Source: Sulfurimonas sp. HSL-1716 (GTDB lineage: Bacteria > Campylobacterota > Campylobacteria > Campylobacterales > Sulfurimonadaceae). From it: a stretch of 64,000 nucleotides of DNA. A model generated the notes under the pieces. It was not told the origin of the DNA, did no database searches, and was given only the letters and a program-made list of their open reading frames with translations. Position 1 is the first letter of the stretch. Every line of letters starts with the position of its first letter. A program made the position numbers and the translations under genes. The stretch lies in contig NZ_CP147918.1 of assembly GCF_039645975.1 (NCBI RefSeq), forward strand, positions 1,364,001 through 1,428,000. Reading direction: 5' to 3'. Shown piece after piece: positions 1 through 64,000 of this stretch.

Positions 1-114
1 ACTCTCTTTCATCACCATATGGTATGCAAGCCTGACGGCTGACTTTTTACCTATCGTAGGGAGTTCTTCCAAGCATTCGACAAGACGGTTGAATTTTTCC
101 AGTGATCTTTTCAT
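1..114 (-). CDS. recR: RecR recombination mediator, N-terminal 38 residues (runs off the window)
   Basis: Only the 5' end of this gene lies in the window. Read on the minus strand from an ATG at 114, it gives [11 protein letters not shown], then a helix-hairpin-helix segment with the LPTIGKKSA core and RLAYHM. This is the RecR N-terminus, where the HhH motif normally has the form LPGIGxKSAxRLA. RecR acts with RecO and RecF to load RecA on gapped DNA, and a recO gene is present at 27234 in this window. The start overlaps the mltA stop as ATGA (111-114), so the two are translationally coupled. The zinc finger and TOPRIM domain lie outside the window and cannot be checked. Confidence 0.85.
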
Positions 115-1193
115 CTGACATTCACTTTAGGCAAGAATATCCACATTTTCAGTTTTGCTTTGAGATTTCCGGCGATATCGAGAGCCTCGTCGCCAAAACC
201 CGTAAACAGATCGGCTCTTATAGCGGATTTTATGGCAGCTCCTCTGTCTTGAGCAAATACGATCCGGTCTATATTATGATACATATCTTTTGCATCGATA
301 TAAAGCATGCTTCCAAGCGGTATATATTTGCTGTCTACCGCAGCGGAGCGCATCGGCGTCAAAGGGATGCCCAAAGAACCTCTTACTTCTGTCATGACCT
401 TCTTTTTAAAGTACACGACCCTTGGATTATGGTTTAAGACATCATCGACCTTTTTCGGGTTTTCCGCTGCCCATTTTTTTATGTTCTTAAGGGACATGTC
501 TTTCCTATCGATAATGCCGTTTGAGATCATATATTTTCCGACAGAGGTGTATTTTTGTCCGTTATTTCCGCCGTATCCGATATATATGGTGTCATTGTTG
601 TCGAGTTTGACACGACCTGAACCCTGTATCTCCAAAAAGAAAGCGTCTATTTTATTGTCAACATAACAGATGGCAGAAGCGTTTATGTCTTTTTGCTGGG
701 CTCTTGTATAGTACGGGACTATTTTATTTCCTTCGATCCTGCCTTTGAGGTTATATTTTTTAAGTTCTGGGTAAAGAGTGCTGAAATCGATATCGTACAT
801 ATCTTGCGGTTTTTCGTAAAGTGGATAGATATACTTGTCATGCCTGCTGAGAGAACCGTGAAGCTCCGGTTCGTAATACCCGGTCAACATCCCCGTATCG
901 CCCTCTTTGCCGACTATTTGGTAAAGTTCGAAGTTCTCTTCTACGAACTCTTTTTTGTCGTCTACATGCAAAGCTTCCTGACAGAGCACGCCGTACATTT
1001 CCTGCGTTTTTTTAGTTTTGCAGTTTTGCAAGAATCCCTCTACGACCTCATCGAAGTTCTCATCTTCAAATCCCTGCAGATCGGAAATATCTGCTTTTTG
1101 CAACGTAGTATCCGGCATCGCCGGTACAGTGAGCTTATTGGAGCATCCCGCAAAAAAAACGATCATAATAAAAGGTAAAAAAAACCGCATCAC
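111..1193 (-). CDS. mltA: MltA-type membrane-bound lytic murein transglycosylase
   Basis: Lytic transglycosylase that cleaves the MurNAc-GlcNAc bond of peptidoglycan from the outer membrane. The N-terminus is a lipoprotein signal: a hydrophobic stretch ending in a lipobox-like FAGC, with Cys near residue 17. The mid region has [10 protein letters not shown] and YYTRAQ, typical of the MltA barrel. The C-terminal part has [11 protein letters not shown] and [20 protein letters not shown], the 3D (three-Asp) domain that carries the catalytic Asp; in most relatives the equivalent is QDTGGAIKG. The start is GTG at 1193 or ATG at 1190; both overlap the uvrA stop (TGA at 1190-1192), so coupling with uvrA is likely. 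It sits in a uvrA-mltA-recR operon with 4-base overlaps at both junctions. Confidence 0.9.
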
Positions 1194-4000
1194 TCTCTGT
1201 CCAACTCTTTTTTAAGATACTCTCCCGTATAGCTTCCCGTTTTCTTATAATCTCGTGCAAGCTCTTCTGGTGTTCCCACGGCGATAATATCTCCACCGCC
1301 GCTTCCGCCTTCTGGCCCCATGTCTATGATATAATCGGCATTTTTGACCATATCGAGATTATGTTCGATCACAAGCACGCTATTTCCGAGTTCCACAAAG
1401 TTATGCAAGACTTTTGTCAGACGGTTCACATCGTCAAAATGAAGCCCCGTCGTAGGTTCGTCAAGGATATACAGAGTCTTTCCTGTGTCTTTGCGGCTTA
1501 ACTCTTTAGAGAGCTTGATACGCTGCGCTTCACCGCCTGAGAGCGTCGTTGCGTTCTGTCCCAGAGTGATGTACCCAAGACCCACGTCAAAAAGCGTTTG
1601 TATCTTGATCTTGATCTTGGGGATCGCTTCAAAAAATTCCAAAGCTTCGCTCACGCTCATCTTTAAGACATCGGAGATGCTTTTGCCTTTGTAATGCACC
1701 TCTAAAGTCTGTGCATTGTACCTTGTGCCTTTACACGCGTCGCACTTGACCATGATGTCGGGCAGGAAATGCATCTCTATCTTTATTTCACCCTCGCCCT
1801 GACATTTCTCACAGCGTCCGCCTTTGACGTTAAAACTAAACCTTGAGGAGCTATATCCGCGTATATTCGCCTCTTTCGTCTTTGCAAAAAGCGCACGTAT
1901 CTCGTCCATGACTCCCGTATATGTCGCAGGATTGGATCTCGGAGTTCTGCCTATCGGACTTTGATCGAGGTAGATGACTTTGTCCACATGCTCCAAGCCG
2001 TCTATCTCCACACCAGCAACTTTTTTTACTTTTCTGGCATGGTTGAGTATCTCTCTTGCAGTAGGCAGAAGCGTCTGAAGGATAAGCGAGCTTTTGCCGC
2101 TTCCGCTCACTCCCGTTATACAGGTAAAGTTGTTCAGAGGAATCTTGGCACTCAGGTCGTTGATATTGTTGAGCGTTACGTTCTTTATCTCGATGAATTT
2201 TTCTTGCGGACGTCTGTAAAAATACTCTATCTTTTTGCGCCCGACAATGTAATCGGCTGTAAGAGTCTTGGCTTTTTTCAGTTCATCGAACGTTCCTGCA
2301 AAAACGACTTCTCCGCCGAATTTTCCCGCACCCGGACCTATATCGACTATATAATCTGCCTGCTCTATCGTCTCTTTGTCATGTTCGACGACGATCACGC
2401 TGTTGCCCTTCTCTTGAAGCGAACGGAGTGTGCGGATGAGCTTTAGGGTATCCCTCTCATGAAGACCGATGCTCGGTTCGTCAAGAACGTACATGACCCC
2501 CGTAAGCCCGCTGCCTATCTGCGAGGCGATACGTATACGCTGCGCTTCTCCTCCGCTTATAGTCCTTGCATCGCGCCCGAGAGTTATATAACCAAGACCC
2601 ACGTCATATAAGAAATAAAGACGCTCTCTGATCTCGCCGAGGATCGGTGCTGCTATCATCTTTGCCTGAGCGTTCAGGTGAGAAAAGTTCTTGTCAGATT
2701 TAAACCATTCGTAACTTTTAGCAATAGGCATATCAAGGATCGATGCTATCCCAAGATCCGATACCTTTACCGCCAGACTCTCCTGCTTCAATCGATATGA
2801 GCTGCAGACATTACACACCTTTTCACTCATATAATCAGCCAGCTCTTTCTCATCTTTGAACATATCGTACGCTATCTTGATGATGCCCGGCCATACACGT
2901 TTGACAGGATGATTCTTCCAAAGAAAGGTGACCTCGTCTACACCGCCGTGAAGTATCGCTTTTTTCTGGTACTCCTCCAGCTCCGAAAATGGGATCTTTA
3001 TATCGATACCGTTCGCTTCGCAGAAACCTTTTAAAAAAGTAAAATAGTACCCTTTGTTAAACCCGTAAACTATCTTGATCGCACCCGTTTCGATAGAGAG
3101 ATCCTGGTCTATTATCTTGTCATGATCCAATGCATAACGCACTCCAAGACCGTCACATTCCGGACATGCTCCCTTTGGAGAATTGAACGAGAAAGATAAA
3201 GGTTCGAGCTCGTCAAAACTTATCTTACAGTCAAAGCATGCATTATGTTCGCTGTAATGGATGCTCGATTCTTTGATCCCCAGCTCCTCATGGTTCAAGA
3301 TATCGACCTCAAGCTCGCCGTAACTCTGCTTTAGCGCTTTTTCTACATCCTGGGCTATACGGTCTTTGTTCTCTTCGCTTATTACCAAACGGTCTATGAC
3401 CACTTTGATAGTATGTTTTTTTGTCTTGCTCAGCTCTATCTCTTCATCAAGCCTTGTCATGACGCCGTCTATCATCGCTCTGACATATCCTTTTTGTACC
3501 AGCGACTCTATCATCTCGTTAAACGAACCTTTTTTCTCGCGGGCAAGAGGTGCAAGCATGACGACTTTCGCGCCTTTGGGAAGTTTTAAGACTTCGTTTA
3601 TAATATCTTCGGCACTCATATGAGTGATCTTTTTTCCGCATTTGTGACAGTGCTGCACGCCCACGCGCGCATATAAAAGGCGTAGATAGTCATAGATCTC
3701 GGTGATGGTTCCTACTGTCGATCGGGGATTTTTAGAGGTTGTCTTCTGGTCTATGGCGATCGCGGGAGTCAGCCCTTCTATCTTATCGATATCCGGTTTT
3801 CCTATACGATCCAAAAACTGTCTTGCGTAAGAGGAGAGAGACTCTATATATCGGCGCTGTCCCTCTGCATATAACGTGTCAAACGCCAGTGTAGACTTAC
3901 CGCTTCCGCTGAGACCCGTACAAACGACCAGCTTGTTTTTGGGTATCTCTAAAGAGATATCTTTTAAATTGTTTTCACGTGCACCAAAAATTTTTATCAT
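1190..4000 (-). CDS. uvrA: UvrA excinuclease ABC subunit A
   Basis: DNA damage sensor of nucleotide excision repair: dimeric UvrA scans DNA, recruits UvrB and then leaves. At 936 residues it has normal family length. Two ABC ATPase modules are visible: Walker A GLSGSGKST near residue 30 and GVSGSGKSS near 620, and signature motifs ISGGEAQRI and LSGGEAQRI. Zinc-binding cysteine pairs are present (CHKCGKK, CFDC with CPEC, and CEKCQGEGE with CDACKG). It is the first gene of a minus-strand operon with mltA and recR, and it starts 18 bases after the TauE-like gene ends. Nothing is truncated or unusual. Confidence 0.98.
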   Translation of the reverse strand: MIKIFGARENNLKDISLEIPKNKLVVCTGLSGSGKSTLAFDTLYAEGQRRYIESLSSYARQFLDRIGKPDIDKIEGLTPAIAIDQKTTSKNPRSTVGTITEIYDYLRLLYARVGVQHCHKCGKKITHMSAEDIINEVLKLPKGAKVVMLAPLAREKKGSFNEMIESLVQKGYVRAMIDGVMTRLDEEIELSKTKKHTIKVVIDRLVISEENKDRIAQDVEKALKQSYGELEVDILNHEELGIKESSIHYSEHNACFDCKISFDELEPLSFSFNSPKGACPECDGLGVRYALDHDKIIDQDLSIETGAIKIVYGFNKGYYFTFLKGFCEANGIDIKIPFSELEEYQKKAILHGGVDEVTFLWKNHPVKRVWPGIIKIAYDMFKDEKELADYMSEKVCNVCSSYRLKQESLAVKVSDLGIASILDMPIAKSYEWFKSDKNFSHLNAQAKMIAAPILGEIRERLYFLYDVGLGYITLGRDARTISGGEAQRIRIASQIGSGLTGVMYVLDEPSIGLHERDTLKLIRTLRSLQEKGNSVIVVEHDKETIEQADYIVDIGPGAGKFGGEVVFAGTFDELKKAKTLTADYIVGRKKIEYFYRRPQEKFIEIKNVTLNNINDLSAKIPLNNFTCITGVSGSGKSSLILQTLLPTAREILNHARKVKKVAGVEIDGLEHVDKVIYLDQSPIGRTPRSNPATYTGVMDEIRALFAKTKEANIRGYSSSRFSFNVKGGRCEKCQGEGEIKIEMHFLPDIMVKCDACKGTRYNAQTLEVHYKGKSISDVLKMSVSEALEFFEAIPKIKIKIQTLFDVGLGYITLGQNATTLSGGEAQRIKLSKELSRKDTGKTLYILDEPTTGLHFDDVNRLTKVLHNFVELGNSVLVIEHNLDMVKNADYIIDMGPEGGSGGGDIIAVGTPEELARDYKKTGSYTGEYLKKELDRE

Positions 4001-4018
4001 TATCTATCCTAATTCGCT

Positions 4019-4759
4019 CTATTTAAAAAATGTTCTATACGTCAAATAGCTGACTACGCCCACGTAAAACAGTATAAGCAGCCTTCTTTGCAGGGATTCG
4101 CTTGCCGTATGTTTCAGCATTACGCCAAAATGTACACCGACAAGCGACGCAGCCCCTATGATGAGTCCGCTGTGAAAGTCTATGACTTCGTGCAGGCTTT
4201 GCGATATGAATCCTGAGATCGAAGAAAAAACCACAAAAAACAACCCTGCGGACGTCGCATTTTTCAGCTTCACATGCAAAAAACCGACCAAGATCGGAAC
4301 GAGTAAAAGTGAACCGCCTACTCCGATGGATACGCTGAACATACCCAAAAAGAATCCTATTACAAACAAGATAGCGGGGTTGAGGGTTTTATGGCCTTTA
4401 TGTTCTTTGACCTTAAAGAAAAGTCTTAAAAGCGCAAAAACCGTAAAACCCAAAAAGACGCTTTGTAAAACGATAGCGCTCACATTTGAGACTATCATCC
4501 CGCTGAAAAGCGCTCCTATGAAACCTCCTGCACCTATGGTGAAGACCATTTTTACGTCCAAAGTACCTTTTTTCAGGTTCAAATAGCTGCCGTATACGGA
4601 GCTGAAAACCATTTGAACGACGGATATTCCGATAGAAGTCTTCATATCGAATCCATGAAACAGAAGCAGCGGGACAAGGATAGTCCCGCCCCCTATTCCA
4701 AAAAAACCGGACAGCAGTCCGACGAAAGTACCAAGCAGACCAAGTTCAAACATCAACAC
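4019..4759 (-). CDS. TauE/SafE (DUF81) family membrane transporter
   Basis: Integral membrane protein of about 245 residues with seven or eight hydrophobic segments arranged as two homologous halves. Each half begins with a glycine-rich helix (SGFFGIGGGTILVPLL near residue 17; GVGGSLLLVPIL near 147), the hallmark of the TauE/SafE sulfite/anion exporter family. Members export sulfite, sulfoacetate or related anions, but the substrate cannot be told from sequence. The longest frame begins with GTG at 4759, then TTG, then ATG at 4753. The ATG (244 residues) is as likely a start, with AAAGAG upstream. The gene lies 18 bases upstream of uvrA and is divergent from cheX, so it probably has its own promoter in 4760-4894. 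Confidence 0.85.
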   Translation of the reverse strand: MLMFELGLLGTFVGLLSGFFGIGGGTILVPLLLFHGFDMKTSIGISVVQMVFSSVYGSYLNLKKGTLDVKMVFTIGAGGFIGALFSGMIVSNVSAIVLQSVFLGFTVFALLRLFFKVKEHKGHKTLNPAILFVIGFFLGMFSVSIGVGGSLLLVPILVGFLHVKLKNATSAGLFFVVFSSISGFISQSLHEVIDFHSGLIIGAASLVGVHFGVMLKHTASESLQRRLLILFYVGVVSYLTYRTFFK

Positions 4760-4859
4760 TCTTTAATTTGGTTCAAATTTCGCCCGATTATACCCAAGAA
4801 ATGCTTATGTAGATACACGGACGATCTCTATATTAATTTATTTTTAGGTTTGTATAACG

Positions 4860-4865
4860 TATAAT
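4860..4865 (+). promoter_or_regulatory. Candidate -10 box for the cheX-fliN-fliO operon
   Basis: A perfect TATAAT lies 30 bases before the cheX ATG, preceded by AT-rich sequence with T tracts and no clear -35. That is the usual form of housekeeping sigma promoters in Campylobacterota. No sigma-28 or sigma-54 element (GG-N10-GC) is evident in 4760-4894. This suggests constitutive rather than late-flagellar expression. Confidence 0.45.
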
Positions 4866-4894
4866 CTACTAAATTTTGTTTATTGGATTAAAAA

Positions 4895-5323
4895 ATGTTA
4901 TCTACCATCACTAAAGCCGCTACCAACTTTTGTGAACATCAGATCAGAAAACCCTACTCATTGACCAACGAGATACCGAAAATGAGAATGTTTATTGCTT
5001 CTATAAACATAATGGAGAACAGCAATACGCATAAAGTATACGTAGCCGCGCCAAAAGAGCTGCTTGAGATGCTGTGCGGAATCTTCCTTTTTGAAGAAGA
5101 GTGTGACGAAGAAACGCTCAAAGACATGCTGATGGAAACGGCAAATATGATAGTAGGAAGCGCAAAAGTGATAGCACAGGAAAACGGAATGAAAGCATTT
5201 GATATAAGAACTCCGGTATTTTTGGATATAAAAGAGTTCAATTACCCGTATGATGCGGAAATCAATATCAATATAGACAACACTAATATAATAGTAGCGA
5301 TCAAGGAAAACAATGCCGCATAA
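4895..5323 (+). CDS. cheX: CheX-like chemotaxis phosphatase (CheC/CheX/FliY superfamily)
   Basis: Cytoplasmic 142-residue protein of the CheC/CheX/FliY superfamily, which removes the phosphate from CheY-P. The family's catalytic pattern [D/S]-x3-E-x2-N-x22-P is met exactly: DMLMETAN with Glu and Asn in register, and the conserved Pro 23 residues after the Asn (in RTPVF). The active site therefore looks intact. The gene overlaps fliN by 11 bases and is the first of a cheX-fliN-fliO-like operon. Its product probably acts at the flagellar switch, as does FliY of Bacillus, where a CheC-type domain and FliN are fused. The start ATG at 4895 follows a TATAAT at 4860; the ribosome site (TTGGAT) is weak. 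Family assignment is by motif; the role at the switch is inferred from context. Confidence 0.8.
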   Translation: MLSTITKAATNFCEHQIRKPYSLTNEIPKMRMFIASINIMENSNTHKVYVAAPKELLEMLCGIFLFEEECDEETLKDMLMETANMIVGSAKVIAQENGMKAFDIRTPVFLDIKEFNYPYDAEININIDNTNIIVAIKENNAA

Positions 5324-5633
5324 CAATGAAAACGAATTCGACTCACAAAAAGAGCTCTCATGGATGAACTATGAAGGCCTGCTTGATATGGAAGTCGAGT
5401 TTGTTGCAGACCTGGGAGAAACGGAGCTCAGCATCGGCGATATACTGAAACTGGAAAAAGGCTCTGTGATCGATCTCAAAAAACCTGCAGGAGAGAGTGT
5501 GGAGTCTTATGTGAACGGACGCATCTTGGGAAAAGGAGAGGTAATGGTCTATGAAAAGAATCTTGCTATCCGTATAAACGAAATCTTGAGTTCCAGTGCC
5601 GTCTTATACCATCTATCAAAGGAAAGATTATGA
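5313..5633 (+). CDS. fliN: FliN flagellar motor switch protein
   Basis: C-ring component that binds CheY-P and helps set rotation direction; it also takes part in export. The 106-residue protein is almost entirely a SpoA (FliN/SctQ C-terminal) domain. LLDMEVEFVADLGETELSIG is followed by the typical LKLEKGSVIDLKKPAGE and then NGRILGKGEV and IRINEI. The N-terminal extension of about 20 residues is polar. The start ATG at 5313 overlaps the cheX end by 11 bases and follows AAGGAAA. The stop overlaps the next gene (ATGA at 5630-5633). The order cheX-fliN looks like a FliY protein in two separate polypeptides. Confidence 0.93.
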   Translation: MPHNNENEFDSQKELSWMNYEGLLDMEVEFVADLGETELSIGDILKLEKGSVIDLKKPAGESVESYVNGRILGKGEVMVYEKNLAIRINEILSSSAVLYHLSKERL

Positions 5634-6484
5634 AAAAGACAATATTTCTGCTTCTCATTCCTTTTGCACTTTTTGCATCAAAGATATTAAGCTATAACGT
5701 CTATGACAGAAGCGACAGGGTCGATGTAATGTTCACGTTCGACACTCCCTACGAAGGAGTCATAAGCCAAAAGACGTCAAACTCAAAAATAATAATCAAG
5801 CTTGAAGACGCGACGATAGAATCCCAAAAGACAAAACAGCTGACATCGCCTTATTTGACTCAGCTGACCATTACCCCGGTATCCGGTTATACTCAAATCA
5901 CCGCATATGTTCCTGCCAACGTAAACCTGCAGGCATCAAAAACATCCGATGCGTACGGACTCCGCTTAAGATTTAACAAAACTGCCCCTGCGTTACAGAC
6001 AAGCGCCACCGGCTCGGTCGCAGCTCTGCCTACAAAAAAAGACCTCAAGATCTCAAGCGGCTACTATATCGTCATTGCTGTTTTGCTTGCAGGTCTTGTC
6101 TTCGTTTTTTATTTAAAGAGAAAAATGGCAAACCCGGCAAAAAGATCTCCAGGTGCACCAAAACCTGCAAGAAGACCATGGCTTTTTAGTAGCAAAAATG
6201 CCGAGCAGGAAGATGTAAATATACGTTTTTCAAAACAGATAGATCAAGTAAACAAAGTGATCATGGTCGATTACGGAAATCTAAGCTATCTTATCCTGGC
6301 AGGCAACGACAACATTCTTCTGGATAAATTCGAAGACAACAAACCCGTAACGACCAACGAATTTGAAGAGATACTCAAATCCCGTAACGAAGAGCTTACG
6401 AATCTTTTACAGATAAAGAATAAAGAAAAAGAACCTTTTCAGACATATAAGGAAAAAGCCGCTTCGATAGCATATGACGTTTAA
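5630..6484 (+). CDS. fliO: FliO-like flagellar export component with a periplasmic AMIN-like domain
   Basis: A 284-residue single-pass membrane protein. Residues 1-17 form a signal peptide (KKTIFLLLIPFALFA). Residues 18-125 are a beta-rich periplasmic domain (YNVYDRSDRVDVMFTFDTPY), like the AMIN domain of envelope proteins. A transmembrane helix spans about 144-163, and the cytoplasmic tail includes VDYGNLSYLILAGNDNILLDKF. That last stretch resembles the FliO core, in which a conserved strand is followed by an LLG-type motif. FliO helps assemble FliP in the flagellar export gate. Helicobacter pylori FliO is known to carry a comparable periplasmic extension. It overlaps fliN by 4 bases and ends tail-to-tail with the kinase gene. 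I infer FliO from topology, tail and neighbour; an unrelated membrane protein is possible. Confidence 0.65.
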   Translation: MKKTIFLLLIPFALFASKILSYNVYDRSDRVDVMFTFDTPYEGVISQKTSNSKIIIKLEDATIESQKTKQLTSPYLTQLTITPVSGYTQITAYVPANVNLQASKTSDAYGLRLRFNKTAPALQTSATGSVAALPTKKDLKISSGYYIVIAVLLAGLVFVFYLKRKMANPAKRSPGAPKPARRPWLFSSKNAEQEDVNIRFSKQIDQVNKVIMVDYGNLSYLILAGNDNILLDKFEDNKPVTTNEFEEILKSRNEELTNLLQIKNKEKEPFQTYKEKAASIAYDV

Positions 6485-8118
6485 CGGATGTTAAAGTAGA
6501 TTATCAGCACGATGTTTAAAATAAACATGACCGTAAAGGCCGTTCTGTAAAAGAGCAGAGGCGAGCGTTCTATGATCGAGCTGTCTTTTGGAAAAAACGG
6601 CTTGACCTTTTGCGGGAACTGCAGTTCATACATCATCTCAGAATAGTGCTGGTACCTCCTGTGTGTCTCTATGGCTATGGCTCGAAGTATCACGCTGTCG
6701 AGCCAATCGGGAATATTTTTATTGTATACGCTCGGCTTTTTTGCTTCTTTGAACGAAGGGTTTGAAAAAGGTTCTATCTCTCCGTAAGGATATTTTTTCG
6801 TCAATGCCATATAAAGCGTAACGCCGATGGCAAATATCTCCGTTATCTCGCTGATCGCTTCGTTCTTAAATCTCTGAGGAGAAAGATAACTCGGGGTTCC
6901 GGCTCTTGAACTTGTAGAAAATATCTCTGTGATGCTTCCGAAATCTATGATCTTAAAATCGATGCCGCTGCCGTTTTGCATCACCATTATATTTTTTGGT
7001 TTGATGTCACCGTGAACCAGATCGTACCGCAAAAGATACTGGGACATGCCCAAAAGGGCCCTGCCTAGTTCTATGGCGTCGTCTATGCTTATATGTTTAT
7101 GCTGCAGATGACTTTGCAGATCTTCACCCTCTAGCAGCGGCATTATGTAGTAGCGGCATGTCCTCTTCTTGGGTATCACGGCCTTAGGAAAAAAAACAGA
7201 GTTTAATCTTTTTGCGTTCCATGCCTCTTTTACGTAAAGGTCCAATATCCTTTCATCGTCGATCGCTTCAAGAGGCGGAAACTTTATAACATAGCGTCTG
7301 TTTTTTTTCAAACATATCCATGTCCTTTCGTTTTGGGCAAGCGGCTTGTTTAAAACGTATCCGTCGATTATTTGATCTTTTTTCAATGCTCTTAAAACCG
7401 GCAGGCGCAGCTGTTTTAATATTTCGAACTCATCTACTTTTACGATATCCAAGACAACGGCGGTAGTGTCGTCCGGAAGATCATGGCGCATTATCTTGCT
7501 GGCTTTTTTTACAAGTCCGTGAGCCCCGAATCCTATGCCGTTTTCAAGTCGGTTTTTATCCATTATATTGTAAAGACCGTCGCTGCACAGCAGTATCTTA
7601 TCGCCTTTTTGAATAATGTTCTCGAAATAGTAGGGTTCTATCTCCTCCTCTATGCCGAGGGCTTTTGTAAGGACATCTTCATATCCTTCTTCTTGCATGA
7701 CATGATCTTGGGAGAGTTTATTTATACTGCCGTCTCTATAAAGATAGATCCTGCTGTCTCCGGCATTTGCACCGTAGAGGCGGTTTCCTTCAATGACGAC
7801 CAGTGCCAGAGTCGTAACGAGTTCAGGACGCTCATACTCTACGATCGACTCTTTATATAAAATGGAATTGATCGACTTTATAAAAGTGATGATCGATTTT
7901 TCGATACTCCAGCTTTTTGGACGCATCTTGAAGTTGTTAATAAGATATGAAGTTACCCTCGATGCGGCTTCGGCTCCCTCGGCGGCACTTCCGACTCCGT
8001 CGCAGACTATGGCGACGGTCAAACCTCCAAGAGTCTTTACCTCAAAAAAATCATCACCGAGAAGCTCTTTGCCTTTTACGAGAGTAAATCCGGAACTTTT
8101 TATATTGGTAAAGGGCAT
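6481..8118 (-). CDS. Bifunctional PP2C-type phosphatase / Ser-Thr protein kinase with C-terminal membrane anchor
   Basis: Fusion of a PP2C (PPM) phosphatase and a Hanks-type kinase in 545 residues. Phosphatase, residues 1-225: metal ligands in GDDFF (22-23), VCDGVG (40-41), AGDSR, CSDGLY and DDTTA (216-217) are all present. Kinase, residues 250-510: the beta-3 lysine is in VIKFP (279), the catalytic loop is HGDIKPKN (369-376, HGD in place of HRD) and the Mg loop is DFGS (392-395). The glycine loop is degenerate. Residues 520-545 are a membrane helix, so the enzyme is anchored with both domains in the cytoplasm. It begins 13 bases after the nitrate transporter, with which it must be co-transcribed. 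The likely role is control of nitrate uptake or assimilation by reversible phosphorylation, inferred only from context. It overlaps the preceding gene tail-to-tail by 4 bases. Confidence 0.88.
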   Translation of the reverse strand: MPFTNIKSSGFTLVKGKELLGDDFFEVKTLGGLTVAIVCDGVGSAAEGAEAASRVTSYLINNFKMRPKSWSIEKSIITFIKSINSILYKESIVEYERPELVTTLALVVIEGNRLYGANAGDSRIYLYRDGSINKLSQDHVMQEEGYEDVLTKALGIEEEIEPYYFENIIQKGDKILLCSDGLYNIMDKNRLENGIGFGAHGLVKKASKIMRHDLPDDTTAVVLDIVKVDEFEILKQLRLPVLRALKKDQIIDGYVLNKPLAQNERTWICLKKNRRYVIKFPPLEAIDDERILDLYVKEAWNAKRLNSVFFPKAVIPKKRTCRYYIMPLLEGEDLQSHLQHKHISIDDAIELGRALLGMSQYLLRYDLVHGDIKPKNIMVMQNGSGIDFKIIDFGSITEIFSTSSRAGTPSYLSPQRFKNEAISEITEIFAIGVTLYMALTKKYPYGEIEPFSNPSFKEAKKPSVYNKNIPDWLDSVILRAIAIETHRRYQHYSEMMYELQFPQKVKPFFPKDSSIIERSPLLFYRTAFTVMFILNIVLIIYFNIR

Positions 8119-8131
8119 ATCTCTTCCTGTT

Positions 8132-9412
8132 TTATATTCTGCCTCCGGCAGTCACTCCCCATGTGGTTCTCCATCTGGTTTTTACCAGACTGATACCGCT
8201 CAATGCCGCTACGACGACGACTGCAAAGATCATAAAACCGGCAGAATAACCGTCAAATGCACCTTTACTCCAGCCGAAAGTCTTGATAAGAGCCGTACCG
8301 CCAAGACCTCCCGCAGCGCCTATTATACCCGTCATTATACCAATATCTTTTCCGAATCTTTGAGGCACAAGCTGAAAAACGGCGCCGTTTGCCATTCCCA
8401 GATTTGCCATGATAAAAAACAGTACCAAGATAGCTACTGGAAACGGCAGAGTGACAAATGCGTTTATCATAGCCATCAGCGCAACCGTTCCAAAAAACAG
8501 ATAAAGCGATTTTATCCCGCCCATCTTGTCTGCAACCGCCCCGCCGACGGGACGCAGTACCGCACCGGCAAATATACATAAAGCTCCGAAATACCCGGCT
8601 ACTACTTTTACGTTGCCTTCATCCAAAACATTCAGTCCAAATGCGCTCATATCTGTCTGATAGGTATTCATAAGATAGACCTTCATGTATCCCGCAAAAC
8701 CGACGAACCCTCCGAAACTTACCGCATAAAAAAGGTTGAACCACCATGTATCTTTGTCCTTTAAAAGCTTCATATAGTCTTTTAGCTGTTTAGGGCGCGG
8801 CGTATATACCTCTGCGGGTGCGTCTTTTGCCATAAATATATAAGCTATGAAGATGATGGTCGAGAGAAATCCGCCCACTAAAAATACTGCTTCCCATCCC
8901 CAGATCTCAGCGATCTTAGGCGCAAAGAGGAAATCTATGACAACGCCTATATTTCCGGCTCCGGCAATCCCAAGTACGACCCCTTGAAGCTTTGGAGGAT
9001 ACCACTGCCCTGCCTGAGGAAGCGCTACTGCAAAAGAAGCACCCGCAAAACCAAGACCCAATGCAACCAGCAGCAATTCGTTGTATGTGATGCCGACTCC
9101 TCTGAAATACGCATAAAAAAGTACGCTTATTACAACCGCCTGAGAGACAAGAGCGGTTGCTTTTGCTCCAAACTTATCGACTCCGAACCCGAGAAGTATC
9201 CTTAAAAGCGCTCCCGCTAATATAGGAATGGACAGCAACGTGGCCTTCTGCGCCGCACTCATGATAAATCCTGCATGCGCAAGCGCTTCGCTGATCTCCG
9301 TTGAAAGAGGACCCAACATAGTCCACACCATAAAACTAAAATCAAAATACAAAAACGCTGCCATAAGCGTCGGCCAGTGTCCCTGTCCTTTTAATGCTCT
9401 AATTCCTGCCAT
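8132..9412 (-). CDS. nasA: NarK/NasA-type nitrate/nitrite transporter (MFS)
   Basis: A 426-residue major facilitator with 12 predicted membrane helices. It carries the nitrate/nitrite porter features: a first helix with FDFSFMVWTMLGPL, the glycine-rich signature AGAGNIGVVIDFLFAP in helix 5, and the second GIIGAAGGLGGTAL in helix 11. It imports nitrate for the adjacent assimilatory enzymes and may exchange nitrite. The start ATG at 9412 follows AAGGATGACAAG. Divergent from nirA across a 200-base control region, it leads an operon with the phosphatase/kinase fusion. The symbol is used for both the transporter (nasA/narK) and, in other nomenclature, the reductase, so the family name is safer. 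Confidence 0.9.
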   Translation of the reverse strand: MAGIRALKGQGHWPTLMAAFLYFDFSFMVWTMLGPLSTEISEALAHAGFIMSAAQKATLLSIPILAGALLRILLGFGVDKFGAKATALVSQAVVISVLFYAYFRGVGITYNELLLVALGLGFAGASFAVALPQAGQWYPPKLQGVVLGIAGAGNIGVVIDFLFAPKIAEIWGWEAVFLVGGFLSTIIFIAYIFMAKDAPAEVYTPRPKQLKDYMKLLKDKDTWWFNLFYAVSFGGFVGFAGYMKVYLMNTYQTDMSAFGLNVLDEGNVKVVAGYFGALCIFAGAVLRPVGGAVADKMGGIKSLYLFFGTVALMAMINAFVTLPFPVAILVLFFIMANLGMANGAVFQLVPQRFGKDIGIMTGIIGAAGGLGGTALIKTFGWSKGAFDGYSAGFMIFAVVVVAALSGISLVKTRWRTTWGVTAGGRI

Positions 9413-9439
9413 CTTGTCATCCTTAAACTTAATTTTTCA

Positions 9440-9453
9440 TTAACAAATGTTGA
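9440..9453. promoter_or_regulatory. Crp/Fnr-type operator candidate between the nitrate transporter and nirA
   Basis: TTAACAAATGTTGA fits TTAAC-N4-GTTAA with one mismatch. That is the form of box used by Crp/Fnr-family regulators such as NssR of Campylobacter. It lies 28 bases upstream of the transporter ATG and about 175 bases upstream of nirA. The rest of 9413-9629 is AT-rich and holds a TGCTACAAT extended -10 (9545-9553) suited to nirA. A second copy of the box was not found. Confidence 0.35.
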
Positions 9454-9629
9454 ACATCAAAATTATAACAGGGAAATATCCTATTATTGACCAGTTTGTT
9501 GTTTAAAATTTATACAGTTTAACATTAATTTTACATTAATTCGATGCTACAATTTTCAAAACATTCATATTTAGATATGCCTGCATACTTTATGTATACA
9601 TATCTGTCTGATTTACAATGGAGGATAAG

Positions 9630-11537
9630 ATGCAAAGATTACAACAAGCATATGATGCTAAAGCCGGCAAAACGAATAAGATAGAAAATATAAAAACTCT
9701 CAAAGACCCGATCGATGTTTTTAACAAACTTCAAATCTATGCAAAAGAGGGATACGATTTTATACCTGAAGAAGACAAAAAATATTTTTTAAAATGTTTC
9801 GGTCTTTTTGACAAAGATACTTTGACACCAAAACAGTTCATGATGCGCGTTCGTATACCGGGAGGACATCTTAACTCCCAACAAGCCAAAGCTCTCGGTG
9901 AAGTCGCACGTGACTATGGAAGAGATTACATCGATATAACGACAAGGGCGCAGGTAGAGCTTCGCTATCTTGACATACAAAACATTCCGACTCTGTTCAA
10001 AAGACTGCAAGAGGTAGGGATAGATTCTTACCAAACGGGTGTGGATAACTTTAGAAACATCGTCAACGACCCGCTGGACGGCTATGCATATGACAACGTA
10101 CTTCCATCCCAGGATCTCTTAAAAAAACTTCAAAGCAAGTTTTTGCATGATCCAAATTGGATCAGCGCACTGCCGAGAAAGTTCAACACAGCTGTTTCAG
10201 GTTCGTTTTCAAACAGATGCAACGCTTTTGGACATGACTGCTGTTTCGTGCTTGCGCAAAAAGACGGGATATACGGTTATAACATGTATCTTGGCGGCAA
10301 AGTGGGTCAAGTAGCCAAAGATGCCGATATTTTTTTATCTTCCCAAGAAGAGGTCTTAAAAGCATACGAATCGATCATCGACCTGTTCAAAAGATTCGGG
10401 TTTAGAGACAATCGAAACAAGAACAGACTTCATTTTCTTATTCAAGAGGTCAAAATGGAGGAGATTGCAAGCGCCATACGGGAAAATGCCGGTATAGATT
10501 TTGCAACTGCGGGAGAGACGATGACGAGCCTTGATTTTACCGATGCGGGGCATGGCAAAGTGCAGCTTAGAGACGGCAGTTTCGCTGTGCATGTAGTAGT
10601 TCCATCGGGAGTATTCAGCGGAACCGATCTTTTGCAGACGGCATCTTTGAGCGAAAAATTCGGAAACGGCGAACTTCGGTTCAGCATCGAACAAAATCTC
10701 TATATTCTTGGAGTAAAAGACACAAGTGCTCTGCTGCAGGAGGATTTTTTTCAAAAATACAAAAACATCGATACGCCCTACTTCAACAATCTTATCGCAT
10801 GTGCGGGAACAAAACACTGTACGTTCGGTGTTATCGAAAACAAAGAGGATGCCAGACGTATGGCCGATTATCTAAGCACAAGCGTTCCTCTGGAATCGGG
10901 ACGGGTACGTATGTACTGGTCAGCATGCGTCAAAGGATGCGGTCTGCATGGACTCGCAGACATAGGTTTTGAAGGATGCAAAACGAAAGTCGCCGAAGTA
11001 ACTGAGGACGGAGTACACATCAGCATCGGAGGCAGACTTGCCGGCGAAGGTCTTGAAGGATACACCGTCATCAAATCGGCTCCTCTGCGATATGCACATT
11101 TTTTTGTAGAGAGTCTGATGCTCGAATATAAAAAACTAAGAATCAAGAACGAAAGTTTTGAAAAGTTCAACATCAGGGTCTTGTCGCAGTACACATCGGC
11201 ATATATAGGTTTTATGATGCAGTTAAAAGCTTACCTGAGACATAACAAGATAGAGCTTGAACTGGATATAAACAAGATAACAAATACCGGAAAGAACGAA
11301 GAGTTCGAACTTTTTGAACTTGGCAGAAGACTCTATTACCAACTGACAAAAAAAGAAGCGTATTCATCGTATGAGAGATTTACAAATGCAAACAAACGAG
11401 AAAAGCCGGAAGATATAAGAAAACTTGTTTTACATATGGATGAAAAATTCGTGCAGATGATTGAAAAGATGATAGGCAATGAGAACCGAGCCGTAGTTTT
11501 TTCGGAACTTTTAACGTTTATAGCGCTGGAGGATTAA
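9630..11537 (+). CDS. nirA: Ferredoxin-type nitrite reductase (sirohaem and 4Fe-4S)
   Basis: Cytoplasmic enzyme reducing nitrite to ammonium with six electrons, of the nitrite/sulfite reductase family. The two tandem ferredoxin-like and sirohaem modules are visible. The cofactor cysteines form C-x5-C (CAGTKHC, residues 391 and 397) and C-x3-C (CVKGC, 433 and 437), which bind the cluster and sirohaem. Family members usually have about 510-560 residues; this has 635, with a charged C-terminal extension of roughly 100 residues. An ATG exists at 9618, but GGAGG at 9620-9624 sits 5 bases before the ATG at 9630, so 9630 is the better start. Nitrite over sulfite is inferred from the neighbours, nitrate transporter and nitrate reductase. 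It is transcribed alone on the plus strand. Confidence 0.88.
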   Translation: MQRLQQAYDAKAGKTNKIENIKTLKDPIDVFNKLQIYAKEGYDFIPEEDKKYFLKCFGLFDKDTLTPKQFMMRVRIPGGHLNSQQAKALGEVARDYGRDYIDITTRAQVELRYLDIQNIPTLFKRLQEVGIDSYQTGVDNFRNIVNDPLDGYAYDNVLPSQDLLKKLQSKFLHDPNWISALPRKFNTAVSGSFSNRCNAFGHDCCFVLAQKDGIYGYNMYLGGKVGQVAKDADIFLSSQEEVLKAYESIIDLFKRFGFRDNRNKNRLHFLIQEVKMEEIASAIRENAGIDFATAGETMTSLDFTDAGHGKVQLRDGSFAVHVVVPSGVFSGTDLLQTASLSEKFGNGELRFSIEQNLYILGVKDTSALLQEDFFQKYKNIDTPYFNNLIACAGTKHCTFGVIENKEDARRMADYLSTSVPLESGRVRMYWSACVKGCGLHGLADIGFEGCKTKVAEVTEDGVHISIGGRLAGEGLEGYTVIKSAPLRYAHFFVESLMLEYKKLRIKNESFEKFNIRVLSQYTSAYIGFMMQLKAYLRHNKIELELDINKITNTGKNEEFELFELGRRLYYQLTKKEAYSSYERFTNANKREKPEDIRKLVLHMDEKFVQMIEKMIGNENRAVVFSELLTFIALED

Positions 11538-11552
11538 AAATAGAGGTTATGC

Positions 11553-11601
11553 CCCCAAGTGTCCGATCGTATTTCATAAACGAAAGGAACATGCCTTGGG
11601 G
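11553..11601. terminator. Weak inverted repeat between convergent nirA and the DPS-like gene
   Basis: CCCCAAG (11553-11559) and CTTGGGG (11595-11601) can pair across a 35-base loop, between the nirA stop and the convergent DPS-like stop at 11620. The long loop and lack of a T run make termination uncertain. Confidence 0.25.
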
Positions 11602-11619
11602 ATTGATCATCGATTCTTT

Positions 11620-12135
11620 TTACTGAAGGTTTTTTCTGACTTCGGCTATAAATTCATGGATATCGTCATAAAGAGCCTGCAAGTCCTCTTCATGCTCGAC
11701 CTCGTCGGCCAATATCTGAGAGACCATGTCGTACGTAACGATGTCTTTGTCCTTGGTGATCTCTACAAGTTCCGAATAGATGCTGATAGCACACTGTTCA
11801 CCCTTAATAGCCTGCTGCAAGATAGGCAGGACGTTTGCATCGGTGGGTGCGTCATAACCGCAGTTCGTATGCGTAAACCAGTCTTTTGGGCTTAAAAGCG
11901 GGGTGCCTCCGAGCTGTACGATACGATCGGCGACCATCGTAGCGTGGCGGAGTTCATCGGCTGCATGCTGCGTCAGCTCCGTTATCGCCGCGTCTTTCAT
12001 GATACCTTTAATGACTTTGCTTTCCGTAAAATACTGATAATATGCCAGCCACTCGTCGGCATATGCTTTATTTAAAAGCTGTGTGACCTTTTGTGCTTCA
12101 ATACCTTTTAGTATCGATATTCCTCTTTTTGCCAT
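11620..12135 (-). CDS. DPS-like (DPSL/thioferritin) ferritin-family protein
   Basis: A 171-residue four-helix ferritin-like protein. The di-iron ligands are in place: Glu in AYADEWLAYY, ExxH in DELRHA, Glu in KGEQC, and ExxH in ADEVEHEED. Two cysteines, in HTNCGY and GEQCAI with 22 residues between, match the cysteine pair near the ferroxidase site that sets DPS-like (thioferritin) proteins apart from classical Dps and bacterioferritin. Such proteins use peroxide to oxidise iron and store it in 12-mer cages. It lies 14 bases downstream of the desulforubrerythrin, so both are peroxide/iron defence genes of one operon. Plain bacterioferritin is the alternative. Confidence 0.8.
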   Translation of the reverse strand: MAKRGISILKGIEAQKVTQLLNKAYADEWLAYYQYFTESKVIKGIMKDAAITELTQHAADELRHATMVADRIVQLGGTPLLSPKDWFTHTNCGYDAPTDANVLPILQQAIKGEQCAISIYSELVEITKDKDIVTYDMVSQILADEVEHEEDLQALYDDIHEFIAEVRKNLQ

Positions 12136-12149
12136 CTTACGCTCCTTTT

Positions 12150-12797
12150 TTAATATAGATTTTCACGTCTGAAGTATTCCTGTCCTACTTTACATAAAGG
12201 ACATGCTTTGGGTGCTTTTTTACCTCTGTGGACATGTCCGCACACCTCACAAACCCAGTATTCATCTTCATCACTGTTAAAAAAGCCCTCTTCTTCGAGA
12301 ATTTTTTTCAGTTCGCCGTATTCGCGTTCATGCTCCACCTCTACTTTTGCGATGGCTTTTAAGAGGCGCGCGATATCTTTATGTCCTTCGCTTTCCGCAA
12401 TATCCGCAAAATTCGGATACATCTGGGTATGTTCGTATTTTTCTCCCTCCATCGCCATTTCGAGATTTTTTAGCGTTTCATGCATCTCTATGCCGTACAT
12501 GAGTTTGTTGTATGCTTCATATTCGGCTTTTGCATGATACTTTTCATTCATGGCCGATTCGGCAAAATGATCGGCTATCGCGTGCCATCCCGCTTCACGT
12601 GCGAGCTCTCCGAAAAACTCATACTTGTTACGGGCCTGACTCTCTCCCGCAAAAGCTTTCATCAGGTTTACCGCAGTTAAATTTACAGTCGTGCACTCCA
12701 TCGGCTGATTACAGCATGTCAGCGTACCGCCGCCCACATGCTGTACCTCTACTTCGTTTCCACAAACATTGCACTTGTATGTTTCATACTGCCTCAT
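12150..12797 (-). CDS. rrc: Desulforubrerythrin (three-domain rubrerythrin)
   Basis: Non-haem iron peroxidase of 215 residues with three domains. N-terminal desulforedoxin-type iron site: C9, C12, C28 and C29. Central ferritin-like di-iron domain: residues 40-165, with Glu/ExxH pairs such as AGESQARNKYEFF, EYEAY and EVEHEREY. C-terminal rubredoxin: C183, C186, C199 and C202. This layout is that of the C. jejuni Rrc/desulforubrerythrin, which reduces hydrogen peroxide. It is followed after 14 bases by the DPS-like gene. AAAGGAG lies close before the ATG at 12797. A TATACT at 12829-12834 and a Fur/PerR-like repeat at 12853-12865 suggest peroxide or iron control from its own promoter despite nasA lying 70 bases upstream. 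Confidence 0.92.
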   Translation of the reverse strand: MRQYETYKCNVCGNEVEVQHVGGGTLTCCNQPMECTTVNLTAVNLMKAFAGESQARNKYEFFGELAREAGWHAIADHFAESAMNEKYHAKAEYEAYNKLMYGIEMHETLKNLEMAMEGEKYEHTQMYPNFADIAESEGHKDIARLLKAIAKVEVEHEREYGELKKILEEEGFFNSDEDEYWVCEVCGHVHRGKKAPKACPLCKVGQEYFRRENLY

Positions 12798-12828
12798 CTA
12801 TACACTCCTTTAAATTTTATCTGTTATG

Positions 12829-12865
12829 AGTATAGGGCAGATGTTCTTAAAAGAAAATAATTATC
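12829..12865 (-). promoter_or_regulatory. Promoter with Fur/PerR-like 6-1-6 repeat upstream of desulforubrerythrin
   Basis: On the minus strand a TATACT -10 (12834-12829) is preceded by GATAATTATTTTC (12865-12853). The latter is a 6-1-6 inverted repeat with one mismatch to GATAAT-N-ATTATC, the Fur-family box form. It covers the place of the -35 and the first bases after the nasA stop. Repression by Fur or PerR would fit the genes downstream; this is inference from the motif alone. Confidence 0.4.
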
Positions 12866-12867
12866 CT

Positions 12868-14847
12868 TTAAAGCTTTACTATTTTTACCGCGCTGTGATT
12901 ATAATCCGGCTCAAGCGATTCACTGTCGTACAGATCGATGGTCAGATAGTTCACTTCCCTGTTGCTGATGGGAATGAAAATATTTTTTTCATTTATTGCT
13001 TCGGTTATAAGAGCTTTTGTAATAAGCTCGCCTCTTTTTGAGATCACTTTTATGCTGTCTCCGTCTTTTATCCCGAGTGTTTTTGCGTCAAGGGGATTGA
13101 TCTCGCAGAAGTTGAGTTCTTTGTATTTGAGCAGAGTGGTAGGGAGATTTGTTTTCGTACCGCTGTGCCATTGGTCGCGGGTACGTCCCGTTAAAAGGAT
13201 AAAAGGATACTCGAGCGAGCTCTTTTCGCTTAAGAGTTTGTTTTGCACGAAAAAAAGGTTTCCTTTTTTATCCGGTGTGAGGAACTCTTTAATACCCTTT
13301 CCCCAGACGAACGCGCTGTTGCGCATCTCATCATAATCGGCCTTGTCGATATCCATATAGCTGTTTAGCTTGGTCATCTGCTGGTATTCTTGAAATATCT
13401 CTTTTGGATTTTTAAAATTAAAGGCTTCTTTAAACCCTAGCTCCACAGCTAAAAGCTGAAATATCTCCCAATCCGGTTTAGAATCGATCGACTGGCGGGT
13501 AAGTCGCTCCTGTCTGGTTATGGTCCTGTCCAGATTTGTCTGCGTCCCCTCTTTTTCTCCCCATGGAGAAGCGGGAAGCCTTAGGTGGGCAAACTTTGAA
13601 GATTCGGAGTTTTCATAGGCGTTTATCTCCACGACAAAAGGGATCTTTTGGATAAGCTTCTCCGTCTTGTTTCGGTTTGGAAGATGGTAGATTGGATCGG
13701 TATGACAGATGATAAGCACGTCAAGATCCGCTTCGAGCATCTGTGTCGCCGTAAGTCCCGCATGTGAGGCGACATTATTGCTTTTCCAAAACTCTGAAAC
13801 CTTTTTTACGCTCTCTTTATCAAATCCAAGATGAACAGCAAGCATCGTTGAAAGTCCTCCTACTTCCCTTCCGCCCATTGCGTTTGGCTGCCCTGTAAGG
13901 CTCAAGGGCCCGCAGCCTTCTTTAAATATCTTACCCGTCAAGAGATGGGTGTTTATCAGTGCAAGGTTCTTATCCACGCCCTGGACCGACTGGTTGAGTC
14001 CCATCGTCCAAGCCGTAATGATGTTTTCACTGTTTTTATAAAGCTCGAAAAATTCGTCAAAAAGCTCCTGCGGCAACCCGGTTCTTTTTATCATCTTTGT
14101 CGTCGGAACTCTTTTGAACTTGTTTTTCAGCTGCTCGAAATTGTTGACACGGTTCTCTACGAACTCTTTGTCATAGAGCTCTTCATCGATAAGGCGTTTG
14201 GAGATGAGATTGAAAAAATCTATATCGCCTCCGGCTTTTATGGGCAGATAGAGATCTGCGATCTTTGCGGTCTCGGTGTATCTTGGATCGATGACGACGA
14301 CTTTAAGCCCCTCTTTTTTCGCTTTTTTTATCTGGTTGTGAAACACGACATGCGCCTCGGCCGTATTCGCTCCGGCAAGAATGAGCAGATCTGATTTGAA
14401 GATATCGTCCATTCTAAGAGGAACGAAATCGGCTCCTATCGCTTTTTTATAAGCGACGACGGCGCTGGACATGCAGGTACGGCTGTTCGTATCGACGTTG
14501 GGTGTACCTATGAAGCCTTTGCCGAGCTTGTTGGCGATGTAATAGTCTTCCGTTAACAGCTGACCGGAGAGATAAAATCCTATCTTCTCTTTGGAACTCT
14601 TTCGTATCTTGTCGGCTATGCGTTTTATCGCATCTTCCCATTTTAGCGTCGTAAACTCTTGATTGAGCGATTCTCTATATACAGGTCTTAAAAGTCTCGT
14701 ATCGGTTTGGATGCTGACTAGTTCCGACACCCCTTTGGAACAGACCTTGCCGAAATTCGTCGGATATGTGACATCACCTATCAAATTTTTCTCGTCATAT
14801 TCCAATCCGCATCCAACACCGCAATACCCGCACACAGACTTAATCAT
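12868..14847 (-). CDS. nasA: Assimilatory nitrate reductase, catalytic Mo-bis-MGD subunit
   Basis: A 659-residue cytoplasmic molybdopterin enzyme reducing nitrate to nitrite. The N-terminal 4Fe-4S cysteines are C6, C9, C13 and C36. The Mo-binding cysteine is C125 in NSRTCMSSAV. The assimilatory-type signature SLTGQPNAMGGREVGGLSTM is near residue 320. The C-terminal MopB beta-barrel includes LLTGRTRDQWHSGTKT. No C-terminal 2Fe-2S (BFD) domain is present, and only 22 residues separate C13 and C36, fewer than in most NasA. Periplasmic Nap is excluded by the lack of a Tat signal and formate dehydrogenase by the NasA signature. It is on the same strand as the peroxide genes below and 170 bases from the gene above. 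Confidence 0.9.
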   Translation of the reverse strand: MIKSVCGYCGVGCGLEYDEKNLIGDVTYPTNFGKVCSKGVSELVSIQTDTRLLRPVYRESLNQEFTTLKWEDAIKRIADKIRKSSKEKIGFYLSGQLLTEDYYIANKLGKGFIGTPNVDTNSRTCMSSAVVAYKKAIGADFVPLRMDDIFKSDLLILAGANTAEAHVVFHNQIKKAKKEGLKVVVIDPRYTETAKIADLYLPIKAGGDIDFFNLISKRLIDEELYDKEFVENRVNNFEQLKNKFKRVPTTKMIKRTGLPQELFDEFFELYKNSENIITAWTMGLNQSVQGVDKNLALINTHLLTGKIFKEGCGPLSLTGQPNAMGGREVGGLSTMLAVHLGFDKESVKKVSEFWKSNNVASHAGLTATQMLEADLDVLIICHTDPIYHLPNRNKTEKLIQKIPFVVEINAYENSESSKFAHLRLPASPWGEKEGTQTNLDRTITRQERLTRQSIDSKPDWEIFQLLAVELGFKEAFNFKNPKEIFQEYQQMTKLNSYMDIDKADYDEMRNSAFVWGKGIKEFLTPDKKGNLFFVQNKLLSEKSSLEYPFILLTGRTRDQWHSGTKTNLPTTLLKYKELNFCEINPLDAKTLGIKDGDSIKVISKRGELITKALITEAINEKNIFIPISNREVNYLTIDLYDSESLEPDYNHSAVKIVKL

Positions 14848-15017
14848 AAAAAACCCCGATTCGATCTATTTTTTAAAATTGTAACACAGCTAATGTAAAA
14901 TTAAGAAATATGATGATTAAATTTTAGGCATTTTTTGCCTGTATGGTGGAAAAGTTGTTTTTTTATGAAATATTAAGTTTTATTGCAAGATCAGAGGATC
15001 TTTTGAGGCTTTGCTCT
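14848..15017. other. AT-rich intergenic region with two small hairpins
   Basis: No gene. AGGCA-N5-TGCCT (14926-14940) and AAGATC-N4-GATCTT (14987-15002) can form short hairpins downstream of the nuclease-like gene, but neither has a T run in the minus direction. The nasA promoter must be in this stretch; I cannot fix a -10 with confidence. Confidence 0.4.
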
Positions 15018-16157
15018 TTATCTCTTATCCATAGAGGCAAAACTCTCTTTTAAAAGATTGGCGATGGTTTTTATATTGTTGGCACTCAGAGAAAAGCTCT
15101 TGTCCATCAACTTTGTCACATGATAGACCTCAGTTACGGTAATACCGTAAGGATCCTTTTTTTCGACAATCATCGCACCCTCGTCGTTATATGATATATA
15201 GTCGAGTTTTTTGCGGGTATACTGGATGTAGTAGGTCAGAACGATCTCGTCTGAATGTTTCTTTTCCAGCGCCACGATGATCTTTTGGTCGTTTTTAATA
15301 TCTGCTTTTATATTCATTATCTTTTTGAATTCGGAGGGATACATAAAGCCCAGATATATTTTTGTATAGAGATCATGATATCTTTGAGTAAGCGGATCTG
15401 TCAGAAACTTCATATTTATCAGTTGATTTCTGTTTGAGCGCAGAGATCTGGTTATCCAGCTTAAAGTATTGTAATATCGAAACGGAAAGATTTTCAGGCT
15501 CTGGGCTTCGACCATCTTTTTACTGTCCATCTCTTTTTTCGGCTTTCTCTCGTATGCTCTTCTGTTTTTGAGATAATCCAAAACCTTTTGGGATGAAAAA
15601 GATTTTGTGATCCAGACCTTGCAGTAAGGAGGAAGCTGTTTTACTCCGCTTACTCCTTCATTTAGAATGATAAGCGCTTTTATCTCGTAATCGGGAAAGA
15701 TCGTCTCCAAAAGCGCTTTCTTCTTACGGAGCCTTTTTTTAAGTTTCAAAACAGATTTGACAAGCGTCATCTCCACGAAATAAAGCTCTTTTTTCGTAAA
15801 GATAAGCGCATCGAACTCGCCTATTTCCCTGCTTTTCGTACGATAGACTATCTGAGATTTTTCGCTTATCGAAAGGGTGTTCGCAAAGGCTTTGTCTCTG
15901 CTTTGATGATGTCCTTTGAGGACGAACTTTTCTACTTCGTCTTGTGTCTGGACATACGCCAAAAGCTTTTCGTACATATAGTTCTCAAAGACCTCGCCTT
16001 CAAACGATCTAAATGAGCTCAGGTATCTGTTGTCGTCTTCGGGTACTTTGGCTTTTATCAAAGAGAGCAGATGCTTTATATTGTAATCGTAATATAAGAC
16101 ATTATCGTCTATATCGTCTTCTTGTAGGTTTATAATCGATTCTGTTGCTTCAAGCAT
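15018..16157 (-). CDS. Conserved hypothetical protein with a PD-(D/E)xK nuclease-like fold
   Basis: A 379-residue cytoplasmic protein I do not recognise by name. Residues 50-135 look like the core of a PD-(D/E)xK nuclease: FEGEVFENY (50-60), then GEFDALIF with D116, then ELYFVEMT with E129. The lysine of the ExK motif is replaced by Thr, though LVKS follows closely. A basic stretch, LKLKKRLRKKK, comes after. The C-terminal half, with many aromatic and basic residues, matches nothing known to me. It starts 11 bases after dus ends on the same strand and has GGGAGAG before the ATG. Host codon use suggests a core rather than acquired gene. Nucleic-acid binding without cleavage is possible. Confidence 0.6.
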   Translation of the reverse strand: MLEATESIINLQEDDIDDNVLYYDYNIKHLLSLIKAKVPEDDNRYLSSFRSFEGEVFENYMYEKLLAYVQTQDEVEKFVLKGHHQSRDKAFANTLSISEKSQIVYRTKSREIGEFDALIFTKKELYFVEMTLVKSVLKLKKRLRKKKALLETIFPDYEIKALIILNEGVSGVKQLPPYCKVWITKSFSSQKVLDYLKNRRAYERKPKKEMDSKKMVEAQSLKIFPFRYYNTLSWITRSLRSNRNQLINMKFLTDPLTQRYHDLYTKIYLGFMYPSEFKKIMNIKADIKNDQKIIVALEKKHSDEIVLTYYIQYTRKKLDYISYNDEGAMIVEKKDPYGITVTEVYHVTKLMDKSFSLSANNIKTIANLLKESFASMDKR

Positions 16158-16168
16158 TACTCTCCCTA

Positions 16169-17125
16169 TTATCTTGCAACGATCTCATTCTCCAAAAAGA
16201 ACTTATCTATCACATCTCTGTATTCGTCTATATCGCTAATCCTGTTTACCAGATCGCGTAGAGCGGACGCACCCTGATACCCTTTAGAGTAGGTATGCGT
16301 ATGTTTTCTGAACATACTGACGCCATGTGCGCCGTAAAACTCTATCATCTTGTCAAAATGTTCCATGATTATCTCATGCTTTAAAAGTCTGTCGATATCC
16401 GCCGAACCGGATTTGAGCTGATGAAATATCCACGGAGCACCGACCGCACCGCGTCCTATCATCACCCCGTCGGCTCCCGTATGCTGCAGCACCCACTGAG
16501 CTTTTTCGTAAGAATCGATATCGCCGTTTGCGATTACCGGGATCTTCACTGCCTCTTTTATCTCTTTAATGGCATCATAATCGACCGCAGCTTTGAACTT
16601 GCCCGCACGGGTACGTCCATGAACCGCGAGAAAATCGGCTCCGCTGTCTTCTACGACCTTTGCTATATCGATATGGTTCTTTTTCTCATAACCGAGACGG
16701 ATCTTCACGCTTGTCATCGATTTGTTGGAAGTATCTTTGATTGTCTTGATGATATCGCCCATAAGCGGTAGGTTCAAAAGAAGCGAGCTGCCGCTTCCAT
16801 GCCCTACGACTTTTGGAACGGGACAGCCGCAGTTAAGATCGATGATATCTATACCTTCTTGCTCGTTCAAGACTTCGACTGCCTGTTTGACGATATCCGT
16901 CTGCGATCCTGCTATCTGAACGGAATAAGGGTCTTCATTCTGGTTTTTCTCAAGCATTTGCAAAGTCTTCTTCGATCCGTGCGCAAGAGCATTGGAACTA
17001 ATCATCTCGCTTACCGTCAAATCCGCACCGAACTTTTTAACCACATTTCTAAATGGAAGGTCGGTATATCCGGCAAGCGGAGCAAGTACATATATAGGGA
17101 GATCAAAAGATAATTTATTTTGCAT
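16169..17125 (-). CDS. dus: tRNA-dihydrouridine synthase (Dus family)
   Basis: FMN enzyme of 318 residues reducing specific uridines in the tRNA D-loop to dihydrouridine with NADPH. TIM-barrel motifs are in order: LAPLAGYTDLPFR at residue 15, IDLNCGCPVPKV with the catalytic Cys near 100, VKIRLGYE at 140, VHGRTRAGKF at 172, IANGDIDS near 200 and GVMIGRGAVGAPW near 222. The order dus - membrane protein - dksA - rlmH - accD resembles the C. jejuni Cj0123c-Cj0127c neighbourhood as I recall it. It is closest in form to DusB. The ribosome site is weak, and 106 bases separate it from the membrane protein gene. Confidence 0.93.
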   Translation of the reverse strand: MQNKLSFDLPIYVLAPLAGYTDLPFRNVVKKFGADLTVSEMISSNALAHGSKKTLQMLEKNQNEDPYSVQIAGSQTDIVKQAVEVLNEQEGIDIIDLNCGCPVPKVVGHGSGSSLLLNLPLMGDIIKTIKDTSNKSMTSVKIRLGYEKKNHIDIAKVVEDSGADFLAVHGRTRAGKFKAAVDYDAIKEIKEAVKIPVIANGDIDSYEKAQWVLQHTGADGVMIGRGAVGAPWIFHQLKSGSADIDRLLKHEIIMEHFDKMIEFYGAHGVSMFRKHTHTYSKGYQGASALRDLVNRISDIDEYRDVIDKFFLENEIVAR

Positions 17126-17210
17126 ATAAAATATTCCGGATTGTTTTTATAGAATTTTATCTAAAAAGAGATTTCTATTAGATAAACACTTGTTTAGAAA
17201 AGAAGCAGGA

Positions 17211-17238
17211 TGTCCAGGAAAAGAAAATCTCCTAGACA
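17211..17238 (-). terminator. Hairpin overlapping the stop of the dksA-linked membrane protein gene
   Basis: On the minus strand TGTCTAGGA and TCCTGGACA pair (eight base pairs with one mismatch) around a T-rich loop, followed by TCCTGCTTCTTTTC. It spans the stop codon at 17232-17234 and could end the gltB-dksA operon before dus. The T tract is interrupted, so strength is uncertain. Confidence 0.4.
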
Positions 17239-18245
17239 AAAAGTGAGATATCATAATTTTTATTACACTCTTTTAACGCACGGTAAGCTTTAAAATACAT
17301 GTATTCGTCCGGCTGCGAATTGTCCAGTATCTCATCGGCAGGTGAAAGCATCTCCAGATCATAAAGCGTGTAGAGATATCCGCCCATCGCCTCTTCGGAC
17401 TTGTCGCTTAAAAGTTCAAAGAGTCTTATTCTCTGCTCAGGAACCATGTTTTTCGATAAGATATGCGAAGCTTCGATAAAGTCTTTCTCTTGTAGATCAA
17501 GCAGTGAAAAGAGCTGTATCAAAGACTCGTTTGTGATATCCAGAGGATCTTTATCGGCATTTATACGCGACAAGATGTTTAAGAGCGAATCTTTGCTCAT
17601 GAACTCTTTATATTTTTCAATACTGCCTGCAGAAGCGGTTTTGGATAAATCCGTATATGCTTTGATACAAAGTTCTTTCGGATACTTCGCGGATTTGCCC
17701 AAAACGTCTTCCGCGCTAATATCTTTTGCATTGTATCTGTTTCTGTCATTTAAGATGACAAGTTCGTTATCCGATTGCAGACCGAGCTTTTTCAAGTCGA
17801 CGACATCGCCGTTTTTGATCTTGTTTATGATATCCAGCGTAGATGAGAGTTTCTCATCGTCGATCTCGGTTATCTGAGCATTCGTATAGATCGATATATT
17901 GTCCAGTACTTTGCCGAGCTGTTTGTATCGTTGTGTCTTAAACTCGTAATGACGGTTCTTTTTACCGAGTAAAGCATCGCTGATAGAACTTATGAGCTTC
18001 TCATAGTCTTTTTCATACTTTCTCAGGTTAAGAGTACCGACCAATGAGTAAAAGCTCATATGCAAAACGCTCGCTATATAAAGTAAGATCACCGGTAAAA
18101 CTACTAAAACGGCAACAGGCAAAGAGGGTAGAACTATTCCGAAAAAATCTACCGCGATACTCTGCTGCGTCACAAAAGTATAGACATACCATCCTAGCAA
18201 AATTACAAATAAACTCACTGCTATAGTGTAGCGTTTAATATACAT
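17232..18245 (-). CDS. Conserved membrane protein downstream of dksA, unknown function
   Basis: About 337 residues. Two hydrophobic segments lie at the N-terminus (IAVSLFVILLGWYVYTFV, and LPVAVLVVLPVILLYIASV), then a long, charged, helix-rich cytoplasmic part with coiled-coil character. No enzyme motif is seen. An in-frame upstream ATG at 18287 would overlap dksA by 32 bases. The ATG at 18245 has AAGGAAAG just ahead and begins the hydrophobic region, so I take it as the start. C. jejuni has a membrane protein in the same place between dus and dksA (Cj0124c, from memory), which suggests a lineage-specific core protein. Function unknown. Confidence 0.75.
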   Translation of the reverse strand: MYIKRYTIAVSLFVILLGWYVYTFVTQQSIAVDFFGIVLPSLPVAVLVVLPVILLYIASVLHMSFYSLVGTLNLRKYEKDYEKLISSISDALLGKKNRHYEFKTQRYKQLGKVLDNISIYTNAQITEIDDEKLSSTLDIINKIKNGDVVDLKKLGLQSDNELVILNDRNRYNAKDISAEDVLGKSAKYPKELCIKAYTDLSKTASAGSIEKYKEFMSKDSLLNILSRINADKDPLDITNESLIQLFSLLDLQEKDFIEASHILSKNMVPEQRIRLFELLSDKSEEAMGGYLYTLYDLEMLSPADEILDNSQPDEYMYFKAYRALKECNKNYDISLFV

Positions 18246-18255
18246 ATTTCTTTCC

Positions 18256-18612
18256 TTATTTTGTGTCTTTTTTCTCCGCGATCTCACGGCAGTCTATACA
18301 ATATTTTGCATGCGGCTTAACTTTCAGACGATGAATATTAATAAGCTCCTCACACATCTCACATCTTCCGTAAGACTGTGTAAATATCTTATGTAAGGAT
18401 ATCTCTATCTCTCGCAGCTCTTTGTTTTGTTGTTCGCCTATCGCCGATTCAACCAGATTGTTATTATTCATAACGGCGTAATCCGCATCATCGTGTAACT
18501 CTTCTTGACGTAACATACCCATCTCTTCTTCAACACCAAGGATATTTTTCACTATCTGTGCCCTACGTGTTTCTAACATTTTTTTGAAAAAATCAAGCTC
18601 ACTCTGTCTCAC
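18256..18612 (-). CDS. dksA: DksA RNA polymerase-binding transcription factor
   Basis: Binds in the secondary channel of RNA polymerase and acts with ppGpp in the stringent response. The protein of 118 residues is shorter than E. coli DksA (151). It has a coiled-coil N-terminal region with the tip motif DxxDxA (D41, D44, A46 in DDADYA) and a C4 zinc finger at C84, C87, C105 and C108. Both the acidic tip and the four cysteines are intact, so it should be active and zinc-dependent. It lies 11 bases from rlmH and 10 bases from the downstream membrane protein gene, within the operon that starts at gltB. Confidence 0.94.
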   Translation of the reverse strand: MRQSELDFFKKMLETRRAQIVKNILGVEEEMGMLRQEELHDDADYAVMNNNNLVESAIGEQQNKELREIEISLHKIFTQSYGRCEMCEELINIHRLKVKPHAKYCIDCREIAEKKDTK

Positions 18613-18623
18613 TAATTCCCCCG

Positions 18624-19082
18624 CTATTTATGGTATGGATGGTTCGATAAAATTGAAAACCCCCGATATATCTGCTCAAGCAAGACTGCTTTTGCTATCT
18701 TATGGCTCATTGTTATCTTCCCAAGACTTATAACCTTGTCGGATTTTTGTAAAAATTTATCCTCAAGGCCATAAGCTCCACCAATATAAAATTGAATGGA
18801 CATTTTACCATCTATAAGCTTACTAAATTCAAAACTATCGATTAATTTTCCATCAGGATGTAACGAAACTACATATCCTTTGTTATCATATGCTTCAAAA
18901 GCCTTTGTATATGCAGCTTTTGAAGCCTCTACACCAATGTTGTGAGCTTTAGTAATTTCTTTGGAAAATAGTTCAATATCATTGATTTTTGCAAATCGAG
19001 ATATCATTTTTTCTAATTCTTTGTACAAAGGGTCATAAGTCGAACGCTCTTTTTTTGCGATCGATATGATGTCAATATTCAT
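18624..19082 (-). CDS. rlmH: RlmH 23S rRNA pseudouridine-1915 N3-methyltransferase
   Basis: SPOUT methyltransferase acting on helix 69 of the large ribosomal subunit. The 152-residue length is typical. FYIGGAYG (about 98-105) is the SAM-binding loop, and the C-terminal [17 protein letters not shown] matches the family's EQLYRA...PYH. It overlaps the thiE-like gene by 4 bases and lies 11 bases before dksA. Its base composition is unlike its neighbours: three sampled 60-base lines have 17, 23 and 13 G+C, against 35 in an accD line. This suggests replacement in place by a foreign allele. Confidence 0.93.
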
Positions 19083-19636
19083 AAAAGCCCGCTTCCGATC
19101 ACATGGTATGTCACGTTCTCAAACCTGTCATCAAGTCTTACGCCGCCGATTGCGGCTACGGGGTGAATCGAGAAAGAAGCTATTTCATCCAGTCTGTCTG
19201 CGAGTATATTGTCCACTTCTTTGGTGGACGTCGCTCTATAGGCGCCAAGACCTACATAGTTTATATCCAGTTCATTGGCTTTTATGATCTCGTCTTTATT
19301 ATGTGTGGAGAGACCGATCAGCTTGTCTTTTCCCAAAACTTCTCTGAGTATTTTTATGGCTTTTTTTTCGTCGGGATCGATCTTTTGAAGATCTTCCTGA
19401 CCGATATGTACACCGTCGCAAAAAGGGCTGAGTTCAAAAGTGTCGTTGATTATCAAAAAGCCTTCAAAAAGCCTTCTTAGTTCGATGAGCTGCTGTTTAA
19501 TAAAAGAGATGTCCGCACTCTTGTTGCGGTATTGTATCACCTCGGCATCATGCTTTTTGGCTATTGCAACAAAATCCTCCAGACAAAGATCGTTTTTATC
19601 CAGCAGGTCTTGGTCGCAAAGTGCGTAGAGTTTCAT
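19079..19636 (-). CDS. thiE: ThiE/TenI family thiamine phosphate synthase-like protein
   Basis: A 185-residue TIM-barrel protein. Thiamine phosphate synthase motifs appear in order: IQYRNKS (QxRxK) at 35, [20 protein letters not shown] at 77-96, LIGLSTHN at 122, [13 protein letters not shown] near 146 and VAAIGGV at 171. ThiE joins HMP-PP and thiazole phosphate into thiamine phosphate. The protein is shorter than most ThiE (about 210) and lacks other thi genes nearby, so a TenI-like or altered role is possible. It fits tightly between accD (adjacent start) and rlmH (4-base overlap), an insertion in the accD-rlmH order known to me from C. jejuni. Confidence 0.75.
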
Positions 19637-20482
19637 TTATTCGTTTACTAACATCTTTAAAAGATCTGATAGCGTCTGTTTCAAATTATTTCTGTTTACG
19701 ACCATATCGATCGATCCTTTTTCAAGCAAGAACTCCGCTCTTTGAAATCCTTCGGGAAGATCCGAACCGATTGTTTGTTTAATAACCCTCTGACCTGCAA
19801 AACCGACCAGTGCACCCGGTTCGGCGATGATTATATCGCCGAGCATCGCAAATGAGGCGCTGACACCGCCCATCGTCGGATCGGTCAGAAGCGAGATGTA
19901 AGGAAGCCTATGCTCCGCAAGTTTTGCCAGGGCTGCGGAAGTCTTGCTCATCTGCATCAAAGAGAAGGTACTCTCCTGCATTCTTGCACCTCCGCTGGCA
20001 CTTATAATGATAAGCCCTTCTCTTTTTTCTATGGCGCGATTGACGGCACGAACGATCTTTTCGCCCTCGACCGAGCCGAGAGACCCGCCCATAAAAGAGA
20101 AGTCAAAGATAACAAGCTGCGCACTTTGTCCGTTTATCTTACACTCTCCGCTTACCACGGAAGATTTACGGGATGTTTTAGAGTAGGCTTCTTCTATACG
20201 CTTTGCATAGCTTTTTTTGTCGACGAACTTCAACGGATCAACAGGAGAAAGACCTGCATCATGCTCTATGAACTCTCCGTCGTCCGCCAATAAGCTGATG
20301 CGCTCTTTCACGCCTATACGCAGATGAAATCCGCATTTGGGACAGACATAGTTCTGATTTTCGACCTCTTTATAATACATGAGAGACTGACAAGACGTAC
20401 ACTTGATCCAGTGTGCAGGAGCTTCGCTTTTTGTAGCCTGCTGCTTTTTTGAGCTTGAACTAAAAAGATTAAAAAGGTTCAA
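19637..20482 (-). CDS. accD: Acetyl-CoA carboxylase carboxyltransferase beta subunit
   Basis: Transfers carboxyl from carboxybiotin to acetyl-CoA with AccA, the first step of fatty acid synthesis. An N-terminal C4 zinc ribbon (KCTSCQSLMY and CPKCGFHL, residues 28-54) is followed by a crotonase-fold domain with ISASGGARMQE (near 160) and DPTMGGVSASFAMLGD (near 200). Length 281 is normal. It overlaps suhB by 4 bases and abuts the thiE-like gene, so it is co-transcribed with the gltB operon. Confidence 0.96.
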   Translation of the reverse strand: MNLFNLFSSSSKKQQATKSEAPAHWIKCTSCQSLMYYKEVENQNYVCPKCGFHLRIGVKERISLLADDGEFIEHDAGLSPVDPLKFVDKKSYAKRIEEAYSKTSRKSSVVSGECKINGQSAQLVIFDFSFMGGSLGSVEGEKIVRAVNRAIEKREGLIIISASGGARMQESTFSLMQMSKTSAALAKLAEHRLPYISLLTDPTMGGVSASFAMLGDIIIAEPGALVGFAGQRVIKQTIGSDLPEGFQRAEFLLEKGSIDMVVNRNNLKQTLSDLLKMLVNE

Positions 20483-21216
20483 AACGGTTCCTTATTATAT
20501 AGTTTGCATAATTTTTTAAACAGATCGTCATCTTTTGAGATTATGATTATTTCATCATCCATATATACATTCAAATCTTTGCACATGTAAAGACCGGCTT
20601 GTATATCGTAAACCCGCATTGTACCAAAAAAGAGCATATATTTAACATAATGTGCATACGCCAAAGATAACGCTATGGCACCTGGAGACCTGAATTTAAG
20701 ATGATTTTCCTTCAATGGTACCGTTTTTTTCGGATCGGCATACGCCTTTTCCACTATGCCTACCGAAGACAGAGAATTGTTTTCAAGCACATCCAGCTTA
20801 CAAGAAAGATCATTTAGATAGGTCTTATAAAACTCATTTTTTGTTCTGATAAATATCTCTGAAGATATGAAATTCACGATGACGGCAGCTAAAGTTTCAT
20901 CACCGTCGCAAAGTGCGATGGAGGAACCGTAATAGGGAAAATTCGTTTTAAAATTGTCGCTTCCGTCTAGAGGGTCGAGGTAAATCGTGTACTTCCCTTC
21001 TCCGATAATGCCCGACTCTTCGGAGTCGATCTTAGCATATTTTTTCAGGTAAGAGACATAGATCTTTTCTGCCATGATATCGGCACCGTAACTTATGTCC
21101 CCGCCGGCACCGATATCCAGTTTTTCATATAAGGAAGCAGAATTTTTTTGCAGCTTTTCTTGTATATCGATAGATGCCGCGGCGGCATCTTCGATAAAAG
21201 AGGTGAGATCTATCAT
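20479..21216 (-). CDS. suhB: Inositol monophosphatase family phosphatase (SuhB-like)
   Basis: Metal-dependent phosphatase of 245 residues. The three metal-binding motifs of the family are present: SEESGIIG near 75, DPLDGSDNFK near 92, and YDIQAGLY near 207 (in place of the usual WDxAAG). Substrates in the family include inositol phosphates, fructose bisphosphate and PAP, so the substrate is open. The start is coupled to gltD through TGATG at 21214-21218 and the stop overlaps accD. C. jejuni also has a family member just upstream of accD. Confidence 0.85.
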   Translation of the reverse strand: MIDLTSFIEDAAAASIDIQEKLQKNSASLYEKLDIGAGGDISYGADIMAEKIYVSYLKKYAKIDSEESGIIGEGKYTIYLDPLDGSDNFKTNFPYYGSSIALCDGDETLAAVIVNFISSEIFIRTKNEFYKTYLNDLSCKLDVLENNSLSSVGIVEKAYADPKKTVPLKENHLKFRSPGAIALSLAYAHYVKYMLFFGTMRVYDIQAGLYMCKDLNVYMDDEIIIISKDDDLFKKLCKLYNKEPF

Positions 21217-22619
21217 CAGCCTAAAAGAGATTTTACGATGCTTCTTGCTGCTTCACGACCGTCAAACGCCGCAGTTACGACCAGATCCGCTCCGCGGAAA
21301 CAGTCTCCGCCCGCATAGACGCCGGCAGTCGTGGTTTCATGAGTCTCTTCATTGATGATGATTCCTCCCCATGAATTGGTCTCGATTCCGTTTTCAGCCA
21401 AGAAAGAGGGTTTGGACGGATCAAAGCCCAAGGACATAATGACGACATCGGCACTTACTCTGTGCTCGCTGCCTTTTACCTCCTCCATCTTCTGACGGCC
21501 GCTTTCATCTTTTGTGCCAAGAGTCGTCTTTGCCACTTCGACCGCGATAGCACGTCCCGATTCGTTCAAGATGATCTCTTTTGGAGAAACGCAGAAGGTA
21601 AAGTCGACGCCTTCTTCCATAGCGTTTTTGTACTCTTTTTGGCTTCCCGGCATATTGTGCGCATCACGGCGGTACAGACAAGTAACGCTTCTTGCACCCT
21701 CACGTTTTGCCGTACGAAGACAATCCATCGCCGTATCGCCGCCGCCTATCACTACTACGTCAAGGTCTTTAAAATCAAACGTTTTGTCGTATGTCATTTT
21801 AAAGTTCTTGCGCTGAATGTTCGTGAGATAATCCATAGCTTTATACACGTTTTTGGCATTTTCTCCGGCGATTCCCGCTTTTTTGGCGACGGTCGCACCG
21901 ATACCGATAAACATAGCATCATGATTATCCGCTATCTCTTCAAAAGAGATATCACGTCCAACTTCCGTGTTCAAGACAAGGTTCATTCCCGCTTCTTGAA
22001 GCAGTTTGACCCGGCGATCGACCACTTTTTTATCAAGTTTGAAGTTAGGGATGCCGTAAGTCAAAAGCCCGCCCGCTTTGTCGCTTCTTTCATACATGGT
22101 CACGGCTATGCCCGAACGAAGAAGATACGTAGCAGCGGAGAGTCCTGCAGGTCCGGAACCGACGATAGCAACCTTTTTATCGGTCGTTATCCCTGGAAAT
22201 TCGAGTTTAAGCCCGTTTTTGAATCCCTCTTCGACGATAAATGTCTCGACAGAACCGATCGTGATAGCACCATGTCCGTCATTTAAAGTACAGTCGCCTT
22301 CGCAAAGTCTGTCATGCGGACAAACTCTTCCCATGACTTCTGGAAACGGAGAAGGCTCGTTTGCAAGACGAAATGCAAAGTTGAGGTCCTTTTCGGCTAC
22401 GCTTTTTAGCCACTGCGGGATATAGTTATGAAGAGGACATTTGTTTAGACAATACGGATCACCGCATTGGATACAGCGGTCGCTTTGAGACGCTGCTCTG
22501 TCTTTATCAAAGACTTCGTAAATCTCTTTGAAATCTCTTACGCGCTCTACTACTAAACGTTTTTCAGGATCAATACGTCCTGTATTTAAAAATTCTTGCA
22601 TCCTAGTCTCCTTTATCAA
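21216..22619 (-). CDS. gltD: Glutamate synthase small subunit
   Basis: FAD/NAD(P)H subunit that passes electrons to GltB for glutamate synthesis. The N-terminal cysteine cluster region has CIQCGDPYCLNKCPLHN near residue 50 and CPHDRLCEGDC near 98. A first Rossmann motif, VAIVGSGPAGLSAATYL, is near 149 and a second, VVVIGGGDTAMDCLRTA, near 290. The C-terminus has the GGDCFRGADLVVTAA FAD motif. At 467 residues it is of normal length. It overlaps gltB by 17 bases and suhB by one. Confidence 0.97.
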   Translation of the reverse strand: MIKETRMQEFLNTGRIDPEKRLVVERVRDFKEIYEVFDKDRAASQSDRCIQCGDPYCLNKCPLHNYIPQWLKSVAEKDLNFAFRLANEPSPFPEVMGRVCPHDRLCEGDCTLNDGHGAITIGSVETFIVEEGFKNGLKLEFPGITTDKKVAIVGSGPAGLSAATYLLRSGIAVTMYERSDKAGGLLTYGIPNFKLDKKVVDRRVKLLQEAGMNLVLNTEVGRDISFEEIADNHDAMFIGIGATVAKKAGIAGENAKNVYKAMDYLTNIQRKNFKMTYDKTFDFKDLDVVVIGGGDTAMDCLRTAKREGARSVTCLYRRDAHNMPGSQKEYKNAMEEGVDFTFCVSPKEIILNESGRAIAVEVAKTTLGTKDESGRQKMEEVKGSEHRVSADVVIMSLGFDPSKPSFLAENGIETNSWGGIIINEETHETTTAGVYAGGDCFRGADLVVTAAFDGREAARSIVKSLLG

Positions 22620-25600
22620 CGTTCAACGGTAGTTTTTTAAGATTTTTCGGGCGAACCAACCAGAAGTTTCTTATGTCTTCTCTAAAATTATCTAAAATGT
22701 CTCTGGCTTTTTCACTCGATGTTTCGACAAGATACTCTTTTAACAATCGTTTTAAGTAATGACGGGCTTCGTCTCCGTCATCCGTATCTATTCTTACCGC
22801 TTCGACGAGCTCACGGTTTACATTCTCTATAAAATCATGTTTTTTGTCATATACGAACGCGACACCGCCCGTCATACCTGCACCGAAATTGATACCTGTA
22901 TCGCCGAGGATCACGACGATCCCGCCGGTCATATATTCACACGCATTGTCTCCAGCACCCTCAACGATTGCCAAAGCACCGGAGTTACGGACCGCAAAAC
23001 GTTCGCCTACGTTTCCTGAAATAAACAGTTTTCCAGAAGTAGCGCCGTAAAGACACGTATTTCCTCCGGCACTAAACTCTTCGCCCGCATTTTTCGAAGT
23101 TACGACGACTTTTCCGCCATGGAGGCCTTTACCGATATAATCGTTTGCTACACCCTCTAGGTATAAAGATACGCCGTTTATCAAGAACGCTCCAAACGCC
23201 TGTCCTGCGATCCCTTTGAGCTTCATAGTTATCGTATCGGCTTTTAAGCCCGTATCTCCGTAATATTGAGCTATCTCGCCGCTGATTAGCGCACCGAAAC
23301 TTCTATGAATGTTTTTGATCTCTTTTGTGATCCTTATAGGATGATCGGGATGCTTGATGGCAGGCATCACGTCATTTAATATCCCTTTTTCAAATGCATT
23401 ATCGTCAAAAGGATTGTTAAAAGGCTCTTGGCAGGTGTTTATGCCCTCGACTTTATGAAGTACGGACGAGAAATCAAATTTTTGCGCGAACTCGTCGTCT
23501 ACGACTTTAAGCAGATCGCTTCTGCCTATCAGCTCTTCCAAGCTTTTGTAACCGAGTCCTGCAAGGATCCCTCTTACATCTTCTGCCAAAAGAGTAAAGT
23601 AATTTACAACCTGAGGAACATGTCCTTTAAAGAACTCGTTTCTCAGTTTTTCGTTTTGCGTAGCGATACCCACAGAACATTTGTTCAAGTGGCAGATACG
23701 AAGCATCTTACATCCGACAATCGTAAGCACACCCGTACCAAACGCATAGCTCTCTGCTCCAAGCATCGCAGCCTTTACGATATCAAGACCTGTTTTGAGT
23801 CCTCCGTCCGTTTGAACTTCTACAAGACGTCTGAGATCGTTGACCTTTAGCGCATTATGCGCTTCGCTGAGTCCCAGTTCCCATGGATTACCCGCATATT
23901 TTATGGAAGTTAGCGGAGCAGCACCCGTACCGCCGTCGCCTCCGGAGATGATGATCTTGTCCGCATAGGCTTTAGCGACACCTGCCGCAATAGTACCGAC
24001 ACCCGCGGTCGAAACAAGTTTTACGGCGATGCGCGCTTTTGGATTGACCTGCTTAAGGTCAAATATCAGCTGCGCCAGATCTTCGATAGAGTAGATATCG
24101 TGATGCGGCGGCGGCGAGATCAGCGTAACTCCAGGGATCGTATGACGCAGACGTCCGATAAGCTCGGTTACTTTATGTCCTGGAAGCTGTCCTCCCTCAC
24201 CCGGTTTTGCACCTTGGGCGACTTTGATCTGTATCTCTTCTGCTGAACGAAGATATGCAGGAGTAACTCCGAAACGTCCCGAAGCAACCTGTTTGATCTT
24301 TGAGTTGCGGTTCGTATCAAAACGTGCAGAATCTTCTCCACCCTCTCCCGAGTTCGATTGTCCGCCGATCTGATTCATTGCCATTGCTATCGTTTCATGC
24401 GCTTCTGGTGAAATAGAACCGAGACTCATCGCCGCCGATGCAAAACGTTTAAAGATCGCCTCTTTCGGTTCGACCTCGGAGATATCTATCGGCGCGCGGT
24501 CGGATTTAAACTCAAAGAAATCGCGGATAAACTTCAGACCGCGGTTGTTCACGATCGATTTTAGTTTGTCAAAATCTTTTTTATCTCCCGATTTTACCGC
24601 CGTATGAATAGCGTGTATCACGTCTGGACCGAAATCATGATATTCCTGTCCAGAGTAAAATTTATAATACCCTCCTATATGCAGCGGGAATATTTTGCTA
24701 AAGCCGTTGTCATTATACGCCGACCTGTGATTCTCTTTGAGTTTAGCATCGATATCGTCATAGCTCAGTCCCGGAATCAAAAGGTGAGAACCTTTAAAAC
24801 AATCCTGTGTTACATCCTTTGCAAGACCGATAACATCAAACAATCCTGTGTTTCTGTAAGACGCGACGGTAGATATCCCCATTTTCGACATTATTTTGAG
24901 TATACCCGCATTTAAAGAACCGTGTACCGATTTCAACGCTTCTTGACAAGAGAGTCCGCCGTATTTTGCTTTTTCAAGCTCTTTTGCAACAGTCATAAAA
25001 AGCAGACCCGGATAAACCGCGCTCGCGCCGTAACCTATGAGCACCGCAGCACTGTGAGAGTCGACGACTTCCGAAGAGCAAGCGACGATGGAGACGAGAT
25101 GTCTAAGTTTTACTTCAAGCAGTGCATGACTGATACGCCCCACAGCCATCGCCATCGGGATGATACGTTTTGTTTTGCTAAGAGCATCGTCATCAAGCAC
25201 GACAATACGTACACGGTCGTTTTTGACGCTGTTTATTACATTTTTTACCAATTCGTCCAACGCCGATTTCAAGTCGGTATCGTACGCTGTCGAAAAAGTC
25301 GAGTTTTTGTAAAAATCCTGATAGCTCGGCGATTTTTTATCTCCGAAAGATTTCAGGACTTCCAGCTTTTCAAGCGTAATGATAGGTGAGATCGCCTTGA
25401 GTCTGTGAGCGTGAGAAGGAAGTTCGCCGAGTATATTGTGTGCCTCGCCGAAACCTGTATTTAAGCTCATTACGACCTTTTCACGGATAGGGTCGATCGG
25501 AGGGTTGGTCACCTGAGCGAATTTTTGTTTGAAAAAATCGGTAAACGAACGCTGCTTATTGCTAAACGCGGCAAGAGGGGTATCGTCTCCCATAGAACCG

Positions 25601-27042
25601 ACGGCTTCTTTACCGTCGCGGATCATAGGTTCGATCACCTGTTCAATCACCTCTTGAGTGAGATTGAAATATCTCTGTTTTTTAATAATGGTCGAATCAT
25701 CATGATCGCACTGGCTCACATACTGCTCTTCTACATGCTCTTGAAGATAGATCATATGTTCGTTGAGCCATTTCATATACGGGTTGGAACTTTTAAGATA
25801 ATCGTTGATCTGCTCGTCTTTGAGCACTTTTCCGTATTTTAGATCAAGTCCTATCATCTGTCCTGATTTCAAACGTCCGCGCTCTTTGATATTGGATTCG
25901 TCGATATCTATGACGCCGTATTCGCTGGCAATAAGCAGCGTATCGTCTTTTGTGATGATATATTTTGACGGGCGGAGTCCGTTACGATCCAATACACACC
26001 CTATATAACGGCCGTCAGTCAAAGAAAATGCCGCAGGACCGTCCCACGCTTCAAATACGGTCGATTGATACTCATAAAACGCACGAAGTTCAGGGTCCAT
26101 ATGCGGAGCGTTCTGCCATGCACTCGGGATCACCGCACGTGCCGCTTTGAAAAAGTCCATGCCGTTTACAAGCAAAAACTCCAAGAAGTTGTCCGCACTC
26201 GCACTATCGGAAGATGCAGGCTGAAGGATAGGCAAGATTCGTGCAAGTTCTTCATCGGTGAACACTTCGCTTTTAATCGATTCGGATTTGATCTCGACGT
26301 TAAATCTATTTCCCTCTACGGAGTTGATCTCACCGTTATGCGCCACGGCGCGAAACGGCTGTGCAAGACGCCATTCTGGAAGCGTATTTGTGGAAAATCT
26401 CTGATGAAACAGAGCAAAAGAGATCTTGAACTCTTTGTCTTGAAGGTCTTTATAGAACTCTTTGATATGCGTAGGCATGACAAGCCCTTTATATGAAAGG
26501 ACTTTTGACGACATTGATGAGATATAAAAGTTTCTGTCGTCCACCAAAGCGTGCTCACACTCTTTTCTGCTCAGATACAATAAAGCGTCAAAACGCTCCG
26601 AAGCCATGATAGAATTTGAAGTAATAAATAGTTGAATGATATATGGCAGAGTCTCTTTTGCCTGTTCGCCCAAAGCATTTATGTCAACGGGAACGTTACG
26701 TACCAGGATGACTTTAAGATCGTTTTTACTGCAGATTTTTTCAATTACGTCTATCTGTTTTTTGTTTTTTGTAAATACCGATGCTACGGCAAACTGATCG
26801 GGAAGCTCCACTCCCTCTTTTTGCGCCTGTTTGCGCATGAAGCTTACCGGCATAGAAAGCAGAAGTCCGCTTCCGTCCCCTGTTTTACCGTCAGCCGCGA
26901 CTGCGCCGCGGTGCATCATTCTTTCAAGTGCTGTAATGGCATTTTCTAGGTTTTCATGTGACGTGCGGTTTTTTATGTTGGCGATAAGACCAAAACCACA
27001 ATTATCTTTAAAAGATTTTAATAAGTCATTATATTCAACCAT
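22603..27042 (-). CDS. gltB: Glutamate synthase large subunit
   Basis: Converts glutamine and 2-oxoglutarate into two glutamates. The class-II amidotransferase domain begins at C15 after a short propeptide (NCGFGLIA), which fixes the start at the ATG at 27042 with GGAGTG upstream; an in-frame ATG at 27084 would add 14 residues. The central domain is followed by the FMN domain with GEGGED, HHDIYSIEDL and SGGDGGTGAAPL. The 3Fe-4S cysteines are in CKMLRICHLNKC. The C-terminal beta-helix (GXG repeats) has GGKVVVTSKN and GGNTCLYGAT. The 1479-residue length is normal. It heads a long operon through gltD, suhB, accD, rlmH and dksA, and takes in ammonium from NirA via glutamine synthetase. Confidence 0.97.
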   Translation of the reverse strand: MVEYNDLLKSFKDNCGFGLIANIKNRTSHENLENAITALERMMHRGAVAADGKTGDGSGLLLSMPVSFMRKQAQKEGVELPDQFAVASVFTKNKKQIDVIEKICSKNDLKVILVRNVPVDINALGEQAKETLPYIIQLFITSNSIMASERFDALLYLSRKECEHALVDDRNFYISSMSSKVLSYKGLVMPTHIKEFYKDLQDKEFKISFALFHQRFSTNTLPEWRLAQPFRAVAHNGEINSVEGNRFNVEIKSESIKSEVFTDEELARILPILQPASSDSASADNFLEFLLVNGMDFFKAARAVIPSAWQNAPHMDPELRAFYEYQSTVFEAWDGPAAFSLTDGRYIGCVLDRNGLRPSKYIITKDDTLLIASEYGVIDIDESNIKERGRLKSGQMIGLDLKYGKVLKDEQINDYLKSSNPYMKWLNEHMIYLQEHVEEQYVSQCDHDDSTIIKKQRYFNLTQEVIEQVIEPMIRDGKEAVGSMGDDTPLAAFSNKQRSFTDFFKQKFAQVTNPPIDPIREKVVMSLNTGFGEAHNILGELPSHAHRLKAISPIITLEKLEVLKSFGDKKSPSYQDFYKNSTFSTAYDTDLKSALDELVKNVINSVKNDRVRIVVLDDDALSKTKRIIPMAMAVGRISHALLEVKLRHLVSIVACSSEVVDSHSAAVLIGYGASAVYPGLLFMTVAKELEKAKYGGLSCQEALKSVHGSLNAGILKIMSKMGISTVASYRNTGLFDVIGLAKDVTQDCFKGSHLLIPGLSYDDIDAKLKENHRSAYNDNGFSKIFPLHIGGYYKFYSGQEYHDFGPDVIHAIHTAVKSGDKKDFDKLKSIVNNRGLKFIRDFFEFKSDRAPIDISEVEPKEAIFKRFASAAMSLGSISPEAHETIAMAMNQIGGQSNSGEGGEDSARFDTNRNSKIKQVASGRFGVTPAYLRSAEEIQIKVAQGAKPGEGGQLPGHKVTELIGRLRHTIPGVTLISPPPHHDIYSIEDLAQLIFDLKQVNPKARIAVKLVSTAGVGTIAAGVAKAYADKIIISGGDGGTGAAPLTSIKYAGNPWELGLSEAHNALKVNDLRRLVEVQTDGGLKTGLDIVKAAMLGAESYAFGTGVLTIVGCKMLRICHLNKCSVGIATQNEKLRNEFFKGHVPQVVNYFTLLAEDVRGILAGLGYKSLEELIGRSDLLKVVDDEFAQKFDFSSVLHKVEGINTCQEPFNNPFDDNAFEKGILNDVMPAIKHPDHPIRITKEIKNIHRSFGALISGEIAQYYGDTGLKADTITMKLKGIAGQAFGAFLINGVSLYLEGVANDYIGKGLHGGKVVVTSKNAGEEFSAGGNTCLYGATSGKLFISGNVGERFAVRNSGALAIVEGAGDNACEYMTGGIVVILGDTGINFGAGMTGGVAFVYDKKHDFIENVNRELVEAVRIDTDDGDEARHYLKRLLKEYLVETSSEKARDILDNFREDIRNFWLVRPKNLKKLPLNVDKGD

Positions 27043-27084
27043 ATATTCACTCCAAATTATTATATTTTTTGAAATTTTCTTCAA

Positions 27085-27233
27085 AAAAAGAGAAAATTTA
27101 ATCTATTTTTAAATAAACTTAGTCTATTTAGAAAAATTTACGTGCTTATTGTATCTAATAAAGAATTAAAAAAGCATTTAAAAGTAATAATAATTATTTA
27201 AAAAATAAAATTCGTGTAAAATGGAAGCATACT
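27085..27233. promoter_or_regulatory. Divergent AT-rich promoter region of gltB and recO
   Basis: A 150-base, very AT-rich control region with A and T tracts. It holds CTTAGTCTATTTAG (27118-27131), whose complement shares the 11-mer CTAAATAGACT with the sequence before htpG (28983-28993). A TAAAAT lies 12 bases ahead of the recO start. Exact promoters are not fixed. Confidence 0.4.
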
Positions 27234-27851
27234 ATGCAGGGTTATATCATAAATATCAATCGGGCTAAGGACGAAGATCTTATAGTTACAATAATATCAA
27301 AGGATAACTTACAAATAGTTTATCGATTTTACGGTGCGCGCCACGGTGTCATCAACCTCGGATTCAAGATAGATTATGAGCTTGAAGGATCGATCAAAAG
27401 CTCTATCTCCAGACTAAGAGACGTCATACATCTGAGTTTTAAGTGGATAAGTGACAGGAACAGGCTCAGAGCATGGCAGGATTTCGTAACTCTCTTTCAT
27501 CAGCACTTAAAACAAGCCGAAGATATAGGCGATTTCTATTTTAATCTGATAGACGACGCCGCAATGAAATGGGACAGACAAAACCCCAAGCGCGTAGCCG
27601 TGGAAGCATACAGCAGACTTTTAAGATATGAGGGCCGTCTGCATAGGGAAAACAGATGCTTTTTATGCAGCCAAAAGATCGAAAAAGAGATATCGGTGAT
27701 CCGGGGCTACCTGCCGACGCATTTTGAATGTTCCCATACCCTTGGCATCGACAAAGACGCTTTAAACGAACTTTTCGACACTCATTCTTCACTTTTTTTA
27801 AGCGACAAAGAGATAGACAGGCTCTGGTACGTATTACTTGAAGGATTATAA
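27234..27851 (+). CDS. recO: RecO recombination mediator (Campylobacterota type)
   Basis: A 205-residue RecO-like protein. An N-terminal OB-fold (residues 1-75; YIININRAKDEDLIVTIIS) is followed by a helical region and a cysteine pair CFLCSQKI near 141 with a later Cys in FECSHTL. In RecO the OB-fold binds DNA and SSB, and RecR partners with it to load RecA; a recR gene is at the left edge of this window. GGAAG stands six bases before the ATG. Campylobacterota RecO proteins are short and divergent, hence moderate certainty. Confidence 0.8.
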   Translation: MQGYIININRAKDEDLIVTIISKDNLQIVYRFYGARHGVINLGFKIDYELEGSIKSSISRLRDVIHLSFKWISDRNRLRAWQDFVTLFHQHLKQAEDIGDFYFNLIDDAAMKWDRQNPKRVAVEAYSRLLRYEGRLHRENRCFLCSQKIEKEISVIRGYLPTHFECSHTLGIDKDALNELFDTHSSLFLSDKEIDRLWYVLLEGL

Positions 27852-27866
27852 AGTTTAAGAAAAAAA

Positions 27867-27885
27867 AGTCTATCATATAGACTTA
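27867..27885. terminator. Perfect 8-bp inverted repeat after recO
   Basis: AAGTCTAT-CAT-ATAGACTT is a perfect inverted repeat with a three-base loop, preceded by eight A residues and followed by ATTAT. It lies 16 bases after the recO stop and 28 before the response regulator start. It could be a terminator for recO or an operator for the next gene. Confidence 0.45.
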
Positions 27886-27912
27886 TTATCTAAAAATGAA
27901 CGAGGGGAAAAG

Positions 27913-28986
27913 ATGAATAAGATCAATGAGTTTTTTACACTATACCTTACCGAGACGATCGCTTTTATCCTGATCATATTGCTGATTTTGCTGTATGTCA
28001 TCATCAAACAAAGAAGCGATAAACCCAAAGATCTCAAAGAGCATGAAAAGACAAAAGAGGAGCCAAAACCGATTCATATCTTCTCCGACATGCAAAAAGA
28101 GAAAGAGGATACGAAGCAAACTCAAGAGATAAAACATCCAAAAGAGGAACCCTCTGTTCAAACAAAACCCGAAATTAGAATCATTGAAAAAAAACGTGAA
28201 CTTACTTCTCACGACCCGATAACAAAAGAAAATTTTAATATCTTCGCCGGATCGAAGATACTTGTTGCAGAAGACAACCTGATCAACCAAAAAGTCATAA
28301 ACGGCATCTTGGGCGACTCGGGAATGATCGTAGAGATCGCCAACAACGGTCAGGAAGCCCTTGATATCCTACAAAAAGACAAAGACTTCTCTATCGTGCT
28401 GATGGATGCCCATATGCCTGTACTTGATGGATTTGAAGCTACAAGGCGCATCCGCGGCGACGACTCTTTAAATCATGTTCTAGTCGTTGCTCTAAGCGGC
28501 GATACGGCCTCTGATGATATAAAGAAGATGTATAACGCAGGGATGCAGGAACATCTCGAAAAACCTTTGAACGTGGAGAAACTCTACGAAGTGCTCTACT
28601 GCTATCTCGATATGAAAGATGAAAAAAGTACAAAGCCCGCAGAGGAACAAAACGATATCCTCAATATCGATGAAGGGATCGAGATATGCAGCGGCGACAA
28701 CGAACTTTACAAAGAGGTATTGTCGGAATTTATGAGCATGTACAAAGATTCTGATAAAAATATCAATCTTATGATGGCAAAAGATGATACGGATTCAGTC
28801 CAAAAACTGCTTTTGGATATTTCCGGGATATCGGCAAATATCGGTGCAGACAGACTTGCAAACGTTTCGACCGAGTTCAGAGAGATATTAAAAAATAAGC
28901 AGGAAAACAAATTTTTTGAGATCGAAGAAAGATTTAAAGATACACTTTTACAAGTAAAGAGCAGTATTGAAACCTACATGCACTAA
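27913..28986 (+). CDS. Membrane-anchored response regulator receiver with degenerate HPt domain
   Basis: A 357-residue signalling protein. The N-terminal membrane helix (13-32) is followed by a charged linker rich in Lys and Glu (35-105). A receiver domain spans 114-235, with acidic residues E120-D121, phospho-acceptor D165 in LMDAHMPVLDG and K217 in EKPL. A C-terminal HPt-like helical domain covers 250-355. At the HPt site, where HTLKGxSANIGA is usual, the sequence reads LDISGISANIGA, so the phospho-histidine is Leu301 and the Lys is Ser304. The receiver looks functional and the HPt does not. No output domain or kinase is present, so it probably binds a partner. A strong GAGGGG precedes the ATG. 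Confidence 0.85.
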   Translation: MNKINEFFTLYLTETIAFILIILLILLYVIIKQRSDKPKDLKEHEKTKEEPKPIHIFSDMQKEKEDTKQTQEIKHPKEEPSVQTKPEIRIIEKKRELTSHDPITKENFNIFAGSKILVAEDNLINQKVINGILGDSGMIVEIANNGQEALDILQKDKDFSIVLMDAHMPVLDGFEATRRIRGDDSLNHVLVVALSGDTASDDIKKMYNAGMQEHLEKPLNVEKLYEVLYCYLDMKDEKSTKPAEEQNDILNIDEGIEICSGDNELYKEVLSEFMSMYKDSDKNINLMMAKDDTDSVQKLLLDISGISANIGADRLANVSTEFREILKNKQENKFFEIEERFKDTLLQVKSSIETYMH

Positions 28987-28992
28987 ATAGAC

Positions 28993-29011
28993 TTTAGTCG
29001 TATTGACTAAA
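28993..29011. promoter_or_regulatory. Perfect 7-bp inverted repeat upstream of htpG
   Basis: TTTAGTC-GTATT-GACTAAA is a perfect repeat located 83 bases before the htpG ATG and 7 after the preceding stop. It does not match CIRCE or HAIR heat-shock elements. A GATATACTTAC promoter-like segment follows near 29050. It could be an operator or a terminator. Confidence 0.4.
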
Positions 29012-29093
29012 TTAAACTGATACGGCTTGCATATATTTATTTTTTTTTGATATACTTACGCTCAAGTTAAATCTATCAAAAAAGGAATTTAAT

Positions 29094-30986
29094 ATGGCAA
29101 AACATCAATTTCAAACTGAAGCAAATCAAATACTACACCTTATGATCCACTCTTTGTACTCCAACAAAGAGATCTTTTTGCGCGAACTTATCTCAAACGG
29201 TTCTGATGCATTAGATAAACTCAATATGCTGGTCCTTACGGATGAAAAATATAAAAACGTACAGTTCGACCCTCGTATAGATATCATACCTAACAAAGAA
29301 AATAAAACATTAACTATCAAAGACAGCGGTATCGGTATGAACGAAGAGGATCTAATAAATAACATAGGAACTATCGCAAAATCCGGTACAAAAGCATTCA
29401 TCGAAAGTCTGAGCGGCGATCAGAAAAAAGACTCTCAGCTTATCGGACAGTTCGGCGTCGGTTTTTATGCCGCGTTCATGGTTGCAGGCAAAGTAGAAGT
29501 CGTAACGAAAAAAGCCGGTGAAGAGCAGGCATATATCTGGACAAGCACAGGAAACGGAGAGTTCGATCTTGACAAAACCGAGCGCGACGGACACGGTACG
29601 ACGATCACTCTTTATCTAAACGATGATGAAAACGAGTTCTTAGAAGAGTACAGAATATCAAGCATTATAGAAAAATACTCCAACCATATCCCTTTTGCGA
29701 TCTTTATGGACAAAGAGCACTATACTCCTGCAAAGAAAGATGATGAAGGCAAAGAGATCGAAGCAGAAAAGACAGAGATCGTAAATGAGCAGATAAATAA
29801 AGCGAACGCGCTGTGGACTATCTCAAAATCGGAGATAAGCGACGATGAATATAAAGATTTTTACAAAAGTATCGCTCATGATTCTACCGATCCTCTTACT
29901 TGGATACACAACAAAGCAGAAGGCGCCATAGAATACACCACTCTGTTTTATATACCAACAAATGCACCAATGGATATGTACCGCGTAGATTATCAGCCCG
30001 GCATAAAACTTTACATCAACCGTGTGTTCATCACGGACGATGAAAAAGAGCTGATGCCTACATACCTGCGTTTCTTAAGAGGTGTGATCGACTCAAAAGA
30101 CCTTCCGCTTAACGTAAGCCGCGAGATACTTCAAAACAACGCCGTACTTGCGAAGATCAAAAACGCTTCGGTCAAAAAAATATTGTCCGAACTCTCGAAG
30201 ATGGCTAAAAACGACGCAGAAAAATACGATACTTTCATCAAAGAGTTCGGCAACGTTTTAAAAGAGGGGCTGTATTCAGACTATGCGAACCGTGAAAAGA
30301 TCTTAGACCTGCTAAGATTCAGCACTCTCAACTCGGATGAGAAAACATCTCTTGAAGAGTTTGTAAAAAATGTCGATGCCCAGAAAAAAGAGATCTACTA
30401 CATCACTGCAAAATCGACTGTAAGCATGCTCAAAAACAATCCTGCCCTTGAGAGATTCAAAGCAAAAGGGATCGACGTACTTATCTTAAACGAAGAGGTC
30501 GACACTATCGTCTTCCCTATGGTAAGCAAATACAAAGAGTATAAGCTTGTAAATGTCTCCGACGCAAAATTCGAAGAGAGCGAAGAGGACAAAAAAGCCA
30601 AAGAGGAGAGCAAAAAAGAGTACGAACCGTTGACAAAAGAGTTCAAAGATACACTTAAAGATGATGTCAAAGATGTCGAAGTGACATTTGATCTTACCGA
30701 CTCTGCCGTTGCGATCAAAGAGGATAAAGAGGATCCGTCGTTCATGATGGCTCAGATGATGAGACAGATGGGTCAAGGCGGCGACGTACCGATGCCAAAA
30801 CCGATACTGCAGATCAATCCAAATCATGAACTGATCAAAAAACTAAAAGACTCCGCAGATCAGAACCTCATCAACGATGCCGCGCATGTTCTTCTTGATC
30901 AGGCAAAACTGTTCAACGGTATGGAGATCGAAGATATCCCTTCGTTTATCACAAAACTCAACCGCATAATAACAAAAGCTCTGTAA
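29094..30986 (+). CDS. htpG: HtpG (Hsp90 family) molecular chaperone
   Basis: ATP-dependent dimeric chaperone of 630 residues. The N-terminal GHKL ATPase has NKEIFLRELISNGSDALDKL near 23-42, DSGIGM near 80 and GQFGVGFY near 120. The middle domain follows with DLPLNVSREILQNN near 340, and the C-terminal dimer domain ends in ALL-type helices (SFITKLNRIITKAL). A charged stretch (SEEDKKAKEESKKEYE) near 500 is lineage-variable. AAAAAAGGAATT precedes the ATG. It is transcribed alone and converges on the FIST-domain gene across a hairpin. Confidence 0.98.
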   Translation: MAKHQFQTEANQILHLMIHSLYSNKEIFLRELISNGSDALDKLNMLVLTDEKYKNVQFDPRIDIIPNKENKTLTIKDSGIGMNEEDLINNIGTIAKSGTKAFIESLSGDQKKDSQLIGQFGVGFYAAFMVAGKVEVVTKKAGEEQAYIWTSTGNGEFDLDKTERDGHGTTITLYLNDDENEFLEEYRISSIIEKYSNHIPFAIFMDKEHYTPAKKDDEGKEIEAEKTEIVNEQINKANALWTISKSEISDDEYKDFYKSIAHDSTDPLTWIHNKAEGAIEYTTLFYIPTNAPMDMYRVDYQPGIKLYINRVFITDDEKELMPTYLRFLRGVIDSKDLPLNVSREILQNNAVLAKIKNASVKKILSELSKMAKNDAEKYDTFIKEFGNVLKEGLYSDYANREKILDLLRFSTLNSDEKTSLEEFVKNVDAQKKEIYYITAKSTVSMLKNNPALERFKAKGIDVLILNEEVDTIVFPMVSKYKEYKLVNVSDAKFEESEEDKKAKEESKKEYEPLTKEFKDTLKDDVKDVEVTFDLTDSAVAIKEDKEDPSFMMAQMMRQMGQGGDVPMPKPILQINPNHELIKKLKDSADQNLINDAAHVLLDQAKLFNGMEIEDIPSFITKLNRIITKAL

Positions 30987-31008
30987 GCTAAAGGAGATTT
31001 CCTTTAGC
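30987..31008. terminator. Bidirectional hairpin between htpG and the FIST-domain gene
   Basis: GCTAAAGGA-GATT-TCCTTTAGC, a perfect nine-base stem with a four-base loop, begins immediately after the htpG stop and lies 15 bases from the convergent stop at 31024. It is symmetrical for both directions, but no long T run follows. Confidence 0.6.
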
Positions 31009-31023
31009 CTCTTGGACGATATC

Positions 31024-33804
31024 TTACTCCGCGAGTTCCTCTTGCGGCTTGGAAAAAAAGTAACCTTGGGAAAAATCCACTCCCAGCTTATGTAAAACAT
31101 TGTAGATAGTTTCGTTTTCTACAAACTCCGCGATCGTCTTTATATCCATCTTTTTGGCAAAATGCAGGATACTCTCGACCGTTGCGAGCTGTGTTTCGTC
31201 TTTATCTATATCTTTTATCAAAGAGCCGTCAATCTTTATGTAATCTATGTGCAGCTTGGAGAGATAGCTAAAGTTGGAATATCCCGTTCCAAAATCGTCT
31301 ATGGCTATCTTGCAGCCGTATTGTTTGACTATGGAAATAAACTCCGACATCTTCTCGAAACTGTCGATACCTTCGGATTCGACTATCTCCAAGACGACCC
31401 TGTTTCCGCATCGGTATTTTTCCAGATTCTCTATCAGCAGATTCACTATTTTTACTGATTCAATATCCTGCAGGGAAAGATTTATGGAAAATTCGTAATC
31501 CAGATTTGCAAACTTTTCAAACGATTTTACTATCATGACTTCTGTTAGTCTGATATAGAGTTTCGCTTTTTTTGCATGTTCTAAAAAGAAAAACGGAGAG
31601 ACTATTTTGCCGTCGCTCTCTTTGAGACGGATAAGAGATTCATATTTGACGATTTTTTTGGTTTTGTTATCGACAATACCCTGAAAGAACGGCAGGAATC
31701 GGTCATGCTGCAACGCCTCTTTGATCTTTGCGATTATGTTGATATTGTCCTTTATTTTTTTATCCAGATTATCGTTGTCATTGTAAAAGATGACATGTTT
31801 ATTCGATTTTTTGTTCTCTTTAAGCGCAATATGGGAAAATTTATATATCTCGCTTCTTCTTCCGTATGCGACGCCGCAAGATAAAAATACGGAGATCACA
31901 TCCTCGTACAGTTTGTAATCGGACCTTTCCAGATCTAGTATCAATTTGATTATATCAGCTTTGTTCTCTTCGTTGAGATCATGTTCGCACAGTATCGCAA
32001 ATTCGTCTCCGCTTATTCTATATACTTTTTCATGCTTCTGTTTTAACCGAAGAGCGAACTCCTGCAGGACTTTGTCTCCTGTTTCATATCCGAAATAATC
32101 GTTAATATCGGAAAACCTGTCGATGTTTATAAGTATCAAAGAGGCATATTCGCTCGGTCTTATACTTAACTGATACAAAAGCGAGGCTCTGTTTTGCAAG
32201 CCCGTCAAAACATCTTCGAACTGCCTTTTGATGATCTTGTCTTTTTGTATCAGATCCGTCACGTCCGTTCTTGCCGCGATGTACTCGGTAATATTTCCCT
32301 CTTCATCCAGGATCGGCATGATCACGGACTTGACATAATAGGTCTCTCCGTTTTTTGTAAGATTTTTTATGGTGCCGTGCCATACCTTTTTATGCGTGAT
32401 ATCTTTCCACATCTGGGTAAAAACGGATTTTTCCGTCTCGGGATGCTTTACGATATTGTGTTTTTGCCCCAAAAGCTCTTCTCTGCTGTAACCCGAAACC
32501 CTGCAGAACTCGTCGTTGACATAGGTAATGATCCCTCTCTCGTCGGTTTTGGAAACGATGGCACTGTTGTCGAGTATCTCTTTATACTGATTGAGCTTGA
32601 TAATATTGTTATTTAGGGCTTTTTCCGAAATGTTCACGAGATTTGTAAGAGATTTCAACATAGAGGTCTTGGCTTTTCTCTCTGTGATCTTCTGTTTCTC
32701 TTTCAACTGAGTCGATTCCGAAAGGCTGAGTGTCGTGGTAGTTATATTTAAAAGCTGGTTTTTCGTTTTGCCGTGATAGAACTCTCCGTACGTAAAGAAA
32801 CCGACAGCCGGAGCTATCTGCTCTATCAAACCAAACTCATAGTTCAACTGATCTTTTAAAAACAGCTTTCTAACCGAACAGGAATATATGTACGTAGCTT
32901 CGACGGGAGCGGAAATGATATTGTCATAAAGTACCTGTGCTTTGTTCAGAATCTCTTCTACGTTTCCTATCGCGAACTTGACTTTGTCCCCGTTTTTAAA
33001 ATGCCCCGCATAAACGAATCCTTCATCATCCGTTCTCGCGACGATCGATCTGGCGATCTTTACATTTTCGTCCGTTTTTATCAAGGGAAACTCTACGACC
33101 GTGGCAGGGAAGTTAAGCAGGATTTCGTCTCCGAGATAGTATCTGTATATCTTTTCTACCGGAAGATTGTCGATCTCATAGACGACGTTGTTTTGAGCTT
33201 TTGTAATGATCATCTCTTTGCCCACGGGCGTCCACTCCAAAGAGTAGTTGGTCGATACGCTCAAAGTTTCACTGTCGATCGCACACAATACGATCCCCTC
33301 AAAATATATCTTGTCTTTGTTTATGACAAACGTTTCTTTAAATTCTAAATTGTCTCCCGCATTGCCGCCTGCAATGGGGATATTATGTTCTACGGAGGAA
33401 AAACCTTCCAAAAACAGCTCCGAATCTCCCTTTAAAGCTTCACAAAAAGCCAGAACCGCTTTGGTATCTTTTTTTGAAAAACCCTTTACGGCATCGACGC
33501 CCGTTTGGAAATCCACCTTCGGATAATAGATAGTTCTGAGCGAGGAGTTTTCAAATACGGAAAAAGAAAGTTGTACGGTTTTGCTGTGAATGATGCCGCC
33601 AGATATTTCGCCTGCGGTGGAAGCACCGATGATCACTGCATTCGGGATCTTTTCGTTCAATACGTCTAAGACCGATTGAACCGTTGTGATATCGGATATT
33701 CCGCTGAAAAGCTGTACGAGGATATTTCCCTCTTTTGGCAGTTCGTTATCTATAAACTGCTCCAGAGCGGCACAGTTTTCAAAAGTATGATTAAGTAGTT
33801 TCAA
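31024..33804 (-). CDS. FIST-PAS-GGDEF-EAL signalling protein (c-di-GMP turnover)
   Basis: Soluble 926-residue protein with no membrane segment. Residues 1-385 form FIST N and C sensory domains (NAVIIGASTAGEI, PIAGGNAGDN, GEFYHGKTKN), which are thought to bind small ligands such as amino acids. Residues 405-515 are a PAS domain (ERGIITYVNDEFCRVSGYS). Residues 520-690 are a GGDEF domain with RISGDEFA; SGDEF is a tolerated variant. Residues 700-926 are an EAL domain with ESLIRL, VLEIVESEG, IDDFGTGYSNF and IAEFVENE, so the metal ligands appear kept and phosphodiesterase activity is plausible. The start is TTG at 33804 after GGAAGG; no upstream ATG is in frame. The gene stands alone between htpG and the dihydroorotase homologue. 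Confidence 0.9.
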   Translation of the reverse strand: MKLLNHTFENCAALEQFIDNELPKEGNILVQLFSGISDITTVQSVLDVLNEKIPNAVIIGASTAGEISGGIIHSKTVQLSFSVFENSSLRTIYYPKVDFQTGVDAVKGFSKKDTKAVLAFCEALKGDSELFLEGFSSVEHNIPIAGGNAGDNLEFKETFVINKDKIYFEGIVLCAIDSETLSVSTNYSLEWTPVGKEMIITKAQNNVVYEIDNLPVEKIYRYYLGDEILLNFPATVVEFPLIKTDENVKIARSIVARTDDEGFVYAGHFKNGDKVKFAIGNVEEILNKAQVLYDNIISAPVEATYIYSCSVRKLFLKDQLNYEFGLIEQIAPAVGFFTYGEFYHGKTKNQLLNITTTTLSLSESTQLKEKQKITERKAKTSMLKSLTNLVNISEKALNNNIIKLNQYKEILDNSAIVSKTDERGIITYVNDEFCRVSGYSREELLGQKHNIVKHPETEKSVFTQMWKDITHKKVWHGTIKNLTKNGETYYVKSVIMPILDEEGNITEYIAARTDVTDLIQKDKIIKRQFEDVLTGLQNRASLLYQLSIRPSEYASLILINIDRFSDINDYFGYETGDKVLQEFALRLKQKHEKVYRISGDEFAILCEHDLNEENKADIIKLILDLERSDYKLYEDVISVFLSCGVAYGRRSEIYKFSHIALKENKKSNKHVIFYNDNDNLDKKIKDNINIIAKIKEALQHDRFLPFFQGIVDNKTKKIVKYESLIRLKESDGKIVSPFFFLEHAKKAKLYIRLTEVMIVKSFEKFANLDYEFSINLSLQDIESVKIVNLLIENLEKYRCGNRVVLEIVESEGIDSFEKMSEFISIVKQYGCKIAIDDFGTGYSNFSYLSKLHIDYIKIDGSLIKDIDKDETQLATVESILHFAKKMDIKTIAEFVENETIYNVLHKLGVDFSQGYFFSKPQEELAE

Positions 33805-33884
33805 AAAGCGATTTCCTTCCCATCCACATATAATTTCAAATAATTATATCCAAATTCCAATCTACCTGTTTTACTATAAGTTTT

Positions 33885-35072
33885 TTAAAGTTCATCCGGC
33901 TCTTTTATGACACCGAAAAGCTCTTCGCCGTTATAAAGAGACTGCGAGTTATCGACGAACATAGTTTCTTTTGTATCAAAGATAACGAATCCTTTCGTTC
34001 CGACCTCTATCTTTCCTCTCTCCTCCCCAATGGCTTTTGCAGGATTTTGCACGCAAAGACGTATCAGATCTTTCATACTGACCATTTCGGATTTTACGAG
34101 TTTCGTATAGTAAAGAGGCAGGGCATGATCTATACTTTCACATCCGTAAGCCGCATCAAAAAAAGCAACCTCTTTGTTCAACGGAGACGACGGATGATGA
34201 AGAACCGTGAGCAGATCGACCTCGCCGTTTTTCAGGGCTTCTTGCATAAGCTGCATATCATTCTGCGTTGCCAGCGGCGGATATATCTTTGCCGCCGTAT
34301 TGAAGTTTTCGCAAAGTTTATCGGAGTGCAGAAGGTGATGTATGCTCACTTCGCATCTTACGTCCACACCCTCTTTTTTCGCTTTGCTTATCATCTCGAT
34401 AGAACGCGGATTGGCTATGGATTTAAACAGTACTTTTATGCCATAGTAGCGCGCCAGCTCTATCATCCTGCTTACATGCAGAAGCTCGCCTATCGCAGGG
34501 ATTCCTGCAAGCCCCAGACAGGAACTTGTCTCTCCTTCGTTCATGACACCCATACTTCTGAGACTTCTATCCTCCGCTCTGCAAAACAGCGTCACACCGT
34601 ACATTTTGACATATTCGGCTATCTTGATAGCGAGATTGTTATGTGTCGTCGTACTCATAAACGGCGCAACCGCCCCTTTTTTGAGAAGTATGGCGATGTT
34701 ACTGAGTGTCGCATCCGAGGATTTTATAGTATTAAAAGAGCAATGTATATTCGCTCCGTCTCGCGGGATCGGATTGTTTTGTACGAACTCCAAGACTATC
34801 TCATCGTCTATGGCAGGAGTCGATTCGGGATTGAGTATCACATCTTTGACGCCTCCTTTTGAAGCGTTGCATGAGAGATCCTCTATCTTTTTGGAGTTTA
34901 GGATGTCATCTTTGACCCTGACATTGAGGTCTATGAGCGAAGGGATCAGACAAAGCGGAGTATCGCTTGGCTCCTTGATCTCCTCTATCTTGGTTATGAC
35001 ACCCTCTTCGACCGTAACGTTAACAACTCTTTCGCCGTTTATATCGCAAATTTTCACATCTGTTATTACCAT
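33885..35072 (-). CDS. Dihydroorotase-like protein lacking metal ligands (PyrC' type)
   Basis: A 395-residue amidohydrolase-fold protein of the class I dihydroorotase family. Conserved positions are recognisable (IPSLIDLN, CEVSIHHLLHSD, YPPLATQND, and C-terminal NPAKAIG, GKIEVGTKGFVIFD). However, the HxH metal pair normally in GLIDxHVHLREPG reads LNVRVKDD (N50, R52), and the ATDHAPH aspartate region reads TVLHHPSSP. The metal centre is therefore lost and dihydroorotase activity is unlikely. Inactive homologues are known to hold aspartate transcarbamoylase (PyrB) together, for example in Pseudomonas, and such a structural role is my inference. No pyr gene adjoins. It is divergent from lpxB. 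Confidence 0.8.
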   Translation of the reverse strand: MVITDVKICDINGERVVNVTVEEGVITKIEEIKEPSDTPLCLIPSLIDLNVRVKDDILNSKKIEDLSCNASKGGVKDVILNPESTPAIDDEIVLEFVQNNPIPRDGANIHCSFNTIKSSDATLSNIAILLKKGAVAPFMSTTTHNNLAIKIAEYVKMYGVTLFCRAEDRSLRSMGVMNEGETSSCLGLAGIPAIGELLHVSRMIELARYYGIKVLFKSIANPRSIEMISKAKKEGVDVRCEVSIHHLLHSDKLCENFNTAAKIYPPLATQNDMQLMQEALKNGEVDLLTVLHHPSSPLNKEVAFFDAAYGCESIDHALPLYYTKLVKSEMVSMKDLIRLCVQNPAKAIGEERGKIEVGTKGFVIFDTKETMFVDNSQSLYNGEELFGVIKEPDEL

Positions 35073-35131
35073 TTAAACAACACCTTTAGATATAATTACA
35101 AAATTATAAACAAAAAAGGTTTAAACCTACT

Positions 35132-36184
35132 ATGAAACTTCTCGTCAGCGCCCTGGAACATTCCGCGAACATCCATCTAAAAGCTTTAAAACAGGAGCTC
35201 AGCCCTGATGTAGAATTTATCGGTATCTTCGACAAAGAGCTCGGAACTCCGCTCATAGATCTCTCGTCTCTGGCTATCATGGGGTTTGTCGACGCGATAA
35301 AAAAACTGAGATTTTTCTTCAAGCTCAATACGCAGATGGCAGAACTCGCACGTGATGCCGACAAGGTCTTGCTCATGGATTCATCGGGATTCAATCTCCC
35401 TCTTGCAAAGAAGATAAGAAAAAAATACCCCGACAAAGAGATCATCTACTATATCCTGCCGCAGGCCTGGGCTTGGAAACAAAAGAGAATTCCCGTTTTA
35501 GAACGTACCATCACGCATCTGGCCTCCATCCTGCCCTTTGAAAAGGACTACTACTCTAAAAACGCACCCATAACCTACGTGGGGCATCCCCTCTTAGACG
35601 AGATAAAAGAGTTTAAAGAAACACTTTCGCAAACGAACAAGATAGCTTTCATGCCCGGAAGCCGCAGAGGCGAGATAAAAAAACTGATGCCCGTGTTTGA
35701 AGAACTCAGAGAAAAACTGGAGTGCGAAGCGTATATTATCGTCCCAAAACAGTTCACTAAAGAAGATATAAAAGAAGTTTACGGTACCCTAACGAAATTT
35801 AAAATTGTTCACGATGCGCATCAGACTTTACGGGAGTGCGACTTCGCTTTTATATGCAGCGGAACGGCTACGCTTGAAGCCGCACTCATAGGGATCCCGT
35901 TCATTTTAAGCTACATCGCAAAGCCGCTTGATTATTTTCTGGCAAGCAGGCTGGTGAAGCTTGATTATATCGGTCTTGGCAACATCATGTTCGAAAAGTT
36001 CAAAGGCGAACCGCTTCATCCTGAGTTCATCCAGGACGAAGTGACGCCGGACAATCTTTTTGAAGCATATAAAAAATTTGACAGAGAAAAGTTTCTGAAC
36101 AATTCAAAAGAGTTACGAAAATATTTAGGCCATGGAAGTTCCAAAACAGTAGCATCGATCATAGAGGAAAAGAATGAAGATTAA
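35132..36184 (+). CDS. lpxB: Lipid-A-disaccharide synthase
   Basis: Inner-membrane-associated glycosyltransferase (GT19) of 350 residues that condenses lipid X with its UDP-activated precursor into the lipid A disaccharide. Diagnostic segments: ALEHSANIHLKAL near the N-terminus, YYILPQAWAWKQKR near 113, IAFMPGSRRGEIKKL near 170 and FAFICSGTATLEAALIGIPF near 245. It heads a four-gene operon (lpxB-gnnB-gnnA-LpxA paralogue) with an 11-base overlap to the next gene. The neighbours imply that its substrate carries 3-amino sugar. Confidence 0.96.
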   Translation: MKLLVSALEHSANIHLKALKQELSPDVEFIGIFDKELGTPLIDLSSLAIMGFVDAIKKLRFFFKLNTQMAELARDADKVLLMDSSGFNLPLAKKIRKKYPDKEIIYYILPQAWAWKQKRIPVLERTITHLASILPFEKDYYSKNAPITYVGHPLLDEIKEFKETLSQTNKIAFMPGSRRGEIKKLMPVFEELREKLECEAYIIVPKQFTKEDIKEVYGTLTKFKIVHDAHQTLRECDFAFICSGTATLEAALIGIPFILSYIAKPLDYFLASRLVKLDYIGLGNIMFEKFKGEPLHPEFIQDEVTPDNLFEAYKKFDREKFLNNSKELRKYLGHGSSKTVASIIEEKNED

Positions 36185-37265
36185 TTTTATAGATTTACAG
36201 GCGCAGTATCAAGAGTATAAGACGGAGATTGACAAAGAGGTAAGCGAAGTCTTTGCGAGTGCGGGATTCATAGGAGGACCGAAACTCGAAGCTTTTGAAA
36301 AAAACATCGCAGCATATACGGGCGTAAAACATGCCATCGGATGCAGCAGCGGGACAGATGCGCTTTTACTTGCCCTTATGGCGCTCGACGTCAAAGCGGG
36401 TGATGAGATCATCACAACTCCTTTTACGTTTATAGCGACTGCCGAAGTGATCGCATTTTTAGGTGCAAAACCGGTATTTGCCGATATTGACGAAAAAACA
36501 TACAATATCGATACATCCAAGATAGAAAACCTTATCACGGCAAAAACAAAAGCGATCATTCCCGTGTCTCTTTACGGACAATGTGCGGATATGGACGAGA
36601 TAAACGCTATTGCCGACAAACACGGTCTTACGGTCATAGAGGACGCTTGCCAAAGCTTCGGCGCACAGTATAAAGACAAAAGATCATGCGCTCTCTCATC
36701 AATCGGCTGTACGAGTTTCTTCCCTTCCAAACCTCTTGGCGCATACGGCGACGGCGGAGCTATCTTTACCGACGATGATGAACTGGCTTCAAAGATGAGA
36801 ATGCTTCTAAACCATGGACAAAACGAGAGATACAAGCACAAATATATAGGAATAAACGGCCGTCTTGACGCCGTTCAAGCCGCAATACTCGACGTCAAAC
36901 TCCGTCATTTTGACAAAGAGGTGAAACTGAGACAGGATATCGGTCAAAGATATACGCTGCTTCTCGCCGATGCCGATGTCGTGACTCCATATATCGCAGA
37001 CGATAGAACAAGCGTCTACGCACAATACTCCATAAGGGTAAAAGACAGAGCTGCAACGATCGCGAAGCTGAGCGAGAGATCTATCCCGACAGCCGTTCAT
37101 TACCCGATGCCGCTTCACCTTCAAGAAGCTTTTGCGTATCTTGGATACAAAGAGGGGGATTTTCCTGTCTCCGAAAAGATATCAAACGAGATCATGTCTC
37201 TTCCGATGAGTCCGTATCTTACGGATGAACAGCAAGATTTTATAGTAGCAGCGATAAAAGGATAA
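36174..37265 (+). CDS. gnnB: UDP-GlcNAc C3 aminotransferase for lipid A (GnnB), DegT/DnrJ family
   Basis: PLP-dependent aminotransferase of 363 residues. FIDLQAQYQEYK starts the fold, GCSSGTDALLLALMALDV (near 58-75) binds PLP phosphate, EDACQSFGA is near 157, and the Schiff-base Lys is in FFPSKPLGAYGDGG near 185. The family also makes surface sugars such as those of WbpE. Placement between lpxB and an oxidoreductase plus LpxA-type protein fits GnnB, known from Acidithiobacillus and C. jejuni, which puts an amino group on C3 of UDP-GlcNAc so that lipid A has amide-linked acyl chains. It lies 2 bases from gnnA. An O-antigen role is the alternative. Confidence 0.8.
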   Translation: MKINFIDLQAQYQEYKTEIDKEVSEVFASAGFIGGPKLEAFEKNIAAYTGVKHAIGCSSGTDALLLALMALDVKAGDEIITTPFTFIATAEVIAFLGAKPVFADIDEKTYNIDTSKIENLITAKTKAIIPVSLYGQCADMDEINAIADKHGLTVIEDACQSFGAQYKDKRSCALSSIGCTSFFPSKPLGAYGDGGAIFTDDDELASKMRMLLNHGQNERYKHKYIGINGRLDAVQAAILDVKLRHFDKEVKLRQDIGQRYTLLLADADVVTPYIADDRTSVYAQYSIRVKDRAATIAKLSERSIPTAVHYPMPLHLQEAFAYLGYKEGDFPVSEKISNEIMSLPMSPYLTDEQQDFIVAAIKG

Positions 37266-37267
37266 GT

Positions 37268-38164
37268 ATGATAAGAATAGCGATCATAGGTCTGGGCGCG
37301 ATGGGGAAAAACCATTACCGCATACTAAGTATGCTTGACGAAGTAGAGGTCTGCGCACTCTGTGACGTCGTACAAAACGACCCCTACAAAGAACCTTTTT
37401 TCCATGATGTGGATGAGATGTTAAAAAACGCAAAACCCGATGCCGTCATCATCGCCGTTCCGACATTCCTGCATAAAGAGGTCGCTCTCAAATGCGCGGC
37501 TCAAGGCGTACATCTTTTTATCGAAAAACCGGCTGCTTCGACCGTACAAGATGCAAAAGATATCCTTAACGCCGTAAATGCGGCAGGAGTCAAAAGCTGT
37601 GTCGGTCATGTCGAAAGATTCAATCCCGTCGTTCAGGCGCTTAAAGAGGAACTCTCGAGCAAAGAGATATTTTCCGTGGCAATCACGCGTGTCGGACCGT
37701 TCCCTCCGCGCATCGCCGATGTCGGAGTACTCACGGACCTCTCGGTGCATGACATCGATCTTATCCGTTTTATAACGCACAGAGACATACTCAACCAGTC
37801 TATCTTCAAATCAAGAAAGATCCATAATCACCATGAAGACAATGCGGTACTTAGTTTCGAACTGACGGATTCGGTCATAGCCAATATCACGACAAACTGG
37901 CTTACTCCGTTTAAAAAACGCTGCATAGAGGTGGCTTGTCAGGATTCTTACTTTGAAGCCGATCTGATAGCGCAAAGTCTTACCGAATACTCATCGTTTA
38001 GCACAAACAACTCCTATGTCGTCAGAGGCTGCCACATCAAAAAAGACGAGCCGCTCATAAAAGAGCTGGAAACTTTCATAGCATACCTCAAAACAGGCGA
38101 ACGTGCATCTCTTGCTTCCATAGAAGACAGCATCATCACGCTCAAGATCGCAATCCACTCATGA
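37268..38164 (+). CDS. gnnA: UDP-GlcNAc C3 dehydrogenase for lipid A (GnnA), Gfo/Idh/MocA family
   Basis: NAD-dependent sugar oxidoreductase of 298 residues. The N-terminal Rossmann motif is IAIIGLGAMGKNHYRIL (3-19), the EKP motif of the family lies in HLFIEKPAAST near 85, and VGHVERFNP near 113 and LSVHDIDLIRFI near 158 line the active site. GnnA oxidises the 3-OH of UDP-GlcNAc to the keto sugar that GnnB aminates. Assignment comes from family plus operon position between gnnB and an LpxA paralogue (4-base overlap). The broader family could serve other sugar pathways. Confidence 0.78.
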   Translation: MIRIAIIGLGAMGKNHYRILSMLDEVEVCALCDVVQNDPYKEPFFHDVDEMLKNAKPDAVIIAVPTFLHKEVALKCAAQGVHLFIEKPAASTVQDAKDILNAVNAAGVKSCVGHVERFNPVVQALKEELSSKEIFSVAITRVGPFPPRIADVGVLTDLSVHDIDLIRFITHRDILNQSIFKSRKIHNHHEDNAVLSFELTDSVIANITTNWLTPFKKRCIEVACQDSYFEADLIAQSLTEYSSFSTNNSYVVRGCHIKKDEPLIKELETFIAYLKTGERASLASIEDSIITLKIAIHS

Positions 38165-38886
38165 TAGACAAAACAACCATCATAGAAGACGGCGCTTCGA
38201 TCGCCGAAGACGCGGTCATCGGACCTTTTTGTTTCATAGGCAGAGACACGGTGATAGCTTCGGGCGTAAACATCGCTTCAAACGTGATCATAAAAGGTAA
38301 AACGACCCTGGAAGAGAATACAAAGATATTCAGTTTCGCAACGATAGGAAACGAAAGCTCGACGATCAGGATAGGAAAAAACACGCACGTCCGCGAATTT
38401 GTCCAGATCGGTACACAGGAGAGCGATAACAAACAAAGTATCGAAATAAGCCATGACAACTTCATAATGGCATATGTACAGATCATGAACGGCGTGAAGA
38501 TAGCCAATAACTGCGTACTCACAAATGCCGTAAGACTTTATGAGAACGTCAAATGCGAAGAGCGCGTCATTATCGGCGGGCTGAGTACGGTCGAAGAAAA
38601 CAACCGCATAGGGACGGGAGTGATGATCGGCGGAGCTTCCTACGTCAATCACGATATCCCGCCGTTTTGTCTGGTCGAAGGAAACCGTTCCAGCATCAAA
38701 GGTCTCAATATCATAGGTCTCAGACGAAGACTGGAAAATCCTGATGATATAGAGGAGATAAAAGCCGCGTACAAAAAACTTCTCAGCCACGGCGTCGATA
38801 AAGAGACGGCAAAAACACTTGAGCAAGAAAGCCAAAACGGCTACGTCAAACTATTTGCAGGATTCATCAAAGAGAGCAATCTATAA
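38161..38886 (+). CDS. LpxA paralogue (left-handed beta-helix) without catalytic histidines
   Basis: Hexapeptide-repeat acyltransferase homologue of 241 residues, colinear with E. coli LpxA (262 residues) through EGASIxxxxxIGPFC, DNFIMAYVQI, VIIGGLSTVEE, the ends IGGASYVNHDIPPF and GLNIIGLRRR, and the helical tail. One N-terminal coil is missing. E. coli catalytic and substrate residues H122, H125, H144 and H160 correspond here to Q107, N110, N129 and E145. Normal LpxA acyl transfer is therefore unlikely, unless chemistry is altered for the more reactive amine of UDP-GlcNAc3N. It is the last gene of the lpxB operon. A hairpin GAGAGCA/TGCTCTC (38872-38896) spans its stop. Confidence 0.82.
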   Translation: MIDKTTIIEDGASIAEDAVIGPFCFIGRDTVIASGVNIASNVIIKGKTTLEENTKIFSFATIGNESSTIRIGKNTHVREFVQIGTQESDNKQSIEISHDNFIMAYVQIMNGVKIANNCVLTNAVRLYENVKCEERVIIGGLSTVEENNRIGTGVMIGGASYVNHDIPPFCLVEGNRSSIKGLNIIGLRRRLENPDDIEEIKAAYKKLLSHGVDKETAKTLEQESQNGYVKLFAGFIKESNL

Positions 38887-38904
38887 ATATGCTCTCCTGA
38901 GTGC

Positions 38905-38940
38905 AAAACAAAATTCTTCCCCTGCTAAAACAAAATTCTT
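38905..38940 (+). repeat. Two direct copies of AAAACAAAATTCTT, 22 bases apart
   Basis: The 14-mer is at 38905-38918 and 38927-38940. The preceding TGC(T) returns a third time at 38945-38948 with the same 22-base spacing, about two helical turns. It lies 80-115 bases upstream of the beta-barrel gene at 39018, so it may be a regulator-binding array. Too few copies for CRISPR. Confidence 0.6.
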
Positions 38941-39017
38941 TTTGTGCTAAAAAAAGGTTGTTTTGGAAAATACAATCCAATATACTTGTGTTACAAATTA
39001 TAGATAAAGGCAGGAAC

Positions 39018-39569
39018 ATGAAAAAACTATTGGCCGTAACAACAACAGCTTTAATGCTAAGCGGCGCATTATATGCAGATTCGAACTTTTACGGAAAAGT
39101 TGCTTTAGGATATGAGGATGCAAATAATATTACAAATAGCAATTATAATATAGATGCCGGTACAGGTGTTAACACTATGATGGCGATCGGTTATCGTTAT
39201 AAAGACTTTGCAATTGAGGGTGAATATTCTCATTCAAAAGTAAATTATAATAATAAAAATCTAAATTATAAAAATGATATTACCGTTAATTCATACATAG
39301 TAAATGCACTCTACTATATTGACTTAAAATCGGTAGTAACGCCTTATCTTGGTGTAGGTATCGGTACTTCTGCATATGACGACGGTATCTCGACCGACAA
39401 TGTCAGAACTTACGAAGGTACGGCAGGTATAGCAATAGCCATGAATAAAAGTCTGGATATTACAGCCGAATATAAATATAGAAAATTTGACGTAAAAGGT
39501 ATAGGTACCAATGCCGATCCGGATACCAGTACAAACTCATATATGCTGGGTCTGCTCTATAAATTCTAA
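39018..39569 (+). CDS. Small outer-membrane beta-barrel protein
   Basis: A 183-residue exported protein. A signal peptide (MKKLLAVTTTALMLSGALYA) is followed by alternating polar/aromatic strands (FYGKVALGYEDA, MAIGYRYKDFAIEGEYSHS, YIVNALYYIDLKSVVTPYLGVGIG, IAMNKSLDITAEYKYRKF) and a terminal aromatic, YKF, typical of OmpA/OmpX-like porin-type barrels of eight strands. The frame extends upstream to 38901, but AGGCAGGAAC just before the ATG at 39018 and the signal peptide fix the start. It is AT-rich compared with neighbours. Function unknown. Convergent with the AraC gene 12 bases away. Confidence 0.82.
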   Translation: MKKLLAVTTTALMLSGALYADSNFYGKVALGYEDANNITNSNYNIDAGTGVNTMMAIGYRYKDFAIEGEYSHSKVNYNNKNLNYKNDITVNSYIVNALYYIDLKSVVTPYLGVGIGTSAYDDGISTDNVRTYEGTAGIAIAMNKSLDITAEYKYRKFDVKGIGTNADPDTSTNSYMLGLLYKF

Positions 39570-39581
39570 TTTACGTCTTAC

Positions 39582-40454
39582 TCAAAACTTTATAGGCAGA
39601 TAAAAGCTCAGATCGAACTCTTTGTCGTCTGAGAGATATTTGTTTTTATAGTAGATGGCATATGAGGGTTTGGTGGTCGTCTCGAACTCGCTTTTTAAAA
39701 GCCATTCATGATAAACCCATTGGATGAATTTCAAAAAGTCGCCCTTCTTTCCTTTGAGATCGAACTTCGCATAGACGCCGTCAGAGATGTTGAACCTCGG
39801 CAGCCTGTCACTGCCGACCTTGTTTTTGGTCGCGATACACGCGACATACTGGCACTCGTCAAGCGGTGTGACGGTAGGATTGTCGTGAAACAGGGCTATC
39901 TCCTGATAATCCTTGACATTATTGCTCAGCACCCAGGTCTCCAGCTTCTGCCAGCTCTCTCGGATGTTTTTGGAGTTATATCCTTTATTTCTTATATAAT
40001 AGCTTTGGATCACAGGCATCTTGACGATCGTCGCCGTTACATCGCTAAAGTCCGCTGTCGACTGTACGGCTCCTCTGGATTGTTTTAAGATATTGTCCGA
40101 ATACACTTTATAGCCGCCGTTCTTCCACTCTTTTGGCGTCATGGAAAAACGCTCCTTGAACGCTTTTATAAAAGATGACTGCGAACTGTACCCGCACATG
40201 TTGGCTATGTTCGAGATGGTCGAATACTTGTTTGTCAAAAGCAGATTGGAAGCTTTTTGCAGACGAATAGATTTTATGCTTTCATAGATGTTTCTTCCAA
40301 ACGCTTCTTTAAATATCCTCTGCATATGAAACTTGCTTATACCAAAATCCCGACTCAGTTCATCGACATCTATGTGGGTATCTATATGGGTATATACATA
40401 GTACATGATATCGTTGGCGATCTTGATTCTTTTTTGCAAAGTCTCTTTTTTCAT
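39582..40454 (-). CDS. AraC family regulator with GyrI-like effector domain
   Basis: A 290-residue transcription factor. The N-terminal AraC DNA-binding module has two helix-turn-helix motifs (DVDELSRDFGISKFHMQRIF near 27-46 and ISNIANMCGYSSQSSFIKAF near 78-97). The C-terminal GyrI/SOUL-type small-molecule domain runs from about 135 to 290. This N-DBD/C-GyrI order is that of the Rob/BltR-like regulators that bind hydrophobic compounds. Its targets may include the outer-membrane gene nearby or its own promoter. Convergent with the barrel gene and divergent from the biotin carboxylase. Confidence 0.88.
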   Translation of the reverse strand: MKKETLQKRIKIANDIMYYVYTHIDTHIDVDELSRDFGISKFHMQRIFKEAFGRNIYESIKSIRLQKASNLLLTNKYSTISNIANMCGYSSQSSFIKAFKERFSMTPKEWKNGGYKVYSDNILKQSRGAVQSTADFSDVTATIVKMPVIQSYYIRNKGYNSKNIRESWQKLETWVLSNNVKDYQEIALFHDNPTVTPLDECQYVACIATKNKVGSDRLPRFNISDGVYAKFDLKGKKGDFLKFIQWVYHEWLLKSEFETTTKPSYAIYYKNKYLSDDKEFDLSFYLPIKF

Positions 40455-40583
40455 GCAATAATTGTAGCATAATCAAACCATAAAGTAAGCACAAATGAAC
40501 AACTTAATATGCAGAAAAAAGGAAGAACTTTTTTTTTGAAAGGTATAAAATTGCAAATAAAAAAGAAGGAATCCTTAAACCCG

Positions 40584-42035
40584 ATGAAAAAGATAGGTAA
40601 AGTACTTATAGCCAACAGAGGCGAGATAGCTCTTCGTATCATCAGAGCTTGTAAAGAGTTGGAAATAAAAAGCGTAGCGATATTTTCCGAAGTGGATATA
40701 GAAGGTATCTGGGTAAGAAAAGCGGATGAATGTTACCCGATCTTAGGAAATCCCGTCGAAGCCTATCTGGACTACGACAGGATCATCTCACTGGCCAAAA
40801 AAGCCGAATGCGACGCTATCCATCCGGGTTACGGATTCTTATCCGAAAGTGCGGAGTTCGCACAGGCTTGTGAAGACAACGGCATTATTTTTATCGGACC
40901 AAAAGCGGATCACATCGCACTTTTCGGCGACAAGATGGCATCGAAGGTCGCTATGAAAAAAGTGGGCGTTCCTGTACTGGAGGGAACGGACGAACCTGTA
41001 AAAGATATCAAAGAAGGCGAGAAAATATCTAAAGATATCGGTTTTCCCGTCATCATCAAAGCGGCATTCGGCGGCGGCGGCAGAGGGATGAGGATAGTAA
41101 GAGAAGAGAAAGACTTTAAAGAGCTTTACGAATCCGCAGCCAACGAATCAAAAAAATATTTCGGCAGGGACGAGATGTTTATCGAGAAGTTCGTCGAAAA
41201 CCCAAGACACATCGAGATACAGGTGATCGCAGATAAATACGGCAACGTCGTACATCTTGGCGAACGCGACTGCTCGATCCAAAGACGCCATCAAAAAGTG
41301 ATCGAGATAGCACCCAGCCCGAGACTAAACGACGATGTCAGACGCGAGCTCTACCGCATCTCCACAAAAGCGATGTTCAAACTCGGTTACGAGAGTGTGG
41401 GAACAATCGAGTTTTTGGTAGATGAAGCCGACAACATCTACTTCATCGAGATGAACACAAGGGTACAGGTCGAACATCCCGTTACCGAACTTATCTCCGG
41501 AATTGACATCATCCAAAGGATGATACAGATCGCAGAAGGGGACAAACTGCACTTTATGCAAGAGGAGATCAAGCTTAAAGGCTACGCCATCGAGTTTCGT
41601 ATAAATGCCGAAAACCCGAAACTAAAATTTATGCCGGCTGTCGGGACCATCACGAACTATATGGCGCCGGGAGGTCCGGGCGTCAGACTCGATACAAGTC
41701 TGTATGCAGGCTACAAGATCCCTGCAAATTACGACTCCATGATAGGAAAGCTTATCGTATCGGCACTTGACTGGGACGGAGTGGTCAGAAAAGCAAAAAG
41801 AGCACTGGACGAGTTCTTTATAGACGGCGTAGCTACAAACATTCCTCTTCACAGAGCGATAGTAAGAGACCTTGATTTCATAGAGGGCAAGTTCAACACA
41901 AGCTATCTTGACGCCAAACTGGACAAGTTCAACCTCGACGCGATAAACAACATAGAAGAGGAAGAGCAGAAGATGACTCAGATCTCAAAGCTCGTCGAGA
42001 CCATCAAGCAGCATAACCTTCACGTCAGACATTAA
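40584..42035 (+). CDS. Biotin carboxylase subunit (PycA/AccC family)
   Basis: ATP-grasp enzyme carboxylating biotin with bicarbonate. From an ATG at 40584 it has 483 residues (MKKIGKVLIANRGEIALRII). Motifs: CDAIHPGYGFLSES, KAAFGGGGRGMR, ERDCSIQRRHQKVIE and EMNTRVQVEHPVTE, all intact. AccC is usually about 445-450 residues. The roughly 30-residue acidic C-terminal extension resembles PycA, the two-subunit pyruvate carboxylase form. No biotin carrier or carboxyltransferase gene adjoins, so AccC or PycA cannot be separated here. An in-frame ATG at 40509 adds basic residues and is less likely. A strong terminator follows. Confidence 0.9.
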   Translation: MKKIGKVLIANRGEIALRIIRACKELEIKSVAIFSEVDIEGIWVRKADECYPILGNPVEAYLDYDRIISLAKKAECDAIHPGYGFLSESAEFAQACEDNGIIFIGPKADHIALFGDKMASKVAMKKVGVPVLEGTDEPVKDIKEGEKISKDIGFPVIIKAAFGGGGRGMRIVREEKDFKELYESAANESKKYFGRDEMFIEKFVENPRHIEIQVIADKYGNVVHLGERDCSIQRRHQKVIEIAPSPRLNDDVRRELYRISTKAMFKLGYESVGTIEFLVDEADNIYFIEMNTRVQVEHPVTELISGIDIIQRMIQIAEGDKLHFMQEEIKLKGYAIEFRINAENPKLKFMPAVGTITNYMAPGGPGVRLDTSLYAGYKIPANYDSMIGKLIVSALDWDGVVRKAKRALDEFFIDGVATNIPLHRAIVRDLDFIEGKFNTSYLDAKLDKFNLDAINNIEEEEQKMTQISKLVETIKQHNLHVRH

Positions 42036-42042
42036 AACTTTT

Positions 42043-42079
42043 GCAAAGAGAGCCTTATAAAGCTCTCTCTGCCTTTTTT
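42043..42079 (+). terminator. Rho-independent terminator after the biotin carboxylase
   Basis: GCAAAGAGAGC pairs with GCTCTCTCTGC (11 positions, one A-C mismatch) around CTTATAAA, followed by C and six T. It begins 8 bases after the stop codon and has the full form of an intrinsic terminator. Confidence 0.9.
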
Positions 42080-42091
42080 AAAAACACTCTT

Positions 42092-42577
42092 TCATCTCTT
42101 TTTATAGGCGGCAAGCTTTCCTTTTACCGTCATTATAGCTTGTGCGAGAACGGACTTGACATCCTTAAAAGTCGTGTTTTTATTGGCATTGAAGTCGATG
42201 AGCCGATGTTTCGTCCATCTTTTTCTGTAATAATCGTCTATATTAAATCTTACTTCCTGCAAGGCGGGCTGTCTATGGACATATTTTCCCATTACTGCAA
42301 CAGAAGCGTTTTGCAAAGCGCAATACAGGTCGAGCTTTTGTGAATGCGAGCAGTTTGTGGGATGCTCTTTTTGCCATGTATTTTCATCAGACAACAAAGC
42401 ATCCGCTTTTGTCAAAATATCCAGATCGACCTGCGATACACGGATATCTCTTTTTTCATAATCGGGGAGACCTAAGACTATTCCGTTCTCAGTTTTATAA
42501 ACACCTATGACTCCAAAAATGATAAAAGAGCCCAAAGCGAGAAGAGTTAAAAGCGTGTACAATAAAATTTTTTTCAT
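42092..42577 (-). CDS. Hypothetical membrane-anchored protein, DUF6197-like
   Basis: A 161-residue protein with an N-terminal membrane helix (3-26, LLYTLLTLLALGSFIIFGVI) and a periplasmic remainder. The region 58-155 has DALLSDENTWQKE, a Cys-rich/His part (CSHSQKLDLYCALQNASVA) and KHRLIDFNANKNTTFKDVKS. This resembles small DUF6197-type proteins in which an N-terminal helix pair is followed by a WND-like segment; the match is by eye and weak. The function is unknown. It is convergent with the biotin carboxylase across the terminator and 145 bases from the defence-like pair, whose composition differs. Confidence 0.65.
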   Translation of the reverse strand: MKKILLYTLLTLLALGSFIIFGVIGVYKTENGIVLGLPDYEKRDIRVSQVDLDILTKADALLSDENTWQKEHPTNCSHSQKLDLYCALQNASVAVMGKYVHRQPALQEVRFNIDDYYRKRWTKHRLIDFNANKNTTFKDVKSVLAQAIMTVKGKLAAYKKR

Positions 42578-42722
42578 AAATACTCCAAACTGCAGGAATA
42601 GCAGAGGTCACTGGTATTATATAAGAACCGATTAAACAGATGTACACAAAAGATTTTAAGAAGGACTTTTACCATATCTCACTTCACCTACAATAACTGC
42701 TTGTTTCTGGATACATTAATGT

Positions 42723-43325
42723 TTAACTATTAAATTCTTCTTTATACCTATTTAAAGCATCAATTGTTTTTTTTAAGCTTGGAGAGTTTTTCATTGCTCT
42801 ATTTAAATCCCAATAATTGTCAATAAACTCTTTTATTGTTGAATTGTAAGCAGGACCTATAGAAGCACCACTATTTGGTAATATAGCTTCTTTATATTTA
42901 CGTTTATTAGATTTTTTAACTACTCTAAACACTTCATTTTTAGGATCATTTAACTCATCTGGGTTATTTACAAAATTAGCAATAGGAATATTAAGAAATT
43001 GAGAAAAACCTTCTTTATCAGCAAGAAGCCAAGATTCAATTTCTCTTACAACAATCCTAAAAAACAACTTGTCATTCTTTGATATTTCACCTAACCAATC
43101 GTTTATTTTAGCTGACGGACAAGGATCATTGTCTAAATCTGTTAAAATAAAGTAGTGTATATATTCAGCTGCTTGATTATATTTGTGAATTGCTTTTTTA
43201 ATATTGCCATAACCATTTTTACAATCTTCCCGAAAAATACAAAACTCTTGTGGAAATTCTCTTAAAATTTTACGAATTATTTCTATACTCGGAGCATCTT
43301 CACCTACAATATAAAAATTAATCAT
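42723..43325 (-). CDS. DUF4276 family TOPRIM-like protein paired with AAA ATPase
   Basis: A 200-residue protein with an acidic, TOPRIM-like layout. A strand, FYIVGED (E9), is followed by helix SIEIIRKILREF. A second strand ends in LTDLDND (D63, D65, D67), and REIESWLLAD (E95, E97, D103) is the characteristic DUF4276 segment. In OLD-family and topoisomerase enzymes the E and DxD bind metal for cleavage, so this may be a nuclease or effector. It overlaps the upstream ATPase by 4 bases (ATGA). The genes form a low-GC pair unlike the flanks (17 of 60 and 19 of 60 in sampled lines). It resembles AriB of PARIS in plan but belongs to a different family. Function is inferred. Confidence 0.72.
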   Translation of the reverse strand: MINFYIVGEDAPSIEIIRKILREFPQEFCIFREDCKNGYGNIKKAIHKYNQAAEYIHYFILTDLDNDPCPSAKINDWLGEISKNDKLFFRIVVREIESWLLADKEGFSQFLNIPIANFVNNPDELNDPKNEVFRVVKKSNKRKYKEAILPNSGASIGPAYNSTIKEFIDNYWDLNRAMKNSPSLKKTIDALNRYKEEFNS

Positions 43326-44473
43326 TCAAATTCAAAGACCAATTGATTAAGATTTTTTGGTTTAATAATAGGCTTAATTATTTCTCCAACGCTAAAACCA
43401 CCTGCAAGCATGGCTTGTACTTCAGTTAAACTAGATACATTGCGGACACTTGTACCTTCTCTATCTGGAGACAATAAAAACACTTCATTTCCACCTATAG
43501 ATTTTGCATTCAATAAATCTATACTATGAGTAGTCATAATAACTTGACGCTTACGTTTTAGTTTTGCTTGAATTCTAAAAATTAGTTCTGGTAATTGTTC
43601 AACTATTGCAGTATTTAATGAAAGTTCTGGTTCTTCTAATAATAATAAAGCTTCACCTTCTTGTAAAGACCATAATAATGCAATTAAACGCAAAGTTCCG
43701 TCTGAAAACTGTTCTTCTCGTTGTTTAGCATCTTTTCCTCGCCAGTTATCATAACTAGTTTCTAAATGTGGTTTACCTTCATCATCTTTAATATATTTAA
43801 GTTCTTTAAATTGTGGAACTGCTATTCTTAAAGCTTGTTCTATTCTTCTTAATCTCGCATCTCTTGTAGGTGAAGGTGTTTTAGCTATATGCTGTAAAAA
43901 ATTTTTTCCAAAAGGATCATCTGATCTTTCATATCCAATAAATTCTTGTGAATGCCTAATTAATTGAGGAATCAAGTGCAAATATAATGTTTTTTCAAAG
44001 AAAATTGCCAGCTCACGGAACTGTGCATTAGCATTAATTTGTTCAATATACGTTTGAGTTAACCTCTTATCATCATTCTTATCATCTTTATCTGGGCGAT
44101 CAATGAGCATAGTTTTATTTTTCCACACTTGCTCCTTTGCTACTACGACAGGGTTTTTACCTCCTTTTTCTTGCTTAATACTTAAAAAATATCTCCATGT
44201 TGTGTCTTCATCATCCACTTCTATATCTATTTCTACGTCAGGATTTTGTCTCGCTGCTAAACATCTTATTTTAGTTAATCCACCTCTATCTTTAACTGCT
44301 TTTTGAAGCCCACCACCTGTCTCTTTTGCTATCTCTCTAATGAAACGAAATACATCAAGAAAATTAGATTTACCTGCTGCATTTGGACCAACAATAAATA
44401 CTCGATTATCTAAGTTTATGTCTATATCTCTAAAATTTTTCCAATTTTTTAGCTGTAATCGTTTAATCTGCAT
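43322..44473 (-). CDS. AAA_21/OLD-like ATPase of a putative defence pair
   Basis: SMC/OLD-type ABC ATPase of 383 residues. Walker A is VGPNAAGKSNF (28-38), the signature-like motif is FSDGTLRLIALL near 258, Walker B is LLLLEEPE (276-283) and the His switch is TTHS (314-317). A helical insertion holding KTLYLHLIPQLIRHSQEF lies between. All catalytic motifs are intact. It carries no nuclease domain of its own; the TOPRIM-like partner follows with a 4-base overlap, as in two-gene OLD-type systems. The first codon is ATG at 44473, 20 bases after the -10 at 44493. Codon use is AT-rich, suggesting recent acquisition. Confidence 0.85.
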   Translation of the reverse strand: MQIKRLQLKNWKNFRDIDINLDNRVFIVGPNAAGKSNFLDVFRFIREIAKETGGGLQKAVKDRGGLTKIRCLAARQNPDVEIDIEVDDEDTTWRYFLSIKQEKGGKNPVVVAKEQVWKNKTMLIDRPDKDDKNDDKRLTQTYIEQINANAQFRELAIFFEKTLYLHLIPQLIRHSQEFIGYERSDDPFGKNFLQHIAKTPSPTRDARLRRIEQALRIAVPQFKELKYIKDDEGKPHLETSYDNWRGKDAKQREEQFSDGTLRLIALLWSLQEGEALLLLEEPELSLNTAIVEQLPELIFRIQAKLKRKRQVIMTTHSIDLLNAKSIGGNEVFLLSPDREGTSVRNVSSLTEVQAMLAGGFSVGEIIKPIIKPKNLNQLVFEFE

Positions 44474-44492
44474 AATACCACTTTTTATTTAT

Positions 44493-44531
44493 ATTATATT
44501 TAATTTGTTATTATAAAGTAAACTACTTTAT
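44493..44531 (-). promoter_or_regulatory. Promoter with palindromic operator for the AAA/DUF4276 pair
   Basis: On the minus strand, TTTACT (44522-44517) and TATAAT (44498-44493) form a promoter with an 18-base spacer. ATAAAGTA-AAC-TACTTTAT (44513-44531), a perfect 8-3-8 palindrome, overlaps the -35 and suggests repressor control. A further half-site TACTTTA is at 44546-44552, 22 bases from the one in the palindrome. No regulator gene is adjacent. Confidence 0.55.
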
Positions 44532-44580
44532 GAATTTCTTGCACCTACTTTACTAATAAAATACATATTTATTTTACGAC

Positions 44581-46356
44581 CTAGAGACTTTCCAGGTGTT
44601 TTAAGAACTCTTTTGCCTCTTTATATCCCGTTATGGTCTTGTCTTCTAGCACGGTTCCGTTTTCATCCATAAAGACGATGACGGGAGGGCCGAAGACTCC
44701 GTATTTTTTAGAGACGGCTTTTTGTTTGTCTGTATTTGCGCTTATGTCCGCGCGGATGAGGACGAACTCTTTCATCTTGTCGATCACGTCCTTATCTTTA
44801 AACGTCGTCTCGTCAAGCTCTTTACAGGCCGTACACCATGAAGCCGCAAAATCGAGGACGACTTTTTTGCCTTTTGCCTGTGCGAGGGCTGCATCCAGTT
44901 CATCCATATTTGTGACTCTCTTGAACTGCAGCTCGTTTGCACCGCTTTTTGCCGTACTTTCAACCGTCCTTGACGTAAACTTATCCAAAGGGGAAAGCAT
45001 CTCTTTGGAGCCGCTCAGCGCACCGATGAAAAGGATCACGCCGTAAAGCAGGATGATCACCGCAATTATCTTTTTAAAGCTGTTCTCTCTTTCTCCGTTT
45101 TCCACCTGCAACGGCTCCAGCGCTCCAAAATGCACTCCCGAAGCGATAGCCAGTACTGCCCAAAGCATCATGACGATCCCCTCGTCCAAAACGCGAGAAA
45201 CCATCCAGATAGCCACGCCCAGCATCATCAGACCAAACACGGTTTTCACTAGCTCCATCCAGCCTCCAGGACGAGGCATAAACTTGCCTGCTCCCGTACC
45301 GACAACGATGAGAGGTATCCCCATCCCGATGGAGAGCATAAAGAGCGCCGCACCGCCTAGCAGCGCATCTCCTGTCTGCCCGATGTACACCAAAGCTCCC
45401 GCAAGCGGTGCAGCCACACAAGGCCCGACTATGAGTGCGGATAAAAAGCCCATAATAGCGACACCGATGATACCGCCTCTGTTGCTCGTAGCACTGCTTA
45501 CTTTTGACTGTATGAAGCTTGGCACCTGCAGTTCGTAAACGTCAAACATAGAAAGCGAGAGAAGAACAAAGATACCCGCAAACGAGTAGATGACCCAAGG
45601 AGTTTGAAGTGCTGCTTGCAGGTTTGCACCGAAAAGCCCTGCCAAAATACCCGCTATCGTATAAGCGACCGACATAGAAAGAACATAAACGACGGAGAGG
45701 AAAAAGGCGCGTTTTGTCGTAAGTCCTTCCCCCTGCGATACGATCACCGAAGAGATGATAGGTATCATAGGAAAGACACACGGAGTCATGGAGAGCAAAA
45801 GTCCAAAAACAAGAAACATACCGAGCGTAAAAAGAATATTTCCCGATTTTAAGGTATTTGCGATGTCATCGGTTTCGGAAAGCTGTTTTTTGGAAGACTT
45901 TACAGATTTTTCCGCAGCAATCTTGCCCGAAGTGATCTTTGCCGTATCTATATTCAGCGTATATGTATGCTCTTGAGGCTCGTAGCAAAGCCCGTGCAGC
46001 GAACATCCTTGAAATCCCAGAACAAGATCGACTTTTGCTGTCTGTGCCGCGTTAGAAAGCTTTTTGAGCTTTACAATGATGTGAGGCGAGTTCATATATA
46101 CTTTGTCTTGCTCATGCTTGACGCTTTTTGGAAGATCTATGGATTCTACGGCAAGGGCGTCGTTTTTCTTCAAAGAGATCTTCAGATCTTTTTCGTAAAG
46201 ATATATATCTTTACCCAAAACGATATCGATGATTATGTTCGATCTCTCATCGACAGTCACGGAAGGTTTAAAAGCCTCGTTTGGCAGAAGAAACCCTTGT
46301 GCCTGAGCTAATGTGAAGATACTGAGCAAAATCAGCAGCAGCAGCAGTTTTTTCAT
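44581..46356 (-). CDS. dsbD: DsbD thiol:disulfide interchange protein
   Basis: Carries electrons from cytoplasmic thioredoxin to periplasmic thiol proteins. The 591-residue protein has a signal peptide (MKKLLLLLILLSIFTLAQA) and an N-terminal DsbD-alpha domain with its cysteine pair in GFQGCSLHGLC (near 117-122). Eight membrane helices span about 180-420, with the two transmembrane cysteines in MTPCVFPMIP and GPCVAAPL. The C-terminal thioredoxin domain has WCTACK near 504. All three cysteine pairs are there. Monocistronic between a 107-base AT-rich gap and a 151-base gap. It would supply reduced thiols for cytochrome c maturation and DsbC. Confidence 0.95.
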   Translation of the reverse strand: MKKLLLLLILLSIFTLAQAQGFLLPNEAFKPSVTVDERSNIIIDIVLGKDIYLYEKDLKISLKKNDALAVESIDLPKSVKHEQDKVYMNSPHIIVKLKKLSNAAQTAKVDLVLGFQGCSLHGLCYEPQEHTYTLNIDTAKITSGKIAAEKSVKSSKKQLSETDDIANTLKSGNILFTLGMFLVFGLLLSMTPCVFPMIPIISSVIVSQGEGLTTKRAFFLSVVYVLSMSVAYTIAGILAGLFGANLQAALQTPWVIYSFAGIFVLLSLSMFDVYELQVPSFIQSKVSSATSNRGGIIGVAIMGFLSALIVGPCVAAPLAGALVYIGQTGDALLGGAALFMLSIGMGIPLIVVGTGAGKFMPRPGGWMELVKTVFGLMMLGVAIWMVSRVLDEGIVMMLWAVLAIASGVHFGALEPLQVENGERENSFKKIIAVIILLYGVILFIGALSGSKEMLSPLDKFTSRTVESTAKSGANELQFKRVTNMDELDAALAQAKGKKVVLDFAASWCTACKELDETTFKDKDVIDKMKEFVLIRADISANTDKQKAVSKKYGVFGPPVIVFMDENGTVLEDKTITGYKEAKEFLKHLESL

Positions 46357-46507
46357 ATTTACACGTCCCGTCTCATTCTTTTGATATATTATATTATCTA
46401 ATTAAATTAAATATCTGCCCGGCTGCCGCGTTTTTTGCCAAAATTTAAAACAGCTTTGCCTCTCTCGTAACATTTCAGCCGCTTGATCTATTTGTTTTGG
46501 CAGCTTT

Positions 46508-48043
46508 TTAAAAAGCATGTTTATGAGCATTTTTCATATTTAAAAGCAGTTTTGCATGCGGATAATCATTGATATACCCCACTTCGATCCGATATTTTTT
46601 GCCGGGCTTAAACTTCAGATCAAAACTCTTAGAGCTGTTGCCTTCATAAACGGCTTTTCCGTCTACCATGACACGAATATCTGCATGACTGACATTCACG
46701 TCGAACTCGTAAGTGACGGGTCTTGCAAAGATAAAATCTCCCACCCAGTATCCGACGAAATTATCGGCTCTTATATCGTGAAAACCGTTTTTTACATAAT
46801 CAACGGCTATTTTAAAAACATTTTCGCTATATCTGATATTTGAAACATCGAACTTGTCCATATAGTACGCTTTAAACGAATTGCTCGGTATCTGGGCATC
46901 GTTTACATGCAAAACGTCATGCCATCTTTTGCCTTTATACCGATAAAACGGATCAGCAAGCCTTCTTTGAAGCTCCTCTTTTTGCAGCCTCATAGCTTCG
47001 ATGCTTCCGTTTATCTCATCGTAACGCTTTGTGTCAAACTCTATCTGCGGAATTTTTACCGGGGTCTCTTTTTTGTTAGTACCGTCCGTAAATCCTGTTA
47101 TCTTTTTCCCCAAAAGCTTGCGCATCCATGCATTTAAAGCCGCCAGCTCGCTAAAGGTCGAACATTCGATCCCAAAGGGAGCGTGATTGACGCACTCCAG
47201 TTTTTTGGGGTAGACTTTATATATCTCGGGCATCTCTTTTATGCGCAGCAGGCTTACATTGCCATCGAACTTAAATCTAGCTCCTACTCCGGCATAGACC
47301 ACCGCTTTTGTGTTCGAACCTTTTATATTACGGATATCATAAGCGGCCGCATCGGCAGAGTCTATAAACAAGACCGAAGGTTTTGCCGAATCTTGCAAGT
47401 TCATTCTCCTGTCGCTGTTTTGGGCGGTGAAGAACAGATCATACGCTTTGTTTTTGACGATCTTTTTTAACTCTTTTGTCATGTTCTCATCCGATATTAC
47501 AGGAGTAAAATCGTTTATACCCGCACGCATCACGGCTTTTGAACGTCCTGAAGCATAAATATATATCCGCAGATGATGCACCCCTTTTGAAAGATTGACA
47601 AGCAGCTCTTTTTTTTGCGAATCAGAAGCAAGTACGAGTTCGCCGTCAAGATATACTTCGGCTTTTGCCTGCTTTATGTCTGTATATATCTCTTTTTTTA
47701 CGGGTTTTACATTTACGAAATAGCCGTCCATCATGACATAAAAATCTTTTTTTCTGTCATGGTGAAACGTTTTTGCCAGATACTCAATATCTACTCTTGT
47801 ATCTGTTTTGGGCAGATATTTTTGAGAATCGGCGGCATCGGCATTATGATACGTGATATAAAAGCTGTTTATGCGGTAAGAAAAAATATCGGGCAGCGAA
47901 GTTTTAAAAAGTACCAGAAGGATCGTCAAAAAAGCAACGAGAAGCAGAGGAACGAAGCCTCTGTACACGACAAAAAACCTCACAAGGACTATACATGCCA
48001 TTACCGATAACAGCAGATAAACGGCGATATCAAATATAAGCAT
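46508..48043 (-). CDS. Two-helix membrane protein with PA14-like beta domains, unknown function
   Basis: A 511-residue protein not recognised by name. It has two N-terminal membrane helices (about 3-25 and 31-53), then a large exported part. It ends in a PA14-like jelly roll at 435-500 (FVGYWVGDFIFARPVTYEFD, then VMVDGKAVYEG), a fold that binds sugars. A related stretch may be at 100-160 (YVMMDGYFVN, YLDGELVLAS). Cysteines at CVNHAPFGIEC are a possible disulfide. The order putA - putP - this gene on one strand, with 18 bases after putP, suggests co-transcription. GCTTTTTAAAAAGC (46503-46516) overlaps the stop. Confidence 0.7.
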   Translation of the reverse strand: MLIFDIAVYLLLSVMACIVLVRFFVVYRGFVPLLLVAFLTILLVLFKTSLPDIFSYRINSFYITYHNADAADSQKYLPKTDTRVDIEYLAKTFHHDRKKDFYVMMDGYFVNVKPVKKEIYTDIKQAKAEVYLDGELVLASDSQKKELLVNLSKGVHHLRIYIYASGRSKAVMRAGINDFTPVISDENMTKELKKIVKNKAYDLFFTAQNSDRRMNLQDSAKPSVLFIDSADAAAYDIRNIKGSNTKAVVYAGVGARFKFDGNVSLLRIKEMPEIYKVYPKKLECVNHAPFGIECSTFSELAALNAWMRKLLGKKITGFTDGTNKKETPVKIPQIEFDTKRYDEINGSIEAMRLQKEELQRRLADPFYRYKGKRWHDVLHVNDAQIPSNSFKAYYMDKFDVSNIRYSENVFKIAVDYVKNGFHDIRADNFVGYWVGDFIFARPVTYEFDVNVSHADIRVMVDGKAVYEGNSSKSFDLKFKPGKKYRIEVGYINDYPHAKLLLNMKNAHKHAF

Positions 48044-48061
48044 GAAAAGACCTCATTTTTT

Positions 48062-49540
48062 TTAAAAGCTTTTGTTCAATCTCTCTTGAACTTCATAAAA
48101 TATGATCTTGACCTTTGAAGAGTTCTTTTTGCCTACTTTGCTAAAGAGTACCGTCGCAATCCAAGCCGCCGTAAATCCCGGTAAAAGTTCATACAGTTCA
48201 AAAATGCCTCCATGCAAGTGCTTATAGATGATGACCGTCACCGAACCTGCGAGCATTCCCGCTATGGCTCCGTTTTTCGTTATGTTGTGGTCGTAAAGAG
48301 AGAGGATGACGACAGGACCGAACGCCGCACCGAACCCTGCCCAAGCATAAGCCACCAGTTTTAAAACACTTGAATTCTCATCGGTCGAGAGATACCATGC
48401 GATCACCGCAATCGCTATCACCGTCAAACGTCCGACCCATACAAGCTCTTTATCCGTCGCGTTCTTCCTGAAAATGGCATGGTAAAGATCTCTTGTCAAA
48501 ACTGAAGAGGAAACAAGCAGCTGGGAATCGATCGTGCTCATTATCGCTGCAAGTATCGCTGCAAGCAAAAAGCCCGCTATCCAAGGATTGAAAAGAAGCT
48601 GCGAAAGAGTGATGAATATTTTCTCACTGTCTTTAAGATCGATCCCGTGCGAAACGACATATGCCAGACCGAAGAACCCGACGGAGAGCGATCCGATGAT
48701 GGAAAATATCATCCAGCTCATCCCGATGGTTTTGGCTCTGTTCATCTCGTCTTCGTGGCGTATGGACATAAAACGCACAAGAATATGCGGCTGCCCGAAA
48801 TACCCGAGTCCCCATGCCATCAAAGAGAGCACCCCTATCAGTGATGTCCCGTTGACAATATCGAGATTCGCAGGATCGACGGATTCTATGATCCTCAGTC
48901 CCTTACTGAGCCCGCCCACATCATAGATAACTACCAGAGGCACGATCACAAGTGCGAGCATCATCAGTATCCCCTGGATGAAATCCGTCCAGCTTACAGC
49001 ATTGTAGCCGCCCAGAAAAGTATACGATACGATAACAAAACTTCCTATAACAAGTGCGGTGGAATAATCGAGATTGAACGTCGCTTCAAAAAGTTTTGCA
49101 CCGCCGACAAGTCCTGAAGAGGTATACAGAGTATAAAAGATCAAAATGACTATCGCCGTTACGACTCGCAGACTGTTTCCCGTATCTTCAAAACGGTTCG
49201 AAAAATAATCGGGTATAGTGATAGCATCATCCAGATGATGCGTATAAACACGAAGAGGTTTTGCGACGTAGTGCCAGTTGATGTAAGCTCCAAGAATAAG
49301 ACCGACCGCGATCCAGCTGCCTACTATCCCCTGTGTATACATCATACCCGGAAGCCCCAAAAGCAGCCAGCCGCTCATATCCGACGCTCCTGCGCTCAAA
49401 GCGGTGACTCCCGGTCCCAGACTTCTTCCTCCCAGAACAAAATCGCTCAGGTCATTGGTCTTGAAATAAAAATATATTCCTATCCCTACCATGACCAGCA
49501 TATACGCTACAAATGAAATTACTATCGGCATTTCCATCAT
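48062..49540 (-). CDS. putP: Sodium/proline symporter
   Basis: Proline importer of the SSS family, 492 residues with about 13 membrane helices. The N-terminal helix is followed by DFVLGGRSLGPGVTALSAGASDMSGWLLLGLPG (33-65), a PutP hallmark, and by DFIQGILMMLALV and LLAAILAAIMSTIDSQLLVSSS near 335, where the sodium-site Ser residues lie. The start ATG at 49540 is 13 bases from the putA stop, giving uptake plus catabolism in one unit. A. cryptic loss of function is not seen. Confidence 0.95.
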   Translation of the reverse strand: MMEMPIVISFVAYMLVMVGIGIYFYFKTNDLSDFVLGGRSLGPGVTALSAGASDMSGWLLLGLPGMMYTQGIVGSWIAVGLILGAYINWHYVAKPLRVYTHHLDDAITIPDYFSNRFEDTGNSLRVVTAIVILIFYTLYTSSGLVGGAKLFEATFNLDYSTALVIGSFVIVSYTFLGGYNAVSWTDFIQGILMMLALVIVPLVVIYDVGGLSKGLRIIESVDPANLDIVNGTSLIGVLSLMAWGLGYFGQPHILVRFMSIRHEDEMNRAKTIGMSWMIFSIIGSLSVGFFGLAYVVSHGIDLKDSEKIFITLSQLLFNPWIAGFLLAAILAAIMSTIDSQLLVSSSVLTRDLYHAIFRKNATDKELVWVGRLTVIAIAVIAWYLSTDENSSVLKLVAYAWAGFGAAFGPVVILSLYDHNITKNGAIAGMLAGSVTVIIYKHLHGGIFELYELLPGFTAAWIATVLFSKVGKKNSSKVKIIFYEVQERLNKSF

Positions 49541-49553
49541 TTTTCTCCTTTTT

Positions 49554-52500
49554 TTATTGTTTTAGGCCTCTGTACCCCAGATTGCCGTACCTATGATAAC
49601 TGTTCGAGATACTCTGCTCTACGAAGTAGTGCATAAGCTCTATACGTCCATGCGCCACGAAAGGGTCTTTTGCTATATATAGAGCATCCTCTGCCGCTGC
49701 TTCATAAACGAACGAAGAGACGTTTTGAGGTTTTAAAAAACGAACTCTTTGTACCTCTTTCATTCTTTTGACAAACTCTTTTTCATCTTCGGACACGAAG
49801 ATATCCTCTTCATCCAGCAGCACGCTTTTTTTTCCGCTCAAATAGATCAGATCCCCGTCTTTTGGATCTTTTGGTATGGATACATGGACTTTTGCCCCGA
49901 CAATCTTCGCAGCGGATATGGAAGCCAGCATCTCATATAAAGAATCCCCCTCTTCAAAACGGAAAAGGATATCTTTTACCGGAATATAGCCAAAGACGTT
50001 GCTTTCGCCTCTTATGTTGAAATGATCGTTCTCTTTGCTGAAATGAGCATTGAACCAATAACTGAAATCCGTCGTGGTCTTGAGCATTTTCTCAAGACTG
50101 TAGGCGATTCTGTCCTCCTCTTCAAAAAGAGGTTTCAATCTCTGCATATAGGAGTTCTCTGATTCACTTTCGTCAAATTCGATCCTCATGAACTGCGATA
50201 CGTAATTGATACCTCCGGCTTTTTTTCCGCTGCCTATGGCAGATTTTCTCATACCGCCAAAAGGCTGTCTGAGAACGATAGCTCCCGTCGTCATACGGTT
50301 TATATAGAGATTGCCTGCATGAAGCCTCTTTTTAAATATTTCCTGCTCACGCTCATCGAGACTCTCTAATCCCGAAGTCAGACCGTATCCCGTAGAGTTC
50401 ACTATATCTATGGCGTCTTCGAGGTTTTCGGCGCACATCACGCTGAGCACAGGACCGAAAAGCTCGGTAAGGTGGCAGAAATCTCCTTTTTTCGTTCCGT
50501 ATCTGATAGAGGGTCGAAGAATATAGGGATTGTCCTTTGCATACGAGGGTTTGAGCGCCCATTCTTCGTCTTTATCCAGATATCCAAGCGCTTTATCCAG
50601 TTTTCCCGTCGGTCTGTCCACAAGCGTGCCTATCCTGTTTTGAAGGTCCCATACGGAACCCGTATTCAGCGAAGATGCCGCGTCTACGAGCATTGTCTTG
50701 AACTTTTCATCCTCATATACCTCGCGTTCCAAGACCAAAAGCGAGGTCGCCGAACATTTTTGCCCCGAGTTGTTAAACGCCGAGGCCACGACATTTTTAA
50801 CGGCCTGATCTCTGTCGCTGAGAGCCGTTACGATCGTTGCGTCCTTGCCTCCCGTCTCAGCACTCAAAGAGATGTCCGGACGGCTTTTTATCATCTGTTT
50901 TGCCGTCGATTCGCCGCCCGTGAGTATCACGAAGTCTATATCTTTATCCGCTATCAGTTCCTCTCCCGCGAGCTTCGCACTGCATGGAACGAACTGCAGG
51001 GTATTTTTACTTACTCCCGCTTCCCAGAAACATTGACACAGCCTGTATGCGCAAAGCACCGCATTTGAAGAAGGTTTTAATAAAACGGTATTTCCTGCAG
51101 CCAGCGATGCTGCGACTCCTCCTGTGGGAATGGCGATGGGAAAATTCCAAGGACTCACTACAAGGCCGACTCCTTTGCCCTGCACTTTGATGCCCCGAAG
51201 CGACGTGAACTTTTTAACGCTGTAGGGATAAAAGTTTAAAAAGTCTATCGCTTCTGAAATCTCCACATCCGTTTCGGCAAAGACTTTTCCTACCTCTGCG
51301 GCTGCGACGCCTATAAGGTCGGCTCTGCTTTTTTTGAACTCGTCCGCCGCTCTCATAAGTATTTTTTGACGCTCTTTTACGCTTAGCTTCCGCCAGCCGT
51401 CCGGGTCTTTCTTCGCTGTTGCGACCGCTTTATTCAAATCCTCTTTTGAAGCGCTTTTATAGGTTCCGACCACAACGTTTTGATGGTATTGCGATTTGTC
51501 TATGACATCGATGTTCTTGCTTGTAGAAATCTCTTCTCCCGCAACGACGGCAGCGGCATGAAAACCTCCCGTATCCGAGATGTTTTGCCACTTGTCTCGT
51601 ATCTCTTCTGACCATCTTCTGTTTGGCGGCAGGGAAAAATCGGTATCGCTTTCGTTTTTAAACTCATACCCGTCTATATCTTCAAGAGGTTCTACAAGCT
51701 CATTGTTTCTGTCCTGTGTGCGAAAAGCTTCCAAAGGTATCTTCGGCAGAACCGCAAGTGCATCGTCATAGCTTTGAACAAGTGTTTCCCATTCAGGAGA
51801 ATCGGCTTTCAATCCGAAACTGTGGCGCAGGAAGTTTTGCTCCGCAGTATTCTCGTCAAAACGTCGCACAAGATAGGCGATCGCATTTGTAAATGTTTTT
51901 GCCGTCGCTATAGGTGCGTACAAGATGACGTTTAACCCCTCTTTTTTTAACACCCTGTAAGCGGTCTCGCTCATCCCCTCCAGCATCTCTGCGGTATAAA
52001 ACTCCTCTACACCGCGTTCGCGTGCGAGCAGCATCCCCAAAGCCTGATCGAAAAGATTGTGCGAAGCGATCCCGACGTTCACGTAGGGAGTCACATCCTT
52101 ATCTATGAGATAATCCATTAAAAGCTTGTAGTTCGCATCGGTCTGCGCTTTGTTCTGATATGTCACGCAAGGCCATCCGCGCAGAGCGGCTTCGGTGAGT
52201 TCCATCTCCTGATTGGCACCCTTTACCAGACGGATCTTTATGGGCACTCCGCCCTTGTTCATCCTCGTTTTTGCCCATTTTACGAGTTTTTGAAGATTTT
52301 TAAAAGTATCGGGAAGATAAGCCTGCAAAACGATGCCCGCTTTGAGCCCGTAGAACTTTTCCTGTGAGAGCGTCTGCATAAATGCGTCTATGGTTATATC
52401 GACGTCCCTGTACTCTTCCATGTCCAGATTTACGAACTTGTTTTCGCGTCTGCCTTTGGAGTTTGTAAAGCTATTCTCCATCGCCGCTTGATAAATGTTT

Positions 52501-53114
52501 TGCAGTCTCTTTGATATCTCATCGACACTCCATTGATGGGCCGCGGGAGATATCTGTGAAAATATGGTGGAGATCTTGATGGAGATATAGTCGATATGAG
52601 GATTTTGTAAAGCGCTTATATACTTTTGGATCCGCTCCTGCGCCTCCTTTTCACCCAATACGGTCTCACCGATGATGTTTATATTGACCCTTGTGTGTTC
52701 CTCTTTACGTTTTTTCAGATGTCTGTTTAAAGAGCTGTCTTCACCCTTTATGACTATCTTGGCAACATCGTTGCGGAGATATCTTATAAAGAGGTCGACT
52801 GAGATATCGGGCATATATATGCCGATATGCCGAAACGACCATACAAGAAGCTGTTCGAACTCCGTAAAGATATTCGTGTTTTTATATTTTGCAAATATAT
52901 ATTCCAGTTGATCGGCGATACGCTTGGGATCTTGAGAACGAAAACTCTGATCCAAAAGCTCGATGAGAAAAACCTTGTTCACGGGATCTTGGAGCATTTT
53001 TTTCATCACTTCATGAAATCTCTGCTCGCTGCTCTCTCTGCTTTTATCGATGTCGTTCTGCCAGATACGCGCCACATCTTTTGCTCTTTGAAACGTATTT
53101 TTATCGATCTGCAT
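49554..53114 (-). CDS. putA: Bifunctional proline dehydrogenase/P5C dehydrogenase PutA
   Basis: Oxidises proline to glutamate in two steps: FAD-dependent proline dehydrogenase, then NAD-dependent P5C dehydrogenase. The 1186-residue protein has a proline dehydrogenase barrel at about 130-480 (IRLVKGANQEMELTEAALR, YVNVGIASHNLFDQ) and an aldehyde dehydrogenase at about 530-1000 with SPWNFPIAIPTGG, LSAETGGKDA and the catalytic Cys in NNSGQKCSATS. A helical tail of about 180 residues follows. No N-terminal RHH DNA-binding domain is present, so it is not a repressor as in E. coli. GGAGGG precedes the ATG. Cotranscribed with putP. Confidence 0.95.
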   Translation of the reverse strand: MQIDKNTFQRAKDVARIWQNDIDKSRESSEQRFHEVMKKMLQDPVNKVFLIELLDQSFRSQDPKRIADQLEYIFAKYKNTNIFTEFEQLLVWSFRHIGIYMPDISVDLFIRYLRNDVAKIVIKGEDSSLNRHLKKRKEEHTRVNINIIGETVLGEKEAQERIQKYISALQNPHIDYISIKISTIFSQISPAAHQWSVDEISKRLQNIYQAAMENSFTNSKGRRENKFVNLDMEEYRDVDITIDAFMQTLSQEKFYGLKAGIVLQAYLPDTFKNLQKLVKWAKTRMNKGGVPIKIRLVKGANQEMELTEAALRGWPCVTYQNKAQTDANYKLLMDYLIDKDVTPYVNVGIASHNLFDQALGMLLARERGVEEFYTAEMLEGMSETAYRVLKKEGLNVILYAPIATAKTFTNAIAYLVRRFDENTAEQNFLRHSFGLKADSPEWETLVQSYDDALAVLPKIPLEAFRTQDRNNELVEPLEDIDGYEFKNESDTDFSLPPNRRWSEEIRDKWQNISDTGGFHAAAVVAGEEISTSKNIDVIDKSQYHQNVVVGTYKSASKEDLNKAVATAKKDPDGWRKLSVKERQKILMRAADEFKKSRADLIGVAAAEVGKVFAETDVEISEAIDFLNFYPYSVKKFTSLRGIKVQGKGVGLVVSPWNFPIAIPTGGVAASLAAGNTVLLKPSSNAVLCAYRLCQCFWEAGVSKNTLQFVPCSAKLAGEELIADKDIDFVILTGGESTAKQMIKSRPDISLSAETGGKDATIVTALSDRDQAVKNVVASAFNNSGQKCSATSLLVLEREVYEDEKFKTMLVDAASSLNTGSVWDLQNRIGTLVDRPTGKLDKALGYLDKDEEWALKPSYAKDNPYILRPSIRYGTKKGDFCHLTELFGPVLSVMCAENLEDAIDIVNSTGYGLTSGLESLDEREQEIFKKRLHAGNLYINRMTTGAIVLRQPFGGMRKSAIGSGKKAGGINYVSQFMRIEFDESESENSYMQRLKPLFEEEDRIAYSLEKMLKTTTDFSYWFNAHFSKENDHFNIRGESNVFGYIPVKDILFRFEEGDSLYEMLASISAAKIVGAKVHVSIPKDPKDGDLIYLSGKKSVLLDEEDIFVSEDEKEFVKRMKEVQRVRFLKPQNVSSFVYEAAAEDALYIAKDPFVAHGRIELMHYFVEQSISNSYHRYGNLGYRGLKQ

Positions 53115-53251
53115 GACTGCCCTCCAAAACCCTCCTATGATAACAAAATAGGTTTAAATCAAACTTGACTCACTTCTTTAAGCGCAAAATTAGTAAGATT
53201 TATCTACTCTATATCCTTATATTAATATTTTTTGAAAACAGGAAGATCATT

Positions 53252-55198
53252 ATGGCCAACAGATTACAATTCGAAGACTCTCCCTACCTTCAACAGCATA
53301 AAGACAACCCCATAGACTGGTACCCTTGGTGTGAAGAAGCTTTTAAAAAAGCAGACGATGAGCAAAAACCCATCTTCATCTCGATCGGCTACAGCAGCTG
53401 TCACTGGTGTCATGTCATGGAAAAAGAGGTCTTTGAAGACGAAGAGACTGCGAAATTTGTAAACAAACACTTCATATGCATAAAGGTAGACCGTGAAGAA
53501 AGACCCGATATCGACAAACACTATCAAGAGGTCTATCAGCTTCTAAACCGCCGCGCAGGCGGCTGGCCGACATCCATCTTTGCAACGCCGCAGAACAAGC
53601 CTTTTTACGCGGGGACATATATACCGCTTCATAACAAAGCCGAGTATGTCAATATGATGGGTTTTACCGAAATAACCAAGATCATTGCCGAAAAGATCGC
53701 TCAAAAGGACGAGCAGATATTTAAAAATGCCGAGGAGATAGTAAGTTTTTTAAAACCTGCCGAACATCCAAAAGAAGCGACAAAGCTTACAGAGGATTTT
53801 TACAAAAATTTCATACTGCAGGCACAGAGAAACTTTGACAAAAACTTCGGCGGTTTTTCCGTCTCTCCAAAATTTCCGCACGCTTCGACGCTCAATACAC
53901 TGTTAAACATCTCCTCCCTTTACAACAGCAAAGAAGCGCGCGATATGGTCACATTCACGCTTGACAATATGATTCAAGGAGGGATGTACGATCTCGTCGA
54001 CGGCGGTTTTTGCAGGTACTCTACCGATGAGAGATGGCTTGTGCCCCATTTTGAGAAAATGACCTATGACAACGCCCTGCTCTGCGGACTCTATGCAAAA
54101 GCCTGCCTTGCATATGAAAACGAAGACTACCTGCATATAGCCAAACAGTCTGCCGATTTCATGATGCGTTTTATGCAAGAGGACGATCTGTTTTACTCTG
54201 CAAGCGACGCCGACAGCGACGAAGGAGAAGGCGCCTACTTCACCTATTTAAAAGAGGAGATCGAAACGGCGCTCGCCGCCGAGGGATATGAGAACGGCGA
54301 GATAACGGCAATATTGAAGTTCCTCCATGTAAGCAAAAGAGGAAATTTCGAAGGACGAAATATCATAAGGTATGAAGAAAGCGTCAAACCCGACTGGTAC
54401 GACAACGTCATCCGTATCCTCGGTTCGTTGAGAGAAAAAAGAGAGTATCCCTTCATCGACAAAAAGGTGCAGACATCCTGGAACGCCATGATGACAAAAG
54501 CGCTTTTCATGCTCGGGCAGATAGAAAACTCGTACACCGATGCCGCAAAAAGATCGCTTGACGCTCTTTTAAATACGATGTACAAAGAGGGCGAACTCTA
54601 TCACTCCGCTCTCATCCACAAAGAACCCAAAGTCAAAGCTTTCTTAGAGGATTATGCATTTATGGGCACCGCTTTGATCGCGGCATACGAGCAAACAGGT
54701 GATGAATCCTACCTCATCACCGCACAAAGATTTGCAAATAGAGCACTTGAAGAGTTTTACGACAACGGAAGATGGTTTTTCAGCAAAGGAGAGTTCACCA
54801 CTCAGGCAGAAACTACCGATAACACCTATCCATCGGCCATAAGCGTTATGGTAGACCTCCTTTTGTCCTTAGGAACTTTGATCGAAGAGAAATATACCCG
54901 TTTTGCATTTAAAACGCTCGAATATAACTCCTACGACCTGGGAAGAAAACCTATCTACTCTCCCTATATGCTCGACCAGACTCTGCGGTATCTCAAAGGT
55001 GACAGGATTATAAAATCCAAAATGAACAACCTGCACTCAAATTCCAAGATCATCGCGCAGATACGATATCCTTATATATTAAAACAGCCGAGCAGCAACG
55101 ACGATTTTTTAGTGTGCGGCACAAGCAGCTGTTTTGCAAATACGGATAAAACCGATAAAATAAACGAAATAGTAGACGATTCGGTCAAAGAGGGATAG
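53252..55198 (+). CDS. DUF255 thioredoxin-like protein (YyaL/SSP411 type)
   Basis: Conserved two-domain protein of 648 residues from the ATG at 53252 (GGAAG ahead); an in-frame upstream ATG at 53165 would add a basic hydrophobic lead. Residues 1-165 are a thioredoxin-fold DUF255 domain with its CxxC in SSCHWCHVM and PIDWYPW. The remaining 480 residues form an (alpha/alpha)-barrel like N-acylglucosamine 2-epimerases ([35 protein letters not shown]). Enzymatic role is unproven. The gene begins the plus-strand run to macB and is followed after 4 bases by the PAS-GGDEF-PilZ gene. Confidence 0.88.
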
Positions 55199-55202
55199 TT
55201 TT

Positions 55203-57185
55203 ATGAACGCGATTTATCTTATCGGAGAATGGTTAAAAGAAAGAGCTGATGAAGTGGTCGACACTTGGCTTGACAACACCGTTATAAAAGAGATATTTCT
55301 AAACTATCATATCGATATCAAAAAGTTCTCGGCCAAGTTCTCCCACGCGATTCTCACACACAATATAGAGGTTTTGCAAGATAAAAAAAAGATGGACGAC
55401 TGTCCTATCATGAACAAATTCGTCGACCTGATGATCGAAAAAAATATCAGATCCGAAGATATCTTTACTATCTGTTCGGGGCTGAGAACGACCATCTTCA
55501 ATAAACTCTGGAAAGAGTATCCGGAGTTTTCAAAAGACATCTCCTCCATCCAAAAGATTTTTTTCGTATTTGACAGGAACCTCTCGGGCGTTCTTGCAAA
55601 CTTTGACCAAAAGAACATTGCCAAACATTCGCAAAAAAATTTGAAACATTATCTTGAACGTCTTCAGACCGTATTTGACGTTCAAGACAACATTGTCTTT
55701 AAAATACATGACGGCGAACTTCATCTGGCAAACAAAGCGTTCTTTCTTACCCTCGGAATAAAAAGCCTCAAAGCGTTTAAAGAGAAATATCCCTATCCTC
55801 TGGCATTCATAAAGCATGTAAACACTTTCGAATCACTCTTTAAAACACAAGACTATATCAAATGGATAAAGAAGCTTATAAAAGAGAACAACGGCGAATG
55901 TAAGGTAGAGATATTTGATCATATCACAAATAAAAAATCCATCATGCATATGAAAATCGCCGATGTCGGGGAGAACGTGAACGATTTCATCTTTACGTTT
56001 ACAAACATCACCGAACAGCAGCGCGAGATAAAAAAGCTCAAAGATCTTGTTTACAAAGACTCATCGACCGAACTTGCCAACTTCAAGAGATTCGAAGAGA
56101 TGATCGAGGAAAAATTGAAAAAACTGCCTGAAAACGGCTTCAAAATACTGATGATGCATCTGCGGGGATTTAAAATAACAAACGAAATGTACGGCAAAGA
56201 AAAAGGGGAGCATATCTTAAAAAACATTGCCGATGTATTAAACAAACATTTCCCGGGAAGATCGGCCAGGATCGATATCGACCGTTTTGCGGTGATGAGC
56301 GACGATATGACGCTCAGCGTTGCGGAAAACACCGTAAAAGAGATCGACGACATTCTCGCCAAAGACAAATACGCAAACAACATAAACACGAACTCCGCCA
56401 TCGTTCTTTTCCATGATCAAGACACAAAAGAGAGCATCCTTGAAAGAGGCGATATTTTGTTAAATCATGTAAAGAACAACAACGACAAGATAGTCTTCGA
56501 CGAAACGATCATGCAGGAAAAAGAGAACGAACGCCTGCGGCTGCAGCAGATGTTTCTTGAACTGATGCATACATATCATGACGAGAATAAAAAGATCCCT
56601 ATCACCAGCTACTATCTCGATATACCGATAAGATCCGATGCGGATATTTTAAACATTAACAACAGTTTAATGTCGGTCACTCTGAGAAAGATTTCGCTTT
56701 TCTCTTTATACCGTAACGACAACGTATATATCGAGATGCCCGAAAAACCGAATTTCAAAGCGACCGTCATAGAGGTGAATGCCGTCCATAACAAAGTAAT
56801 GCTAGGTGATTTTAAAGCAGTAGACACCTCGCCTCTGGATCGCAGAAGCATACATGTAAAACTTCAAAGACAGATCGATATCTCGGTAAAATCACCGAAA
56901 AACAGCATAAACGCGGAACTCGATTCGCTCTCCATCAACAGTTTCGTCATCATCATCGACCATCTTTACGATATCGACATAGGTACGAGTCTGGATATGA
57001 AAGTGACGATCACCGACCACGAGATGGAACTTAACGGAAACGTGCACAAGCTCATAGCCGTAGCCGACAAGTTCAAGATAATAGTGCATATAAGCCCAAT
57101 GGCCGACGTACAAGAGGAGATAGTGCAGTTTATATCCAACAGACAGATCGAAATCATAAAAGAGTTACAAAAAAATGTTTTATAA
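55203..57185 (+). CDS. PAS-degenerate GGDEF-PilZ-like protein
   Basis: A 660-residue soluble protein. Residues 1-150 are helical (GEWLKERADEVVDTWLDN), resembling the RsbRD/globin-like N-terminus of stress sensors. Residues 155-270 look like PAS. Residues 280-440 form a diguanylate cyclase fold, but the GGDEF site reads DIDRF (358-362), so cyclase activity is lost. Residues 515-655 resemble PilZ, with the RxxxR-type start DRRSIHVKLQR and a D/NxSxxG position reading DSLSINS, so c-di-GMP binding may also be weakened. It sits 4 bases after the DUF255 gene and 21 before ppk2. The C-terminal match is by eye. Confidence 0.75.
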   Translation: MNAIYLIGEWLKERADEVVDTWLDNTVIKEIFLNYHIDIKKFSAKFSHAILTHNIEVLQDKKKMDDCPIMNKFVDLMIEKNIRSEDIFTICSGLRTTIFNKLWKEYPEFSKDISSIQKIFFVFDRNLSGVLANFDQKNIAKHSQKNLKHYLERLQTVFDVQDNIVFKIHDGELHLANKAFFLTLGIKSLKAFKEKYPYPLAFIKHVNTFESLFKTQDYIKWIKKLIKENNGECKVEIFDHITNKKSIMHMKIADVGENVNDFIFTFTNITEQQREIKKLKDLVYKDSSTELANFKRFEEMIEEKLKKLPENGFKILMMHLRGFKITNEMYGKEKGEHILKNIADVLNKHFPGRSARIDIDRFAVMSDDMTLSVAENTVKEIDDILAKDKYANNINTNSAIVLFHDQDTKESILERGDILLNHVKNNNDKIVFDETIMQEKENERLRLQQMFLELMHTYHDENKKIPITSYYLDIPIRSDADILNINNSLMSVTLRKISLFSLYRNDNVYIEMPEKPNFKATVIEVNAVHNKVMLGDFKAVDTSPLDRRSIHVKLQRQIDISVKSPKNSINAELDSLSINSFVIIIDHLYDIDIGTSLDMKVTITDHEMELNGNVHKLIAVADKFKIIVHISPMADVQEEIVQFISNRQIEIIKELQKNVL

Positions 57186-57206
57186 TACTGCAAAGAAGGA
57201 AGAGAG

Positions 57207-58022
57207 ATGAAAGAAGATAAACTCGTAAAAGTTATGATAAAAGCGTCGAAGCTGGCATATGAAAAAGAGCTCAGAACCCTGCAGATAGAACTTTTAAAGA
57301 TGCAAAACCATATAAAAGACACGGGAATGAAACTTCTTTTGCTTTTTGAAGGCCGCGATGCGGCGGGAAAAGGCGGAACGATAAAACGCATAACCGAACA
57401 CCTAAATCCCCGCGGCGCGCGTGTCGTCGCGCTTGATAAACCTTCGGATATAGAAAAAACGCAATGGTATTTTCAAAGATACGTAAGCCATCTTCCCTCC
57501 GCGGGCGAGATAGTACTTTTTGACCGAAGCTGGTACAACCGTGCGGGAGTCGAACCCGTTATGGGTTTTTGTACACCAGAGGAGCATGAGGATTTTCTGC
57601 GTTCCGTTCCCGGATTTGAGAGAATGCTTATGAACGCCGGAATTCTTGTGTTGAAGTTCTATTTTTCGGTTTCAAAAGAGAAACAGGCAAAACGGTTCAA
57701 AGACAGAAAAACGGATCCGCTCAAGCACTACAAGATATCGCCGGTAGATGAAAAAGCGCAAAAACTTTGGGACAAATACACGATCGCAAAATACTCCATG
57801 CTATTGGCTTCCCAGACTCCGGGAACTCCATGGACGATTATCCGTTCGGATGACAAAAAAATGGCGCGTATTAACTGTATCAAGCATATAATTTCACATA
57901 TTGATTATCCCGACAAAATATCAGACGAGTTTTTAAAAACCGACGATACAATCGTCCTTGACGGAAACGAAGAGATCCTGATAATGGAATCGAACATGAA
58001 CATCAAAAAAGAGATAGACTAA
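57207..58022 (+). CDS. ppk2: Polyphosphate kinase 2
   Basis: A 271-residue PPK2 family phosphotransferase that moves phosphate between polyphosphate and nucleotides. Walker A is FEGRDAAGKGG (47-57). The PPK2 lid and Walker B are seen in QRYVSHLPSAGEIVLFDRSW and NRAGVEPVMGF, and KTDPLKHYKISPVDEKAQKLWDKY follows. The single-domain form resembles class I PPK2, which usually makes NTPs from polyphosphate, but the class cannot be fixed by eye. AAGGAAGAGAG precedes the ATG. It is co-transcribed with efflux genes, an uncommon partner. Confidence 0.92.
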   Translation: MKEDKLVKVMIKASKLAYEKELRTLQIELLKMQNHIKDTGMKLLLLFEGRDAAGKGGTIKRITEHLNPRGARVVALDKPSDIEKTQWYFQRYVSHLPSAGEIVLFDRSWYNRAGVEPVMGFCTPEEHEDFLRSVPGFERMLMNAGILVLKFYFSVSKEKQAKRFKDRKTDPLKHYKISPVDEKAQKLWDKYTIAKYSMLLASQTPGTPWTIIRSDDKKMARINCIKHIISHIDYPDKISDEFLKTDDTIVLDGNEEILIMESNMNIKKEID

Positions 58023-58032
58023 GGACAAGCGC

Positions 58033-59208
58033 ATGAAAAGAGTGATCCCGGTTTTATTGCTTGCGATCGTAGCTTATGCCGGAGATCAACCGATCTCGAC
58101 AAATAAAAAAGAGATATTGCAATTAAAACGGGAACAGATCAAAAAAGATACCGAAGTTTCGACAAAAAGCTGGATATCCCCTTTGAACCTTTCCCTATCG
58201 GCCAGCAAAAGCCAAGACGCCCTGCACAATGACAGCGAAACGAAAAACGCAAAGATAGAGTGGAGTCAGGATCTTTTTAGAAGCGGAGGGATCTACTACA
58301 CCATAGAGCAGTCAAAGGCTTCGGGAGAAGCAAACCTTTTGGGTGTTGATATAGAAGAATCAACCTATTTGAAGCAGATATACACTCTCAAAGCACAGAT
58401 CCAGCGCGACAGGCTGAAGATGAACCAAGAGGAGCTGACTCTAAAAAATATGGATATCGACCTTTTTATCATAAAAGCCAAATACAAAGTCGGAACATCC
58501 GATATCAGCGAGCTAAATCAGGCGACAATCAACAGAGACAATGCAAGAACGAATCTTATCTCGACCAAGAATGCTTTACATGCCGAAATATTCGAACTGA
58601 GAAAACTTATCGACAATCAAGACGTGGACTCCGTAAAGATTCCCGATATCCCGTCTGTTTCAAGAGATGAATACCTCTCCCGCAGCATCGAACTGCTACA
58701 ATACAAACAGACCGATATCGCCAAAGAAGCGGCATGGAAGAACAAACGCTCGACATACCTTCCAAAACTGACATTTAACGGCTCGTACGGGCATGTGGAC
58801 TACAGAGGCGACACGACCGACTATAACGGCAACGCATACAGTTACGGTGCGGTACTGAGCATGCCGCTGGACATAAACACACTTAGCACTGTCGAATCTG
58901 CAAGACTTCAGGCCCTGCAGGCAAAAACTGCCATGCAGGACAGAAAGCTGGAACTGGAGCAGGAGTATGACAAACACAAGAACAACATAGACGATTATAA
59001 AGAGAAGATATCCGTAGCCGACGATATGATAAAGATGTACTCAGAACTCTACGACTTTACGAAACAGCAGGTCGACGCGGGCTTTAAATCTTCGTACGAT
59101 CTGGAATCTCTTGGAAACTCCCTGAGTATCCAGCAGATCGAAAAGAAAATACAAAGCTACAATATAGCGATAGAAAAGATATCTCTGTATTTCGACATAA
59201 AACATTAA
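58033..59208 (+). CDS. TolC-like outer membrane efflux protein
   Basis: A 391-residue protein with a signal peptide (MKRVIPVLLLAIVAYAGD) and long coiled-coil helices interrupted by strands. Features are the TolC internal repeat, with KASGEANLLGVDIEES, VGTSDISELNQATINRDNAR (near 155-174) and the second half AGFKSSYDLESLGNSLSI, each matching the GxxxxxDvLxAqxxl type. It is shorter than E. coli TolC (about 470). It should form the outer-membrane channel for the MacA/MacB-type pump encoded just downstream (macA starts 9 bases on). Confidence 0.88.
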   Translation: MKRVIPVLLLAIVAYAGDQPISTNKKEILQLKREQIKKDTEVSTKSWISPLNLSLSASKSQDALHNDSETKNAKIEWSQDLFRSGGIYYTIEQSKASGEANLLGVDIEESTYLKQIYTLKAQIQRDRLKMNQEELTLKNMDIDLFIIKAKYKVGTSDISELNQATINRDNARTNLISTKNALHAEIFELRKLIDNQDVDSVKIPDIPSVSRDEYLSRSIELLQYKQTDIAKEAAWKNKRSTYLPKLTFNGSYGHVDYRGDTTDYNGNAYSYGAVLSMPLDINTLSTVESARLQALQAKTAMQDRKLELEQEYDKHKNNIDDYKEKISVADDMIKMYSELYDFTKQQVDAGFKSSYDLESLGNSLSIQQIEKKIQSYNIAIEKISLYFDIKH

Positions 59209-59217
59209 GGAAAATAT

Positions 59218-60426
59218 ATGCAAGAGATGCAAAAAGTAACTACGTATAAAAGCAAAAGATATGTGTGGACGCTTTTGCTGTTTTTATTTATCCTCATCAT
59301 AGCTTTTATCAGCTACGAGATATTTACGCCCAAAGAGGAGCAAAACGCATATTCGTACATCTCCGAACCTCTAAAAAAAGGCGACCTTGTCATGACCGTA
59401 TCGGCTACGGGGAATATACAGCCCATAGAGCAGGTAGAAGTCGGCAGCGAAGTCTCGGGAACGATCGAAAAAGTGTTTGTCGACTACAACGATGCCGTAA
59501 AAAAAGGGGAGATCCTTGCCGAACTCGACAAAACGAAATACCAAAGCGCTCTGAACAAAGCAGAAGCTTCTCTTGCTTCGGCAAAATCCTCTCTTGAAAA
59601 TACGCAGGCTCAGCTTTATCAGGCAGATTCGGTCATCACAAGAGACAAACTGCTTAAAGAGTCCACTAAAGGGGCTCTTCCTTCAAGAAACGACTGGGAC
59701 AAGGACTGGTCAAACTATCTTGTGGCAAAGGCTCAGGTTTCTAACGCCAAAGCCCAGGTCGAACAGGCCAAACAGGTCCTTATATCTGCAAGATACGACC
59801 TTCAAAGGACGACCATATACTCTCCCGTAAACGGCATCATCCTTGTACGCAACATCGATCCAGGACAGACAGTAGCAGCATCTTTTCAGACTCCGGTTCT
59901 TTTTAAAATAGCCAAAGACCTGACAAAAATGGAACTTCAAGCAAGCATCGACGAAGCCGACATAGCAAAAGTGAAAGCCGGACAAAATGCGACTTTTCGG
60001 GTAGATGCTTATGAAAATAAAACCTTTAATGCAAAAGTAAGGCTTGTACGTGTCAACTCCGAGATACTCGAGGGTGTCGTGACATATAAAGCCATCATGA
60101 ACGTCGACAACTCGGCGATGCTTCTAAAACCCGGTATGAGTGCAGATATAGATATAACCACGCAGACCATCAAAAATGTATTTATTGTTCCAAAGGCCGC
60201 CCTGCTTTTCATACCCGTAAAACCTAAAGTAAAAAAACTTAACGCTTCAAGAAGGTTTGCAAAGGTCACGATCGACTCCAAACCTCATATATGGAAAAAA
60301 GAGGGCAGCGAAGCGAAGAAAATATATGTAAAAGTACTCGGTGACAGCGGTTCTAGGGTCGCGATAGAATCCGATCAGCTAAAAGAGGGAGATCCCGTGA
60401 TCGTCACTCAGGAAAAGAAAAAATGA
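59218..60426 (+). CDS. macA: MacA-like periplasmic adaptor protein
   Basis: RND/ABC-type membrane fusion protein of 402 residues. An N-terminal anchor (15-34, VWTLLLFLFILIIAFISYEI) is followed by a biotinyl-lipoyl half (VSATGNIQPIEQVEVGSEVSG, 61-81). A coiled-coil hairpin at about 105-200 has alanine-rich heptads (KAEASLASAKSSLENTQAQL), then the second lipoyl half (IYSPVNGIIL) and the beta-barrel (FRVDAYENKTFNAKVRLV). It links the MacB permease to the TolC-like channel. The stop overlaps the ATPase start by 4 bases (ATGA). Confidence 0.92.
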   Translation: MQEMQKVTTYKSKRYVWTLLLFLFILIIAFISYEIFTPKEEQNAYSYISEPLKKGDLVMTVSATGNIQPIEQVEVGSEVSGTIEKVFVDYNDAVKKGEILAELDKTKYQSALNKAEASLASAKSSLENTQAQLYQADSVITRDKLLKESTKGALPSRNDWDKDWSNYLVAKAQVSNAKAQVEQAKQVLISARYDLQRTTIYSPVNGIILVRNIDPGQTVAASFQTPVLFKIAKDLTKMELQASIDEADIAKVKAGQNATFRVDAYENKTFNAKVRLVRVNSEILEGVVTYKAIMNVDNSAMLLKPGMSADIDITTQTIKNVFIVPKAALLFIPVKPKVKKLNASRRFAKVTIDSKPHIWKKEGSEAKKIYVKVLGDSGSRVAIESDQLKEGDPVIVTQEKKK

Positions 60427-61103
60427 TCGAACTCAAAGGGGTCACAAAGGTTTACGGAACCGCAGATATAGCCTCAACCGTTCTTAAAGATATAAATATA
60501 CGTATAGAAAAGGGTGAGTTTATCGCCATCATGGGACCAAGCGGCAGCGGAAAATCCACCCTTTTAAATATTCTTGGCACGCTTGACGTTCCAAGCCAGG
60601 GCAGCTACACCTTTTTAGATACCAATGTCGGGGCTCTTTCAAAGGATCAGCGTTCACTCTTCAGACGTTACGTACTCGGCTTTATCTTTCAGGGGTTTAA
60701 CCTGCTTAAAAAGACATCTGCTCTCGAGAACGTCGAGATGCCGCTTATCTATCTTGGCATCCATGCAAAAGAGAGAAAAAAGAGAGCTTACGATGCACTT
60801 GTAAACGTCGGTCTAGGCGAACGCATGGATTATGAGCCTTCAGAACTCTCCGGCGGACAACAGCAGCGCGTCGCCATTGCAAGAGCCATCGTGACCAAAC
60901 CGCAGGTGCTCATCGCAGATGAACCGACAGGAAACCTGGACACGCAGCGAAGCCGTGAGATAATGGATATCCTAAAAAGCTTCAATCAAGAGGGAATAAC
61001 CATTATCATGGTAACGCACGAAGAGATGATAGCATCTTACGCTTCACGGATAATTCACGTGCGAGACGGTATGATAGAGAAGGAAACACACAATGCTCAT
61101 TAA
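60423..61103 (+). CDS. macB: MacB-type ABC transporter ATPase
   Basis: A 226-residue ATPase of the MacB/LolD class. Walker [10 protein letters not shown] (39-47), Q-loop FIFQGFNLL, signature [16 protein letters not shown] (139-154), Walker [13 protein letters not shown] and H-loop MVTHEE are intact. E. coli MacB has this domain fused to its permease; here the two are separate, with an 11-base overlap with the permease gene. Together with MacA and the TolC-like protein they build a tripartite exporter whose cargo is unknown (macrolides, peptides or haem precursors in relatives). Confidence 0.93.
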
Positions 61104-62304
61104 TGCTTTTTTGCAGGCGCTGCGCGAGATAAAACGCAATCTTATGCGCTCACTGCTTACGGCTATCGGCATCGTCATAGGTATCGCCTCGGTCATCGCC
61201 ATGGTAAACATAGGCAAAGGAGCAAGTGCGTCCATAACACAAAGCATCTCCAAACTCGGAAGCAATACCCTGTATATCTTTCCCAGCCAGGAGCATGGAC
61301 CCGGAAGCGAAGCGCTGGTCTCCAAACCTTTTAAAATGAAGGATATCGATGTTTTAAGAGAGTCCATATTCGCCCTGCAGGCGATAACTCCCGCAGAAAG
61401 CACCACTTTAACCGTGCTTTATAAAGACAAGAACTACCAAACTACCGTAAGAGGGGTTTTAAACGATTACTTCAGCATACAGAACTGGGATCTAAAAACG
61501 GGACGCCTCTTCACCAAAAACGAACTTCGTACAGGCGTAAACACCTGTATAGTCGGCAAAACGGTTGTAGAAAAGCTGTTCCCTCAAGACCAGAACCCCT
61601 TAGGCCAAAAGATACGCATACAAAAATTTTCATGTGAAGTAGCCGGAGTTTTGGATGAAAAAGGTGCAAACACTTTTGGAAGAGACCAAGACGATATCAT
61701 ACTTGTCCCGCTAAAGCTGTTTCAACGACGTATCAGCGGCAACGACAATATCCATCTTATCATGGCTGCCGTAAAAAAGAACATCCCTCTTGAAGAAGCA
61801 TCCATGCAGATACAGCAGGTCTTAAAAGAGAGACGCCATCTCAAACCTGAAGATGAAGAGAACTTCTCCGTCAGAAGTATGTCCGCGCTTGTGGATACGA
61901 TCAGCCAGATAACTTCGATGCTTACCATCATGCTCGGCGCCGTCGCGGCGATATCTCTGGTCGTCGGCGGAATCGGGATCATGAACATTATGTTCGTCTC
62001 CGTAACCGAACGTACGCGCGAGATAGGCATAAGAATGGCTATCGGAGCGATGGCGCAGGATATCCTCATCCAGTTTCTTATAGAAGCGGTAGTACTTTCC
62101 GGGCTCGGAGGGATCGTCGGAGTGATAGTCGGCATCGCCATCACTTACGGCGTCTCGGTCGGCATGGATATCATCCTCATAATCGACCCGACGATCACGA
62201 TCGCCGCTTTGATGTTTTCGATGCTCATAGGAATAGTGTTTGGAATAATACCCGCGAGAAAAGCGGCGAACATGAACCCGATCGACGCTTTGAGGTATGA
62301 ATAG
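61093..62304 (+). CDS. MacB-type ABC transporter permease
   Basis: A 403-residue FtsX-like permease. One N-terminal membrane helix (about 17-38, LLTAIGIVIGIASVIAMVN) is followed by a large periplasmic MacB core domain (IGKGASASITQSISKLGSNTLYI, 45-260) and three C-terminal helices. The conserved VGGIGIMNIMFVSVTERTREIGIRMAIGA is near 290-318. It works with the ATPase encoded just upstream (11-base overlap). It ends the operon that starts at 53252. Its stop is spanned by a hairpin shared with thrC's 3' end. Confidence 0.93.
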   Translation: MLINAFLQALREIKRNLMRSLLTAIGIVIGIASVIAMVNIGKGASASITQSISKLGSNTLYIFPSQEHGPGSEALVSKPFKMKDIDVLRESIFALQAITPAESTTLTVLYKDKNYQTTVRGVLNDYFSIQNWDLKTGRLFTKNELRTGVNTCIVGKTVVEKLFPQDQNPLGQKIRIQKFSCEVAGVLDEKGANTFGRDQDDIILVPLKLFQRRISGNDNIHLIMAAVKKNIPLEEASMQIQQVLKERRHLKPEDEENFSVRSMSALVDTISQITSMLTIMLGAVAAISLVVGGIGIMNIMFVSVTERTREIGIRMAIGAMAQDILIQFLIEAVVLSGLGGIVGVIVGIAITYGVSVGMDIILIIDPTITIAALMFSMLIGIVFGIIPARKAANMNPIDALRYE

Positions 62305-62321
62305 TCTAAAAACTATTCATA
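62296..62321. terminator. Hairpin at the macB-thrC convergent junction
   Basis: TATGAATAGT-CTAAAA-ACTATTCATA is a perfect ten-base stem with a six-base loop; it spans the permease stop codon (62302-62304) and ends 9 bases from the thrC stop. It lacks a T run but suits a bidirectional terminator. Confidence 0.5.
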
Positions 62322-62329
62322 TTAAAAAA

Positions 62330-63799
62330 TTACAGGAACTTTAAGATTTCGGACTCTATCATCTCTTTTTCGATGACGGTCTTTTGAGCTATCTCTTTGC
62401 TAAAAAGCTCTTTTATCATAACAGGGATAGGCAGCTTCGCTTCTTTTGAAATTGCGTTGAGCGCATCTTCGTCATGTGCGTCAAGTTCGCCCGTGAGTGC
62501 ATTTGCGATCGTAGGAGAAAACTTCGTCCACTCTGCGGTCGAATACGCTATGGTCACATGATCTCCGGTCGCACAGCTCTCATACGCTTTAAAACATGTC
62601 GCCGTATGAGGATCCATCAGATAACCCGACGCAAACGTATCTTTAATATATTTTTTACCCTCGTCGCCGTTACAAAAATCGGCTGCAAACGATTCTTGAA
62701 GTTTTATAAGCTCCTCTGATGTCAGTTCATAGACAAATTTCGTATCAAGATCGTTCATAAGCTCTTTTGTACGCTTGTCTCCGAACATATCGTACAAGAT
62801 ACGCTCGACATTCGACGACTTTAAGATATCCATCGCAGGCGATGTCGTAGAGACTACATCGTGCCCTACCAGATCGTATCTTCCCGTGTTGATAAGGCGT
62901 GTGAGGACATTGTTCTCATTTGATGCGATGATGATCTTTTCAACAGGCAGTCCCATCTTCATGGCATAGTATCCGCCAAGCGCATTCCCGAAATTTCCGC
63001 TGGGAACATCTAGATAGACCTTCTCTCCCATTGTAAGGGCGCCCTGACGCACAAGTTCCAGGTAGCTGTGGATATGATAGATGATCTGAAAAATGATACG
63101 TCCGAAGTTCACGGAGTTTGCAGCCGAGAGAAGGATGTTCTTTTCTTTTAGGGCCGACTTGAAACTATCGCTTGCAAGAAGACGTTTGAGAGCATTTTGC
63201 GCATCGTCAAAAACACCGTTTATCCCTATGACCTTGAGGTTCGCCGCATCTTCTGTGACCATCTGCAGACGCTGCACATCGCTTGTTCCGCCATCAGGAT
63301 AAAGACATGCAACCTGCACGTTCGCACGATTTTTGAACGTTTCTAAAGCCGCAGGGCCGGTATCTCCGCTTGTCGCAGCCAAGATAAGATAGTTCTCGCC
63401 TCTTTTTTGCGCTATGGATGAAAGCACTACACCAAAAGGCTGCAGCGCCATATCTTTAAAAGCACGCGTAGGGCCGTGGTAAAGTTCGCTCACATAAAGA
63501 TCTTCTCTCACTTTTACCACAGGAACAGGATTATCGGCATCATCAAATTTATCGTAAAGACTCAATGCTTCGTCTATGACGCTTTTGTCTATGTCTATCT
63601 CAAAACGGGAAAGCATATCGCCTGCCAGCTCTTTGTAGCTTGAGTTTAGATGCTTGTCTAAGAAGGCCTGTCCCAGAGCGGGGAGTTCTTTTGGCACATA
63701 AAGTCCGCCAAACGAAGCGATAGGCGAAAGTATCGCTTCTGAAAATGTCACCTCTTTAGGATTTTTACCGTCGTTACCGCGTGTTTCAATAAAGTTCAT
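62330..63799 (-). CDS. thrC: Threonine synthase
   Basis: PLP enzyme making threonine from O-phosphohomoserine. The 489-residue protein has the longer form with N-terminal NFIETRGNDGKNPKEVTFSEA. The PLP lysine is in YHGPTRAFKDMALQPFG (near 117). Phosphate-binding glycines follow in AATSGDTGPAALETF and the SGNFGNALGGYYA loop is near 275. No other thr genes are in view. The start lies 26 bases from the argB stop on the same strand, so they may be co-transcribed. Confidence 0.96.
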   Translation of the reverse strand: MNFIETRGNDGKNPKEVTFSEAILSPIASFGGLYVPKELPALGQAFLDKHLNSSYKELAGDMLSRFEIDIDKSVIDEALSLYDKFDDADNPVPVVKVREDLYVSELYHGPTRAFKDMALQPFGVVLSSIAQKRGENYLILAATSGDTGPAALETFKNRANVQVACLYPDGGTSDVQRLQMVTEDAANLKVIGINGVFDDAQNALKRLLASDSFKSALKEKNILLSAANSVNFGRIIFQIIYHIHSYLELVRQGALTMGEKVYLDVPSGNFGNALGGYYAMKMGLPVEKIIIASNENNVLTRLINTGRYDLVGHDVVSTTSPAMDILKSSNVERILYDMFGDKRTKELMNDLDTKFVYELTSEELIKLQESFAADFCNGDEGKKYIKDTFASGYLMDPHTATCFKAYESCATGDHVTIAYSTAEWTKFSPTIANALTGELDAHDEDALNAISKEAKLPIPVMIKELFSKEIAQKTVIEKEMIESEILKFL

Positions 63800-63825
63800 A
63801 TCTCGTCCAAAAAATTTTTGTGAAA

Positions 63826-64000
<175 letters not shown>

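Follow-up and report, generated by a model that had tools for sequence, protein, structure and literature searches.

An LpxA paralogue without catalytic histidines beside gnnA and gnnB in Sulfurimonas, a candidate base-free N-acyltransferase

Sulfurimonas sp. HSL-1716 carries, besides a normal LpxA, a conserved paralogue, lpxA2, in which all four active-site histidines are replaced and the substrate loop is deleted while the UDP-binding side of the protein is kept. We give a probability of about 0.55 to the reading that lpxA2 would be a dedicated N-acyltransferase for UDP-GlcNAc3N that works without a base, giving a lipid A with a mixed backbone. LpxA starts the synthesis of lipid A, the fatty anchor of the outer membrane; it is an enzyme that uses a histidine base and a drug target, and its active site sits between two subunits. 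The window, that is, the whole stretch of DNA analysed here, covers 64,000 nucleotides of contig NZ_CP147918.1 (positions 1,364,001 to 1,428,000 of the forward strand) of a genome that is a single contig of 2.26 Mb and 99.8% complete. The features discussed below are as follows, in window coordinates.

35132-36184, + strand: lpxB, which opens the cassette and encodes lipid A disaccharide synthase (TIGR00215 score 273.5 bits, cut-off 190)
36174-37265, + strand: gnnB-like DegT aminotransferase (nearest solved structure the sugar C3-aminotransferase WbpE, E 4e-119)
37268-38164, + strand: gnnA-like NAD-dependent 3-dehydrogenase, GFO/IDH/MocA (NCBIfam UDP-GlcNAc 3-dehydrogenase, E 1e-69, under its cut-off)
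38161-38886, + strand: lpxA2, LpxA paralogue of 241 aa, left-handed beta-helix and C-terminal helical domain; retains the UDP half-site but not the catalytic/GlcNAc one
38350-38355, + strand: N64-E65 junction, site of the deleted E. coli LpxA residues 71-79 (alignment; loop absent in 58 of 58 paralogues)
38479-38481, + strand: Q107, the H122 position (alignment, paralogue profile)
38488-38490, + strand: N110, the position of the general base H125 (alignment; unconserved among orthologues)
38542-38544, + strand: E128, the position of the oxyanion-hole G143 (alignment; role of G143 from PMC6286764)
38545-38547, + strand: N129, the H144 position (alignment, paralogue profile)
38593-38595, + strand: E145, the H160 position (alignment, paralogue profile)
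38707-38730, + strand: N183-I-I-G186-L-R-R189-R190, the kept, predicted UDP-binding half-site (E. coli N198, G201, R204, R205; roles from PMC6286764 and PMC7072397)

Fold and active site of lpxA2

The lpxA2 product has the LpxA fold over its full length, with an Acetyltransf_11 domain as its C-terminal part. It scores 201.7 bits (E 1e-59) against NCBIfam TIGR01852, under the equivalog cut-off of 231.05, and it matches LpxA structures in the PDB with E values down to 9e-42. A single-chain AlphaFold2 model, made from an alignment of 29 orthologues and with a mean pLDDT of 92, is predicted to resemble LpxA structures at Z about 29-31, the best match of the model being C. jejuni LpxA 3r0s (Z 31.2, rmsd 1.9, 240 residues); the modelled match to QdtC has a Z of 21. 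The LpxA fold alone was found, with no added regulatory domain in either the domain search or the model. A misannotated LpxD could be ruled out, since the match to LpxD covers the helix part only, the N-terminal uridine-binding domain is absent, and there is no histidine at the catalytic site. The intact open reading frame, the existence of 58 distinct paralogues and the low dN/dS likewise rule out a pseudogene or frameshift.

With E. coli K-12 LpxA as the reference for residue numbering, alignment to the window protein bore out the original observation that H122, H125, H144 and H160 are replaced by Q107, N110, N129 and E145. Further changes are G143 to E128, D126 to G111, Q161 to E146 and H99 to G84. 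The associated claim of a core that aligns without gaps holds for the stretch from H122 to H160 and fails for the beta-helix core as a whole, because nine residues, E. coli 71-79, are deleted together with the substrate loop Q73-D74-L75-K76. When histidines were looked for in close orthologues, none of the 58 paralogues had one at the H122, H125 or H144 position and two had one at the H160 position. Conservation of Q/N/N/E as a set, also raised in advance, did not hold among these paralogues. In the weighted paralogue profile, the H122 position is Q in 82%, the G143 position E in 83%, the H144 position N in 70% and the H160 position E in 70%, and the H125 position drifts between S, P, N, G, F, D and others, with an entropy at the 80th percentile of columns. 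Because this position is among the more variable ones, a conserved new catalytic tetrad of Q/N/N/E was ruled out. From the sequence it is sound to infer, as was done at the outset, that the loss of H125 should abolish O-acylation.

The losses are neither chance nor sequencing error, since they are common to 58 paralogues in one clade under purifying selection. In a tree of a 23-row sample, a long branch separates the lpxA2 paralogues from all normal LpxAs and they form this single clade with a support of 100/100. The dN/dS is about 0.04-0.055, with dS saturated for pairs that include the window gene. lpxA2 thus arose in one old event, from a source that the tree does not place.

What is lost and what is kept follows the division of the active site between chains. 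In the LpxA structure 2QIA, N198 and R205 from one chain contact the uracil, and the other chain supplies G143, H99, H122, Q73, H125, D126, H144, K76, L75 and Q161 (PMC6286764); 2JF3 shows the same two-chain division of active-site residues (PMC7072397, Table 1). In the window protein, none of the ten residues supplied by the GlcNAc/catalytic chain of 2QIA survives, each being either replaced or deleted, and N198 and R205 are kept. The predicted UDP half-site is retained at N198, R204, R205, M118 and M170, its residues being invariant or nearly so, as are the acyl-pocket glycine G173 and the C-terminal LpxA domain. Among 64 positions with a conservation of 90% or more in normal LpxA, lpxA2 keeps 38; these include none of the 10 tested on the GlcNAc/catalytic side and all 6 on the UDP side. 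A Fisher test of the GlcNAc side versus all other positions gives a p of 3.5e-5, which is descriptive only, the positions having been picked from the literature. Q107, G111, E128 and T121, all located at or close to the lost side, have become newly conserved, which suggests that the lost face still does something.

The cassette and its companion genes

The gene lpxA2 is the last in a tight run in which lpxB runs 11 bp into gnnB and the gnnA stop overlaps the lpxA2 start by 4 bp. The gnnA product comes closest to the UDP-GlcNAc 3-dehydrogenase model, scoring 235 bits against NF040723, an archaeal equivalog with a cut-off of 450, and had no matches in a PDB search at E 1e-20. The A. ferrooxidans GnnA and GnnB make UDP-GlcNAc3N (PMC8036547), and by analogy the gnnA and gnnB of the cassette together would do so as well. 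The cassette is well conserved: of 44 named lpxA2 loci, 42 have a contig that reaches upstream, and gnnA precedes lpxA2 in all of these (in one with a 1.7-kb gap) and lpxB heads the cassette in 38. The cassette extends beyond Sulfurimonadaceae, two of the 44 loci belonging to MAGs of Sulfurovum and Campylobacteraceae. Other families of Campylobacterota have gnnB-gnnA without lpxA2, and in these the genes after gnnA are either fabZ-lpxA or unrelated ones. Directly 3' of lpxA2 in the window lies a gene for an outer-membrane beta-barrel protein (OMP_b-brl; 38901-39569, + strand), the true start of which is probably internal to the listed ORF. Elsewhere in the window, a 383-aa AAA-type ATPase followed, with a 4-bp overlap, by a 200-aa protein was seen by eye (42723-44473, - strand), from its sequence possibly a defence module in the style of OLD/RloA-RloB, and a PP2C-type phosphatase and a Ser/Thr protein kinase are fused in one protein (6481-8118, - strand).

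Among 101 sampled Sulfurimonadaceae genomes, gnnA was present in all 31 that bear lpxA2, and it occurred without lpxA2 in two, G050 and G056, the contig of the latter ending inside gnnA. An independent-pairs test of the two genes had only 2 informative pairs. Genome G050 (L189, L198), which has lpxB-gnnB-gnnA and an ordinary, QDLK-bearing LpxA but lacks lpxA2, is a useful natural control for lpxA2 function.

A second, histidine-containing lpxA was looked for in the host genome and found, with all four histidines, at G000:C1:1660295 in the order fabZ-lpxA-clpX, and lpxA2 as the sole LpxA of the genome is thereby ruled out. H125 is kept in all 102 normal LpxAs compared. The normal LpxA of genomes with lpxA2 has QDLK and all four histidines in 21 of 21 cases, as in 26 of 27 gnnA-less genomes, and for this reason it looks, by its sequence, tuned to UDP-GlcNAc. 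The host genome further has one LpxC and, outside the window, two tandem LpxD genes (L239 and L240, G000:C1:1233830-1235728), both with the expected catalytic-type histidines when compared by eye with E. coli H239 and H276. Two LpxD genes were present in 16 of 23 lpxA2 genomes, 2 of the 374 others among 397 genomes of the class, and 0 of 72 with gnnA and no lpxA2, counts that ignore common descent; the second LpxD therefore tracks lpxA2 and not gnnA as such. This pattern suggests a separate branch, being the one expected if lpxA2 feeds it.

The gnnA-bearing families without lpxA2 that were examined all keep the four histidines. In family f10, genomes with gnnA and without lpxA2 have K76 changed to Gly in their sole LpxA and all histidines kept, and in an Arcobacteraceae-like genome (G224, family f7; L187:4309-5100) a second LpxA adjoins gnnB and has QSLG for QDLK with the histidines kept, on its own a separate LpxA duplication beside gnnB in another family. 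GlcNAc3N use alone was ruled out as the cause of the histidine loss, because these gnnA-linked relatives keep histidine with a presumed amine substrate. Changes in the K76 loop are thus frequent in gnnA-linked LpxAs, with lpxA2 at the extreme. We also observed that K76 is Gly or Ser in single-LpxA, mostly gnnA-bearing lineages (L202 and L204-L211 of f10; the Campylobacter-type L131, L147 and L154), and this change could possibly be a sequence mark of GlcNAc3N use. A general rule that gnnA implies loss of K76 was rejected, as some gnnA-bearing genomes (f8, G434, G050) keep it.

Base-free N-acylation and competing explanations

For lpxA2 we infer a substrate, an acyl donor, base-free catalysis and a lipid A structure, as follows. 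GnnA would oxidise the 3-OH and GnnB would transaminate it to give UDP-GlcNAc3N, a 3-amino sugar, the UDP part of which lpxA2 would hold via the usual LpxA half-site. An acyl group from acyl-ACP would then be transferred by lpxA2 to the 3-amine, and the histidine base needed for a hydroxyl could be missing because the amine would be nucleophilic enough. UDP-GlcNAc, which is abundant, would not be acylated by lpxA2, because the base, the GlcNAc loop and the oxyanion glycine are missing. The O-acyl route would remain with the cell's normal LpxA, and the lipid A backbone would therefore mix GlcN and GlcN3N, with the second LpxD perhaps serving the amide branch. The acyl donor of lpxA2 may differ from that of LpxA, because the residues that read the acyl 3-hydroxyl, H122, Q73 and H99, are gone.

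Of the three roles originally suggested, structural partner, regulator and amine acyltransferase, the gnnB-gnnA neighbours and the co-occurrence speak for the last, and the half-site pattern lends some support to a structural partner. N-acylation is further favoured by the normal LpxA with QDLK and all histidines, the separate duplication in G224, and the retention of the UDP side, the fold and purifying selection. A precedent for base-free amine acylation in this fold is ApmA, a left-handed beta-helix enzyme that still N-acetylates after His135Ala (PMC7885111). A counter-precedent is the N-acyltransferase LpxD, in which H239A lowers kcat by nearly three orders of magnitude (PMC6286764). The histidines kept by gnnA-linked LpxAs elsewhere, the missing contacts to the acyl 3-hydroxyl and the Glu in place of the oxyanion glycine also argue against N-acylation, and the co-occurrence counts are not phylogenetically independent.

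The division of the losses along the subunit boundary, with the residues of one chain gone and N198 and R205 of the other kept (PMC6286764, PMC7072397), would also be expected if lpxA2 were inactive alone and joined normal LpxA in mixed trimers. Its UDP face and the histidine face of normal LpxA would make a complete site, with an effect on rate, on chain length or on the choice of sugar, such as a preference for UDP-GlcNAc3N, and both the constant presence of a normal LpxA and the free drift of the H125 position fit this idea. However, an unused face would need no newly conserved Q107, G111, E128 and T121, the normal LpxA has no complementary decay and the same signature in genomes without lpxA2, and a separate branch is a better fit to the association with gnnA and a second LpxD. 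We hold such a pseudoenzyme, the main rival of N-acylation, to be somewhat unlikely. That a hetero-oligomer of LpxA2 and normal LpxA runs the first step of lipid A synthesis, its make-up setting the ratio of O-linked to N-linked chains, is in our judgement unlikely.

Another donor and product would be involved if LpxA2 acetylated UDP-GlcNAc3N, or added some other non-3-hydroxy acyl group, in the manner of WbpD/WlbB, for O-antigen or another glycan and not for lipid A. The lost contacts to the acyl 3-hydroxyl, the closeness of gnnB to WbpE of a diacetamido-sugar pathway in the PDB, and the shared fold of QdtC-type N-acetyltransferases agree with this, but both sequence and fold lie much nearer to LpxA, G173 is kept along with the C-terminal LpxA domain, and lpxA2 is accompanied by the lipid A genes lpxB, at the head of the cassette, and the second LpxD; we consider this rather improbable. 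Highly doubtful, finally, is a role without catalysis, in which lpxA2 would sense UDP-sugar or act as a scaffold and so control the flux of lipid A through the GnnA/GnnB branch. This would account for kept UDP-binding and lost catalytic residues, but the lack of an added regulatory domain and the new conserved residues lining the former GlcNAc side speak against it.

Relation to known enzymes and meaning

The lpxA2 product resembles LpxA (E. coli 1lxa, C. jejuni 3r0s, L. interrogans 3hsq) in its full-length fold, UDP half-site, G173 and modelled Z of 29-31, and differs from it in lacking H122, H125, H144, H160, G143, D126, Q161 and the loop 71-79 and in falling under the LpxA equivalog cut-off. 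With the gnnA-linked or GlcNAc3N-using LpxAs of A. ferrooxidans, C. jejuni and L. interrogans it shares the genomic link to gnnA-gnnB and, by analogy, a presumed UDP-GlcNAc3N acceptor; unlike lpxA2, the LpxAs of gnnA genomes without it keep the four histidines, and several change only K76 to Gly or Ser. LpxD, like lpxA2 as proposed here, is a beta-helix acyltransferase acting on an amine, but it has an N-terminal domain and a catalytic histidine, and lpxA2 matches its helix part only. ApmA and the QdtC/WlbB-type N-acetyltransferases also combine a beta-helix with an amine acceptor, as proposed for lpxA2, but they use acetyl-CoA, are distant in sequence and have different C-terminal parts. Duplications of the LpxA gene have already been reported, for example in Geobacter sulfurreducens (PMC3087551). 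In the open-licence literature, we found no report of a conserved LpxA lineage without the catalytic histidines and the substrate loop.

That a second LpxD goes with lpxA2 suggests two parallel branches of the Raetz pathway in one cell. The lpxA2 lineage is a natural test of whether the amide linkage of lipid A needs a base, and it offers a chance to learn how a cell separates the O-linked and N-linked routes to lipid A.
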